A DNA stretch of 64,000 nt. It comes from Termitomyces sp. T153. Taxonomy: Eukaryota; Basidiomycota; Agaricomycetes; Agaricales; Lyophyllaceae. The notes under the pieces were generated by a model. It was not told the origin of the DNA. It was given only the letters and a program-made list of their open reading frames with translations, and did no database searches. Position 1 is the first letter of the stretch, and every line of letters begins with the position of its first letter. The translations under genes were made by a program, and so were the position numbers. Location: the NCBI GenBank assembly GCA_018296165.2, contig JACKQL020000025.1, positions 434,001 to 498,000 of the forward strand, read 5' to 3'. Below are positions 1-64,000 of the stretch, piece by piece.

Positions 1-144
1 TACAAGATCTCTCAATTGTCTAGCGAAGAGAAAGAAAGGTTTTACGATGAGGATAAATCTGTAGACGATAAACATGGCTTACGGTGGAAGGTGAAAAAGG
101 GCTTAAGAACGAGAATGGTTGATGATCCTGTTCCTATCATGTAG
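1..144 (+). CDS. 3' end of an unrecognised reading frame, cut by window edge
   Basis: Frame 1 is open from the window edge to a TAG at 142-144, giving 47 codons. The peptide is charged, starts in mid-protein and ends in RMVDDPVPIM. Local CpG content is normal, unlike the DNA after 1,740, so this stretch has not decayed. I do not recognise a family. It could be the last exon of a host gene lying to the left, or chance. The next 250 bases hold no continuation. Confidence 0.3.
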   Translation, partial: YKISQLSSEEKERFYDEDKSVDDKHGLRWKVKKGLRTRMVDDPVPIM

Positions 145-1393
145 TATAGTCACTAATTATGTTTGATTGATAATTGGTTGATTTTAAGAGAGTAATTGTG
201 ACGTTGACTGAGCCAATCTTCCTCGAGCGAACAAGAACCACGGAGTAGCGGGAATCTTACGTGGGGGGAGGACCTACAAGAAATCAACACGTCAAGCTTT
301 CCTCCGATCTGCAGATCATGACTGACCTTGAAGCCATGTTCTACAAGACTATGGCTTCAGTTGATATCGACGCTGCCCTTTGAGAACGTCTTTTCCCCAG
401 TATAAACCAGGCTATGTTCTTGTTAGTTTTCAGTCAAGGTGCCAGATTCTAACGGAACATTGGTTAGTTTTCCGCGATTTCCTGTCAAGGCGTTTTCACC
501 GCGAGGTTTTCCCTTTCACTCTAGGGCGAATTCTTATTCAGAGACACACCTATTGGATTCTCTCAAGGGTCTCTTCTTCGCTAGACACAATACATTCTGG
601 ACACAAGACATCGAATTATTACTATGTCCATATTGTTCTTGTTGGTGCTTAATCAAGATGCCGGATTATAATTGGACATTGGGTCACCTGTTACGCGATT
701 TCCTTGTCAAGGCATTTTCACTTGCGTTTTCAACACATTTTTGTCCTCTTTATTTTAGGGTGGATTATGACTCAAGCCACACCGTTTGCACTAATCTTGC
801 GTCCTTTGGGTTCAAGTGAACACCATCTATCAACACGTTCTCGTCCATTTTTTCGGGTAAATTATGACTCGGACCAAACCTCTGTTCATGGAAATTAAAC
901 CTTACATGGTTACATGGGGAGAACCTACAAGAAATCAATAGGCTAGAAGATCTGCAGTGCATGAGGAATTTCAGTCAACAATACATTCCGGAGACAAGAC
1001 AACAACGATTATTCTCAATTTAGGAAACATGCGCTGTTTTATCGAGTTGGTCAACAATCAAAATGAAGTAAACAATCAAAAGAACAAAGGTTTTTCTGAA
1101 ATCAAGGAACTTCAATCAAAAGGATTGAATTTGATGGATATAACGCCACACTAGGCAGGCCATTTAAAAAAGGGATGACTACACCGGAAAAACAACCCAG
1201 TCAAGTAATAAGCTTTCTATTGATAAAGCACTCTAACACCAATGTCGGCAGTAATCAGATATTCCTATAATGTAACCGTCACACGCGCCTTCAATGTGAG
1301 TTCAAGTCTTTCTGATCTCATTTGGAAATAATCATTCCCGCTGTACACATCTAGCATTGGAGGAAGGATGTTAATGATTCATGGGCCAAATAA
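145..1393. other. Non-coding stretch with short diverged direct repeats
   Basis: Only short overlapping frames occur here and none looks coding. Two segments resemble each other: about 438-515 and 656-735 share a block around GCGATTTCCTGTCAAGGC, and the blocks near 266-295 and 914-945 share CCTACAAGAAATCAA. They may be remnants of a small element or an old local duplication. CpG dinucleotides are still frequent. No terminal inverted repeats or target duplication could be fixed. Confidence 0.35.
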
Positions 1394-2023
1394 ATCAAGA
1401 ATGTCATTGACAACAAGACATTCGACACAATTTTCGAGGAGTATGAACAAGCAAAGAAACCGCATGGGAAAGCAATCAGGGTGCACAGCGATGGCAAGTC
1501 GATGGCAAACGGAATGTTTTGCATGAGTCTCTCCCTCAAACGAGTTCCGGGTGGTGCTCAAAGCACCAGAGTGCTTACAATCTACGAGTCCAACGACCCC
1601 GATGCAGACAAGATACTTGTCCAAGGCGAGTTTGGAAATATTAAAGAAGAGGAAGTAGAGGAAGACACATTTGGCGGACAATTCTTCAAACGAGTGCTCG
1701 TTGACGCATTGCAGGTGAGGACATTGTTTGTGATGGGACCTACACTTTGCTGACTGTCCTTTCAGCAGCAAGAGGAGAAATCTGCCCTGGGAACATATCT
1801 TGAATATTTGCAATGACCTTGCCAAGATCATGTACAGCATTGACAAGGCTGAAGGAACCCAGAGGAGAAAGTTCTCTTTTGCTTGTGGTTGACAAAGATG
1901 CAGTGCTTTTGGCTGGGCTCAAATGTTGGCAAGGTCAGTGTTGCATACAATGAGGAAGAGGACATGTTCACTGACATTTTCAGTTTCAAAAGAGTGTTGG
2001 ATGTACTACAAGCCAGCCAGTGA
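1394..2023 (+). pseudogene. Broken multi-exon gene, family not recognised
   Basis: A frame opens after a stop at 1,391-1,393 and runs to 1,714 (IKNVIDNKTF ... FFKRVLVDALQ). It ends at a good intron, 1,715-1,765: GTGAGG donor, GCTGAC branch site and TTTCAG acceptor, 51 nt. The next exon begins QQEEKSALGTYLEYLQ and meets TGA, while a neighbouring frame continues with NDLAKIMYSIDKAEG. A later piece, EEEDMFTDIFSFKRVLDVLQ (ending at the TGA at 2,021), resembles the acidic end of the first exon, EEEVEEDTFGGQFFKRVLVDALQ shortened, so a motif seems duplicated. Function unknown. CpG is frequent in the first exon and almost absent after the intron. Confidence 0.45.
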
Positions 2024-2390
2024 CTGTAGATATCAGGGTAACAGAAGATCTAACTTCAAGTGAAGTGATGAATGGAGGTGGCACACACACTTCAGGAAAT
2101 GTAGCATGTTTGCTGTGAAGATGCTTGACCATGAGTTCTGCAATGGTTGCCAATGTTTTGGTGACCTGCGCTTGTGGTAAATTGAGAAACGGAAAAGAAT
2201 TAAAAGCTTAGATTAATAAGCTTATGCAAAAGAACAAAAGGAACAATCTTTCACCACAGATTACATTGCACAATTCTCAATGTTCAATACAATTAACTTG
2301 TTTTTCCCTCCCTTGTTCCTTTTATCAGCCTGTGGTATATGAGAAAACTGAAGAAATATAAACAAAAAGAGAACTGACCTTCCAGCAATC
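2024..2390. other. No gene seen
   Basis: CpG-poor, AT-rich DNA with stops in all frames. I see no repeat, RNA gene or LTR-like terminus in it. Confidence 0.4.
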
Positions 2391-2937
2391 ATGCCTGTCA
2401 TAGATCCCCTCCTCCCCATTGATCTCCCTAATCACCTTCACACTCTGAGAGACCCAGACACACTTGATCCAGTCAAGACATTTGTCCCCCTTTACTTGAC
2501 CAAAGCATTACTCACCAATGGCAAGGCATTCAACAAATATCCCATTGCCTTGAGTTCCCTTTGAAAGTGCACCCCCTGATGCTTCTTCCACAAATGAGCT
2601 AAAAACTTTGCAGTGCAAATGTTGTTGGTGGATTGAATGCAAACATTGGTGTTGCACTGGATAGAGGCCTAGAATCAAATCAAAAGATACTCAAAGCAAA
2701 AGACCATATGTGAATCCATTGGCTCTTCTCCAGCTCAAGGATGGGGTACCCTTTGAGTTGAGACTTGCTTGGGCAAAGGACAGGGCAGCACATCAGGATC
2801 TTGAAGGACTTGGCATGCCTTGGCATATTGATGGTGTAGACAATGCTAGAGAAGCATTAAGTAAGTCAAAAGAAGGAAATAGAACAACTTACTTGTCAGA
2901 AATGGTGGTTCAAGTGAAGGAGACAGTTGAGTAACCA
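2391..2937 (+). pseudogene. Fragmented reading frame of unknown family
   Basis: An ATG at 2,391 opens 57 codons ending in TGA at 2,562-2,564 (MPVIDPLLPIDLPNHLHTL...). After a stretch without a frame, a second piece runs 2,710-2,934 (MNPLALLQLKDGVPFELR ... VKETVE). Both are hydrophilic and codon-like, lie in the same direction and may be pieces of one gene broken by indels. The region is CpG-depleted like its neighbours on the right. I cannot assign a function. A decayed host gene or transposon ORF are both possible. Confidence 0.3.
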
Positions 2938-2999
2938 GACACCTTAAATATGACAGAGCAATGGAGTCTTCTGAAGAAGTGGAACTTGGAATATTATCC

Positions 3000-3960
3000 C
3001 AGAGCTCAGACAATCATAAGAGTGAGTGAGTTTGGGTGAACCCAGGTGTCATGAGTAAGGAAAAAGCTTGGGTGAATCCAGAGCTCATCAATGGTGGTAT
3101 TCAACACACTGAAGAGACTGTCTTGTTCCCAAGGCACCTTACAGGTGTACATCAAGCCCCATGCCTTGAAAGTCACTCAGCAAAGGAGGAAATTTGAGAG
3201 TTGGGGTTCCCAAACCCAAAACTTAAGAGGGAGTGTGAGTGAGTTTGGATGTATCCAGAACTTGTGAGGGAAAGATAGAGCTTGGGGGAACTGAGCTCAA
3301 GTCCAGTCCTACTTCAATGGAGTTTGATGATTATGTAATTCACCCATGGAAAATACAATGAGCGTCATGCAAGTGGGTGTGATCTGCAAGCAATATATTG
3401 GAAAAATAGAACTTTGAGGTAGCATCATGGTGATACAGACACCTTAGTCCATCAAGGCTACACCATAGAGAGATCCTTAAGATTGCTCAGCACAACAGGA
3501 GTTTGAGTTGAGCCAAGAACTAGAACCAAGTGATCATGAGTTTGGGTTGGACCCAGAACTTCACAGGCAGTGGTAGAGTTTGGATGAACTCAGAAGTGAT
3601 ACAGAATTCAATGAGCTTGGGTGAACCCAGAACTCATGAGGGGAGGGACAGAGCTTGGGTGAACCCAGAGCTCATGGTCATTTTCAACAAGTCAAAGTCC
3701 AACTTGACTGGTGTTTGATTTTTACATAACCCATCATGGCAATGCAATCAGCAATAAGCAGAATCATAGATAAGATTATGTATGAGCTCATCAAGCAACA
3801 AAGACTACATTTTTGTAAGAACAATGGTCAAGCATCAGAAATGATAAATGTGAACAAGATTGATTTATTTGAGAGCCAAACTATAATAGTAATGAGTTAT
3901 GTAACTGACAGACAGTAAGTGCAAACAAGACTACTATCATCTGCCAGACTACATGTATCA
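3000..3960 (+). repeat. Dispersed repeat, copy 1, with reiterated short motif
   Basis: The motif AGCTTGGGTGAACCCAGAGC, with small variants, recurs near 3,026-3,100, 3,231-3,300, 3,536-3,600 and 3,610-3,680. The part from about 3,618 to 3,945 is matched in direct orientation by 12,597-12,930, including the later block TAGATAAGATTATGTATGAG. The two copies bracket the pair of minus-strand genes between 3,967 and 12,420. A further scrap, GTGAGTGAGTTTGGGT, lies at 13,960-13,975 next to the E1 LTR. Confidence 0.6.
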
Positions 3961-3966
3961 TATCAA

Positions 3967-6900
3967 CTAGTTCTGCAAGTGAGGTAAGTTAAGGACTGGG
4001 TGAGGGTCCAACTTGGTTTGCAATCCAGGAACCAGAGTCTCAAACCACACCTTGTCATAGAAGTTTGTGGGAAGCTTCACAGAAATGTCACTGTAAAGAC
4101 ATGTAGTCTCTTTGCATTCACTGATTTGACAGATATGAGGAGCACTACCATGGAGTTGATTTCTGAGGATGTTAGTGGTAGAATGACTTTGGTCTATGTA
4201 GTGAAGCAGTCTGGTAACATGTGGATTGCACCAAGTTTGAATTTTGACTCGACATTCTCCACCATCAGACTCATCTGAACTCTGGCCATCTACTCCTAGA
4301 GATCTAACCATGAGAAGCATCTTGTTCCAAGCTGGATTATTATCATATTAAACTTGATCTTGACAATGACTGCTCCTTGCAAGGTATAGCTTGAATGTCC
4401 TAGTTAGCCAATGAAAAGATGGAGAAAGGATACACATACATGTTTCTGTCCCATCCTAACTTGCTTATGGTGACTCATAGCTTGAAACTTGGCTGTCATG
4501 TGTACAAGAATGTCCTCTGGCTGTTCATTGGCCCTTGGACAGGCCTTTGCACAAGCCTTCTGAAGAGTGTCAAGACAATTGAGGAAATGTCACACAACTA
4601 TGTCTGTAGACAGGTCCTTCTCAGGATACTTCTGCATCACCATGTCAGCAAATTGCCAAGCAAGTGAGACATTCCATATATTCTCAGGAGCCTTGATATA
4701 GATTTGTGGGTGCTGGAGGTTTGTCCAGGAGCATTATCATCAAAACAAAAATTGAACATGTCCTGGGGCATGGCCAGTAGCTCTGGTCTTTCTGAGACAA
4801 TATTCAGGAATTCACTATCCTTCTTTGTTTCAAGGAGGGACCACATCTCTTTCCAGACAATGTGCATGGTATTGTTGTGCTGTTCAGTTTGTACTTCTTG
4901 GCCTTGTGGTATTTTGAAAGGGAATGTTTGCTGCACCAATGATTTTCTACATCTGGGCTCACCAAAATGCTGTGCATTTACATCAAAATCGCTGCATAAG
5001 GCCAAGCCTTCATCCTTTAGTCTTCTAAGAGTAGGTCTGATGTCACCACTGTCATAGACAATGCCATTGTCATTGTCTTTGTTGTCTTTGTCATAGTCTT
5101 CTTTGTCTTCAACATCACTGCCACTGCTGTTATCACTAGCAGCCCCACCTTGGAGTCTCCTAGTGAAATGGACAGACAGCTGAGTTGCATCATTTGAAGA
5201 AGTGCTCTTGTCATCCTCTCTGGTCTCTCAAAGTCTTGAACCCTTTGCCATTTGAGGAGTGGTAGACAATTGAAAAGAGTTGTGAAGGTGAGCAGAAGGG
5301 GTGAGAACCAGTTCTTCATTAATCTTGGGCAACAAAGTGGGCTGGTAATTCAATCAACCAGTTCTAGGAAGCCTGTCTGTTCATACAAAATCATCACAGT
5401 TGCATTGCTTGGACTTTTTCGAAGGAGTTACAATTGTAGGTGGCGAGTGAGCACTCTCAGAACAAGGACTGGGCAACACATAGGACAGTGTTGAAAACTC
5501 TTGAGAGGTCTGTGATTGCTGCGCTTGTTGAGTGAAAGCAGTAGATGGTCATCAGGAACCTTGCTTGAAATGTGAGGTGAATGCATTGAATCATTGGCAA
5601 GAGAAGTTCCTGCAGTCCCACAAGTATGGGAGGCAACTGATTGAGATGATGCACATGATCTGAATGGCAAAGAATGGGGTCTCATTCCAAATGGCTTGAG
5701 AAAAGAAACAGTCAGATATTTGATAATTGGAAATAGTATGAATTTACTCAGTAGTCAACTGGCATTGATGGGTCAGGCAAATTTTCCTTCTGTTTTCCAG
5801 TGCAATAAGGTCTTCCATCAGTGAAGTTAGAGACAGTTTGTTGCTGCCCTTTGTAACAAGCAGGCCTCGAGTTGGTGGTACTGGGGATGTCTTCTATGTC
5901 AATAATCATTTGGCCACTGTCGTCTTCAGATTCCATGTCAGGTTCATATCCATTTTGGTCTGCAACATCAAGTATGACATCCTCATCTGAAGGATGTTTG
6001 GCAGCAGAGGGCTCAGCTTGTGTTGTTTCATTTGATTGTGCTGGATGCATAGATACCTTCCCTTCCAAAGTAGAAATCCTCTGTTTAAGCTTGGTAACAG
6101 CATCTCCATGAGTACTCTTTTCCTGTGACAGAGGTAGTGGAAACCTGATGAAGTGAAAAAAAATGAAAGACATACAACTCTGAGCTTGCCAACCAACTTT
6201 TGTGCTTGATCAAGTTGTAAACATGCCTCTTGCATCTGTTTCAGTGCTTGATCACATTGAACTTGAAGATTATCTCATTTGAAATGTGTAGCTTGGTGTG
6301 CCTCTTGAAGAGCTAACAATTGATCCTGAAGTGCCTAATATTGAAAAATAAGTAAGAACAAAAGAAAGCAGGAAGTGACCAACTGATGCCTCTGTTGCAG
6401 ACCATATACTGGTATCTGACTCTACAGACTCCAAAGCTGCCAGCTTAACCTGAGAAAAAGGGTGTTTTAGTTGACTGGAATGACAAGAAATGGTATGCCA
6501 GAGGCTTACTGCATTCTCTTGAACCTTCTTCCATTCAGTCAATAATTCCTCCTGGTGTCGACTCAGAGTGTTTTGATGGGTGTTCTGAAGACTTGTCAAT
6601 TGGCTCTGGAGATCTTGAATAGTGGCCTAACAACAAGGAATCAACGGAGAAGAGAAAAACGCATGAATCAGTTACTGACAGAAGCCTTTGCAGACTCCAT
6701 GCTCATTTCTGATTGTATGTCTTTTGATGCTGCTAACTCAGCCTGATGAAAGTGTCAGAGCAAAAATGATGAGAAGTTGATGGGCAAACACTTACTGTGT
6801 TCTGTTGGAGAAGCCCCTCTTTAACAGATATTTGAATTTCCAGGATCTGTTGCTCCTCCTTGGCTATCTGCAATTGACTCTGAAGTCTTTGAATTATCAC

Positions 6901-9379
6901 CTAAGTATTGAATAGTAAACAGAGAGTAAAGGCAGACAAAGAATGACTGACTAATGATTTGATGGACTGTGCACTCAGCTCTGACTCAACAGATTTCAAT
7001 GCTGCCAACTCAACCTGAGGAAATGTCAAAGCTGAAGCAACAAAAAGCCAATTGATGAAGGTGTACTGTTTTCTCTTGAAGAGACTTCTTTTTGGCAGAT
7101 AATTGTGCTTCAAAACTCTCCTTTTCCATTTTGGTTGTTTGCAGTTGACTCATAGTTGTTTTGTAGATTCGCTGGAGATTCAAGAACTGACTCTGGAGAT
7201 TTGAAATGGTCATATAACAATGAAGGATGAGCAGAGGACACAAACAGATAGAGAATGACTAGCCAATGCCTCTGTAGACTGCATTTTCTGTGCCCTCTCA
7301 ACCAACTTGAGCTGGCCTTGAGTGATTTGATGAGTCTGCTCGAGATTTTGTATGGCTGCCTAAGATCCAGGATTTAATGGGGAGAAAAAGGAGGCGATGA
7401 ATAGTGACCCACTGTTGACTCTTCAGACTGGGCTTCCAACTTCGCCTGAAAGTCAGATATGACAATCTTGGCAGCATCCAGCTCAGCCTGAGAAGTTGTT
7501 TGCAGTTAGAATGATAATTCATTTGTTGATCTTGATAAGCACTCACAATTTTCTCATTGACTTTTTTCTGGTCCACAGCCATACACTCTCAAAGACTCTT
7601 TTGCTCTCTTTTAACTGACCCCAGTTGTTCCAAGGTATTTTGATGAGTTTCCTGGAGGGTCAACAATTGAATCTTCAGATGTCCAACAGTAGCAACAAGA
7701 ATCTCTTTATTATTCATAGTGTTTTCAAGATTGCCCTTGATTTGTTTCAAATCCAATCAAAGCCTATTGCACTCTCCTTGCAATAGTAGTAGCTGTTGCT
7801 TGCTGCTTTTTATCTGGTCCTAAAGAGACTCAATACATTTTTAAAAGGGTAGAAGCACAAGTATTACAACCCACCTTATATTCCTCTAACAATGCTGCTT
7901 CAGCATCTCTTTGGCATTGCTGCTTGGCTTGAAGGACAGTCAGTTGCTTCAAAAGCAGAGTCACACTCTGCAGTGAAAGTCTGCACCAGAATAGTCATTG
8001 CTACTAGGGCTCTTTGCATGTAAAATCTAATGTTTTTCTCCTCAGTGATCTCATTGTGATGGTGATGATCAGTGTAAGCTTGAAGCCATGCAACTTGTTC
8101 CGCACTGTCTTCCAATTCTATTGTCTTGCATTGCAAGTCAGAGCATTAAGTGTTGAGGCTGTGCTCAAGTTTGGTGTTTGTACTTTTGATCTAGGTGTGG
8201 ATGGTGTCATGGGTATTCTGACAGATTTATGCAAGAATGACATACATTGGCAAAACGTTTCTGTGTTTCATTTGATTCAGCTATCTTGGCAAGCTAGCAA
8301 GTTGATCAGTATGGATTCTTCGATGACTTGTGCAGAGCTCACCTGCTACTCCAGAGAGAATCTGGAGCTTCAGCAAAGCAGTGTTGTTGTCATCTTGACT
8401 TGAGTTCTTGTCCAAGCCCTACAAGAGACAAGTCAAACAAGAATGGCTGGATGAACAAGTGACCTACTGTATATAGAACTAGTTCTTGGCAGCTGGTTGA
8501 TTCTTCATCTCCTCATTGACATTTCTTGGAAGGAGCATCATTGACATGACCAACCACTTCTTTGTTTTGCTTGTTGACCATTGTTATAATATGTTTGGGT
8601 AACAGGAAACATTTATGGAACGGAGGTTCCTCTTGGGAGTCCACAGACATCATAGTCACTCCTTGTCTATTCAAAGGTTTGTGATGTGCTGGGTCATTTC
8701 CAATGGTGACAATAGCCTAGAAAACAATGTGATGTCAGAAATTACAAAGAAACAATATGGGACTTCACATACCTCAAAGTCACCATTCATTGTATCTGGA
8801 CTATGTAGGTATTGCCTGACTTCCAAAGGTGGTGAGGATGATAATGGGGAACTGATATGGGACAAAGGCTGAAAGGTTGAATTTTGAAGAAAACATATGT
8901 TAGAAATTCCAAAGTCCACTCCTTTGTCAAAATGATCACAAAGGACAAAATGAAAACAAAGGACATGACCACATAAAAATGTGCTTGCTTACCCTCTCAG
9001 ATGGAAATATTGCTTGGTTCCTTCCTTGTCAAACCTGCAACATGCTCATTGCTACTGCATATTAATCATCATAATGGTCAATACTTTGGAACCATTCACC
9101 CCTACCACATGTGTGAGTGGCTTTCTTATTTGTGATAGATTGTATGATGTTGACCCAGGGTAGGACTATACAACACTTCTTAGTGGGCATTATTATGGCA
9201 TGTTGCATATACAACCTATCACCAAGAGAGTTCAATGTCAAACCAATTTTTGTGGGAGGTGACCACACCTCGAGTTTATCCTTGCCAACCACAAAGTCCA
9301 ACCCCATATCCACCATGCCCTTGTCACCATCACAGGTGACCATGGAATAGCTCAGTTCCATCTGTTTTTCAAGAACCAT
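3967..9379 (-). pseudogene. Large multi-exon coiled-coil gene, decayed by TGA stops
   Basis: Exons recognisable on the minus strand are 9,379-8,993, 8,868-8,773, 8,716-8,468, 8,418-8,343, a tandem exon array (7,487-6,179), 6,122-5,748, and a long last part from 5,694 to 3,967. Introns are mostly 49-56 nt with GT...AG ends. The N-terminal exon reads LDFVVGKDKLEVWSPPTKIG. The middle is coiled coil. The C-terminal part has an acidic Ser/Asp stretch near 5,050-5,130, then QQTFPFKIPQGQEVQ, and ends with MLLMVRSLGVDGQSSDESDG and FYDKVWFETLVPG (4,320-3,967). In-frame stops are nearly all TGA (for example 5,748, 5,228 and one in 6,179-6,334), as expected from CGA decay. One-base shifts occur near 4,740 and 4,450. 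Function unknown. The C-terminal motif recalls uncharacterised multicopy Agaricomycete proteins (from memory). Confidence 0.6.
6179..7487 (-). repeat. Tandemly duplicated exon pairs inside the coiled-coil gene
   Basis: Reading the minus strand, short exons beginning (A/V)(E/K)L(A/D)A alternate with longer ones resembling ATIQDLQSQLTSLQ. Short exons: 7,413-7,487, 6,952-7,014, 6,680-6,742 and 6,384-6,449. Long exons: 7,264-7,359, 7,067-7,210, 6,796-6,900, 6,510-6,626 and 6,179-6,334. A further long unit lies above 7,547 (ATVGHLKIQLLTLQETHQNT). Every exon length is a multiple of three and every intron (49-60 nt) is phase 0, so duplication or skipping keeps the frame. The acceptor before 7,210 reads TG, and the donor after 7,264 reads GC, so splicing of the present copy may be damaged. 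Confidence 0.7.
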
Positions 9380-9843
9380 GTGAACTTACTAGTTAACTAT
9401 CAAATTTTACCATGGACAGCAGGGAGCTGGTGAGGTGACATTTTCATCTTGAAAAAGGGCAAAGAAAAAGAATTCGTGAATATTAAAGCTGCAGACAACA
9501 CTCTTGCCAACTTTGCTGTGTAGTGGTACGTATGAGCCTTTCATCAATCTCTTTCATGTGAGTTGATTTGGAAACCACTAGTTTTGTAGGCAGAGTGCAT
9601 CAGGGTCGACTCTATATCCCCAAAAACTTAATGTACCATTTCCCTTGATGGATATAAATGGATTAGAATAAAATTACAGGTTTGCATACACTTTATATAT
9701 ACATGTAACAATAGTAGGAATCTGATACCCTCAAGATGTGACTTTCATGACTTTGATAAGTGCTGTTCAATGAATGATTGGGACCATGACTCCATAATGT
9801 CTTTAATAAAACAAATCTCTTTGTTGCCATGTAAGAGATCATG
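9380..9843. other. Spacer between two minus-strand genes
   Basis: No convincing frame on either strand. It should hold the 3' end of the upstream gene and the promoter of the coiled-coil gene, but I see no clear TATA box or terminator. Confidence 0.35.
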
Positions 9844-12420
9844 CTATTTCTCTGAGCTGATGGGCCCCTGAGAATTTGTTTGAGAACTAGTATTTGTGAT
9901 CTCAGCCAGTTGTCTAGAGAGGGTATGCTTGCAATTTCTATTCCAGCGTCCATATTCTTCCCTGCTAGCTTCAGAGGTTGTCATTGTGGGAAACCAGGAA
10001 CAGAGCACTGTTTGATGACCAAATCCTAAAAGAAAGTGAGAACCAGAAATTTGATAACAGAAGGAAAATCTCACCAGTGTAACATACATACATACCAGAA
10101 ATAAGGTTGAACTCCAATTCAGTCAAAGTGTTGTCAATGAATGTTCTATTGGTTTTTGGGTTGCAAACTCTGAGCATTGTATTTGGGACCAATGACCAAC
10201 CCATAGAACCTTGAAGGACTGTTGAAAAACTAACAACAGATGCACTCAATTGCCAAATAAAAGCCCCTCGCATCAATGCAGCATGCATGCAAGGTTGATT
10301 CAAAAGGGACTCCCATTGCCTCAGATGAGAATTGTAATCCTCCATCCCAAATGACAAATCAGACAATTGTGTAGGTAGGACACAAGGTGGCAGGGATTGG
10401 CATGGTGCTCTAGAAGCAAGTTCAAGAGGAAGACAAGTTCAAAATGGGATTCCAAGCTGGAAGAGATACTTGGCAACATCCAACTCATAAAGCCAAGAAT
10501 CAAGGCAACACACCATCAATGCATCCACCACAGTAGTCAATGTCAGCTTCCATGGCATTTTCAGATTTGTCCCCAAAGTCAAACATGTACAGTAGTTGAG
10601 ACTGATCATCATCATTGATGACAATGCATAAGTATTTGCAATGCTCAGACATTAACAGAGAGATATGGCTTTGAATGTTGAAATTGCACTCATCATCCTT
10701 GGGTTTTCATCCTGTGATAATGCCTTCTGAGTAAGACCTTGCCAGAGCTGCACATGGAACTGCCATGTTGCATGGCTGGCACTCAACCAATCCCAAATCT
10801 AGCTAACAAACAAGTTGACTGGCTTCTGCTGTGCTTGCCAGCAAGAGGAGTGAGGATGGAAGAGGAAGAGGTGGAGTAAAGCCATAGTGCAAGATGAGAA
10901 TTTCAAAGATTTCATGTTGCAAGATGTCGATTGACCTGGAGTCTGACAATGATGATGGAATGGGTATGGGCTCCAACAACAATTCAGGCAATGCTGGCAA
11001 TTCTGGCACCACTGGCTCTGAAAGAACAACAGCACTGGCCAATCTGAAGGACTGAGAACCCTTGGGACCTTAGTTTTATCATATGGAGGCTTGGGTGGAT
11101 TGCAGGAATTGGTTGATTCTTCTGGAAAAGTGTAAAATTCCTCAAACTCAGCCTTGTAATTACAATTGCTAGGACCAAATTCCTTGCAGCAATCCCACTC
11201 ATTTGAGAATGAATTGTAGTGCTTCTGTGCCTCACTATATTGTCCAAGTGTATCTCCTCTATCCACCTTGCGCACTTGACTGCAGCACCACACATTTTTG
11301 TCCTCCTCACTACAAGACCATTCAAAGACTTGAGTGCTAACTGTTGGTGGCTGTTGCTCTCTGTTCAAACAGGTCTGTCAAGCAGGAGGAGTCTCAGACA
11401 AGAGATGTTGAGCATTATGCTCACCTCAAGCAGAAAGAAAAGCTTCATACTCAGGCCATTTTGTTGTCTGTGTGGATGGGTGGAGTTGTTTGCTCAGTGT
11501 GCGTGTCTTGTGTACAGGATTGGTCAAAGCCAGCACTGTACACTGCATCTGGCTTGCAGTGGGTGCCAAATAAGTGAGGGAAGAGATGGCCACCTCTTTA
11601 GAACCCCATCAATACTAGACCAGAATGTTGTACTTGAGAAACCACTCTACAGCTGGTTGCCTTGTGTCTTTACTGGTTATATCAAGGAATATGCCAGCAC
11701 ATTTGGTGTTTTGGGAGAAGTTGCAAACTGTCAAAGCCTGAAGCACATCTACTGTTTCAATTGGGAAACCATTATCGCAAAGTGCAACTTGCTGATATAC
11801 ATTGGTATCAGTTGCATTGGCTGATTTGGCTTTAGCAATGAGATAGGACAGCAATCCCATCCAAATCAAAAACCAGTCTCTAGCCTTATAGATTCAAGAC
11901 AAAGTATGCCCATAGCTGTAGCATCCATTAACATAGCCCATAGACCAGAGAGAGAAGGGGTGAACTACCAAAGCCTTGAAGTTCTTGGCTAGGATAGTTG
12001 TTGCACAATTCAGCCACCAATCTAACTTGACCCAGGAATCCTTAATTTCTGAAGGTAGAACAAACTGGTCTTGCCCATGTTCAGCATGTTCCAAGATTGG
12101 AACTTTGGCAAGTTGTTTAAAAAGAGTACCAGCATATGAAGGTTTACAGGAGACAAATGCAAGCCATCCATATGCCTCTGTCCACCAGAAAGGCTCAGTA
12201 AAATCATCTGTACAAGAAGTCTTGCTTTGAAAGATCCTATACTCCATTCCAATTTTGGGATCTTGAGGTGGGAGAGAAATTGAGTGACTGCAGTTTGGCA
12301 AATAGTATAAATCACTCTGGTAAATGATGATGTTTCCAGAACTTTTATCCAATCTATAAAGTTGGTGTTAACAATGTCCAGCAGTATATTGAGTTGCAAA
12401 ACTTACTCTCTATTCATTGT
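9844..12420 (-). pseudogene. Decayed member of an uncharacterised multicopy Agaricomycete-type gene
   Basis: On the minus strand the segments read, in order, YKARDWFLIWMGLLSYLIAK and NFSQNTKCAGIFLDITSKD (about 11,615-11,900), EYEAFLSA and LNREQQPPTVSTQVFEW (11,300-11,450), FSNEWDCCKEFGPSN (about 11,180), EILILHYGFTPPLPLP (10,860-10,910), MPWKLTLTTVVDALMVC (about 10,560), and QWESLLNQPCMHAALMRGAF (10,200-10,340). An intron at 10,026-10,095 precedes the last exon (SWFPTMTTSEASREEYGRW), which stops at 9,844. From memory, this order of motifs matches a large family of uncharacterised proteins in mushroom genomes; no function is known to me. Stops such as LV*Y*WG are TAG or TGA and fit W or R codons hit by C-to-T or G-to-A change. 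It lies next to, and on the same strand as, the coiled-coil gene. Confidence 0.55.
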
Positions 12421-12569
12421 TTCTGTCTATAGTTGGTGGGACTCAGATAAAAATGTTATGACAAATGCAATTATAGAGAGGTCTGGGCAAGTACTAAGCC
12501 TTGCAACAGAAAGATGATTATAATGAGGTGGATAAAATTCTAGAATGTAAGTAGTATATGGGGAAGATG

Positions 12570-12960
12570 ATCAGAGCTTGGAAGAGGGAGTGTTAGAGCT
12601 TGGGTGAACCCAGAACTTGTGAGGGAGGGACAGAGCTTGGGTGAAACCAGAGCTCATGGGTCATTTCAAAAAGCCAAAGTCCAACTTGACTGGTGTTTGG
12701 TACTTACATAAGCCATCATGAAAATATGATGAGCAATAAGTATGATCATAGATAAGATTATGTATGAGCAAGGATGAGTGTCTAGCAATCTTGCAATACC
12801 AATTGCATGCAGACTACATATTTTGTGGTATCTGACATGGGCATGAAGAAAATTTATTTATTTGAGAGCAAAATATACACACAGTGTTCTGTAAGTGACA
12901 GACTGTAATTCCAAACAGGGCTATACAATATCACACCTCTGCTGGATATGAATGTGTTTC
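12570..12960 (+). repeat. Dispersed repeat, copy 2
   Basis: Direct copy of the repeat at 3,000-3,960: GAGCTTGGGTGAACCCAGAA, then AAAGTCCAACTTGACTGGTG, then TAGATAAGATTATGTATGAG, then a TTATTTGAGAGC block. Spacing is conserved with small indels. Together with copy 1 it encloses 8.6 kb holding two genes. Confidence 0.6.
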
Positions 12961-13120
12961 TAATGCTTTACCCGAGCTTGTTGAATGTGATGCAACATAT
13001 GCTCAATTTTTATTTAAGATGATACCCAGAAATGAGAAGTACAAGTATAAACAAATAAATCCAAAACCACCAACCACTCATTCCTCAATCACATATCCGT
13101 ATCCACCTTAGACAATGCTT

Positions 13121-13460
13121 TCACACCTTCCATGGCCTCCACAGCCATCCACAACTGCTCTGCTCACCCCACCTCATGGACATGCTCCACCAGTGTATCC
13201 AGTAGCAACTTTCCTCCTGCCTTGCCCAAATCTGCCTTGTTGAGAAGCTGAGTAACTCAGTTGCCCAATTCCTGTATCCTGTCTTGCTTGTTTCCTGTTG
13301 CATTTCCCAGGGTGATGAGCCAGCGAAGTAACTGTGCAGTTGTCAAGTGGTGTTAGCCCAGCTACAGCATTGTACATTATGATGAACTTAATTGGGAGAG
13401 TGGTAAGGATGGCAAGAGACTCTGACTTGAGGATAGAGAGCCATTCAAGCTTTACCTTTT
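13121..13460 (-). pseudogene. Fragment of an uncharacterised gene
   Basis: On the minus strand a frame reads LESLAILTTLPIKFIIMY-like sequence continuing MYNAVAGLTPLDNCTVTSLA (about 13,430-13,300), then shifts frame. The phrase recalls another uncharacterised protein type repeated in Agaricomycete genomes, but this is from memory and moderately uncertain. No start or end can be set. The DNA from here to 13,978 contains no other supportable gene. Confidence 0.35.
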
Positions 13461-13978
13461 CACAAAGTTGTTGTTGTTTTGATACTTTGAGAGCATGGGG
13501 ATATATTCTTCATAGTCAGAAATCAAATGTGATATACATGTGGTGCTCTAGCACCATCTGAAATTGTGTCATCAAGTTTTGCCTCTTTGTGACATTGTTG
13601 TCCTCTCTAGCAGGGGCATCAAATCCATATTCTGCTAATGGGGAAGTACAAGGGGCAGGTCTGGTGGAATTGCAAATATAAGTCTTGATAACCACACCTC
13701 AAAGAAATCAAATGCAATATCCATGTGGTGCTACAGCAATGTCTGGAAACTGTGTCATCTACCAAGACAAGTATACCAGAATGGAAATGCAATGACTGAG
13801 GATGAGCAATAAGATGATGTTGGCCACAGAATCTCATATTTGGAAGTGGTCACAGATAACATTGAGTCAGTTTGAGGAATTGGATTATTTACAGGAGGTG
13901 AAGATGTACAAAGAAAAAAACACCGCATGTCCCAAGCATCAGGCTATCAGTCAGGAGAAAGTGAGTGAGTTTGGGTTC

Positions 13979-14347
13979 TGTCAGGGGACTTCCATTTCCA
14001 ACCTCCATGACTGGTTCCAGCACCTCTGCAGCTTGTATTATGCCTCTGCAGCTCTTTTCAGCACCACAGAAATCTCCAGAGCACTGTGGAGTTCTTTGTA
14101 TTATCTCAGCAACCCTTGCCCTAAGGTTAGGAGTAACTCCAGTCACCTGTACAGTAGTTCCCATGCCTCCACCACCCGCTGATGTGCTGCACCAAGCAGC
14201 GGGGATCCTTAAACTTGTTCTCTTTGAATTCCCCTCTGCTAGGTGATTAGTTACTGATTATATCATCATTTACTCCACTAATATACTTTGGATTCCCCTC
14301 TGCCAGCTGTGTGACTCTGACCCACAGCACTGGAGGTTGCTCTTACA
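13979..14347 (+). repeat. 5' LTR of E1 (369 bp, subtype P1)
   Basis: Starts TGTCAGGGGACTTCC and ends CTCTTACA. The same 369-bp LTR recurs at 46,319-46,687 (minus, E5) and 58,596-58,964 (E6). The predicted transcript start region, AAACTTGTTCT at 14,211-14,221, lies inside. No clear TATA box. Confidence 0.85.
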
Positions 14348-14349
14348 GC

Positions 14350-14360
14350 AGAACAAGTCT
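14350..14360 (+). promoter_or_regulatory. E1 primer-binding site, self-priming type
   Basis: AGAACAAGTCT two bases after the LTR. It is complementary to AGACTTGTTCT found inside family P LTRs (perfect in E6; one G-to-A change in E1 at 14,211-14,221). It does not begin with the TGG expected of a tRNA-primed site. Inferred role: the RNA 5' end folds back as primer. Confidence 0.65.
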
Positions 14361-15292
14361 CCTAAAACTGGCCTGAAGGCCCCACAGAGCTACAAGGAAC
14401 CTCTGAGCTGCTATCTGCCACTTCTCTGCCAGGATTAAGCATTGCAGAGTTCTATGTCTCAGCTTGCCAATCCAGACACATCCTCAGAGGCCCCAGCCCT
14501 GCAAGACAAAGCCTGGACTTGCCTGCTCCACCTAGAAACCCAGGTGCAATTAACACAATCATCTCTCACTCACCACATGACTGAACTCTCTACCCTCCAT
14601 CAGACAACAGATCTTATCTCCTAGTCCCTCCAGGCATTGCTAGAATGCCTAAGCCCTAACTCCGCCCCTCCTATGGCTGAGGAACCAACTCTGCCTGCTG
14701 TGGCACCCACTCCAGCAGCTCCAGTGACTCTGCAGCTGCAGATCCCTCACTCAGCACTGCCAAATGCATATGATGGTGCTCACTCTGGCAGGGAGAGATT
14801 CCTACAGTCCTGCCTCATCTACATCCACCTCAGCAGGGACACTTTTGACTCTGACATACTGAAAATAGCCTGGGTGCTGTTATACATGAAGACTGGATGT
14901 GCCTCCACCTACGCACTGCAAGCCTTCTGCTGTTCCAGAGGTGTGGGGAGCTTCCCCAACTGGGCTGCCTTTGAGAAGGACTTCCATGCAGAGTTCTTTC
15001 TGTTGGACCCTGCTAAGATGGCAGCATTGATGCTGCATGATAGGAAGCAGTACAGACAAGGGAAGTGTACTTTGGAGGAGTACATTGACTCGTTCCAAGC
15101 CCTAGTCAAATAGGCCACCTACCCTGACAGCCTCCAGCTGTGCCTCACCTTCTGGGATGGCTTGCACCCCACCTTGGTGGAATGCATTGACAACCTGGCA
15201 GAGGGTTGCCCCGACAATGAAAAGATTGCATTGTGGTACGAGGTGGCCCAGGACCAATGGCAGCTCATGGAGATCCAGAGAGAGCTCCACTG

Positions 15293-15767
15293 CCCCCATT
15301 CCATGCTGTGCCCCGCTCCAGTCAGCAACTTCCACCACTCTGCGCCTACTCACCCAATGCTGGCCCTTGCTCCAGCTGCCCCAGCTGCTTGTTCCCTACT
15401 CTTGGGGATCCCCATAGACATGGATATGGCCTGACAGCTCTGCATGGCCCCACTATTATGCCAGAGATGCAAGAAGCCTGGGCACTTTGCACAGCACTGT
15501 CCCCTGGGCCTGGAGGTATTAGAGAGAGCTCTGCCACCCTCATTTCACACCATGCCCCTGTGGTTAGCAACTTCCACCTCTCCACGCCTACTCACCCAGT
15601 GTTGGCCCTTGCTCCCACTGCCCCTGCTGCTTGTCCTCTACTACTAGGGATCCCCATGGACATGGATGTGGCCCGTCAACTCTGCACAGCCCTGCTACTG
15701 TGCCAGAGATGCAAGAAGCCGGGGCACTTTGCATGGCACTATCCCTTGGGTCTGGAAGTATGCTATC
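15293..15767 (+). repeat. Tandem duplication of the gag zinc-knuckle unit
   Basis: 15,293-15,521 and 15,537-15,767 are two copies of about 230 bp. Each runs from a CCCATTCCATGC-like start through the Pro/Ala linker and GIPMDMDV to CQRCKKPGHFA. The copies differ at scattered bases. The sister copies E4 and E6 show one unit only, so this duplication is private to E1. Confidence 0.7.
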
Positions 15768-15909
15768 TTTCCATGGCAGAGCAAGAGGAACTTCTCCTGC
15801 AGCTCCTGGCTGCAAAAGACACTGCTGGAGCTCTGCTGCTGGATGAGCCTAAGTCGGAGTTGACTCCAGAGGAGGATGACATGTGTTCCTCACCTCCAGA
15901 GTTTAAGGG

Positions 15910-15916
15910 GGATTTT
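15910..15916 (+). promoter_or_regulatory. Probable -1 frameshift site GGATTTT before the gag stop
   Basis: In the gag frame the bases read G GAT TTT TAG. Minus-1 reading after the site gives FLVKQQMRC, matched by FLKRQQMIC in E4 (39,931-39,937) and FLVK*RMRC in E1b (34,485-34,491). GGAUUUU is a known natural -1 shift heptamer (red clover necrotic mosaic virus). A 61-bp deletion just downstream disturbs the pol frame in E1. Confidence 0.6.
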
Positions 15917-18222
15917 TAGTCAAGCAACAGATGAGGTGTATTCCAATGCCCTTCATTCTGAGACAGAAGAACCTCAAAGCCCCCCTCCAGACATACAAAC
16001 ACTAGCTCCAGAGCCCCTGCCCAGCTCTCCAATACCTCCAAAGGTCTAACAGCACTGCCCTGCTTGGGTTCACCAAATGCCCCAACATTATGTGATGGCC
16101 TCTGGCTCATCTGCCCATTCCCTCGCACTTAGATGTAGAGATCAAGATGACGGACACCCAGCAAAACCTCAGAGTCATGGCTCTCCTGGACAGTGGGGCA
16201 ATAGGACTTTTTCTGGACTCAGAGTTTGTTAAATGCCATGGCCTGACCACGCAGCCCCTTCTCAAGCCCATTCTAGTCTACAACATCAACAGGACACTCA
16301 ACAAAGCCAGCGCTATTAGCTCCATGGTTGATCTGGTTCTCCAATGTCAAAACCATGTGGAGCATGCCATATTTGCTGTCACTAGCTTGGGAAGGCAGGA
16401 CATGATCCTCAGATTCATTTGGCTCTGAGAGCATAACCCTGAGATTGACTGGACTAAAGGAGAGGTGACTTTGAGTAGATGCCTCAGAAAGTGCTCCACC
16501 TGTGCCACAGAGGACCAAGTGGAGCATTGGACTCAAGTCCAGGAATATGCAGCCATCTGAGCATGTCATGCCAGCCCTCTCCCCTTTGCTGATCTAGACC
16601 TCCTGGACTTCCTGCCTCTGGCATTCTCTCATAGGGAGGCCATCTATGAGGATGATTGGAGCAATGGCAGAGCCCTAAAGGAGGAGCATGGAGAAGAGTT
16701 TAGTGGCATACACAAACTGGAGCTTCTGGACAAAGCAATAGAGGCGGGGGATCAAATTAATATTACCACTATCCACTAGCCACCCTCTGTCATGGAGATC
16801 CAGGCTGGCCAGACTATGTCCCAGAGGCTGGCCCAGGCCTTTGCCACTAACACTGTGCCTAAAGAGTTCCAGGATGTAGTACCCCCCTACTTGCATGCAT
16901 TTGAGGACATGTTCTCCAAGGCCTCCTTCAACTTGCTTCTAGAGTGCAAGAAGTGGGACCATGCCATTGAACTACTGCCTGACTCTGCACCCTCCAGCTG
17001 TAAGGTCTACCCCCTCATGCCCAGAGAGCAGGACAAGCTTGACACCTTCCTCCAGGAGAACTTGGACTCTGGTTGTATCCATCCATCCAAATCCCCAATG
17101 GCTTCTCTAGTCTTCTTCATCAAGAAGAAGGATGGCTTCCTCCAACTAGTACAGGACTACTGGGTACTCAATGCCATGACAGTGAAGAATTGCTACCCTC
17201 TCCCTCTCATCTCTGAGCTGATCAACAATCTCCAGGGTGTGCGATACTTCACAAAACTGGACATCTGGTGGGGTTACAACAATGTGTGCATTCAGGAGGG
17301 AGACGAGTGGAAGGCAGCCTTCTGAACTAACCAGAGGTTGTTTGAGATGCTTGTTATGTTGTTCAGCCTCACCAACAGCCCAGGGACCTCATTGCAGAGG
17401 GTGTAGTGTGCATGTACCTTGATGACATCCTCATCTACACCAAAACATTGGAGGAACACTATTGGATCACTCATCTCATCCTGGAACACCTCCACCTGTA
17501 CCAGCTCTACCTCAAGCCAGAGAAGTGCAAGTTTGAACAAACATGGATTGAGCACCTTGGCCTGATTATCTCCCACAGAACTGCAGAGATGGACCCAGTG
17601 AAAGTAGCAGGTGTAGCAGAGTGGCCAGAGCCCTGGAACAAGAAGGAGGTACAGGCGGTCCTTGGTTTTGCTAACTTCTACTGGAGATTCATCCAGGACT
17701 TCTTGCATCATGCTCACCCACTGTTTGACCTCACAGGAAAGGATGTTACATGGAGCTGAGGACCTCCAGAGCAGACAGCCTTTGACACCCTCAAGCACAC
17801 CATGACCTCTGAACCTGTTCTCCTTTTTCCAGATGACAACTCTCCCTTCCACATAGAGGCTGACAGCTCTGGCTTTGCCACTGGGGCAGTGCTCTCACAG
17901 CAGTCTCCAGAGGATGGGAAGTGGCATCCAGTGGCCTTCTACTCCAAAAGCCTGAATGTGGTGGAGCAGAACTATGAGATTCATGACAAGGAGATGTTGG
18001 CCATCATCCGGTTGTTTGAGGAGTGGCAGCACTTTCTGGAAGGTGCACAGCACAAGTTTAAGGTCTGGATGGATCACAAGAACCTTGAATACTTCTAGAC
18101 AGCTAAGAAGCTCAATTGCTGGCAGGCCCAATGGTCCCTCTACCTCACCAACTTTGACTTCTCCTTGCACTACAAGCCTGGCTGGAGCATGGGGAAACCA
18201 GACACCCTGTCTTAGTAGGCAG
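15913..18222 (+). pseudogene. pol: E1 pol part 1: protease, reverse transcriptase, RNase H
   Basis: Protease motif ALLDSGAIGLFLDSEF (16,180-16,225). RT from 16,792: SPMASLVFFIKKKDG, YFTKLDIWWGYNNVCIQEG, and catalytic YLDD at 17,415-17,426, which is the only intact YLDD among the family P copies. About 50 bp are missing just before it. The RT C-terminal part (VQAVLGFANFYWRF) and RNase H (HIEADSSGFATGAVLSQQS, 17,850-17,910) follow. Stops include TGA at 16,426, TGA at 17,323, TAG at 17,404 and TGA at 17,757. The frame reaches KPDTLS* at 18,217 and is then cut by E2. Confidence 0.85.
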
Positions 18223-19372
18223 TGATGTGCTCCTATGCCACCTAGTGCCATGCAGAAAACCTAAAAAGAAGACCTAACACTAGTTACTAGATAGGATAGC
18301 TGGCAGTAGGAAGTTTATAGTTGAGGGCAAGTCAGTAATTGTCCCAGAGAACTAGAGCAAAAGTTGTGTTGTGGAGTGAAGTCAAAAGAAGTTGCTATTG
18401 CTAGCTGAAGTTGCTAGTGACAATAAGGAAAGAAAATGAGTAAAGACAAATAACGTTGCTAAGACAATGCATACCCCTAACAGAGGTAGGAAGAGTGAGG
18501 GGATAGGGTAGGAAAAAGGGGGGAAGGTGGTAATAAGAAGACTAAAATCAGAGAATGAACATGAACTAGTCACTAGCTGTAGTTGCTAACATTGCTAAGT
18601 CAAAATAACATGAATAGGCACCCACAGTTGGCACCACACTAGGTTGAAGTCGAAGTCAAGAAGGCTTGTTGCTAAGCCAAAGTCAAAAGCAATAGAGGAA
18701 TGAAAGAAGCAAAGTGAAATCTCAAGCTGGTAAGCTTTAGAGAGAGCAACTAGTTGTCGCTGATGGGGGTTCTCTGTTCTATTTTGCTATGATGGGGTAG
18801 TGTCTATGTACAGGCAGTATTTATATGTTTCCAAAGTATAGTATGGGAAAGTAAGCAAATAGTTGCCACTGGTGATGGCATCTGTTACTGTGTTTATGGT
18901 CCATATGAGGTGTCAGTCTGTAACTAGGTGAAAAACCATAAGCAAAGTCTCTATGGCGTATAAATGCAAATGAATCCAAAAAGAGCGAGTCTGATGTTAA
19001 TACCTGAAGTGTAGATGCTGTTCAAGTATGTTGGTAAGCTTGGAAAGGGGAATGATAGTAAAAAGGTACACATCTGGTAATATGTCTGTATATAGTAAGA
19101 GAACACCATTTTGTCGCCAGAGTCACTAAAGTCGCTAATAATTGTCACTAAGAAAGATCTAGGCCTTGATGTTCCAGGCCTAAGTTCCAGGCTCCATGTG
19201 ATATTTCTCATGATCAAAAAGTCTCATGCTTGCTAAAGTCTCATGCTTCAGTCCAACCCTCAGGCTGGGTCCCATATGCTGAGTGTTGTGACTTGTGCCA
19301 AATTCAAAGTAGTCAGCTGCCACTAAGTTTGAAATGCCAAAAATGGTGCTCAGCAATAACCGGGGCTCATCA
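18223..19372 (-). repeat. E2 3' LTR (1,150 bp)
   Basis: Near-copy of 32,061-33,221 along its whole length. Differences are scattered, mainly C/T and G/A, with small indels near 18,470-18,560. On the minus strand it follows a purine tract, ATGGGGGAGGA (19,373-19,383). Confidence 0.9.
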
Positions 19373-19468
19373 TCCTCCCCCATACTGAAATATTGACTGT
19401 CCTCAGTCAACCCCAAAAATCACGTGCTTTGGATAATATGGATAGGAACAATAAGAAACAAGGCAGAG

Positions 19469-20539
19469 TCAAGATAAGTTGCTAAGGCTTAGCGAAAGGT
19501 AGCTTTCTTCTTCACTGGCTACGTCACCAGTATCATTGTCATCAACAAGTTCAGTTTGCTCCAGTTCTCTGAGTCGAGAGGTGTTGATGTTGAAAGTGTT
19601 GCTAGGCACTATTATGTGTTCTCTAGCGAAATAGGGGACTAAACAAAAGGCGGCAATAGGGCGATGCAGTATGGAGCCATCTAGTTCACAAATAATGTAA
19701 GCACCTCCATGGTTGCGAGAGATTACCACTAAGGGGCCTAGGTAATGAGGCTTCATCTTCTTGTTATGTGTTACCTTGATTCGAGTATTCCTCATCAGCA
19801 GTATGAGGTCACCTGCTTTGAAGTTGTAATCACAGATCATAGCGGCATGTTCTGTTTCAAAGCAAATGGCTGCTAGGCAACAAGTGCTAAGAATGTGACT
19901 GTGAAGGCGGTTGAGATCCTCTTGGTGACATTGAAGATCAATTGCTTGGCAGGCTATGAGGTCTGTTGTCAACAATAGCGAGTTTGGCAGCAGTTGCAAA
20001 TATGTCACTTCTACTATGTTGGCTGGCAAGAGAGGGTGGGTGCCGGTTGTCGCGAAGTAGGGGGAGCAGCCCATTCGCTTGTGAATGGTAACCCGTTCTG
20101 ACCAAAATACAGAGTAAGTAGCAGTACTCCACCTGGACTGATCACTATCAACTGCTTTGAAGAGGGCTTGGCAAACATCGAAATGGGGCCACTCAACTAT
20201 TCCATTAGCATGCTTATTGTAACCAGAGATCCAGATGTGGTGCAAGTTATACTTCTTCACCAAGTAGGTAACTGCCTTTAGGATCGGAGGTCCATTGTTG
20301 GTAATGATTTCACTAAGCACTCCCCAATGACAGATGATGTCCTTGTATAGCCACTTAGCAATAGCTTCGGAGTTCTCTCTGGCAAGCATGCAAAACTCGG
20401 GGTAATGAGTTAGTGAACAACATCCTTGAATGATATATTTGAACTTATTAGAGGGAGGCATGAACATGGTGTCCATGTATATCTTGCTGAACAAGGGTGC
20501 TGGCATAGCAACAGTTGGCGGGATGAGAACTTTAGTCAT
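19469..20539 (-). CDS. E2 integrase core and C-terminal part, open frame but active site changed
   Basis: An uninterrupted 356-codon frame. It starts within the integrase core: FSKIYMDTMFMPPSNKFKYI holds the first Asp; the second motif reads IITNNGPP where TDNG is expected; NGIVEWPHFDVCQALFKA holds the Glu. The C-terminal region reads FKAGDLILLMRNTRIKVTHN and KPHYLGPLVVISRNHGGAY (the GPF/Y-like module). The tail is acidic, LVDDNDTGDVASEEES, with no chromodomain. The Asp-to-Asn change fits loss of a CpG in ACCGAC. Role: insertion of cDNA into the chromosome; this copy should be inactive. The upstream zinc-binding part lies in broken frames above 20,540. Confidence 0.75.
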   Translation of the reverse strand: MTKVLIPPTVAMPAPLFSKIYMDTMFMPPSNKFKYIIQGCCSLTHYPEFCMLARENSEAIAKWLYKDIICHWGVLSEIITNNGPPILKAVTYLVKKYNLHHIWISGYNKHANGIVEWPHFDVCQALFKAVDSDQSRWSTATYSVFWSERVTIHKRMGCSPYFATTGTHPLLPANIVEVTYLQLLPNSLLLTTDLIACQAIDLQCHQEDLNRLHSHILSTCCLAAICFETEHAAMICDYNFKAGDLILLMRNTRIKVTHNKKMKPHYLGPLVVISRNHGGAYIICELDGSILHRPIAAFCLVPYFAREHIIVPSNTFNINTSRLRELEQTELVDDNDTGDVASEEESYLSLSLSNLS

Positions 20540-20728
20540 CTGGTGTATTTGGCAGAAGTGGCAAGTTCAAAGGTACCATATGATATCGGCGCTAACTTGA
20601 GGCCACCAACATTGTTCTAGAAGGGCTGAGCGAGTAGTGAAAAGACCTCTATGTCCCAAGTCATCGTGCATGGCTTTCAAGACTCGTAAGCAACTAGCAA
20701 GGGGCACAAACAGCTTGTGAGCACCATC

Positions 20729-21913
20729 TCAACTTCTTCGCCAAAGTTTGCCTCTGATTGCAAAGAACATGAAAGCGTAGCAAACAAAAGTGGCATAGTC
20801 CTTGTCACTAAGGCCTTCAGGTCTGGCAAGATCATGTAGCCATTTCTCCACTAGAAGTATGCGAGCATTGCTGGCAACAGCTTTGGCACTGCGAGGTATG
20901 TTGCTATAAGTAGTAGTGCCATCATCTCGAAAAGGCAGAATATTGTTGCTGCTTGCTGATTGTGGGAAAGTGTCAGTGTCACTGGTAAATGTTGCCAAAG
21001 GATGCAAATAAGGGTACTCAACTAAAGGAGGTAGGTGATGGGAAGCCATGGAAACTTGGCAAAGTAGCAGCAGTGGTAGCTGAACTTGGTGAATGAACCC
21101 ATGTAAGCAGTCTATCCAATCCTCATAAATGGAGTTGTTGCTATTGTCAACCGGAGGGTTGCCAGACTGTGGCAGGCATTGCAAAAGACCATCAGGGCCA
21201 TGGAAAGTTCCTTTGACATGGACCAGCTTGAAGTGAAATATCAAAATTGCCATAATCCAGCAGTTCATGCTAGCAGAAGGCTGGATGTCAGGGTTCTGAA
21301 GCATGCCCTTAATGTAGCAAGCATCGACTTCGATGATAAGGTTCCTAACACCAATGAGGTACATCCATAAAGCTTGTAGCACTCGATAAAGGCCATAGAG
21401 TTCCAACTTGGGCTGACTGAATCTGGCTTCTCTGTTGTTTAGCATAATTGATCCAAAGTGGTTGTAGTGGCATTCCTTGCAATTGTCACTAGTGCACTGG
21501 CAAAGGTAATATCGGACCACTATGTACAAGGTGTCCACCACTAAGATAACAGGGTCAGGCAATTCATAGTCGATAGGAACTAGGGGCTTAGCATCTTGTA
21601 AGGCTTTCATGAGGTCACATTGAGCATTTATCTGGTCAGGGCCAAACTCAAAAGGGATGCCAATGCAAGTAAGTTTTGTTAGGTTATTGGCTTGATGGGC
21701 AAAGTTCTTGATGAAGATCCTAAGTACCCCAACTGTACCCAGAAAGGCTCGGACTTCTGATAGTGACTTGCAAGAGCCCCACTGCTCAATTAGGGTTAAG
21801 TGACTTTTGTCAGAGATTTGACCACTAGGAGTGCAAACATGACCTAGAATCTTGAAAGTCAGGGCACAAAGAACAAGTTTGTGACCAGAAAAAATGCCAC
21901 TGCAATATTTCAT
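20729..21913 (-). CDS. E2 RT C-terminal part and RNase H domain, open frame
   Basis: A 394-codon open frame. RT thumb and connection: SEVRAFLGTVGVLRIFIKNF (the typical post-palm helix). RNase H-like part: DPVILVVDTLYIVVRYYLCQ, then NREARFSQPKLELYGLYRVL and IEVDACYIKGMLQNPDIQPS with its Asp. The spacer leads to the integrase zinc-finger region (LLVEKWLHDLARPEGLSDKD). It aligns in order with the integrase frame to its left and with RT to its right, separated by stops. Confidence 0.7.
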   Translation of the reverse strand: MKYCSGIFSGHKLVLCALTFKILGHVCTPSGQISDKSHLTLIEQWGSCKSLSEVRAFLGTVGVLRIFIKNFAHQANNLTKLTCIGIPFEFGPDQINAQCDLMKALQDAKPLVPIDYELPDPVILVVDTLYIVVRYYLCQCTSDNCKECHYNHFGSIMLNNREARFSQPKLELYGLYRVLQALWMYLIGVRNLIIEVDACYIKGMLQNPDIQPSASMNCWIMAILIFHFKLVHVKGTFHGPDGLLQCLPQSGNPPVDNSNNSIYEDWIDCLHGFIHQVQLPLLLLCQVSMASHHLPPLVEYPYLHPLATFTSDTDTFPQSASSNNILPFRDDGTTTYSNIPRSAKAVASNARILLVEKWLHDLARPEGLSDKDYATFVCYAFMFFAIRGKLWRRS

Positions 21914-22211
21914 TTGCTGGAGAACCCTGTTGAGAAGCTCAAAGAACTCCCATAGTGCTAGGCAAATGTCTGGATTAGCGGGATGCTTAGCAGGTTTATC
22001 ATTAACAATCTTCCAGTCCTTGGGTCCTTAAGCACCAACATCATCAATAAAGCTGAGCATGTTATGGGGGATCTCTTGCTGCAAAATGAAAGTAATGTCA
22101 TTGTGAAAAATAGGCACAGAGTAGGGTCCATCCCATTGGCAAGGTTACTAAGCGAAGAGCACCAAACAGATTCTGGAATGTCATTAAGTCACGTGAAGCA
22201 GGGTCGATAAG

Positions 22212-23147
22212 TCACTCATTGTAGCCAACATAGAGGTTGAGAGTGGTGCCACATATACATCCAGCAAAAGATTCTGCAATGTGGTCTGGAAAGGGTGGTA
22301 CTCCAGAATGGCAAATGGTGACACAGTTTAGCAGCTCAAGACTGTGCACAATTCTGAGCTTACCATTCTTCTTGAGAACACAAACCCATTGCGAGTGGTA
22401 AGTGGAGTTTGAAGGTTCATAAACACCAGTGCTAATCTTGTCATGAATAATCTTGCATACTTCCTTTTCTAGTCCTTGGGGGTATGGGGCAATTATGCTG
22501 GACCCACAGTACATGCAGAATTGTTGGTATGCATACTGGCAGGAAAAAGATGGGGCACAAACTTCCTTGTTCAGAATCTTCCCAAGCAAAAGCATTTTCC
22601 TGCTTAGCAACCATGTCAACTAGTATGTTGATTTTGCTGGTAGTGAGGAATCCTGTATTGTGGTCCTTAACAAGTTTTGCTTGTCGTTTACTAGTGAATC
22701 ACTTTGTCAGGACAAAAGGTGGTGGATTTGGATTGAGCTGAGGGATTGTTGCTAGCAGATTGCCAATAATCTGGTGCTTGATTTGGAAATCCTTGCTAAT
22801 GTGGCTGGCAACTGGTTTGGTTTTCATGGCGATGGGTTTGTACTTCTTTTTTATGTGAACTCCTCTTTGCTTAAGGGGTTTGTTAGTGACAAACTGAGCA
22901 GGGAATGGAATGTTAATGTAGGTGGAGGTAATGTCTGTAACATGTGTATCAAGTGGTAAAGTCTGTCCAAGAATCAAGGGATTAGATGTATCAGCAGAAA
23001 CCAGATAAGAATGAGGTGGAAGGGACAAATCAGATATGTCGCTAACTGTAGTGTAAAGGTATGCTAGTGCAGGATTAGTCTGTGTGTCAGAATTAGTAAG
23101 TAAAATGTCATTGTCCACATCACAAGAAGCTATACAAGTTGCTAGAC
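22212..23147 (-). pseudogene. E2 pol, N-terminal RT region up to the E3 insertion
   Basis: From the insertion point at 23,147 leftward the minus strand reads DILLTNSDTQTNPALAYL, PLDTHVTDITSTYINIPFPA and KPVASHISKDFQIKHQIIGN. RT follows with GSSIIAPYPQGLEKEVCKII, STYHSQWVCVLKKNGKLRIV and HSLELLNCVT. Several stops separate the pieces, and the palm between 21,914 and 22,211 is badly broken. The first piece directly continues the protease-linker reading that ends at 29,289, which proves the interruption by E3. Confidence 0.75.
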
Positions 23148-24289
23148 TGTCACGACCCATTCCCCGAAACCCCGCACATTGCCCATCAACCCCAAAACCC
23201 CAAAAAACCCCCAACGCTCCGCCAAACCTCCGCCCATGCCCCGCGCCTAGTTCGGCTAACTCCGACGCCTCCCCAGCTAACTCCGACGGCCCCCTGGCCA
23301 ACTTTGGTGCCTGCCCCGCAGCCACTGACACTTACCCTGGGCTTCCCGAACCCCGAGAACCACCCCCGCTGTTCCCGATCTTCGCCACCCATCATCAACT
23401 CAACACCCTGGTTCCTCCGACCTATTCCGGAGTATCATGACAACCTCGGGGCAACCCACGTTCTCCAATGATCCCATCAACGTATCAGCGCGGCATGATC
23501 TTCGATCACAACCGACACCTGCCCACTCCGTCAAGCCCTGCCAAGCCCCACCGCCACAGCCGACGTACCCCGAAGTCCTCTGGTAGTCAGTATATAAGTC
23601 ATCAAGTAGCTCCTTGTACTCTAGTCTTGATATTGCTTAACGTTACCTATGGTCTGATTGTTTCCTTTTCGTGTTTTGTGTCTCATTCTCCTTACTCTCA
23701 GTCTCCCGGTCTTATCTCAGTCTCCTGGTCTTATCTCAGTCTCCTGGTCTTGTCTTGTCTCCATTTCGTTATTGTTCTTGTTGTTGTTTCATATCTCCAC
23801 TCGAATCTACTCTTGTTCCATATTGTCTCGTCTGACGCTGTCTCGGTGACTTTGTCCGACCATTGTGCCCAAGTCTTCATCAACCCTAACGACCTCACGA
23901 ACTCCGCGATTACAATTATGAACCCCGACACTCCTTTACCAGGTCTGAACCTCACTCTTCGCTCGGTCCTGGACTCCATCAGCTCCAAATGATCTCCCAT
24001 CAAACCCCGGCTCCGTTCCCATTGATCACACAGCCACCTACTCCCTTGCTTCCGCGAATCTCCCATACGGCCTTCTGCCTGAACCCCGCCAAGACCGTCT
24101 CGTCTCCTCACAATCCGAATTCTCTGGACCTTCCCGGATCTGTCTGGATCACATCCCCCCAACTACCCGCACAAGCCACCAGGACCCGGAACGCCTTCGA
24201 GTGTTCGGTTACAAGTGCAAGGGGATCACGCCCGCCTAGTAAGGACTCGCCCAGTGCAGCTGAGCCCCCGAGGTCAGCGGGACCTGACA
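23148..24289 (+). repeat. E3 5' LTR
   Basis: TGTCACGACCCATTCC...GACCTGACA. Inverted ends TGTCA/TGACA. Related LTRs: 28,125-29,283, 45,191-46,310, 52,829-54,849 (interrupted) and 60,052-61,039. Confidence 0.9.
23591..23634 (+). promoter_or_regulatory. E3 LTR promoter: TATA box and predicted RNA 5' end
   Basis: TATATAAG at 23,591-23,598, then AGTCTTGATATT at 23,623-23,634, 32 bp downstream, where initiation is expected. The same pair is kept in LTR 28,125 (TATA 28,571), 45,191 (TATA 45,637), D (minus, 53,418-53,425) and E7 (minus, 60,639-60,646). The 12-mer is the exact complement of the primer-binding site. Confidence 0.7.
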
Positions 24290-24290
24290 T

Positions 24291-24302
24291 AATATCAAGA
24301 CT
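24291..24302 (+). promoter_or_regulatory. E3 primer-binding site, self-priming type
   Basis: AATATCAAGACT, one base after the LTR, is complementary over 12 of 12 bases to AGTCTTGATATT inside the LTR (23,623-23,634). E8 has the same pair (52,816-52,827 with 53,382-53,393, minus). No TGG start as for tRNA primers. Confidence 0.7.
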
Positions 24303-26782
24303 CTGCCTTACCCCGTCCGTGATGCCCGCATTATCTCCATACACGCGATCAAATAACTCCGATGTCTATGGTCTACCCGTGCCTGGAAACCCTTCTGATT
24401 CATATGGCCCTGCCCAACTTGCCGAGGGACATTGAGTCGCAGATCCAACACCAAACGTCCCCTCCGCTCCAGTTACTTCCATGCAATGGCTCCCCCACGG
24501 ACACCCTCCCCAACTCACACCCAACTCCCAACCCCTCGCGCAACCGTCAAATCATCTTCCACCCCACTCTTACACTCTCTGCCAACTCCGCTCTCTCGCG
24601 CAAAATTGACCCCGACATCACCCAAAGAATAACATCCTAAAGCCTGGCGACCATCCGATCAAATGAGCAACAATGTCTCTGGCACCGCGCCAACCCTCCG
24701 ACCAACAATAACGCCAACCCGCCGCAGAACAGTCACCCACTGCGCAAGGATCGCCAGCTACGAAGGGACCACTGAGAACGCGCTTCCCGGAAGCCCGCCT
24801 GTGGACCCACCGACCCACCAGCAACCACAGGACAAGGACCTCAGACCTAGGCTACGCTCCAACCCCAGGACCTGCTTCCGGACCTCGATCAATTCGGCCG
24901 TCACCTCCGCCCAACAAATGAAGGGGCCCCAACACCCCCGACCCGACCCCGACAACCCCAGAACGAAACCAAAACATCCACGAGCCTCTAGATGTTAATA
25001 GGGAGAACCACGGCACCCCACTCCCGACAAGGGACAACTCCAGACCACGCCGCTATTTCACCACCCTCCCCCACACAATCCAGAGCCCCCGACAATGAGG
25101 ACCCTGGATGCCAAAACCCCCCGCATGCCACCCCGAGCCTAAACCCCACCACCAGACTACGCCACCTCCCACGAAGGAATCCCCAGCATAGGAGCCACCC
25201 CGAACTAACTATAGGAAAAAGGACCCTATACAAAGTAGTTCCCTAAGTACTCTAAATTCGCTGACATGTTCACATAAGGGAGAGAGAAGCCCCACCATCA
25301 TCCAGAAAACGACGATCGGCCGTTTAAGCAACCCGAAAACCCAAAGGGCACACGCTCCGATATTCTCAAAGGACCTCCCCCACCCAGCTCGACGACCCAA
25401 ACAACCCCGCGCCAGCCCAAAACTGTCCCACCCAGACCCCTCAAACCCTTCAACCCAGCTCTGGACCCTGGTGACACGACTCCAGGGCCTCCGCTCCAAC
25501 CACGACATCTGACCAAGAAAACTCATGGCGCCAGCTCAACAATGATGCCCTGGTAGCCCCAACTCCGCGGCAGAGATCACCCCCCACTCCGAATCCTGCC
25601 CCTACACCGGAATATGTCTGCCCGAACAGGGACCACATCATCGGAGCCTCCAGAAAAGCGAGCAGTGCCTCTCCCCACTGCCACCCCCACACTTGCAACA
25701 ATCTCCGGGCCGCTCCGGAACACGAATGAAGAGTAGCCTCGACCCTGCCGCATCTCCCGGGGGGCCCCACTCCAGTGCCTCCCCGCAGCTGACCTCCCCG
25801 CCGCCCCAGCAACCGTGAACAACCAACAAATCCCCACCGAGTGACCCTTGTGCCGACTCCGGGACCCCCCACTTCCTCCCCGATGAAGGAACCACTGACC
25901 CCCGGACCCCGAACTCAAGGAAGTATCAGAAATACGTAAGACCCCCTTTGTCCGCCTCGGGCTTACCTTTGGTCAGGAGAGCAATATCACGTAGATGATC
26001 CGGAACCCCAAATTTTGGCCCCGGACCCAAAGGAACTGGTTGGGACTGATCACCCCGCATCCCGCTCCCTCGGTCATCAACACTCCGGAGCACACCAAAG
26101 CGCCACTCGAAGCATGCCCACCCACAGACGCAACACTCCAGAACATGACCCTGACCCAGACCAACTATACCGCGAGGACGAACCTCGCCTCACCAAACCC
26201 CGCCAATGAAGAAGGCCCCGCCGCCCTCGCCACCGGTGCCGGCATAAGGGCCAGACCATGGGAAGACCCCCATTACCCCCCGCCAACCACACTGCGAAGA
26301 CAACTAAAACCCCGAACCCGTTGGGCACCGCGAAAGATTCGGAGGCCCACCCTCCAATACCAATACGGCACACGTCCCCGCCATCAACAAAAGAAAACCC
26401 TTACACCCCCAGTCGGAATTTCCGAGAATCAAACTCAATGACACCGCCCAAAATGCCGGGAACCCCACCAGAGAACTCCCACCACCCCCGCCGGACCTCG
26501 GGAGCCCTCCTGCAATGCCCCGCCCCGTCCCGACAAACCCCGGGACTAGCCAGTGCAGACGGCACTAGCGGGCGCAACCCCCGCCTCTGGACTCACTAGG
26601 GATTCAACTCCCTCTCACACCCCTGCGTGTTTCGCTTACTTCGCCCTCATACAAAACTAAAATCTCACTTCACATGCCCAGGGACCAAGAAAGGACATGT
26701 TCGCATACAAAAAAATTATATATACAATAGGCGGGGAAGGCAGCAAGTCCGAGAGCAACAAGAAACAAGGCCCACACCCATC
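24303..26782. other. E3 middle region without gag or pol
   Basis: GC-rich and CpG-rich. Frames are open on both strands (for example 24,663-24,998 plus, 25,995-26,441 plus and 25,577-25,918 minus), but the products are Pro/Thr/Ser- or Gly/Arg/Trp-rich and look like composition effects. No CCHC, DSG, YLDD or integrase motif. The first 150 bp match the E8 leader (52,828-52,680, minus) loosely. TATATATAC at 26,716-26,724 lies just past the end of the antisense gene. Confidence 0.5.
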
Positions 26783-27913
26783 TCACTCCCCCCCCGGACC
26801 CCCCGGCAACCCAACCCCCAGGTCGACCTCCATCTGGGCCCGCACCACCGCTAAGATCTCCGCCAACCCCGGCAATGCCTCCCCCGCATCGGCCGCCACC
26901 TCCCACCACGACCCCGGGGCCACCGCATTGCGTCGCCGATGCCCCGCCAACAACCTCTCCAATCGTGCCATCCCCTGCTGCAACTCCGGAGGCTGGACTG
27001 CGGACCCCTGCATCAACCCGTCCTGAATCGACGCGAACGCCGCGGAGGCACCATCTAAAAGGACCCGATGTTCCCGCACCCAGCCTAAACCCAGAAAATG
27101 AACCGTCAATAACAAACGGAGGAAAGGGAGACAACTCACGAAGGATCCCCACGTGACCCGAGGCGGCCTCGTTGGCCAACCAATCCTCCCTCCGCCTCGC
27201 CGCCTCCAACTCCACCCACAACGCATCCCCCTCCGGAACTCGTCCCCGCCCCTCTGCTTCCCCCGCGGGCTGCCCCTCCACCTGCGCCAGACGCTCCCGC
27301 AAACCCCGCACCTCTAGCGCTCGCTCTGTCGCCACGCGCACCAAAGTATTCCTCTCCCGCTCCATCACTTCCTTCTCCATCCGCGCCGCGTCACGATCCT
27401 CCCTCGCCCGTCAGAGCTCACCCTCCCGTACTGCCAACGACGTCGTCAAGGCCTCCACCTGCTTGCGAAGAAAGACCTGCGTGATTGAAGGAATCGGCAT
27501 GGGGGGACTCAATGACCGTTCCGAGGGGACGCCCAGGACAGGAGAAAAGAGGGAGGACTCCGGAGGCCCCGCCAACAACTCGCGCCCACGCAGCCTCTTG
27601 CTGGGTCCCGCCCCCGAGGGCGGGGAGGCTCGACGCTTCCCCCGAACCATTGCCGAGGGCGCCCCCTTCCCCTTTGGCAACGCAGGACGAAACTTGGTCC
27701 GTTTCGGGACCCCCGGAAAATCCACCACTACTACCACGGACGATTCTACAGGAACCCCGTCAACCATCCCGAAAAGAAAAGTCGACAACACTTACGACTC
27801 CGGTCCCTAACGCTACCCCGGCGCCGACGCTCGAACTCCTCACCCCCACTGTCATACACCACCACCTCGTCTAAATCGGCAGGAGAAACCACTGGAACGC
27901 TGGGGGAAGACAT
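26783..27913 (-). CDS. E3 antisense spliced gene, short form without zinc cluster
   Basis: Exons 27,913-27,796, 27,745-27,140 and 27,084-26,783. Introns 27,746-27,795 (GTAAGT...GTAG, 50 nt) and 27,085-27,139 (GTGAGT...TTTAG, 55 nt). Phases fit and give about 341 residues. N-terminus MSSPSVPVVSPADLDEVVVY; an NLS-like KRRASPPSGAGPSKRLRG; coiled coil (VREGEL...EVRGLRERLAQVEG); conserved block REDWLANEAASG, WVREHRVLLDGASAAF and LLAGHRRRN. One in-frame TGA (27,411-27,413), preceding CGG and explicable as CGA decay, would truncate it. It lacks the six-Cys exon of E7. It runs against the element's transcription. Function unknown; a regulatory or chromatin role is only a guess. Confidence 0.65.
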
Positions 27914-28111
27914 GACGAAATTTGGGAAGCCCCGGGGCACGCCCAAAGCTTTTAATTGATTGAGGAGAACCCTGACAAAATGGCGGCCGCGCTTCAACTT
28001 CGTCTCCCACGCCACTATCACTCGCTGCGGATTGATCAATATTACTCGGCTTCGACTCCCACGCCCCACCGATCCCCGTCCTGCCCCCGCGTCTCGAAGG
28101 GTCTCGACGCT

Positions 28112-28124
28112 GAAAGGGGGGTGA
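28112..28124 (+). other. E3 polypurine tract
   Basis: GAAAGGGGGGTGA immediately before the 3' LTR. The same GGGGGGTGA lies before the LTRs at 38,088 (plus) and 61,039 and 54,849 (minus). It should be the second-strand primer site and sets E3's orientation as plus. Confidence 0.8.
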
Positions 28125-29283
28125 TGTCACGACCTGTTCCCCGAAACCCCGCACATCGTCCATCAACCCCCCGAACCCCCAAAGGGACCCCCAACACTCC
28201 ACCAAACTTCCGCCCATGCCCCACGCCTACTTCGGCTAACTCCGACGCCTCCCCGGCTAACTCCGACGGCCCCCTGGCCAACTTCAGTGCCTGCCCTGCA
28301 GCCACTGACACTTACCCTGGGCTTCCCAAACCCCGAGAACCACCCCCGCTGTTCCCGATCTTCGCCACCCATCATCAACTCAACACCCTGCTTCCTCCGA
28401 CCTATTCCAGAGTATCACGACAACCTCGGGGCAACCCGCATTCTCCAATGATCCCATCAACGTATCAGCGCGGCACGATCTTCGATCACAACCAACACCC
28501 GCCCACTCCGTCAAGCCCCGCCAAGCCCCGCCGCCACAGCCGACATACCCCGAAGTCCTCTGGTAGTCAGTATATAAGTCATCGAGTAGCTCCTCGTACT
28601 CTAGTCTTGATATTGCTTAACGTTACCTATGGTCTGATTGTTTCCTTTTCGTGTTTTGTGTTTTGTGTTTCGTGTCTCATTCTCCTTACTCTCAGTCTCC
28701 TGGTCTTATCTCAGTCTCCCGGTCTTATCTCAGTCTCCCGGTCTTGTCTTGTCTCCATTTCGTTATCGTTCTCGTTGTTGTTTCGTATCTCCACTCAAAT
28801 CTACTCTTGTTCCATATCGTCTCGTCTGACGCTGTCTCGGTGACTTTGTCCGACCATTGTGCCCAAGTCTTCATCAACCCTAACAACCTCACAAACTCCG
28901 CGATTACAATTACGAACCCCGACACTCCTTTACCAGGTCTGAACCTCACTCTTCGCTCGGTCCTGGACTCCATCAGCTCCAAATGATCTCCCATCAAACC
29001 CTGGCTCTGTTCCCATTGATCACACAGCCACCTACTCCCTTGCTTCCGCGAATCTCCCGTATGGCCTTCTGCCTGAACCCCGCCAAGACCGTCTCGTCTC
29101 CTCACAATCCGAATTCTCTGGACCTTCCCGGATCTGTCTGGATCACATCCCCCCAACTACCCGCACAAGCCACCAGGACCCGGAACGCCTTCGAGTGTTC
29201 AGTTACAAGTGCAAGGGGATCACGCCCGCCTAGTAAGGACTTGCCCAGTGCAGCTGAGCCCCCGAGGTCAGCGGGACCTGACA
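28125..29283 (+). repeat. E3 3' LTR
   Basis: Full-length partner of 23,148-24,289 with TATATAAG at 28,571-28,578. It contains one more TTTTGTGTTTCGTG-type repeat unit near 28,650-28,680 than the 5' LTR. Confidence 0.9.
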
Positions 29284-29288
29284 TAGAC

Positions 29289-29986
29289 CAGTTGAATGGT
29301 CATAGCTGATAATAATCGCTATGTCACTATCTTCTTCATCCATGCCTTCAGCAATGAAAGCAATGGGGTGCTTCTGTTTCAAAGTGAACATTCTGGTGGT
29401 GGTTCCTTTTGGATTTGCCGCAAGGAAAGGTAGGGATAGTGTGCTATTGGCCAGTATTGGGGTCCATGATTGTTATAGTAGTTTTGATGTGACTAAGCGT
29501 GTTGATTGTACTTCGAGTTAATACATCAAAGGGATGTCCAAGTAGAATGTCGTAGGTGGGAGACCATAAAACATGGATTTGGAGATAAACTGTAATGTCG
29601 CCAATAGTACATGGTACATTTTGAGCAAGTCCTAGCAATTGGTCCATGGTGCCATTAGTGCTCTGCATATTTAAAACTATGTTGGGATTGTAGGATAGTC
29701 CCAGGTCACTGGCAATTTCTGCTGACATTGAAATAATCTGTGAGCCACTGTTGTGAATGCATTCCACTTCCTCTTTGTTGTTGATCAGCATCATGACAGT
29801 ATGAAGTGACTGAGAATCCTTAGTGACAGTGAGCACCACAGGCTCTTCTCCATGGGGTAGCGAATCAATATAGGCTTCGACAGGGTCAACAGATGCAAAG
29901 GGTGCCTTATTCAAGGTAAGTCCATTAGTGGTATCTATGTTAGATCCTAGCAAAAACTGGGGTTCTTCAATAGTGAAAGTCAGCAA
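29289..29986 (-). pseudogene. E2 protease region
   Basis: Minus strand reads ...HGEEPVVLTVTKDSQSLHTV, then VECIHNSGSQIISMSAEIAS, where the aspartic protease motif (D-S/T-G) has become N-S-G, then DLGLSYNPNIVLNMQSTNG, GLAQNVPCTIGDITVYLQIH and PTYDILLGHPFDVL. This is the standard retropepsin order: flap, then ILG. The frame is open from 29,986 to 29,444, and the E3 insertion cuts it at 29,288. Catalysis should be lost. Confidence 0.75.
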
Positions 29987-30043
29987 TATATCTTCAAAAA
30001 TGTCACTGGGGTCCTGTACTGTATTAGTGCTAGTGCCTACTAG

Positions 30044-31802
30044 TCATTTGGGCATAACCGCTGTTCTAAACTGATTCCAGATGTCCTGTGATACTGAGCA
30101 AAGTTTGCCAACTGATACTGTAACCTTGGTGCTTAAAACCCATTCAAAAACTGCCTTGGACTGCTCAATGTCGTAAATGGGTGGCATAGTTTGATATGCA
30201 CCATTGTTAGTTTGGTCAGGAGCAGTGACATTCCTGTTAACAGGAGGTACATAGCAACCAGGGATGCCAGAAAATGGGTGAATGGGAGGCTGAGTGGCAG
30301 GTTCCTTAGCGATGGGCAGTTGTTCATTAGCGACGGTACGTTCAGATGCTTTGCCCTTGTCTGCAGGCTTAGCAGCAGGAGCTGGAGTTGAATCAGAAGA
30401 GGATGAAGTCACTGAGGTGTTGCTAGTCGGGGGTGTTGCCTTTGGAGTATCATTTGCTGGTCGATAAGCCATGCGGGGGACTTGTACACCATCAAAACTT
30501 TTCACTAGGCTGCCTGAGTGCAAAGAGTTCATGTTCCAAAGCCTCGATCTGTTCTTCCTTGCTTAGCGCTCAGCCCATAGCAACATCCTGTTGCATTACT
30601 TCGTGGATTAGCAACTGCTGCATAGCCGCTTGCTTGGGATCTGGGTTAGCATTGGAAGAGAGTCTGCCGGTAACAATTTGTCCTGAGTTAAGCCTGTGCC
30701 ATTCCTCAATGCATTCCATGTATAGTTGCTTGCTGAAATAATTAGGAATCATAGTGCCTGATGGTAAAACAATCTTTCCTTTGGCATTCTGATGGACCTT
30801 ACCCTGTTGAATCATTTGCTCCAGTTTCATACATGTGCCTCAGACCATGGTGTGACCAATTTCACTGCAAAAGTGGCAAGTGCTGCTAGTGAACTGTTGA
30901 CAAGGTTAGGCATTACCATTGGTCAAAAGAGCTTCCAAATGTTCCAAGGTGCTGACTATTGCTGTGGTGGTTGTTAATTCCAAAGTTTCTCACTTAGGCA
31001 TAGGCAAAGGGGCAGCTGGTGCATTAGCAATTGGCAATGACAAAGGAATACCACTGGTGCCATTGCTGGTCTTGTTTGTAGAGGTGTCCATTCCCTTCAA
31101 AACTCATTTGGCACCCTTGAAAACTTGGTCAACATTGTAAGGGTCCTCAGGATGGTGGTTGGGAAGAGTGATTTCAAGGCAGTGAATGATTTTGGACCAT
31201 AGCAACATAGGGATACCTTGTTGGAACAAGCAACATTCCTCATTACAATAGAGTTTACTATTAGCGAGTAACCATCTGGCGATATGTTGGAAATCCCTGT
31301 AGTAATCAGAGAACCTTCCCAAAGTTGCTAAGCCTCTGTTGAAAGTCTGGTTGACCAGTCATTCCAAGTCACTCAGGTTATAACAAGCACTAGCATCAGT
31401 GCCAGGGTACAGCCTAAGTACTGCCAAATTCCATTCCTGGTAAGTATATGGTTGGGGAGCATTGTTGCTGATATTGTTGCCAAATTCAGGTAAGCTAAGC
31501 TAGGTTTCTGCTGTGTTGTAAGAGATGTATCGCAACACATATTCCTTCTTCTGGGTGTTGTCAGCAATGCCGCAGTCAGCAAAGAGGTATTCCAGTTCCT
31601 TGAAGTATTGGGGAAGTTCCCCAGGGCGACTCTCATCCCATTTAGGTGCAGTTGTGTTGTTGCATGGCAGCATTCTAGCATGCTGAGTGGCAGGGTCATT
31701 GTTCATATTAGCAATTGTCAGGTTTAGCGAAGGAAGGGGGTTAGTTGGTAATGAATGGATAGATTGGGCTTCTGGGAAAAAGATAGAGTCAGTCGGGGTC
31801 AA
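30044..31802 (-). pseudogene. E2 gag with zinc knuckle, broken
   Basis: From 31,802 leftward: MTPTDSIFFPEAQSIHSLP, KWDESRPGELPQYFKELEYL (capsid start), LGRFSDYYRDFQHIARWLLA, a knuckle-like CHFCSEIGHTMV near 30,870, MIQQGKVHQNAKGKIVLPSG (30,830 down), and then a Ser/Thr/Pro linker ending YQTMPPIYDIEQSKAVFEWV (30,044-30,200), which leads into protease. Stops and shifts separate at least five pieces. Role: structural protein of the element. Confidence 0.7.
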
Positions 31803-32040
31803 AGGTGAAAGTGGTGTGTTGAGGAAACTTTCAATAAAGGCACCTGGAAAATTGGCAAGGATTTTGCTAACATCATGAAGGTTTTTAGTGGTTTTGAGTT
31901 CATTGGCAAGAGGTCAAGGACAGGCTGCTGGCAAAGAGTGCTGAGGGGTCAAAAATGAAGGCAGAGGTGATTTGACAAGGTTTTCCAAGTGACATTTTGC
32001 TTGAGCTCTGGTTTCTGGCAGAATGGTTAACTTCAAAGTC

Positions 32041-32057
32041 CCTTGTGGTGGGCTCCA
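32041..32057 (-). promoter_or_regulatory. E2 primer-binding site, tRNA type
   Basis: Reading the minus strand from the 5' LTR: TTT, then TGGAGCCCACCACAAGG. The TGG start is what a tRNA 3' end (CCA) would pair with, in contrast to families P and Z. The particular tRNA is not assigned. Confidence 0.5.
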
Positions 32058-32060
32058 AAA

Positions 32061-33221
32061 TGATGTGCTCCTATGCTGCTTAGTGCCATGCAGGAAACCT
32101 AAAGAGAAGACCTAACACTAGTCACTAGATAGGATAGCTGGCAGTAGGAAGTTAATAGTTGAGGGCGAGTCAGTAATTGTCCCAGAGAACTAGAGCGAAA
32201 GTTGTGTTGTGGAGTGAAGTTAAAAGAAGTTGCTATTGCTAGTGGAAGTCACTAGTGACGATAAGGAGAGAAAAAGAGTAAAGACCAGTAATGTCGCTAA
32301 GACAAAGTGCCTCCTTAATGGAGGTAGTGGAGAGTGAGGAAATAGGGTAGAGACAGGGAAAGGCAATAACAGGAAGACTAAAATTAAGGAACAAACGTAA
32401 ACTGGTCACTAGCTGTAGTTGTTAGCTGTAGTTGCTAACATTGCTAAGTCAAAATAACATGAATAGGCACCCACAGTTGGCACCACACTAGGTTGAAGTC
32501 GAAGTCAAGAAGGCTTGTTGCTAAGCCAAAGTCAAAAGCAATAGAGGAATGAAAGAAGCAAAGTGAAATCTCAAGCTGGTAAGCTTTAGAGAGAGCAACT
32601 AGTTGTCGCTGATGGGGGTTCTCTGTTCTATTTTGCTATGATGGGGTAGTGTCTATGTACAGGCAGTATTTATATGTTTCCAAAGTATAGTATGGAAAAG
32701 TAAGCATATAGTTGCCACTGGTGATGGCATCTGTTACTGTGTTTATGGTCCATATGAGGTGTCAGTCTGTAACTAGGTGAAAAACCATAAGCAAAGTCTC
32801 TATGGCGTATAAATGCAAATGAATCCAAAAAGAGCGAGTCTGATGTTAATACCTGAAGTGTAGATGCTGTTCAAGTATGTTGGTAAGCTTGGCAAGGGGA
32901 ATGATAGTAAAAAGGTACACATCTGGTAATATGTCTGTATATAGTAAGAGAACACCATTTTGTCGCCAGAGTCACTAAAGTCGCTAATAATTGTCACTAA
33001 GAAAGATCTAGGCCTTGATGTTCCAGGCCCAAGTTCCAGGCTCCACATGATATTTCTTGTGATTAAAAAGTCTCATGCTTGCTAAAGTCTCATGCTTTGG
33101 TCTGACCCTCAGGCTGGGTCCCATGTGCTGAGTGTTGTGACTTGTGCCAAATTCAAAGTAGTCAGCTGCTGCTAAGTTTGAAATGCCAAAAATGGTGCTC
33201 AGCAATAACTGGGGCTCATCA
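32061..33221 (-). repeat. E2 5' LTR (1,161 bp)
   Basis: Partner of 18,223-19,372. Most of the middle is nearly identical between the two, including the block around AACTAGTTGTCGCTGATGGG. Its inner edge abuts the TGG primer-binding site. Confidence 0.9.
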
Positions 33222-34423
33222 GCAGACCATGGAATAGAGGAGGAGGATAACAGTAACATTGTGCTCCTCCACCCCAAATTGTTCATGATCCAAGCTATGG
33301 AGGGCCTTGTTGTTGATGGAGCAGAGGCAGACATTCTCTGGGACATCTGACAGGGTAACAAGGACAGTCAACAGGAGGAGCTTGTGGCGCAGGCTGCTCA
33401 GATGCTGAAATCGGAGCATGCTATGGGTGTCAAGGCAGTCCACACTAACAAATGGGCTCTCCAAGATGGAATCCTGACCTTCTGAGACTGTATCTATGTC
33501 CTCAACATCCCAGAGCTCCATCAGAGGATTGTGGAGCAACACCACAACTCCCACATCACAGGGCACCCAGGGCTGTAGAAGACACTGGACCTAGTGTCAT
33601 GGAACTACTGGTGGCTCCAGATGTCCCAGTACATTGGGTCCTACACTAGTATCTGTAATCTCTGTCTCTGGACCAAGCTCCAGCACTGACTTCCCTATGG
33701 ACAGTTACACCCACTACCAGTGCCTGTGGAACAATGGAGCATAGTATCCATGGACTCCATTGTAGAGCTCCTCTATGCCCATGGTTACAATGCAATCATG
33801 GTGGTGGTGAATCTGTATGAAAAGAGAGCACACCTCATTCTGACCCACACCACCTGCTCTGCCATGGGTGCCACAAACCTGTACTGGAGGAACATCTGGA
33901 AGCTCCATGGCTTCTCTGACACCTACATCTCAGATTGGGGACCGCAATTTGTGGCAGAGTTCACCTGCAAGCTCTACTGACTACTTGGAGTAAAGCTCCA
34001 CACCACCACTGCCTACCATCCACAGTCCAATGGCCAGATGGAGCATGTAAACCAGGAGTTGGAACAGTATCTCCACCTCTTTTGCAACAAGCACCAAGAT
34101 GACTAGGATGAACTCCTCCCCAATGCCAAATTTCAGTACAACAACCATGTTCGCACATCCACTCAGTTTTTCCCTTTCTTCCTTGATACCAAATGGCACC
34201 TGCACATGAGTTTTGAACCCCAGGCCCGACCCTTAGAGAATGAGGCAGTAAATGAATTTGTGGACCAGATGAAGAGGTCACAAGAGGAGGCCTGGGCTGC
34301 ACTAGCAAAAGCAAAAGACAACATGGCATGATACTATGACTGTGAGTGGACTCTGGAGCACAGATATCAGCCCAGAGATTGAGTCTACCTGGAAGCCTCT
34401 GACATTATGACCACCCATCCCTC
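33222..34423 (+). pseudogene. pol: E1 pol part 2: integrase
   Basis: Resumes at GCAGACCATGGAAT. The His/Cys zinc finger reads HHNSHITGHPGL, with a stop replacing the next residue, then YTSICNLCLWTK. The core runs ALMDSIVELLYAHGYNAIMV-like from 33,750, with the second Asp in ISDWGPQFVAEF, the Glu region changed (HPQSNGQMEHVNQEL), and LENEAVNEFVDQMKRSQEEA after it. Many TGA and TAG stops. The reading ends at MTTHPSRA, then turns into gag-end sequence (EEDDTCSSLPEFK) near 34,424. Confidence 0.75.
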
Positions 34424-34484
34424 AAGAGCCAGAGTTGACTCTGGAGGAGGATGATACATGTTCCTCACTTCCAGAGTTCAAGAG

Positions 34485-34491
34485 GGATTTT
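34485..34491 (+). promoter_or_regulatory. GGATTTT shift site at the E1b gag stop
   Basis: G GAT TTT TAG in the gag frame. The -1 frame then reads FLVK*RMRCMPPSLDANRF, parallel to FLKRQQMICMPPLPSTNHF in E4. Confidence 0.55.
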
Positions 34492-34494
34492 TAG

Positions 34495-37400
34495 TCAAGT
34501 GACGGATGAGGTGTATGCCTCCATCACTGGATGCTAACAGGTTCTCTTGTCTGTTGATAGAAAATGAAACCATCTTTTCCAATGCTCTTCATTCTGAGAT
34601 AGAAGAACCTCAAAGCCCCTCTCCAGACATATAAGTACTAACTCCAGAGCCCCTGCCAAGCCCTCCAACACCTCTGAAGGTCCATCAGTGTGGCCCTGCC
34701 TGAGCATGTCAAATGCCCCAACAGTATGTGATGGCCTCCACCCCATCTGCCCACTCCCTCTGCCTTGACATGGAGATTGAGACCATGGACACTCAGCAGA
34801 CCCACAGAGTTGTGGCTCTCCTGGACAGCAGAGCCATGGGACTGTTCCTGAATACAGAGTTTGTCAAATGCCATGGCCTCACTACACAGCCCCTCCCTAA
34901 GCCCATTCCAGTCTACAACATTAACAGAATGCCCAACAAAGCCAGTGCCATTAGCTCTGTGGTCAATCTGGTTCTCTGATATCAAAACCACACAGAGTGT
35001 GCCATATTTGCCATCACCAGTCTGGGGAGGCAGGACATGATCCTTGGGTTCATGTGGCTCCAAGAGCATAACCCCAAGGTTGACTGGATCAAAGGAGAGG
35101 TGACCATGAGCAGATGCCCCAGGAAGTGCTCCACCTGCACTGCAGAGGACAGAGCAGAGCATCGGACTCAAGTCTGGGAATACGCAGCCATCCAAGCATG
35201 TCATATTGGCCCTCTCCCCTTTGCTGATCTAGACCTCCTGGACCCCCCACCTCTAGCATTCCCTTGTAGAGAGGCCCTCTACAAGGACAATTGGAGCAAT
35301 AGCAGAGCCCTGGAGGAGGAGTGTGGAGGGGAGTTTGGCAGCATACACCAACTGGAGCTCCTGGACAAAGCAATAGAGGTGGAGGATCAAATTAATGTTA
35401 CCACTATCCACTAGCCACCCTCTGTTATGGAGATCCAGGCTGGCCAGACTATGTCTCAGAGGCTGGCCCAGGCCTTTGCCACTAACACCATGCCTAAAGA
35501 GTTCTGGGATGCGGTGCTCCCCTACTTGAATGCATTTGAGGACATGTTCTCCAAGACCTCCTTTGATTCACTTCTGGAATGCAAGAGGTGGGACCATGCC
35601 ATTGAACTGCTGCCTGATTTGGCACTCTCCAGCTATAAAGTCTACCCCCTTATGCTCAGTGAGCAGGATGAGCTTGATGCCTTTCTCCAGGAGAACTTGG
35701 ACTGCAGTTGTATCTATCTGTCCAAATCCCCAATGGCTTCTCTGGTCTTCTTCATCAAGAAGAAGGATGGCTCCCTCTGACTGGTACAGGACTACTGGAT
35801 ACTCAATGCCATGATAGTAAAGAATTGCTACCCTCTCTCCCTCATCTCCAAACTCATCAACAACCCCCTGGGCATGTGATACTTCACAAAACTGGATGTC
35901 CAGTGGGGTTACAACAATGTATGCATTCAGGAGGGAGACAAGTGGAAGGCGGCCTTCCAGACCAACTGGGGGTTGTTTAAACTGCTTTCAATAGCCCCAC
36001 CACTTTCCAGACCATGATGAACAACATCTCCTGGGACCTCATTGCAGAGGGTGTAGTGTGCATGTACCTTGACAACATCCTCATCTATACCAAATCCTTG
36101 GAGGAACACTGTCAGATCACTTGTCTCATCCTGGAACGCCTTTGCCAGCACCAGCTCTACCTCAAGGTGGAGAAGTGCAAGTTTGAACAAACCTGAATTG
36201 AGTACCTTGGCCTAATCATCTCCCACGGAGCTGCAGAGATGGACCTGGTGAAGGTAGCAGGTCTGGCAGAGTGGCCAGAGCCCCAGAGCAAGAAGAAGGT
36301 GTTTCTTGGTTTTGCCAACTTCTACTGGAGATTCATCCAGAACTTCTCACATTATGCTTGCCCACTGTTTGACCTCACAGAAAAGGATGTTGTGTGGAGT
36401 TGGGGACCTCCAGAGCAGACAGCCTTCAACACCCTCAAACATGCCATGACCTCTGGACCTGTTCTCCTTTTCCTGGACAACAACTTGCCCTTTCACATAG
36501 AGACTGACAGCTCCAACTTTGCTACTGGGGTGGTGCTCTTGCAGCAGTCTCCAGAGGATGGGATGTGGCATCCAGTGGCCTTCTACTCCAAAAGCCTAGA
36601 TGTGGTGGAGCAGAAACTACAAGATCCATGACAAGGAGATGTTGGCCATCATCCAGTTGTTTGAGGAGTGGCAGCACTTTCTTGAAGGCATGTGGACAAG
36701 TTCAAGGTCTGGATGGATCACAAGAACCTTGAATACTTCCAGACAGCTAAGAAGCTCAATTGCTGGCAGGCCCAATAGTCCCTCTACCTTGCCAACTTTG
36801 ACTTCTCCTTGCACCACAAGCCTGGCCAGAGCATGGGAAAACTAGATGCCCTGTCTTGGAGGGCAGACCATGGAATGGGGGAAGGGGATAACAGTAACAT
36901 CATGCTCCTCTGCCCTAAATTGTTTGTGATCCAAGCCATGGAGGGCCTTGCCATTGGCAGAGGGGAGGTGGACATCTTCCAGGACATCTGACAGGATAAT
37001 AAGGATGGTTGATAGAAGGAGCTTGTGGTGCAGGCTGCTTGGATGCTGAAATTGGAGCATGCTATGGGTGTCAAGGCAGTCCACACTGACAAATAGGCTC
37101 TCCAAGATGGAATCCTGACCTTCTGAGACCATATCTATGTCCCCAACATTCCAGAGCTCCATTAGAGGATTGTGGAGCAACACTGTAACTCCCACATCAC
37201 AGAGCACTCAGGGCTTTGGAAGACACTGGACCTAGTATCATGGAACTACTGGTGGCCCCAGATGTCCCAGTACATTGGATCCTACACCAGTACCTGTGAC
37301 CTCTGCCTCCAGACCAAGCCCCAGCATAGACTCCCCTATGGACAGTTACACCCACTACCAGTGCCTGTAGAACAATGGAGCATAGCATGCATGGACTTCA

Positions 37401-38076
37401 TTATAGAGCTCCCCAATGCCCACAGTTATGACACGATCATGATGGTGGTGGATCTGTATGGAAAGAGAGTGCACTTCATTCCAACCCACACCACCTGCTC
37501 CACCATGGGCACTGCAAAGCTGTACCAGAGGAATGTCTGGAAGCTCCATGGCCACTCTGATGCCTATCTTTTGGATCAAGAACCGCAGGCTCAACTCTTG
37601 GAGAATGAGGCAGTAAACAAATTTGTAGACCAGATGAAGAGGTCTCAGGAGGCAGCCCAGGCTGCACTGGCAAAAGCAAAAGAAGACATGGCACAATACT
37701 ACAATGGCAGGAGGACCCCGGAGGACAGATATCAGCCCAGAGATCAAGTTTACCTGGACACCTCTGACATTACAACCACCCATCCCTCCAAAAAGCTGTC
37801 ACACTGCCAGTTAGGACCATTCATGGTGGAACAACAGGTAGGACACTTGGCATGTTCTGGGAAAGCCTACAGTTCAAGGTGAAGTGGAAGGGGTATGGCA
37901 TTGAGGACATCTCTTGGGAACCACAGGCCAGTGTACATGCACTGGCATTGATTTGGGACTTTTTCCACAGGCACCCCAATGCACCCAAGGCAATCCAAGG
38001 CATCTACCCTATCTCAGCAACTGATTGGGCAGTCCACAACTTTTTCTACCCAGTATGTCAAGACGCCACATGCTAG
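34495..38076 (+). pseudogene. pol: E1b pol: protease to chromodomain, broken
   Basis: Protease motif ALLDSRAMGLFL (Gly of DSG changed to Arg, 34,820-34,855). RT from 35,427 with YLDN at 36,065-36,076; a short deletion occurs near 35,985. RNase H: HIETDSSNFATGVVLLQQS (36,490-36,550). Integrase finger near 37,172-37,320; core DFIIELPNAHSYDTIMMVVD. A deletion joins SDAYLLDQEPQ to AQLLENEAVNKF near 37,588 and removes the part with the catalytic Glu. Chromodomain FKVKWKGYGIEDISWEP at 37,866-37,917, end at TAG 38,074-38,076. The chromodomain places family P among the chromoviruses. Dead copy. Confidence 0.8.
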
Positions 38077-38087
38077 AGGGGGGGTGA

Positions 38088-38498
38088 TGTCAGGGGACTG
38101 CTCAGTCTAGACCTCTTGATTGTTCTCTTTATTCTGGGCCTACCACTCATTGTAGGCCTTCCATTCTTGGTCCACAGGTACTCTTGACTAAGGGCTATCT
38201 TTTGGTTATATTTGTGTGAGGTCACCTGCAGGGAGTCTGGAGATCAAGGCCAGTTACGGTGGATTTCCATTTTTGGACCGGACTCCGGATTTGATTGTTG
38301 TTGGCTGTTATTTCCAGAAGCTCTAGAGTAAATTTTCCAAACACTGGCATTGGGGATCCTTAGATTTGTTCTCTTTGGATCTCTCTCTGCCAGGTGAGTA
38401 GCTAGAACTCTAGAACTTCTTGTAGATACTGAATAGACTTTGGATCTCTCTCTGCTAGTTGTGTGACTTAGCCACAGCCTCCAGAGGTCACCCTTACA
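38088..38498 (+). repeat. 411-bp LTR (subtype P2) shared by E1b and E4
   Basis: Starts TGTCAGGGGACTGCTCAG, ends ACCCTTACA. On its left is E1b's polypurine tract, on its right E4's primer-binding site AGAACAAGTCT (38,501-38,511), so it is both a 3' and a 5' LTR. Internal AGATTTGTTCT (38,362-38,372) matches that site's complement with one C-to-T change. An inverted full-length copy lies at 43,057-43,467. Confidence 0.85.
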
Positions 38499-38644
38499 GC
38501 AGAACAAGTCTCTAGCTTTGGTCTGGGAGCCCCCTTTGCCATTGCCTTGAGGATTCATTGCAATTGTGCCTGTTGCTTCAAGGAGTTGAAGCAACTAGAA
38601 GGTCTCTCCCCCACTAGTGCTCTGATAGTCCCTGTGTTCTTCCT

Positions 38645-39940
38645 ATGACCCAGCCAACCCCTCCAGCACCTCCCCCTAACACTTCAAGCCCCCAGGATAA
38701 TGCCTGGAGTTGTTTGCTTTCCCTGGAGACACAGGTTCAACTTACCCAAGCTTCCCTTACTTCCCACATGGCTGAACTCACTGGACTCCATCAAACTACT
38801 GAAGCAATGTCTCTTTGTCTCCAAGCCCTTCTGGAATGTCTTCCTCTTACTCCTACTACCCCTCCTATGCCCCCAGCAGATGCAGAATGGTTTGTGTCTG
38901 CTCCTAGCTCAGGCTTTCTGGCTCCAGCTGCTGAAGAACAGTTTGCATCTGCATCTGGCTTGGGCCTTTCAGCTTCCTGTCCCAAACTCCCTCATCCTGC
39001 ACTCCCTGATGTATATGATGGAGATTGTAAGGCTGGGGAATGTTTCCTCCAGTCCTGTATCACCTATATTCAGCTGAGCAGTGAAGCCTTTGCCTCCAAT
39101 GCCCTCAAAATTCCTTGGGTCCTCTCTTATATAAAAATGGACTGAGCTTTAACCTATGCATTGCACATCTTCTGGTGTCTAGGAGGAGTAGAGAGTTTTG
39201 CTAGTTGGACAGAGTTTGAGAAGGATTTCCAAGTTGAGTTCTTCCCCCTCAACCCAGCCAAGACTGCTGCCCTCTCCCTCTGAGACCAAGATCAGTATGG
39301 TCAAGAGAAGTGGTCTCTAGATGAGTATATTGATTTGTTCCATGCTTTAGTCAAGCAAGCTGGGTATCCAAATGGTCTTCAGCTCTGCCTCACCTTTTGG
39401 GAAGGACTTCACCTCTCTCTCATGGACCATATTGATAACATGGCAGGAGGGTGCCCAGATGACAAATGTGTAGACACCTGGTATAAGGTGGCATGCAAGC
39501 AGTGGCAGCTGATGGAACTCAAATGTGAGCTGTGATGCATGCAGCATCCTCCAGGTACCTTTTGCTCTCTGATGGCCCCTCGAGTGAGTGCAAACCCTTC
39601 CATCCCCTCTTATATCACTCCGTTCCATGATCTTCCTGTTGCTCCTCCACATCCTCTACCCCAGGGAGTTCCAATGGATGTTGATGCTTCCCACCAGTGG
39701 TCCTCCACCCCCTTGCTGTGTTGACACTGTGGAAAGGCTGGCCACTTTGCTTATTACTGCCCTTAAGGGTTGGAAGTGCACTACCTGTCTTCATCTGAGC
39801 AAGAGGAGCTGCTCGCCCAAATCCTTGCAGCCCATGATGCAGCAGGAACTCCCTCTCCTGATGCACTTGCAACTGTCTCTCCCACTAAGATTGTTGGCAA
39901 GTCAGAGGTCACATCCATAGAGCATGAGGAGGATTTTTGA
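38645..39940 (+). pseudogene. gag: E4 gag with stops
   Basis: ATG at 38,645: MTQPTPPAPPPNTSSPQDNA, then the same helical N-terminus as E1 (LETQVQLTQASLTSHMAEL). Capsid block FLQSCITYIQLSSEAFASNA and WSLDEYIDLFHALVKQAGYP. A single CCHC knuckle near 39,716-39,760 reads C*HCGKAGHFAYYCP, with a stop inside. Other stops: TGA at 39,142, 39,281 and 39,533. Ends G GAT TTT TGA with the shift heptamer at 39,931-39,937. Confidence 0.8.
39931..39937 (+). promoter_or_regulatory. GGATTTT shift site at the E4 gag stop
   Basis: G GAT TTT TGA. The -1 frame runs open from here for about 70 codons (FLKRQQMICMPPLPSTNHF ... SDIQNPPPAKV) to TAG at 40,141, supporting a -1 rather than +1 fusion. Confidence 0.6.
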
Positions 39941-42900
39941 AGAGGCAGCAGATGATCTGTATGCCCCCATTGCCTAGCACTAATCATTTCACTCCCTTGT
40001 CTGTAGAATCAAATATATCTGTTGCTGCTATTGATACTATGCCCAAAATGATAAGCCCCCTCTCAGACATACAAAACCCACCTCCAGCTAAAGTCTCAGC
40101 TGGAAAGATGTCTCCTAGCCCATGCCCCCAAATCCCTGCCTAGAAACATTATCTCCCCCATTGCTACATTGTTGCTTCCACTCCTTCTGTCAACTCCTTG
40201 AAGCTACAGGTAGAAATTGAGATGACTGACACCCAATGGGTCTGGAGCATTGTAGCCCTGCTTGACAGTGGAGTGACAGGCCTCTTCCTCAATGCAGACT
40301 ATGTGCAATGACACTGTCTCACCACATGCCCCCTCTCTCATCCAATCCCTGTATACAATGTAGATGGCATGCTCAATAAAGCTGGCTCTATTTGCTCAGT
40401 AGTGGATCTGGTGCTTTGCTACCAGGACTATTCAGAACACACCACTTTTGCTGTCACTAGTTTGAGAAAGCAAGACATGATCTTAGGATTCACCTGGTTA
40501 CATGAACATAACCCTGAGATTGATTGGACCAAGAGCAAGGTGAAGATGAGCCACTGTCTCTGTCATTGTCTGACTTGTGCAGAGGAGGCCCAGAAGGAGC
40601 ACAAAGTAAAAGTCCATGAGCATGCTGCTGTGCATGCTTGTCACACAGGACACCTTCCTTTCCCTGATCTTGACCTTCTGAATCCCCCCCTCTGGCATTC
40701 CCTCATAGAGAGGCCCTCTATAAGGATGTCTGAGGTGTTGGGCGTGAATCTCAGGAGAAAGATGGATGTGAAGGGGACTTCACCAGCACTCGCAATCCAG
40801 AGTCTCCAAATGACACCATTGAGGTAGGTGATAGGATCTATGCTATGATGCTCTGCCCTTCCCCTACAATAGCAGAGATCAGGGCCAGTCAGACAACCTC
40901 TCAACGACTAGCCAAGGTGTTTGCAGCAAATTCCCAGCCCAAACCCTCTCACAGCATAGTTCCACATCATCTACATGACTTCAAAGATGTATTTTCCAAG
41001 GCATCATTTGATTCGCTCCTGGAGTGCAAGCAATGGGACCATGCAATTGAGCTGATACTGGATGCCAAACCCTCCAGTTGCAAAGTCTATCCACTTGCAC
41101 CCCATGAGCAGGATGAACTGGATGCGTTCCTGCAGGAGAACCTTAGCTCTGGCAAAATACAACCCTCCAAGTCTCCAATGGCCTCCCCAGTCTTTTTCAT
41201 TAAGAAGAAGGATGGGTCTCTGTGTTTGGTTCAGGATTATTGAGTCCTGAATGCAATGACAGTAAAGAACTGCTATCCCCTACCACTCATCTCAGAACTG
41301 GTCAACAACCTTTGAGGTGCACAATATTTCACTAAGTTGGATGTCCATTGGGGCTACAACAATGTGTGCATCAAGGAAGGAGATGAGTGGAAGGCAGCAT
41401 TCAGAACCAATTGTGGACTCTTTGAACCTTTGGTAATGTTCTTTGGCCTCACCAACAGTCCAGCCACCTTCCAGACAATGATGAATGATATCTTCCATGA
41501 TCTGATTGCAGATGGTGTTGTTTGTGTGTATCTTGACAATATCCTTATCTATACCAAGACCCTAGAGGAACACTATCGGATCACACACATTGTCTTGGAA
41601 TGCCTCTGCCAACACCAGCTCTATCTTAAGCCTGAGAAGTGTGAGTTTGAGCAGACTAAGGTTGAGTACCTTGGTCTGATCATCTCTCATGGAACAGCAG
41701 AGATGGATCTGGTCAAAGTAGCAGGTCTAGTGGAGTGGCCAGAGCCAAAGAACAAGAAGGAAGTACAGGCCTTCCTAGGCTTTGTTAACTTCTACCAGAG
41801 GTTTATCCAAGATTTCTCTTACCATGCCCACCCTCTTTTCGACCTCACTGTCAAGAACATGGCATGGCAATGGAAGTCTGCACAGCAAGTTGCCTTTGAT
41901 GCCCTCAAGCAAGCAGTGATCTCTAAGCTAGTCCTTGTGTTCCCTGATGATGACTCTCCCTTCCATGTTGAAGCAGATAGCTCTGACTTTGCCACAGGAA
42001 TGGTTCTTTCTCAGCAGTCTAAGGGGGATGGCAAGTGGCATCCTGTTGCCTTCTACTCCAAGAGCCTTAATGCAGTAGAATGAAATAACAAGATCCATGA
42101 CAAGGAGATGCTTGCCATAATTTGGTCCTTTGAAGAATGGTGGCATTTCCTTAAGGGTGCATGGCATAAGTTTGAAGTCTGGACAGATCACAAGAACCTA
42201 GAGTACTTCTGTACAGCAAAGAAGCTTAATTGATGCCAAGCCTGATGGTTCTTGTATCTGGCTAACTTTAACTTCTTGCTGCACCACAAACCTGGACGGA
42301 GCATGGGTAAGCCAGATGCATTATCTAGGTGAGCTGATCATGGCACTGGGGTGGGTAATAATGACAACATCATTCTCCTCAAGCCTGAGCTCTTTGCCAT
42401 TCGTGCTCTAGAAGGGATTGTGGCCTAAAGGGATGAGGCAAACATCCTCAAGGACATCTGACAAGGGAATCGAGAGGGCGTGCAAGAGGATGCAATGGCC
42501 CAAGCTGCTCAGGCCTTGCAAGTGCAATGAGCCAGTGGGGTAAAGTCAGTACATGCTGATGAGTGGGGTCCTCAGGATGGGCTTCTAACCTTCTGAGGAT
42601 GCATCTATGTCCCTAACATTCCAGAACTTCATTGATGCATTGTGGAGCAACACCATGACTCATGCATAGCTGGGCATCCAGGCAGATGGAAGACACTGGA
42701 ACTGGTATCCTGGAACTACTGGTGGCCTCAGATTTCCTGGTATGTAGGCACCTACACCAGCACCTGTGACCTCTGTCTCCACACCAAGCCTCGTTGCCAG
42801 CCACCTATCTGTCAGTTCCACCCTCTCCCCATTCTAGCTGCCCGTTGGAGTGTTGCCTCTGTAGACTTCATTGTAGAACTCCTAGATGCTCATGGTTATG

Positions 42901-43056
42901 ATGCTGTAATGGTGGTGGTGGACCTTTATGATAAATGAGCCCACTATATCCCTACTCACACCACCTGCTCAGCTCTAGGAGCAGCTAGTCTATATCAGAA
43001 GAATGTCTGGAAACTCCATGGTCTGTCTGATGGGTATGTCTCTGATTGAGGCTCTC
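39938..43056 (+). pseudogene. pol: E4 pol, ending inside integrase
   Basis: Protease ALLDSGVTGLFLNADYV (40,255-40,305). RT: 40,845-41,243, then after a TGA 41,337-42,083 is open (FTKLDVHWGYNNVCIKEG, LTNSPATFQTMMNDIF, YLDN at 41,529-41,540). RNase H: HVEADSSDFATGMVLSQQS (41,965-42,020). Chromosome-binding part KPGRSMGKPDALSR at 42,290-42,330. Integrase finger HHDSCIAGHPGRWKTLEL and YTSTCDLCLHTKPRCQ (42,645-42,800), core VDFIVELLDAHGYDAVMVVV. It stops at LHGLSDGYVSD, the second Asp, where the inverted LTR begins. No Glu or chromodomain region. Confidence 0.8.
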
Positions 43057-43467
43057 TGTAAGGGTGACCTCTGGAGACTGTGGCTAAGTCACACAACTGG
43101 CAGAGGGAGATCCAAAGTCTATTCAGTATCTACAAGAAGCTCTAGAGTTCTAGCTACTCACCTGGCAGAGGGAGATCCAAAGAGAACAAGTCTAAGGATC
43201 CCCAATGCCAGTGTTTGGAAAATTTACTCTAGAGCTTCTGGAAATAACAGCCAACAACAATCAAATCCAGAGTCCGGTCCGAAAATAGAAATCCACTGTA
43301 ATTGGCCTTGATCTCCGGACCCGCTGCATGTGACCTCACACAAATATAACCAAAAGATAGCCCTTAGTCAAGAGTACCTGTGGACCAAGAATGGAAGGCC
43401 TACAATGAGTGGTAGGCCCAGAATAAAGAGAACAATCAAGAGGTCTAGACTGAGCAGTCCCCTGACA
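43057..43467 (-). repeat. Inverted full-length P2 LTR
   Basis: Reverse complement of the 38,088-38,498 LTR, same length (411 bp), nearly identical. It keeps AGACTTGTTCT unmutated (minus strand). No target duplication: CTCTC on the left, GTTCC on the right. It joins E4 integrase directly. Confidence 0.85.
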
Positions 43468-43663
43468 GTTCCCAGGGTGTTGGCGGAGGTGGCAAGGAAG
43501 TGGGAAGAGTGGCTTGCCAATGAGGTGGCCTTGGGGCAGAGGGGAATTCTCCATGAGTTACTTCATTCTCTCCCTGATTCCTTCTCTGACCTAATGAGCT
43601 AGATTGGGCCAGAGAGCACCTGATTCTCCTTGATGGAGCATCTGTGGCACTTGCATTGATCCA
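43468..43663 (+). pseudogene. Fragment of the family Z antisense gene
   Basis: Reads EEWLANEVALGQRGILHEL, an intron-like stretch with CTGAC and TAG near 43,590-43,602, then LILLDGASVALALIQ. It matches E7's REEWLANEAASGRRGVLR / EHRILLDGASAALGSIH, with the intron at the same place. CpG-poor copy wedged between two P2 LTR pieces. Confidence 0.75.
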
Positions 43664-43827
43664 GCCAACAACACTCAAATCTCCCAGCATGTGACCTCAC
43701 ACAAATATCACCAAAAGATAGCCCTTGGTCGAATGTACCTGTGGACCAAAGATGAAAGCCCTACAATGAGTGGTAGGCCCAGAATAACAAAAACAATCAA
43801 GAGGTCTAGACTGAGCAGTCCCCTGAC
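43664..43827 (-). repeat. Truncated P2 LTR
   Basis: Minus strand from 43,827: TGTCAGGGGACTGCTCAG to GAGGTCACATG, then about 75 bp missing relative to the full LTR, then TTGTTGGCTG. Its start abuts the E5 RT reading (FYQRFIH). Confidence 0.75.
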
Positions 43828-45099
43828 ATGGATGAATCTCTGGTAGAAGTTGGCAAAACTGAGGAATGCCTGTACCTCCTTCTTGCTCTGGGGCTCTAGC
43901 CACTCTGCCATGCTTGCTACCTTTACCAGGTCCATCTCTGCCACTCCATGGGAGATGATCAGGCCCAGGTACTCAATCTGGGTCTGTTCAAACTCACACT
44001 TCTCTGGTTTGAGGTAGAGCTGGTGCTGGTGGAGGCATTTGAGGATGAGATGAGTGATAGGATGGTGTTCCTCCAATGACTTGGTATAGATGAGGATGTT
44101 GTCCAGATACATGCACACTACACCCTCTGCAATGAAATCCTGGAAGATGTCATTCATCATGGTCTGGAAAGTGGCAGGGCTATTAGTGAGGCCAAAGAAC
44201 ATAACAAGCAGTTTGAACAACCCCCTGTTGGTCCTGAAGGCCGCCTTCCATTTGTCTCCCTCCTGGATGCACACATTGTTGTAACCCCACTGGACATCCA
44301 GTTTTGTGAAGTATCATGTGCCCCAGAGGTTGTTGATGAGTTTGGAGATGAGGGGGAGAGGGTAGCAATTCTTCACTGTTATGGCATTGAGTATCCAGTA
44401 GTCCTGTACCAGTCGGAGGGAGCCATTCTTCTTCTTGATGAAGAAGACTGGAGAAGCCATCGAGGATTTGGACAGATGAATACAACTCGAGTCCAAGTTC
44501 TCCTAGAGGAAGGCATCAAGCTTGTCCTGCTCTTTGGGAGTGGAAAGAACTCTGCACAGAAGTCCTTTTCAAAGGCAGCCCAGTCTGAGAAACTCCCCAC
44601 ACCTCCAGGGCAGCATAAGACTTGCAATATGTAAGTGGAGGCACACCCAGTCTTTATGTATGACAACACTCAGGCTATTTTCAGCATGTCAGAGTCAAAG
44701 GTGTCCCTGCTGAGATGGATGTAGGTGAGGCAAGACTGTAGAAATCTCTCCACCAGAGCAAGCACCATCATATGCATCTGGCAGTGCTGGACAAGGGATC
44801 CATGGCTGCAGGGTCACTGAAGCTGCTGGAGCAGGTGCTGCAATGGGTGAAGTTGGTTCCTTGGCTGCGGGAGGGGCAGAGTTAGGGCTTAGGCATTCTA
44901 GCAATGCCTGGAGGGATTGGGAAATGAGGTCTGTTGTCTGGTGGAGGGTAGAGAGTTCGGTCATGTGGTGGGTGAGAGATGTTTGCATTAATTGCACCTG
45001 GATTTCTAGGTGGAGCAGGTGAGTCCAGGCTTTGTCCTGCAGGGCTGGGGCCTCCGAGGGTGTGTCTGGGTTGGTGAGCTGAGACATAGAACTCTGCAA
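43828..45099 (-). pseudogene. E5 gag joined to RT by internal deletion
   Basis: From 45,087: MSQLTNPDTPSEAPALQDKA and the usual gag N-terminus, a shift near 44,750, then WAAFEKDFCAEFF, which at about 44,540 turns straight into RT sequence (KEQDKLDAFL*ENLDS). The rest of gag, the protease and the start of RT are deleted. RT continues open from 44,274 (MCIQEGDKWKAAFRTNRG, FGLTNSPATFQTMMNDIF, YLDN at 44,098-44,109, LGLIISHGVAEMDLVKVA) and ends at FYQRFIH, where LTR sequence begins. RNase H and integrase are absent. Confidence 0.8.
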
Positions 45100-45190
45100 T
45101 GCTTAATCCTGGCAGAGAAGTGGCAGATAGCGGCTCAGAGGTTCCTTGCAGCTCTGTGGGGCTTCCAAGCCAGTCTTAGGAGACTTGTTC

Positions 45191-46310
45191 TGTCATAACC
45201 CTTTCCCTGGACCTCCACACACCATTCTCAACTTGCCCACTTCCCCAGAGTTCCCCCCGATGCCCTGCCAACTTTCCCCCACCCTCCATGCCTATTCCAG
45301 CTAACTCCGACACATCCTCGGCTAACTCCGATGGCCTCCTGGATAGCTCTGATGTCTTCTCCGCAGCCGCTGATGCCTTTCCTGGATCTCCTGAACCCCG
45401 AGAACCACCCCTGCTGTTCCCGACCCTCATCAACATGTCCTCAAGTCAGCACTCTGGTTCCTCTGACTCACTCTAGAGTATCATGACAACCTTAGGACGG
45501 CCTGCATTCCCAAGTGATCCCATCAACATATCAATGCAGCCTGCCCCTTGATCACAACTGACACCCATCGACCCCAATGAGCTCCGCCAAGCCCCGCCGC
45601 CACAGCCAACATCCCCTGGAGCTCCCCTGTAGTCAGTATATAAGTTGTAGAGTAGCTCTTTGTACTCTAGTCTTGATATTGCTTAACGTTACTTATGGTC
45701 TGATTGGTTCCTTCTCGTGTTTCATGTTTTGTGTCTTGTGTTCCGTTTTCCTTATTCTCAGTCTCCTGGTCTTATCTTGTCTCTATTCCATTATCCTTTC
45801 ATTATCATTCTGTGTCTCTGCCTGAATCTATTCTCATTCTCATCTTGTTCCCATCTCATCTTGTTTGATTCTGTCTATTGTGCTCAAGTCCTCTCGACCC
45901 TAATGCCCTCATAAACTCTGCAATTATGATTATGAACCTCCAACACTCTTTCTCCAACTCTGGACCTCGCTACATGCTTGGCTCCGAACTCTATCAATCT
46001 CCATTGATCCCCCATCAGAACTCTGGCTCTGCTCCCATCATTTGCATAGCCTCCACCTCTTCCGCACCCGCAATACTCACACACGGACTTATGCCTAAAC
46101 TCTGCCAAGCCTGTCCCCCATCCCCACAACTCATCCTCTACTCCTCCGGACCACCCCAGACTTGCTCAGACCAACCTCCACCAACTATCCTCACAAGTCC
46201 CCAATGTTTGGAACACTTCCGAGTGCCCAGTTGTCAGTGCAGAGATTCACATCCACCTAGTAAGGACTCGCCCAGTGTAGTTGAGCCCCTGTGGTCAGCG
46301 GAACCTGACA
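45191..46310 (+). repeat. Solo family Z LTR in E5's primer-binding site
   Basis: TGTCATAACCC...GGAACCTGACA, 1,120 bp, flanked by TGTTC on both sides (45,186-45,190 and 46,311-46,315), a clean 5-bp target duplication. TATATAAG at 45,637-45,644 and AGTCTTGATATT downstream are kept. It is a CpG-depleted version of the E3 LTR. No internal sequence, so it formed by LTR-LTR recombination. Confidence 0.9.
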
Positions 46311-46318
46311 TGTTCTGC

Positions 46319-46687
46319 TGTAAGGGCAACCTTCTGTGCAGCAGATTGGAGTCACGCAGCTAGCAGAGGGGAATCCAAAGTATACTAGCAGAGTAAATGA
46401 TGATACAATCAGTAACTAATCACTTAGCAGAGGGGAATCCAAAGAGAACAAGTCTAAGGATCCCTGCTGCTCAGTGCAGCACATCAGTGGGCGGCAGAGG
46501 TGTGGGAACTACTGTACAGGTGACTAGAGGTACTCCTGACCCTATGGCGAGGGTGGCTGAGGTAATATGGAGAACTCTGCAGTGATCCAGAGATCTCTGT
46601 GGTGCTAGAACAAGCTACAGAGGCATTGAATAGGCTGCAGAGGTGCTGGAACCAATCAAGGAGGTTGGAAATGGAAGTCCCCTGACA
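46319..46687 (-). repeat. E5 5' LTR (369 bp, subtype P1)
   Basis: Reverse complement of the E1/E6 LTR. Its minus-strand start at 46,687 adjoins the E8 integrase reading cut after EIKTSLST, so E5 inserted into E8. The other E8 part is not found beyond E5. Confidence 0.85.
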
Positions 46688-47400
46688 GTGGAGAGACTGG
46701 TTTTTATTTCAAGCACCTTGCATAGTGATTGCCAAAAATGAGATACAAACAGAGGTTCATGGTTGGAGATGATGTTGTCTGGGAGTCTGTGCTTAGCAAA
46801 TACATGCTCAAGAAATAGTTTGGCAAACTCCAGAGCATTGTCAGTGGTATGGCAGGGGATGAAGAGGGCTTGCTTGGTGAGATGGCAGACAACAACAAGG
46901 ATTGCATTGAAACCTTTGGAGTCAAGGAGTTTGACAATATGATTCATTGATATTGAGGACCAGGGGCACTAGCTGATGGGGAGGGGCTTCAATAATCCAT
47001 GAGGGCAGTGGCAGGGTACCTTGGCCCAGAGACAAGGTTCGCAGGCTCTTACATATTGCATCACATCCTTCTTCATTCCTGGCCAAAAGTAAGTCCAGAA
47101 GATGAGCTGAAAGGTCTTACAAATTCCTGGGTATCCCCAGAGCTTGTGGTTATGGTGTTGTTGGAGTATGTCAAGGCAAATGAACTTGTGGTCCAGAGCA
47201 TAAATTTGTCCACTCCAGAGCAGGAGGTGGTGGTCTGGAGACAGCATGAAGGGGTTTTTGGTGTTTGACTTGTTGGTGGAGTTGTTGCAGGGGTCATGCT
47301 GGGTGAAGAAGGAGTCCATGGATGAAGTTCTGATTTGATGGAGGGTTCCTTCTTCATTTAAAATCAGCATGGCATGTAGATGTTTGGGGGGGATTACCAC
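46688..47400 (-). pseudogene. E8 integrase, truncated by E5
   Basis: From 47,400: HLHAMLILNEEGTLHQI, zinc finger HHNHKLWGYPGICKTFQLIF and MQYVRACEPCLWAKVPCHCP. Core: SISMNHIVKLLDSKGFNAIL (first Asp reads Asn), HRLPDNIISNHEPLFVSHF (expected S-D replaced by S-N), ending EIKTSLST at 46,690. In E7 the same words are followed by [15 protein letters not shown], the Glu region, which E8 has lost. Confidence 0.8.
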
Positions 47401-47428
47401 TCAATAGTTGAACATGTTCCATTTGGCT

Positions 47429-48532
47429 TCAAATGACTTTTTTGGATACATGTTGGAGCTTCAAGTGAGGGCATTGTTGGGGTTTGGTGATTCTGGAGTA
47501 GTTGTTGATGAATTGGCAATGAAAGTTAGCAAACCCCAGAAATGACTGTACCTCCTTGATGTTCCATGGCAGGGGCCAATTGAGTATAGCTTCAATCTTG
47601 GCAGGGTCCATGCGCATGCCATTAGGAGTGACAATGACTCCAAGGTATTTGACCTCCATCGTGTGGAAGGAACATTTCTTGGGTTTGTTGTGAAGGTGAT
47701 ACTCCCAGAGTCATTCTAGGATGTGGCAGACATGCTCCAGATGCTCCTCTGGCAAATTTGAGTACATTAAGATGTTGTCCAGATACACAATAATGAAAAC
47801 ATTGTTCATATTGTGGAAGATGTTGTTTATGAAGTACTGAAAAGTGGTGGGGGAGTTAGTCATTCCAAAGGGCATCACAAGGTACTCAAAGAGGCCATAG
47901 TGGGTGCAAAAGGTGGTCTTCCATTCATGTCCCAGAGCAATCTGGATGTTGTTGTAGCTGGAGTGGAGATCGATCTTTGTGTAGACCTTGGCACTGCAGA
48001 GGTAGTCAACAAAATCTCCAATTGGGGGGAGGGGATACTGGTTCTTTTTGGTGACTTTGTTGAGTCCCCAATAATCTACACAGAGTCAGAGTGATCTGTC
48101 CTTCTTCTTGGAGAACAAGACTAGAGTGCTGGCAGCAGAGATTGATAAGTGTATGAAGCCCTTGCCAAGCGTGTTGTTGAGGTATTTCTTCAGGGCCCAG
48201 AGCTCAATCTTGAACATGTTGTAGATCTTGCCACATGGGGGCGAGGTACCTTCTTTGAGGTCAATCTTGTGGTCATAGGAGTGGTGTGGGAGAAGTTCTT
48301 TGGCACTCCCTTCAGAGAACACATCAGCAAATTCATGGTACTCTGGGGGAACTACTTCAGATAGGATCTGTTCCTCCATTTTGCACTCCAGCGCAGTGGT
48401 TTCTGTGTAGAGGTGCTCCTCCAGTAGGGCTGGCATGATTTGTAACTTCTTGTAGGATGCATGCAAAGGGGACAGCACCAATGATTTTAATGTTGAGGCT
48501 CTTGGAGTTGACAGGGGTGAACGATGGGGCAA
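47429..48532 (-). pseudogene. E8 reverse transcriptase; RNase H missing
   Basis: From 48,532: PEYHEFADVFSEGSAKELLP, HHSYDHKIDLKEGTSPPCGK, a stop after KKKDRSL, then VDYWGLNKVTKKNQYPLPPI and KIDLHSSYNNIQIALGHEWK. The palm motif is YLDNILMYSNLPEEH (YLDN at 47,774-47,785). The thumb VKYLGVIVTPNGMRMDPAKI and VQSFLGFANFHCQFINNYS follow, then the sequence passes to the integrase leader within 60 bp, so RNase H is deleted. Confidence 0.8.
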
Positions 48533-48549
48533 TAGTAGTCGAGTCCGGA

Positions 48550-49813
48550 GTGGTGGCAGAGTTGGTTGGAGGGGTCAAGCATTGCTGGTTGGGGTATTGC
48601 AGGCCTTTGTATCAATTCTGAGGTATGTTGGGAGGCAGCTATTGTGATTTGATCAAGAGTGACTAAGGTGGGATTGCATTTTCTTTGCCTTCTGGGTTGC
48701 CATCAGAGGTTGAGGGGCTTTGGATTGCTCTGGAGGTGCTGACACTGGGGTTGGAGATGTCGGAGCCCAAGATGGACTGGAGGCAGAGAAGGATGGTAGC
48801 CACTAGACTTGCTTTGAGGCCAGGAAATTGCATGGTGAGGTTCTTCCAGTCAATGTCAGGATTGACATCTTGCAGCTATGGAATCCAAGCATGATCAGGG
48901 TTGATGGGAGGAGTTGGGTGATAAGGAGCCAGGCCTGGAACTGCAGGTCATTGTTGAGGGTGAGGATGTTGTCATGGTATTGAGTGATCCTTGTCATAGT
49001 GGGGCTTCCGTCAAAGAGTTGAAGCTCAAGGGGTTTGTTGAGATCATTGCATCAGAGGTCAAGTTGACTGCTGACAAAGGTACTGGAAGCACCACTGTCA
49101 ACAAGGGTGGGGAGTACCTTGGGCAAGCCATCAAGTTGGACATTGATGACAAACAACTGCACAGACTTAGAGTGGAGCTGCAGAGGAGTCTGGAAATGGT
49201 CAATTGTGGTCTCAGGGTTCTCAGAGGATGGTGAGACATCAAAGGGTACTAGTCCAGAGTTAGTGGGATTGTCCCATGTGAGGTGGAGAGTGAGGCTGGG
49301 CCAGTCAATGCAAGGGTTGGTGGAGCAGAGCTATGAGAAGCCTAAGATGATAGGGGCAGAGGGGTGTAGTTTTGAGATGAGTAGCCAGAGTTCTTATTGT
49401 TATTCATTGGCAAAGATCATAGTTGTTTCCAGGTGGTGTGTGATGTCTCTAGTGGGGGTGGGGTCACTGTCAAAGAGCTTGAGGGGGATCGGAGTGGGGA
49501 GGCATCAGAGATGGTGGGGGGCAAACACTGCCAGGGATTCATCAATGAAGTTATCCATGGCACTGCTGTTAACTAGTGTGGGGAAAAAGTTGTTGGAGAA
49601 GGGGAGGGTGGTGTGGAGGAGGAGGGTGGTGGAGGAGTGAGAGGAGAGGTGTGCTGGTAGGTTGTCTAGGGTGAGTATCATTGCACAGAGAAGTGTGGCC
49701 AGGGCAGAGAAGACATCAGGGTCTGGTCTGCAGTCTAGTGCATCTTCAAGACTTAAACTGCTGACTTGTTTTTCATAAACTGGTAATTGCAGTCTTCCCC
49801 ATTGATTGTCCAC
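48550..49813 (-). pseudogene. E8 protease region
   Basis: Two protease-like blocks. Near 49,560 the reading is TLVNSSAMDNFIDESLAVF, a decayed version of a DSGATxxFI motif. Near 49,100 a second block has an intact LVDSGASSTFV, followed by NKPLELQLFDGSP and YHDNILTLNNDLQFQAWLL, the flap region. The second block recurs as a fragment at 58,273-58,595. Several stops. Probably a protease plus a diverged repeat of it; only the second keeps Asp-Ser-Gly. Confidence 0.65.
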
Positions 49814-49819
49814 ACAGCG

Positions 49820-50226
49820 TGTCCCATTACCTGTTGCTTAGGACAACTGTAAGGAGACTGGTCCTCAGACCATCCCAACCCTAGTTCAGCTTAGTTCATG
49901 AGCACTGGCACTCTATCTAGCTGGGCTCTGGACTGCCAGACCCTATCTTACTCCTCTTCCATCTTGGCTCCTCAGCCTTCTAGGTATATTAGGCTTGGCA
50001 CCTGGTATATTGTTGTTGATCATTGATCCTTTTACTACCTGACCCGATTAGTTAATACATCATAGTCATTGGCCTCCACTTTAGTCATTAGGTTGTAGTC
50101 AGCGGCCTCAACTTAGTCATAAGTACTATTAGTCATTGTAGTAGTCCTATAGTATATAAGGCAGATCTGGGGATAGACTATCCCCAGTCTGGACAATAGC
50201 ATTGCTTCCAGGTTTCTTCACTAGCA
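49820..50226. repeat. Possible solo LTR or small insert between E8 gag and protease
   Basis: About 400 bp without E8 coding sequence, starting TGTCCCATTACC and ending near TTCTTCACTAGCA, with TATATAAG at 50,153-50,160 (plus) and a reiterated AGTCATTGGCCTC-like block at 50,065-50,130. Ends TG/CA fit an LTR, but no target duplication was found, so both boundaries are uncertain. Confidence 0.35.
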
Positions 50227-51448
50227 TGACTGTGAGTTCAGCCAGTGTGGCCCCTTGCCTTCTGCCTTGCCCTCCACCTCCTTGCCCACTGTGCCTTGTG
50301 CTGGCTCACTTGTTGCTTGCCTCCTGACAGTAGTGTCAGGTTGTGAGTAGTGGGTATTGGCTTGGACTATCCATGGCCGATGTCCCCTCACAACAACTGC
50401 AGATAAAGTGTCCCTGCTCACCACATAGGATGCATATGCCCTCTTTCCATTGTTTCTCCTGTGTCTCCTCTGGTACATTGATCCATGGCCTATCCTGAAT
50501 CTTGTTTGCTCATAGGACTTCTTGATCTTTGGTGGAGTCCAGAATGTTGTCATGGTCATCAGGGTCAGCATCCAGGAGCTCCAGGGTCTTGTGGAGGTCA
50601 GCAGCATTGAGCTGGGCAGGTGGGCATTGTCCTGGGAGTCGATTGGTGTTGGTGGTCTCTTGGCTCTGAGGGAAATGGGGTGCAGGGTTGGTGGGGTTGG
50701 TGAGAATTGAGGATTGAGTGCTGTTGGTTGCTCTGGCCTGCCAGTTGGGGTTGCCGAAGGTGTTCCACAAAGTCCAGAGTGCCATGTTCTTGCTTTGATC
50801 TTCTCAGTAATGTTGGTCAACCTGGGTAACAAGTGCATTGTACTCATCATAGGTGGTTTGCTTGGGTGCGAGACAAAGGACATCCTTGATCTGCTGAAGC
50901 AGGGTGTGACAGAGGGCAAATTAGAGAGCATTGTAGTTCCAATCAGTCTTGTAGGCTTCTTGTTTGAATTGTACAATGAATGTCATGAAGCCTTTGTTGC
51001 TGCACATTCGGAGGTTGAAGAGGTTCTCCTCTGCCTCCACTACAGTGTCAAAGATGTCAAACTTACTTGAGAATATCTGGGTGAAAGCAAGCCAATTGGA
51101 GAGTACAGGGTTGTTGGGGTCAAACCGGAATAGCGCAGTGTAATGATTGAAGGTGATTCCCTGCAAATATGATGCAGAGAAGGCTACTTGTGAGCTCTCC
51201 AGTTGGAAGGTAATGGGCTTAGCTTGGAACATTGTTAGACACTGAGTTAGGAAGATGCACCACTTCTGGGGGTTGTGGCCAGTGAAGGGTTTGGGTTTTT
51301 GAATGTCAAGTTTCTCTCTCTGAGCCAGTGCATTGCAAGTATCATCCTGTGGGTTTTGAGTTTGGGGTGGGTCCAGCATTGTAGTAGTAATAATAATTGT
51401 TTTCATTTCCACACTGGAGGAGAAAAGTTGTTCATGGCTAAGCCCCAT
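50227..51448 (-). pseudogene. E8 gag: capsid and CCHC knuckle
   Basis: From 51,448: a leader, then LDIQKPKPFTGHNPQKWCIF, FQLESSQVAFSASYLQGITF, VLSNWLAFTQIFSSKFDIFD and EENLFNLRMCSNKGFMTFIV (typical Ty3 capsid), a frameshift near 50,920, a Pro-rich linker, and the knuckle CILCGEQGHFICSC (CX2CX4HX4C) near 50,430. Ends at 50,227 next to the insert. Role: particle formation and RNA packaging. Confidence 0.75.
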
Positions 51449-52828
51449 CCTCTAGGGGGTCCACCGTTGGGTGGACCTCTGCCAGGGGGTTGGCCTGCAT
51501 TGCCCAGGAGAGGCCCTGGGGCCCATTGAGGAGGAGGGGGTCCTCTAGGGGTGGGGGGTCCAAAGTAATTTGCATTGGTGGGAGGGTCAGGCATCAGAAT
51601 GGGTGGGGGATGAGGAGGGTTGGTGCAAAAGGGTGGTCAGAGTGCCCTGGGGCCCATGGGCTGTCTTAGGGGGACTGGAACATATGGGGTGGAGGGGTGT
51701 TGACATGGGGAGTGCAGAGATCAAAGTGGGGAGGTCTGTCCTGTGGAGGGCCATTGCACAGGGTGGGCTTGTTGGCAGGGTTGCCAGGCTTGTTGATGTA
51801 GGAAAGAGTCTAGTTATCATTGTTAACATGCAGGGGTGGCCATTGGGAGCAGGGTTTGGGGATGGTGGGCTGATCCCATGTTCAAAAGGTGCTGGGGACA
51901 GAGTTGGCCCAGGGATGTGTGGAGAGGGCCAAAGTGTGGGTGGCAGGTTGGTCAAACAATCCCCCTGCAGGGTTGAGGTTCCTCAAGATGCTGTAAGCCA
52001 TGTTGAGTTCTTCCTACTGGGAGGCAGGGCTATGCTTTGTGTTCCAACAGGTTCCTTGCATTGCACATGGAAGGAGTGGGAGGGGTCTAGAGGATCTTCA
52101 AAGAGGTGGAGGCTTGGACTGGTGTGAATTTCTTCAACCAATGTGCAGAGCTTGTTCTGTAAATTAGCATCAATGCCCAGGGTGCCTTGCATAGTTTCCA
52201 GGAGGTTCCCTTACAGGTAGCATTTGTGGAAGTCAAGAAGTCAATCTGCCCAAACTTCCAGAGTTGCAGAGGTGTTGGGGTAGCCTAGGTTGATGAGGAG
52301 AGTGTGAGCGCATCTTGCAAACTCCATGAGAGCGAGGCAGAGGAAATGGAGGACTTTGTTGCTCTGTTGAACATAGGCTTTGACCCTTTGATGTCTGGGG
52401 GAAGAGGAAACTTCAGCAGAGAATGGCAGATGAGGAGGAGAATAATTATCTGAGTGCTCCAGAGGAGCTGGAGCTGCAGCAGGAACTGGGTATGCATAGT
52501 AGTAGGTGGGAGAAAGGTAGGCACTATTGGGGTGCACTGTGGAGTATCCTCTGGGGTACATGCGGGGGTTGTTACCATTGGCAGGGAATGCTGGAGGGCA
52601 GCACCAGCCTGGAGGGATTCCCTAGCTAATGGAAGGTGCATAGAACACCTGGTTGGGGTCAGGAGTCCAGTGGCAGGGAACATACTGATCTGCAGGGGGG
52701 CCTGAGTAGAACAGGGTATAGAGATTTTCAGGAACTGGCCAACCATAGGTGTCAGTTGGGTAGCCAGCAAGGTTGTATGCAGTTATACACAGACATTGAG
52801 AACAGGGTAAGGGGAAGTCTTGATATTA
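51449..52828 (-). other. E8 leader and Pro-rich gag N-terminus, broken
   Basis: Minus strand from 52,828: self-priming site, then TLY-rich and Pro-rich pieces (NLPPTLWPSPHIPGPTLSP, 51,955-51,587; RGPPPPQWAPGPLLGNAGQP near 51,520). Short frames on both strands without a continuous product. The first part resembles the E3 leader. Confidence 0.5.
52816..52827 (-). promoter_or_regulatory. E8 primer-binding site, self-priming type
   Basis: Minus strand AATATCAAGACT right after the LTR end, complementary over 12 bases to the LTR block at 53,382-53,393. Confidence 0.65.
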
Positions 52829-54849
52829 TGTCAGGTTCTGCTGACTATGGGGACTCAGCTACACTGGCAAATCCTTACTAGGCAGATGCAATGTCCTGCA
52901 CTTATAACCTAGTGCTCCAGAGTTGGCATGGAGTGGAGAAACTTGCAAGGGAAAGCTAGGGGAAGCAGTCTGAGCAAGTCTGGAGTAGTCAAAGTCTAAG
53001 ATTAAGTATATTAATGTTGGGCTTAGATGAGCATCAGGAACAAGTTTGTAAGCATGTGAATAGATTGTGGGGCAAACAGAGGCTTCACTAGTGATGGGGG
53101 CAGAGCTGGAGTTTGATGAGGGATTAATTAAGACTTGATGGGTTCCAGGGCTGAGCAAAGAGCAAGGTCCAGAATTGTTATAAGAATGTTTGGGGTTCAT
53201 AGTGCATATGCAGAGTTTGTACTGACATCGGAGATGGAAAGAACTTAGAGAAACAAAGGAGATAGAGACAATCAAGACAAGACAGAGATGAGGCAAGACA
53301 AGACAGAGAGAAAATAGATTCATGACTAAAAATAGAAATAGAGACAAAAAGGAACACAAGACACAAGAAACCAGTTAATGCAATATCAAGACTAGAGTAC
53401 AAGGAGCTACTCTACAACTTATATACTGACTACTAGATAGCTCCGGAGGACAGTGGGCATGGCAGCAGGGCTCAACAGAGTTGCACGGAGTCAACAGGTG
53501 TTGGGTATGATCAAGGGGTGGGCCAGGTGATATTCTGATGGGATCAGCTGGGGACATGGGCTGCTCTGAGGTTGTCATGATACTCCAGAGCAGGTCAGGT
53601 GAACCAGGGCAGTGAGTCAGAGGCATATAACAGGGTCAGGAATGGTGGGGGAGGGTTCCAGGAGCTCAGAGGAAGTGGTGATGGCTGTGGAGAAGGTGTT
53701 GGAGTTGGTCAGGGGGCCATTGGGATTTGCTGGAGAAGTGTTGGAGTTACTCAGAGTGGGCACAGAGGGTGGACGAGGGTTGGGGGAGTTTGGTGGGGTG
53801 TTGGAAAGGACTGGGAATGATGTTGGGGGTCTAGGGAGCAGTGATACGATGTTGTCACACCATTGGGAACATAATAAAACACCAGAAGTCAAAATAAACA
53901 TTTATTAAGGCTGAAAACTGTAAGCCTCCTGGTACAACAAGTTCCAGCAACATTATCCCTTAAAACACACCAGAAGAAATACAGAACAGGATAGGACAGG
54001 GACTATACTAGACCATACACTCAATAATAGTCCAATCACTGTAATGGGAGGGGAAGCATGGGACTGGAAAAAGCACCTGAATGGCATCAATTCTGGCAAG
54101 GTCTAGATCTGATCTAAGGAATAACCAGATTGGAATATTGACTAAAAGGAGGTAAAGGAGAAATGAATGGAATAATATGAAAGGAATGGAGTGAAGGGAA
54201 GGGAATATGAAATGAAATAAGGAGAAGAATGGAAGAACCTGAATGGAGGAAGAATATGAAATGAATAAAGGAAGAAGAATGGAAGAACCTGAATGGAGGA
54301 AGAATATGAAATGAATAAAGGAAGATGAATGGAATGAATGGAAGGGACAAGATGAATGGAGGAAACACAAAGGAGAAAGAGATAAATGGGGCAAATGGGA
54401 GCTAAGAATGCAAAAGAGGAACAATGTCATCAGGAACTAGCCTGTGGCACTGAAACAGGCATGCCAAAAGGAGGAATTGAAATAACAGTTATGAATAAGG
54501 GGCTGGAAAGTATGAAACCAAAAGTCACATGCAGGGGGTGGTCTGTGCACTGTAGAAAGAAGTATAAATAGCCCAAGTAGAGTAGCAAATAGACAGGCAA
54601 TTGATAGGCAAAGGCTCAGTGGTTCCCAGGGAGTGAATCACTTAGGCTGGAGTTTGTTAAGACACCTCTACATTCAGAATAGAAATATTTTGGAAGTAAA
54701 CCTCAAACCTCAAACATTTATCAAGACATCAGTGTGGAATTGGAGTGGACTTCCTAAGTCTTCAAGAAAGCCCCAGAACTATCAGTATTACTCTAACTCA
54801 GTACTACAGTGAGTCATGACATTGGGGGTCTAGGGAGTGGGTCATGACA
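52829..54849 (-). repeat. LTR D of family Z, shared by E8 and E9, split by LTR G
   Basis: Minus-strand LTR whose 3' end (52,829) leads into E8's primer site and whose 5' end (TGTCATGACCCAC, 54,849) follows E9's polypurine tract, so one LTR serves two element bodies. TATA at 53,418-53,425. It is interrupted by 53,853-54,821; the words TTGGGGGTCTAGGGAG occur on both sides of the interruption. About 1.05 kb without the insert. CpG-depleted. Confidence 0.75.
53853..54821 (+). repeat. LTR G: solo LTR-like insert of another family
   Basis: TGTCACACCATTGGG...GAGTCATGACA, 969 bp with inverted ends TGTCA/TGACA. TATAAATA at 54,563-54,570 suggests plus orientation. Purine-rich tandem units of about 50 bp (GAAGAATGGAAGAACCTGAA) repeat at 54,219-54,320. 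Target duplication is unclear (GATGT on the left, GACAT overlapping the right end). Confidence 0.55.
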
Positions 54850-54861
54850 TCACCCCCCCTT
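54850..54861 (-). other. E9 polypurine tract
   Basis: Minus strand AAGGGGGGGTGA immediately before LTR D, as in E7 (61,040-61,051). Confidence 0.7.
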
Positions 54862-55063
54862 TAGCATCAAGACTCTCGAGATGCAGGGCCCAGTTTGGAG
54901 ATTGGCAGGGCATGGAAATTGAAGCTGAGTAACATTGATCAGACTGCAGCAAGCAGCAGTGGCATGGGTAACAAAGTCAAAGCATGGCTACCATTTGTCA
55001 GGGGGTTCTTCCCAAGCCATTGAAAAGGGTCAGACATACCCTGGGATTTCCAAACTTTCTACA

Positions 55064-56030
55064 ATGTTGTCTTCCACCTACTCCCCAGCAGCAACCAGGT
55101 CCTTGTCCATGTCATCCTAGCCATCCTCCTCCAAGGACTCTGAGGGGCATTGAGATTGTTGCTGGGTCAAGGCAATGTACCATAGTTATGAGTGTGATTC
55201 TGTTCCACATATTCCAGAGTACTGACTGGGCCTCCATAGAGTTATCTGTGGCCATGGCAGGTCCCTCAGGGCTTTTGTTGGGCATGAACATAGCACAGTC
55301 ATTGGTGGGGGCAGTCCCCCCCTCATGTTCCAGGTCTGGGCTTGGTCTGGAGGTGGTCCAACCCATTCCTGTGGGTTTGAGGGTGGTTTAGGCAGAGGTG
55401 ACACTGGAGCAGTTTGCAGAGGCTGGGAGCAGGCAAGGGGTCCCCCCATCCTTGAGTAGTGCCAGGCAGTGGCCCTGGTGAGTGACATGTGTAGTTCTTT
55501 CCTCCTCTGAGCTAATCCATGTTCACAGTGCATATCCTGTGTTCGAAGGGAGGAGCAGTGCAAATTCAAGGAGCCCACACTGGGGTTGTGGCAGGATACC
55601 TTGGTATGCCTTCCATGTTGTTTGCAGCATAAGAAGTGCTCTGTCACATCAAGTTGGTGTGCCACTTGTGTTGCCACCAAGCAGGGTTGGGATCAGGCAT
55701 GGGTTGCAAGTCAGTTTGATTTTCACTCAATTCTTTTGTACTGACATGACATGGCACATTAGGCTAGGGAGCACCAGATCCTTCTCAATGGGGCATCAGC
55801 GGCACTTGTATCAATCCACAATAGGCTCTTGAGGATGCCTGGGGATCTTTTCCTGGAGTTGGGCCAGGGGATTGGGCAGATGGGCTGTTTGTTGGCAGGG
55901 CACTAGCAGAGGACCACAGCAAATCACAGGACATGGTGGGAGGTGGCAACGGATGTGGGGGAGCCACTCCTGAAGCACCCAGAGGTCTTGGCAATAGTGG
56001 TGGCTCAGTTGAAGGTCTCAAACCCCCAGT
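55064..56030 (+). pseudogene. E9 antisense zinc-cluster gene, decayed
   Basis: Aligns with the E7 gene from the LTR outward. Start ATG 55,064; exon 1 has stops (TAG at the word SCHP*); intron 55,478-55,528 (GTGAGT...TTCACAG, 51 nt) at the same position as in E7. Exon 2 keeps all six Cys with exact spacing: CISCVRREEQCKF ... VCLPCCLQHKKCSV. The coiled-coil part is deleted near 55,700. The last exon reads AREHQILLNGASAALVSIH (about 55,762 on) and a W(W)E-like end near 55,940. CpG is nearly absent compared with E7. The E9 pol is missing to the right. Confidence 0.75.
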
Positions 56031-56614
56031 TTTCATAGATTGATTGATACCCCCAGGCCCCAATTGAAGTGGTGGGACAACCACAGTATTGGTCTGTTCC
56101 AAAGATCTATTGTTTCTATTTGCTCGATGATTGTCAGGATCTGTCATTTGTAAATGTCCAAGTCTCCTTTGATTCTTAGCTTGTTGCCTTTGGCTTTCAG
56201 GAGTAGTAGGCAGTTGCCTGAAACATCCATTGTTAAGCAATTTAACAGTCAAAAACTATTAAAATTGACTTGCATGATGAGATATTTGATGTATTAATAG
56301 CTCAGTGTGGTTAAGGAGTTACTAATAAGCTTGTTAGTCAACATCAATCAATCAATAGATGTGACCAAACATACTTTGTTGTGTGGCCTCCTTTAGCCCA
56401 TTGTTTGGTCATATTGTGTGAAAAAACATGCAAGGCATGAAAAGCAGTGTCCACTCAATTGCATTTGGCCTTTTCCACAGGTGTAGACTATCTGGCATGT
56501 TTTACACATGGTCAAAAGATGGCATATATCTATTAAAGCTGTCTACTATAATTTTTTTCAAAGAAAACATGTTTAAAGTGCTGAAAACAGCCAACTTGTA
56601 TTGTGTTCACCCTC

Positions 56615-56741
56615 AAAAGGCAATTATTATGTAAGAATTGGTCAGCATTAGTCAGGCTTACTTGAGCAGAAACCCAAAAAGGCATTCACACAGCCACTTT
56701 CTCATGTCCATCATCGCATATTATATAGACAAGCTATGGTC
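56615..56741 (+). repeat. Direct repeat, left copy
   Basis: AAAAGGCAATTATTATGTAA ... GCTATGGTC, matched at 58,149-58,272 with few differences. The pair flanks 1.4 kb that includes the minisatellite; the right copy's end joins a family Z protease fragment. Confidence 0.7.
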
Positions 56742-56777
56742 CCTGCCTTTGGCACAGGCCTGTAGCTCTTGCTTCAT

Positions 56778-57040
56778 CCCAGACCCAACCTCACTTCATT
56801 TGGTTAGGTCCTCGTTATTCTACTCAATGCTTAGTCCCAGACCCAACCTCACTACATTCAGTTAGGTCCTTGTATTTTGTCAACTCAATGCTTCAACCCA
56901 GACCCAACCTCACTACATTTGGTTAGGTCCTTGTATTTTGTCAACTCAATGCTTCATCCCAGACCCAACCTCACTACATTCAGTTAGGTCTTTGTATTTT
57001 GCTAACTCAATGCTGAGATCCAGACCCAACCTCAGTTTGT
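56778..57040 (+). repeat. Minisatellite, about 61-bp unit, 4.4 copies
   Basis: Units start at 56,778, 56,836, 56,897, 56,958 and 57,019 with CCCAGACCCAACCTCACTAC and contain GGTTAGGTCCTTGTATTTTG. A diverged unit lies at 57,215-57,250. Confidence 0.8.
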
Positions 57041-58148
57041 CTTTCATGTTACTGACAAGAGTTCCTCAATAAAGATGTCATATAAATAGAGCTTCCCCAC
57101 TCATCTCTTGGTCTTTCTTTTTTCAACCAATCTCTTGATAGTCCTGTAATTGTCAATGTCAGTGTTGAATTAATCTTCCTTCATAAGTATTCCATTATTT
57201 ACAACATAATGCTGAAATCCAGACCAAACCTTGCTTCACTTGGTTAGGTTTTTAATATTCCAATTCTTTCAAGTGATCACCATTCAATACATCATCTTTA
57301 ATATACTTGAAAATTTAGAATCATTGATGAATCAAAGTCTCCTCCAGCTTCTGTTTTCTTTTTACTCATACATTTCAAAGAGCATATTTGACAATTTTTT
57401 GACACAAAAATATACTAAAGAGAAAGAAATGAGGGAAAGTAGCCTGAGTAATTAGATATCTATAATCTCATTTATGGTAACACTAAATGCTACTAATACT
57501 TAGCAATCAGACATTTGACTTGATTCATTTTTAAAATCCCTTTCCCATACTCTATCTAATCAAGATTTATTACACATCACACATCTGCTTTCTTCCACTC
57601 AATATCTGACCATACAATCATCAATCACAAACCATACACCTTCAAATCAGAAACCCCATAGATCTTCAGAAACAGGACCTAGCCTACACCTATCAGCAAT
57701 CCTACACACTTTCAAGTCTGAACACACACCTTGAAATCAGAAAGCCAGCATACATCTATCAGCACTCCAGTCCAAGTATAGCCTCACCTTGTTTGTTTAA
57801 GAATTTTACAATTCCACATTCCAAGTGAGAGGCTATCAGCAATCAAATTCAAGTCAGATTTATAGTCAAAAAAGTCCTTCAGGAACCATAGGTTGCCTAA
57901 AAATAGACACAGAAAAACTATTCCATTTTATACCACTTCCTTGGCCATTTTTCATCAAGAATTTCATTGTTCTGAACTTTTTTTCTTTCCCAAAGAACAG
58001 CCAGAAGTGTTGCTTGAAGAGGTACATTAAAAGACAGTACATTTCACATAAGAAAAAGGGCTGAAAACTGCCTGAAATATGAATCTTAATGAACAATAGA
58101 TTCATGCCATGTACCAAAGCTGTCCCTATTCAAAGAGCTAGCTACCTT

Positions 58149-58272
58149 AAAAGGCTATTCTTATGTAAGAATTGGTCAGCATTAGTCAGGCTTACCTCAG
58201 CAGAATCCCAAAAAGTCATCCACACAGCCACTTTCCCAGGAGTCATTGCATAATATATAGAGAGCTATGGTC
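58149..58272 (+). repeat. Direct repeat, right copy
   Basis: Partner of 56,615-56,741; ends GCTATGGTC exactly where family Z protease sequence starts. Confidence 0.7.
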
Positions 58273-58595
58273 AAGGAGCCAGGCCTGGAAGTGCAGGTCA
58301 TTGTTGAGAGTGAGAGTGTTATCATGGTATTGAGTGATCCCTGTCATGGCAGGGCTTCCATCAAAGAGTTGGAGCTCAAGGGGTTTGTTGAGATCATTGC
58401 ATCGGAGGTTGAGTTGACTGCTGACAAAGGTACTGGAGGCACTACTGTTGACAAGGGTGGGGAGTACTTTGGGCAAGCTGTTGAGTCAGACATTGATGAC
58501 AAACAACTGCACAGACCTGGAGCAGAGCTGCAGGGGAGTCTGGGGATGGTAGATTATGGTCTCAGAGTTCTCGGAGGAGGGTGAGACATTGAAGG
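58273..58595 (-). pseudogene. Family Z protease fragment
   Basis: Minus strand reads TLVNSSASSTFVSSQLNLRC, NDLNKPLELQLFDGSP and YHDNTLTLNNDLHFQAWLL, the same block as E8 at 48,914-49,234. The D of DSG has become N. Bounded left by the direct repeat and right by the E6 LTR. Confidence 0.75.
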
Positions 58596-58964
58596 TGTCA
58601 GGGGACTTCCATTTCCAACCTCCATGACTGGTTCCAGCACATCTGCAGCTTGTTCAATGCCTCTGCAGCTTGTTCCAGCACTGCAGAGATCTCCAGAGCA
58701 CTGCAGAGTTCTCTATATTACCTCAGCAACCCTTGCCCTAGGGTTAGGAGTACCTCCGGTCACCTGTACAGTAGTTCCCATGCCTCCACTGCCCGCTGAT
58801 GTGCTGCGCTGAGCAGCGGGGATCCTTAGACTTGTTCTCTTCAGATTCCCCTCTGCTAAGTGATTAGTTACTGATTGTATTGTCATTTACTCTGCTAATA
58901 TACTTTGGATTTCCCTCTGCTAGCTGTGTGACTCCGATCCACCGCACCAGAGGTTGCCCTTACA
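58596..58964 (+). repeat. E6 5' LTR (369 bp, subtype P1)
   Basis: TGTCAGGGGACTTCC...CCCTTACA. AGACTTGTTCT at 58,828-58,838 is a perfect complement of the primer-binding site AGAACAAGTCT at 58,967-58,977, the best preserved self-priming pair of family P in the window. Confidence 0.85.
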
Positions 58965-58966
58965 GC

Positions 58967-58977
58967 AGAACAAGTCT
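58967..58977 (+). promoter_or_regulatory. E6 primer-binding site, self-priming type
   Basis: AGAACAAGTCT two bases past the LTR; 11 of 11 complementary to 58,828-58,838. Confidence 0.7.
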
Positions 58978-59070
58978 CCTAAAACTGGCCTGGAAGCCCC
59001 ACAGAGCTGCAAAGGACCTCCGAGCCACTATCTGCCACTTCTCCACCAGGATTAAGCATTGCAGAGTTCT

Positions 59071-60051
59071 ATGTCTCAGCTTGCCAACCCAGACACACCC
59101 TTGGAGGCCCTGGCCCTGCAGGATGAAGCCTGGACTTGCCTGCTCCACCTAGAAACCCAGGTGCAATTAATGCAAACATCTCTCACCCACTACATGACTG
59201 AACTCTCTACCCTCCATCAGACAATGGACATCATCTCCCAATCCCTCCAGGCATTGCTAGAATGCCTAAGTCCTAACTCCACCCCTCCTTCAGCCAAGAA
59301 ACCAACTCCACCCATCACAGCACCTGCTCTGGTGGCTTCAGTGACCCTGCAGCTGCAGATCCCTTGTCCAGCACTGCCAAATGTGTACAATGGTGCTTGT
59401 TCCAGTGGAGAGAGATTCCTACAGTCCTGCCTCACCTACATCCACCTCAGCAGGGACGCCTTTGACTCTGACGCACTGAAGATAGCCTGGGTGCTGTCAT
59501 ATATGAAGAACGGGCATGCCTCCACTTATGCGTTGCCAGTCTTCTGCCACTCTGGAGGTGTGGGGAGTTTCTCACACTGGGCCACCTTTGAGAAGGACTT
59601 CTGCACAGAGTTCTTTCTATTGGACCCCACCAAGATGGTGGCACTGATGCTGTGTGACAGGGAGCAGTACAGACAGGGGAAGCACACTTTGGATGAGTAC
59701 ATTGACTTGTTCCAAGCCTTGGTCAAACAGGCCACCTACCCCAACAGCCTCCAACTGTGCCTCACCTTCTGGGATGGCTTGCACCCCACCTTGGTGGAGT
59801 GCATCAACAACCTGGCAGAGGGTCACCCTGACAATGAAAAGATCATGTTGTGGTATAAGATTGCCTGGGACTAATAGCAACTCATGGAGATCTGAAGAGA
59901 GCTCTGCTGCCCCCATTCCACATCATGCCCTGCTGTGGTCACCAACTTCCCCTCTCCACACCTACTCACCCAGCACTGGCCCTCACTCCCACTGCCCCCG
60001 CTGCTCGTCCCCTACCACCAGGAATCCCCATGGATGTGGATGTGACCTGTC
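59071..60051 (+). pseudogene. gag: E6 gag, cut by E7
   Basis: ATG 59,071 opens 267 codons without a stop: MSQLANPDTPLEALALQDEA, LETQVQLMQTSLTHYMTEL, the capsid FLQSCLTYIHLSRDAFDSDA, FEKDFCTEFFLLDPTKMVAL and HTLDEYIDLFQALVKQATYP, to TAA at 59,872 (KIAWD*). This is the best preserved family P gag. Homology continues after the stop through the Pro/Ala linker to IPMDVDVTCL, where E7's LTR begins before the zinc knuckle. Confidence 0.85.
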
Positions 60052-61039
60052 TGTCAGGTTCCGCTGACGACGGTGGCTCAGTACACTGGCGAGTCCTTAC
60101 TAGGCGGACGCGATGTCCTGCGTTTATAACCAGGCGCCCGGGGTTGGAGCGGAGGTGGGGAAGGCTTGCGAGGGGCCCCTAGGGATAGCGGCCCGAGTAG
60201 GTCCGGAGTGATTCAGAGGGGTCTAAGACCGGAGGTACTGGTCGTTGACCCGGGGTGGGTGTCGGAGCTCGTTAGCGGACGCACGAGGGGATTGCGGGGT
60301 AGGCGGAGGCTTCTCGGCTGTTGGGGGGGCGGGGTCGGTTGGATAGGGGATTACCGGGGCTTGATGGGTTCCGGGGTGAGCGGGTAGTGAGGCCCGGGGT
60401 TGTCGTTAGGAATGTTCAGGTTGTGGCGCGTGCGCGGAGTTCGTACTGATGTAGGGAGCAAGGGAACTTCAGGGGAACAAAGGAAATATGTACAGTCGAG
60501 ACGAGACGGAGACGAGACGAGACTGAGAAAAGATAGATTCGAAACCTAGGAACAGAAATACAGACGAGACGAGAGACGAAACATAGGAAACCGGTAAAAT
60601 GTAATATCAAGACTAGGGTTCGAGGAGTTATTCTATGACTTATATACCAACTACTGGGTGCCTCCGAGGGCGGCGGATGTGATGGCGGGGGTCAACGGGG
60701 CTGTGCTGAGTCGACGGGTGTCGGGTACAACCCAAGTTCGGGCCGCGGCGGTATTCTGATGGGATCAGTTGGGGGCGCGGCCGCTCCGGGGCGTCGTGGC
60801 ACTCCGGGATGGGTCGGGTGAACTAGGGTAGGGGGTCGGGGACGTATGACGTGTCCAGGAATGGTGGGGGAAGGTTTCAAGGGGGTGTTGATGGCTACGG
60901 ATAGGGAGTTGCCGTCGGGGTTTGCCGGAGAAGCGTCGGAGTTGCCCAGTGTGGGCGTCGAAAGTGTGGGCGGGGTTCCGGGGAGTTATTGGGAGGGGTT
61001 GGGGGCCATGTCTAGGGATCTAGGGAGCGGGTCGTGACA
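60052..61039 (-). repeat. E7 3' LTR (988 bp)
   Basis: Minus strand TGTCACGACCCGCTCC...GGAACCTGACA. TATA at 60,639-60,646 and AATATCAAGACT at 60,603-60,614 on the plus strand, i.e. the predicted RNA 5' end on the minus strand. Rich in CpG. Confidence 0.85.
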
Positions 61040-61051
61040 TCACCCCCCCTT
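61040..61051 (-). other. E7 polypurine tract
   Basis: Minus strand GGGGGGGTGA run next to the LTR; fixes the element's orientation. Confidence 0.75.
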
Positions 61052-61253
61052 CAGCGTCGAGACCCTCGAGACGCGGGGAGCGAGTCGGGCATCGGTAGGG
61101 TGTGGGAATCGAAGTTGATCAATATTGATCAAACCGCAGCGAGCGGCGGCGGCGTGGGGAAGGAAGTCGAGGTGCGGCCGCCGTTCGTCAGGGGCCCCTT
61201 CTTGATTCATTAAAAAGGGGTGGACGCACCCAGGAGCCCGCCAGCTTGTTGCG

Positions 61254-62949
61254 ATGTCTTCTTCAGCTTATTCTCCCACAGCATCTAGGTCGCCGTCCCC
61301 ACCTTCCCAGCCGTCGTCCTCCGAAGATTCAGAGGGTCGCCGAGATCGCCGTCGGGTCAAGGCGATGTACCGTAGTCGTGAGTGCGGCCCGTTCTATGTA
61401 TCCCAGAACACTGATTGTCCCCTCGCAGAGTTGTCCGCGGCCGTGGCTGGTCCCTCAGGGCCACCGTCTGGTGCGGATGCGACGCAGCCCCCGGCGGGCA
61501 TGGTTACTTCTACGCGTTCCAAGCCTGGCATTCGCCCGGGGGTGGTTCGACTTGTTCCAGAGGGTTCGAGGGTGGTGCAGGCGGAGGTGACGCCGGAGCA
61601 GTTTGCCGAGGCGGTGGGTTGGGCGAGGGGTCCCCCCACCCTCGAGTGGTGTCAGTCGGCGGCCCCGGTGAGTGGCCACTTAGTTTCGTGTCTCCCGGAC
61701 CAACATGCCCTTGCAGTGCGCGTCTTGTACCCGACGGGGGGAGCAGTGTGAGTTTGAGGAACCGGCATCGGGGGTGCGGCGGGACACGTCGGTGTGCCTC
61801 CCGTGCCGTTCGCGGCACGAGAAGTGTTCCGTCACCCTGAGTTGGCGGGCCGTTTGCGTCGCGGTGGAGCAAGGGTGGGATCAGGGTTGGGTCGCAGCAC
61901 AGCTGGAGGAGGGACGGAAGGGCAGGGTGTCGGGGAGGGGCTCCGGGGCTGGGGAGGGGGAACGGGTTAGCGCGTCTGTCATGAAGGTGGGCCCTCCGCG
62001 GGGTGGGCGGAAGGAGGGGGCCCCTTCCAGGCAGGAGAAGGGGAAACGGAGGGCGTCCCCTTCACCCGAGGCGGGTCCCAGTAAGCGGGCGCGGGGCGAG
62101 CAGGTAATGGGGGGCCCCCCCGGTTCCGCGGTGTATTCCCCTACGTCCGGAGTCCCCGTTGAGCAGTCCGCGGACGGGTCGTGGTCGGTTGCGGAGGCCT
62201 ATCTGCGGCGTCGGGTAGAGGGCTTGGAACGGTTGTTGGTCGCACGCGAGGGGGAGATTCAGGGGGTACGGGAGGAGAGGGACGGGGCTCGACGGGAGTT
62301 AGACGGGGTTCGGAGGGAACAGGACCTGGCGCGGAAGGACAAGGACGTCGCCGTCGGGACTGCCACGGAGCGATTATCGCGTCTGCAGGAGTTGGAGGTG
62401 CGGACGGTGCATTTGCAGGCGCGGGCGGAAGCGGCGGAAGTGGCGGCGCAGCAGGCAGGGGGCCCAGGGGCGCGGGAGACCCGGCAGGGTTCCGGCGCTG
62501 GGGAAGTCCGGGCGGCGGTGGAGAGGGCGCGACGGCGGGAGGAGTGGCTCGCCAACGAGGCGGCCTCGGGCCGGCGAGGAGTGCTTCGTGAGTGGTTGTC
62601 CCGCCTTCTTTTCCCTAGCGTTGACTCGGGTTCCACAGACTGGGCCCGGGAGCATCGCATCCTTCTCGACGGGGCGTCGGCAGCGCTGGGGTCCATCCAC
62701 GATGGGTTGGCGAGGATGCCCGGGGACCTTCCGCCGGAGTTGGGCCAAGGGGTAACGCAGATGGGGCGTCTGTTGGCAGGGCATCGGCGGAGGGCGACGG
62801 CAGACCCCGGGGCGTGGTGGGAGATAGCGACGGACGTGGGGGAACCGCTCCCCGAGCAACCCGAGGTTCTGGCGGCGGTAGTGGCGCAGTTGGAGGTGTT
62901 CATGGTGGGAAGGGTAGCGGGGTTAGGGTCGGAGGAGGAGGGAGGGTGA
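61254..62949 (+). CDS. Antisense spliced gene of E7: Zn2Cys6-type cluster, coiled coil, conserved C-terminal block
   Basis: Exons 61,254-61,667, 61,717-62,587 and 62,639-62,949 give 531 residues. Introns are 61,668-61,716 (GTGAGT...TTGCAG, 49 nt) and 62,588-62,638 (GTGAGT...CACAG, 51 nt); phases 0 and 1 fit. Residues 1-45 are Ser/Pro- and Arg-rich. Cys 139, 142, 149, 165, 168 and 175 form CX2CX6CX15CX2CX6C, the spacing of fungal Zn2Cys6 DNA-binding clusters. NLS-like KRRASPSPEAGPSKRARG lies near 246-266 and a coiled coil near 297-370. The C-terminal block is EEWLANEAASG, REHRILLDGASAALGSIHDG, LLAGHRRR and WWEIATDVGE. The gene runs opposite to gag-pol; its start is 214 bp from the 3' LTR. Copies in E3, E9 and 43,468-43,663 share the introns. 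DNA binding is inferred, not shown. Confidence 0.75.
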
Positions 62950-63179
62950 GGGGAATTCGGACCCCGTTGCCGACTTGTTCCGTGCCCCTTTCTTGTTCGA
63001 GTATATACGTGTACACTACTTGTTCTTATACAGTCGTTGGGCCTTCCGCTGAGTGTGGGGAGTTTCAGATAGAGCGAGGAGAGGAACAAGCGGAAACACG
63101 TAGGAGAGTATTGGTGGGAGTTGAATCCCTGGTGAACCCAGAGGCGGGGGTTACGCCCACTATTGCCATCTGTGTTGGG
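62950..63179. other. Gap between converging antisense gene and E7 pol
   Basis: 230 bp between two convergent 3' ends. GTATATACGTGTAC occurs near 63,000-63,015. E3 has TATATATAC in the same relation to its antisense gene, so this may be a shared 3'-end (polyadenylation) region. Confidence 0.35.
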
Positions 63180-63998
63180 TCAGTCCCGGGGGTTCTGGGG
63201 CTTGGCGGGATTCCGTCGGTGGAAGTCCCGGATTTCGTCGGGGGCTCTGTCAAGGTTCCTTCGGGGCTCCCACGTATTGTCCTCAGGCCCGTAGCCCTTC
63301 CATCGGACCAAGTACTGGAGTCGGCCGCGAACTACCCGGGAGTCGAGGATCTCGTCGACCTCGTAGTGGTACTCGTCCTCGACTTCGACGGGGGGCGGTC
63401 GGCTGGGGCGTTGGCCGGGGAAGGGGTCTGGAGCGTGCCTTTCAAGGAGTCGAACGTGGAATACAGGGTGGAGGCCCTTTAGACCCGGAGGCAGGTCGAG
63501 TTTGTAAGCGTGGGTGGAGACCTTCCGGAGGATCTTGAATGGACCGAGGCGTTTGTGGTCGAGTTTGATAGAGGGCCTCCGGGTCTTAAGATTTCGTCGG
63601 TCGAGCCAGACCAAGGTGCCGGGGGGCCAGTCGGGGGTCGGCTGGCGGCGGGCGTCGGCATGCTTGGAGTAGGCTTGGTTGGCGGTGTCGATCTCGTCCC
63701 GGAGGAATTGGTGGAGGGACCGGAGGTCCTCGGCGACTTCGTGGGCAACGTGGGAGGGGATGTCCTTGAGGGACAGTGTGAGTCGGGGATTGTAGCCCTT
63801 GTTGGCGTAAAAGGGGGAAACTCCGGTGGCGGAATGAGGCGTGTTGTTGTAGGTGAATTCGGCGAGGGGGAGCTCCGCGCGCCAGTCGTTCTGTAAATAG
63901 TTAACGTAGAGGCGAAGGTACTGTTCTAACGTCTGGTTTACGCGCTCGGTTTGCCCGTCGGTTTCCGGGTGATAGGCGGTAGAGAGGCTGGTCTTGAT
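63180..63998 (-). CDS. pol: E7 pol C-terminus: integrase core end, GPF/Y module and chromodomain
   Basis: Open from the window edge (first full codon at 63,998) to the stop at 63,180, 272 codons. It begins [20 protein letters not shown], which holds the catalytic Glu, then [20 protein letters not shown], the C-terminal module [20 protein letters not shown] and [19 protein letters not shown], and a chromodomain [20 protein letters not shown] and [14 protein letters not shown]. The end is [18 protein letters not shown]. No stop or shift. Role: cDNA integration, with the chromodomain probably directing it to marked chromatin. The earlier Asp residues are beyond the window. Confidence 0.9.
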
Positions 63999-64000
63999 CT

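What the first reader, a model, noticed from the sequence alone, without database searches (positions are those of the whole stretch)
61254..62949. A retrotransposon family carries a spliced antisense gene with an exact Zn2Cys6-type cluster
Between pol and the 3' LTR of E7, on the opposite strand, lies an intron-containing gene with CX2CX6CX15CX2CX6C, an NLS-like stretch, a coiled coil and a conserved C-terminal block. In E9 (55,064-56,030) the six Cys and the first intron survive although the rest has decayed, which suggests past selection on the cluster. The second intron keeps its position in E3 and in the fragment at 43,468. Antisense extra ORFs are known in some plant LTR elements, but I know of no described fungal element with a Zn2Cys6 protein. 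It could bind the element's own LTR, repress competitors, or guide expression or targeting.
Basis: partly seen in the sequence, partly recalled or inferred. Interest (0 to 1): 0.92.

Follow-up and report, generated by a model that had tools for sequence, protein, structure and literature searches.

The report
Jumping element's reverse-strand zinc gene
In a fungal genome that is likely from a termite-farmed mushroom, a large family of jumping elements carries on its reverse strand a gene, predicted to be spliced, whose protein sequence has been kept by selection and holds a zinc-cluster-like module with its two halves in swapped order; the protein would likely bind DNA and help the element control itself.

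Summary
E7 is a young Ty3/gypsy chromovirus (LTRs 1 mismatch and 3 gap positions apart in 988 bases, 5-bp TSD CTGTC). The protein is 514 aa with C-X2-C-X6-C-X15-C-X2-C-X6-C at residues 122-158. Of the 50 best pol tails (of 142), 47 have this gene beside them on the opposite strand.

Among 58 copies, non-CpG variants shared by three or more copies show dN/dS 0.23 (bootstrap 0.16-0.33); single-copy variants show 0.94. So the protein was selected while the family multiplied.

New: the module is not a canonical Zn2Cys6. Its first half matches the second half of Pfam Zn_clus and vice versa. Swapping the halves raises the score in 3 of 3 subfamilies; the same swap lowers it in 4 of 4 canonical clusters tested.

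Against: a Zn-less form of the gene, as in pol-less E3, is in at least 40 places; both structure models are poor; no RNA was seen. Antisense extra genes are known in plant elements and in fungal Boty. Best reading, inferred: an element-encoded DNA-binding regulator.

The parts
60052..61039 (-). 3' LTR of E7 (element sense strand is minus); its partner lies outside the window at window-scale 69873-70857
   Evidence: 99.6% identical pair, 1 mismatch and 3 gap positions; 5-bp TSD CTGTC on both sides
61040..61253 (+). leader between polypurine tract/LTR and the antisense ATG; candidate antisense promoter and 5' UTR
   Evidence: 75% identical between E7 and E3 (five shuffles 51-56%), against LTR 59%, exon 1 55%, intron 0 55%, intron 2 62%, last exon 65%; exon 3 not compared. 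Promoter role inferred.
61254..61377 (+). exon 1 of the antisense gene (ATG)
   Evidence: GTGAGT..CAG; donor GT in 46 of 58 copies, AT in 12; removed in several database models; an intron of 50 nt there in E3
61429..61667 (+). exon 2
61668..61716 (+). predicted intron 1, 49 nt
   Evidence: frame-shifting length; GT in 57 of 58 and AG in 58 of 58 copies
61717..62587 (+). exon 3
61717..61827 (+). six-cysteine module C-X2-C-X6-C-X15-C-X2-C-X6-C, residues 122-158, halves in swapped order relative to Pfam Zn_clus
62038..62100 (+). basic stretch KGKRRASPSPEAGPSKRARG, nuclear-localisation-like
   Evidence: sequence; K231, R233 and 241-245 invariant in the 6-sequence alignment; NLS role inferred
62194..62583 (+). 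predicted coiled coil, residues about 281-410
   Evidence: sequence; long helix in the model of homologue P0089 (residues 255-331, block pLDDT about 70-97)
62588..62638 (+). predicted intron 2, 51 nt
   Evidence: in E3 the two flanking exons are in different frames with 55 nt between them; GT in 45 of 58, AT in 13. In E7 itself it is also open in frame (549 aa).
62639..62949 (+). exon 4 with conserved C-terminal block and stop
63180..64000 (-). 3' end of pol (integrase C-terminus, SH3_Tf2-1, chromodomain); continues beyond the window
55064..56030 (+). decayed copy of the gene in E9
26783..27913 (-). E3 copy of the gene, Zn module deleted, one in-frame stop, introns at 27795-27746 and 27139-27085
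23148..29283 (+). E3: pol-less LTR element with TSD TAGAC that carries the Zn-less antisense gene next to its 3' LTR
   Evidence: LTR pair 94.4%; TSD and no match to E7 gag/pol pieces at E below 0.1
43474..43661 (+). fragment of the gene across intron 2

Best explanation
A Ty3/gypsy chromovirus family carries, between pol and the 3' LTR and on the opposite strand, a conserved gene whose predicted splicing gives a protein that likely enters the nucleus, would dimerise by a predicted coiled coil and likely binds DNA through a Zn2Cys6-like module with its two halves in swapped order. Most likely it recognises the element's own leader/LTR DNA and adjusts the balance of sense and antisense transcription of the family. 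The antisense introns would survive because the packaged genomic RNA is the sense strand, on which they are not introns (general knowledge, not tested). Shown: position, conservation, splice signals, selection, order of halves. Inferred: expression, nuclear entry, zinc and DNA binding, self-regulation.
For: Gene beside pol on the opposite strand in 47 of the 50 best pol tails, the 50 taken from 142 rows. Shared non-CpG variants dN/dS 0.23 against 0.94 for singletons in 58 copies; the pol tail gives 0.13 and 0.72 in 56 copies. The other two frames of the same strand give 2.71 and 1.96. One opposite-strand frame gives 0.27 because its third positions coincide, but it holds 7 stops in E7. 32 of 59 other copies have no stop or frameshift in the coding exons (531-residue model); 29 of them also keep all six Cys and the splice ends of introns 1 and 2. 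Intron positions shared with diverged E3 (two) and E9 (one). Halves match the opposite halves of the PUT3 cluster (weak, E 0.6) and of Pfam Zn_clus; swapping gives one continuous match, 25.4 to 31.5, 18.7 to 25.9 and 13.6 to 19.6 bits; in four canonical clusters the swap costs 11-15 bits. In all 47 full motifs the second half keeps H at position 8 and K or R at position 10. The leader is the most alike of six stretches compared between E7 and E3.
Against: No RNA or protein evidence. The Zn-less form of the gene is in at least 40 places, E3 included, so a derivative can spread without the module. Structure models are poor (mean pLDDT 60, pTM 0.31 and 0.33), and Foldseek with the module model finds no zinc cluster. 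Eight invariant Cys also allow two separate Cys4 zinc sites. No binding site was shown. The swapped test strings were built by hand and differ from the natural ones by 2-3 residues of flank.
Confidence: 0.5

Rival explanations
1. Anti-silencing factor: the protein binds its own family's DNA to counter host cytosine methylation or heterochromatin, not to tune transcription as such.
For: The family decays mainly at CpG: 290 of 340 possible CpG transitions in the exons are seen in three or more copies, so host methylation is likely heavy. Introns 0 and 2 have a CpG across the donor (C|GT) and have lost GT in 12 and 13 of 58 copies, while intron 1, without it, lost it in 1.
Against: No domain of a demethylation or chromatin enzyme in the Pfam scans. 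Decay also hits this family, so protection is at best temporary.
Confidence: 0.2
2. Integration or virion accessory protein: it binds gRNA, VLPs or target chromatin and steers insertion or nuclear import.
For: Basic stretch and coiled coil would fit a tether; PMC7264820 proposes accessory roles for antisense extra genes.
Against: The element already has a chromodomain for tethering and a zinc-knuckle match in gag (E 5e-4, below Pfam cut-off). An antisense-strand gene needs its own transcript, unusual for a virion protein (general knowledge).
Confidence: 0.12
3. The antisense transcript or the DNA, not the protein, is what matters, for instance as a source of dsRNA.
For: PMC7264820 discusses regulatory antisense RNA in other elements; the leader is well conserved.
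Against: Codon-level constraint in the true frame, not in the two other frames of that strand; the one opposite-strand frame that echoes it has 7 stops. No shared nonsynonymous non-CpG change in the module.
Confidence: 0.05
4. The module is not a Zn2Cys6 derivative but two independent Cys4 zinc sites (C116, 122, 125, 132 and C148, 151, 158, 168) that resemble it by chance.
For: Eight invariant Cys in 6 sequences of three subfamilies; the canonical order is not met; the models do not recover the fold.
Against: The halves match the two halves of known clusters at residues other than Cys too, and a swap improves the Pfam match in all three subfamilies tested.
Confidence: 0.25

Closest known systems
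Antisense additional ORFs (aORF-3R) of plant Gypsy elements: Grande gene23, RIRE2, Retand, PvRetro13 (PMC7264820, parts 1 and 2 of 3 read)
   Same: Between pol and 3' LTR, antisense, in most copies, nuclear protein reported for Grande, function unknown
   Different: Here a fungal chromovirus, predicted introns, and a Zn2Cys6-like module; none of the plant ones is described with it in the text read
Boty-like elements of Botrytis cinerea with antisense gene brtn (Zhao et al. 2011; title seen in the reference lists of PMC8365987 and PMC4227169, of which I saw passages only)
   Same: Fungal gypsy element with gag-pol ending in a chromodomain (PMC4227169 passage) and an antisense extra gene
   Different: The brtn sequence and domains were not available here; all rows listed in the protein searches are Termitomyces, so no relation could be shown or excluded
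Fungal Zn2Cys6 transcription factors (Pfam PF00172; PUT3)
   Same: Six Cys with compatible spacing; a basic half C-X2-C-R-x-R-H-x-K-C and a half C-X2-C-x-R-R-G-x-x-C-x-F; coiled coil downstream (a common TF layout, recalled)
   Different: The two halves are in reversed order; 15-residue linker; two more invariant Cys; sits in a retrotransposon
Permuted treble-clef zinc sites (PMC3197139, passages)
   Same: Zinc-binding halves in exchanged order are known for another zinc fold
   Different: Treble clef, not Zn2Cys6; no link to retroelements in the passages seen
HTLV-1 HBZ (recalled; the HTLV antisense promoter in the 3' LTR is mentioned in PMC7264820)
   Same: Spliced antisense gene at the 3' LTR of a retroelement coding a nuclear regulator (recalled; works-like only)
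   Different: HBZ is a bZIP protein (recalled); no bZIP match here; unrelated

Membership tests
Zn2Cys6 binuclear cluster (PF00172) | Six Cys with C-X2-C-X6-C-X5..16-C-X2-C-X6..8-C spacing (range recalled) | tested here: met
Zn2Cys6 binuclear cluster (PF00172) | Score over Pfam's cut-off of 21 bits | tested here: inconclusive
   Whole protein 17.9; module alone 25.4 in window, 18.7 and 13.6 in two other subfamilies; 3 of 25 family members match at E up to 0.1, best 0.014
Zn2Cys6 binuclear cluster (PF00172) | Basic DNA-contact half first, second half after it (one continuous profile match) | tested here: not met
   Halves reversed; continuous match only after swapping
Zn2Cys6 binuclear cluster (PF00172) | Two zinc ions bound; CGG-type DNA recognition | not testable with these tools
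   models of pLDDT 60 without ligands
Ty3/gypsy chromovirus | gag, PR, RT, RNase H, IN in that order, C-terminal chromodomain, LTRs and 5-bp TSD | tested here: met
Antisense aORF between pol and 3' LTR | Antisense to pol, 3' of pol, in most copies | tested here: met
   47 of the 50 best pol tails
Antisense aORF between pol and 3' LTR | Transcribed from its own or an LTR antisense promoter | not testable with these tools
   no RNA data held
bZIP antisense regulators (HBZ) | bZIP domain | tested here: not met
   no bZIP in Pfam scan at E up to 1

The most novel reading that the evidence does not exclude
A retrotransposon family encodes, antisense and spliced, its own sequence-specific transcription factor built on a circularly permuted Zn2Cys6 domain. 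A pol-less derivative (E3) spread after losing the zinc module and now makes a coiled-coil-only competitor, so a two-party contest between an element's regulator and its dominant-negative parasite would be readable in one genome.
Probability: 0.3. Interest if true: 0.87.

Novelty: new variant of a known kind. Interest (0 to 1): 0.73.

Why it matters
Antisense extra genes of LTR elements still have no known function (PMC7264820). Here one has more than a hundred natural copies in one genome, a selection signature, a recognisable DNA-binding type of module and a natural module-less form, so its function can be tested directly. A permuted Zn2Cys6 would also show that this large fungal domain, whose halves are near-symmetric (recalled), tolerates circular permutation, and that ordinary scans miss such proteins: none of the 21 Zn_clus hits of this genome coincides with a family place listed.

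Tried and rejected
Cys survival in E9 as proof of selection: rejected, because CpG decay spares these codons. Shared CpG variants as a selection test: rejected, saturated (dN/dS 0.92, 183 nonsynonymous and 107 synonymous alleles). Introns read as coding gave shared dN/dS of 0.72 (8 N, 4 S) and 1.47 (11 N, 3 S), consistent with introns but small numbers. Structure prediction of P0089 and of the 66-aa module: both poor; the fold searches, run with the module model only, were empty of zinc clusters; no weight given. Profile search of the PDB with the 25-sequence family: 16 chains at E 0.019-0.85, mostly in the coiled-coil part. NCBIfam, three proteins: none. CGG/CCG sites in the leader: the CGGCCG at 61175-61180 is kept in E3 by eye in the alignment, but in GC-rich DNA this was not pursued. 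Host capture as origin: no non-Termitomyces or named host homologue in the listed rows, but only 120 of 179 rows were listed and the candidate pools were capped; whether each listed protein lies in an element was not tested. Papers: ten searches, seen as listings, showed no fungal element with a Zn2Cys6 antisense gene and no permuted Zn2Cys6 among the rows listed; I opened PMC7264820 (parts 1 and 2 of 3) and passages of PMC8365987, PMC4227169 and PMC3197139. The library lacks most subscription papers.

Full report
What was checked. The window lies in a 72-Mb genome (G000:C25:434001-498000). All listed protein relatives of the gene are from Termitomyces (101, the 120 listed of 179, 6), so the genome is likely a Termitomyces; it is unnamed.

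The element. E7 runs from an LTR at 60052-61039 to one outside the window (69873-70857); the pair is 99.6% identical over 988 bases, with 1 mismatch and 3 gap positions, and 5-bp target-site duplications CTGTC flank it. Its sense strand is minus. Retrotrans_gag, a zinc-knuckle match below the cut-off, protease, RT, RNase H, integrase, SH3_Tf2-1 and chromodomain make it a Ty3/gypsy chromovirus. The pol frame of E7 is in two open pieces; some other copies have one open frame of 1394 codons.

The antisense gene. It starts 214 bases beyond the inner edge of the 3' LTR and ends before pol. E3, a diverged relative, has introns of 50 and 55 nt where E7 has introns 0 and 2 of 51 nt each. In 58 copies the donor GT and acceptor AG are kept in 46 and 57 (intron 0, one copy gapped), 57 and 58 (intron 1), 45 and 58 (intron 2). 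The donor losses at introns 0 and 2 are all to AT, where the window copy has C|GT, as CpG decay would give. Against: in E7 introns 0 and 2 are also open in frame. No RNA was seen; splicing is predicted.

How general. A six-frame search of the genome scored 81 of 2945 candidates and gave 103 matches; a search with a second subfamily gave 241 matches from 84 of 4078 candidates. Both are lower bounds. For the first subfamily I had 60 copies as loci; L011 is the window copy itself and L053 was misaligned at its 5' end, so 58 were counted. Of 59 (L053 kept), 32 have no stop or frameshift in the coding exons.

Selection. Variants were counted by codon effect against the window copy, with CpG changes set aside. 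Variants in one copy only, which are mostly later than insertion: 59 synonymous and 125 nonsynonymous, dN/dS 0.94 (bootstrap 0.69-1.24). Variants in three or more copies, which mostly arose in lineages that went on to multiply: 70 and 33, dN/dS 0.23 (0.16-0.33); Fisher p 4.7e-9. Variants in exactly two copies lie between (non-CpG 0.79). The two other same-strand frames give 2.71 and 1.96. One opposite-strand frame gives 0.27 because third positions coincide; it has 7 stops in E7. The pol tail in 56 copies behaves alike: 0.72 and 0.13. In the module (residues 122-158) shared variants are 6 synonymous and 0 nonsynonymous, singletons 7 and 11 (Fisher p 0.016). Shared alleles are not independent of relatedness, so these are estimates.

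The module. Pfam Zn_clus is reached by the whole protein only at 17.9 bits (cut-off 21), through the first half of the module and the second half of the profile. The PDB comparison, weak in itself (E 0.6), shows the same crossing with PUT3: CLPCRSRHEKC pairs with the first half, CASC...CEFEEP with the second. I then scored the natural module and the module with halves exchanged for three subfamilies: 25.4 to 31.5, 18.7 to 25.9 and 13.6 to 19.6 bits, in each case from two stretches to one continuous match. The same exchange in four canonical clusters of this genome (L001, L002, L005, L008, of the six found in L001-L008 by a regular expression) went from 42.2, 41.1, 36.2, 35.0 to 31.1, 26.5, 24.9, 23.1 and from one stretch to two. 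The exchanged strings were built by hand and are 2-3 residues shorter than the natural ones. The simplest reading is a circular permutation, for instance by tandem duplication and loss of the outer halves (inferred). In 47 full motifs the linker is always 15 and the second half always keeps H at position 8 and K or R at position 10. Eight Cys, not six, are invariant across three subfamilies in a 6-sequence alignment, so two Cys4 sites remain possible. AlphaFold models were poor and decide nothing.

The exception. E3 (23148-29283, TSD TAGAC) has no match to E7 gag/pol pieces at E below 0.1 but keeps the antisense gene by its 3' LTR, without the Zn module and with one in-frame stop. The T112 protein P0096 has the same junction. 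A 146-base probe across it matched 40 places at 92% or more, E3 included, from 40 scored of 263 candidates. Whether the other 39 also lack pol was not tested. So a Zn-less form has spread. This speaks against the module being needed in cis; it fits a protein acting in trans, or a competitor that keeps only the coiled coil (inferred).

Mechanism. The leader between LTR and ATG is more alike between E7 and E3 (75%; five shuffles 51-56%) than exon 1 (55%), intron 0 (55%), intron 2 (62%), last exon (65%) or LTR (59%); exon 3 was not compared. With a basic stretch, a coiled coil and a DNA-binding type of module, the best-supported reading is a regulator that acts on the element's own leader or LTR. 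I put this at 0.5; anti-silencing is the main functional rival.

Known ground. [quoted passage not shown] Zhao et al. 2011 on Boty brtn was seen only as a title in reference lists. So an antisense gene in a fungal element is not new; the zinc module, its swapped order, the selection result and the module-less form were not found in the listings of the ten searches made. PMC3197139 (passages) mentions permuted treble clefs, not permuted Zn2Cys6.

Noticed in passing
window 23148-29283: E3 is a 6.1-kb pol-less LTR element (LTRs 94.4% alike, TSD TAGAC) that keeps the antisense gene minus its Zn module; the deletion junction is in at least 40 places of the genome, E3 included.
   Followed up: partly
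window 61378 and 62588: Donor sites of introns 0 and 2 lie on a CpG (C|GT) and have become AT in 12 and 13 of 58 copies, while intron 1 without CpG lost its donor in 1: CpG decay itself would switch splicing off.
   Followed up: partly
window 61040-61253: Conserved leader across E7, E3 and E9, with a TTGATCAA palindrome in E7 and E3 and a CGGCCG kept in E3.
   Followed up: partly
G000:C83:92706-96238: Three canonical Zn_clus hits lie within 3.6 kb on one strand, a tandem group or one multi-cluster gene.
   Followed up: no
window 56770-57034: Tandem array of about 61-bp units with a CAGACCCAACCTCACT core.
   Followed up: no
window 63179-62262, minus strand: A 306-codon stretch without stop runs antisense to the gene's 3' half; likely a by-product of GC-rich codons.
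   Followed up: no
residues 116 and 168 of the protein: Two further cysteines flank the six-Cys module and are invariant in six sequences of three subfamilies and kept in 58 of 58 copies.
   Followed up: partly
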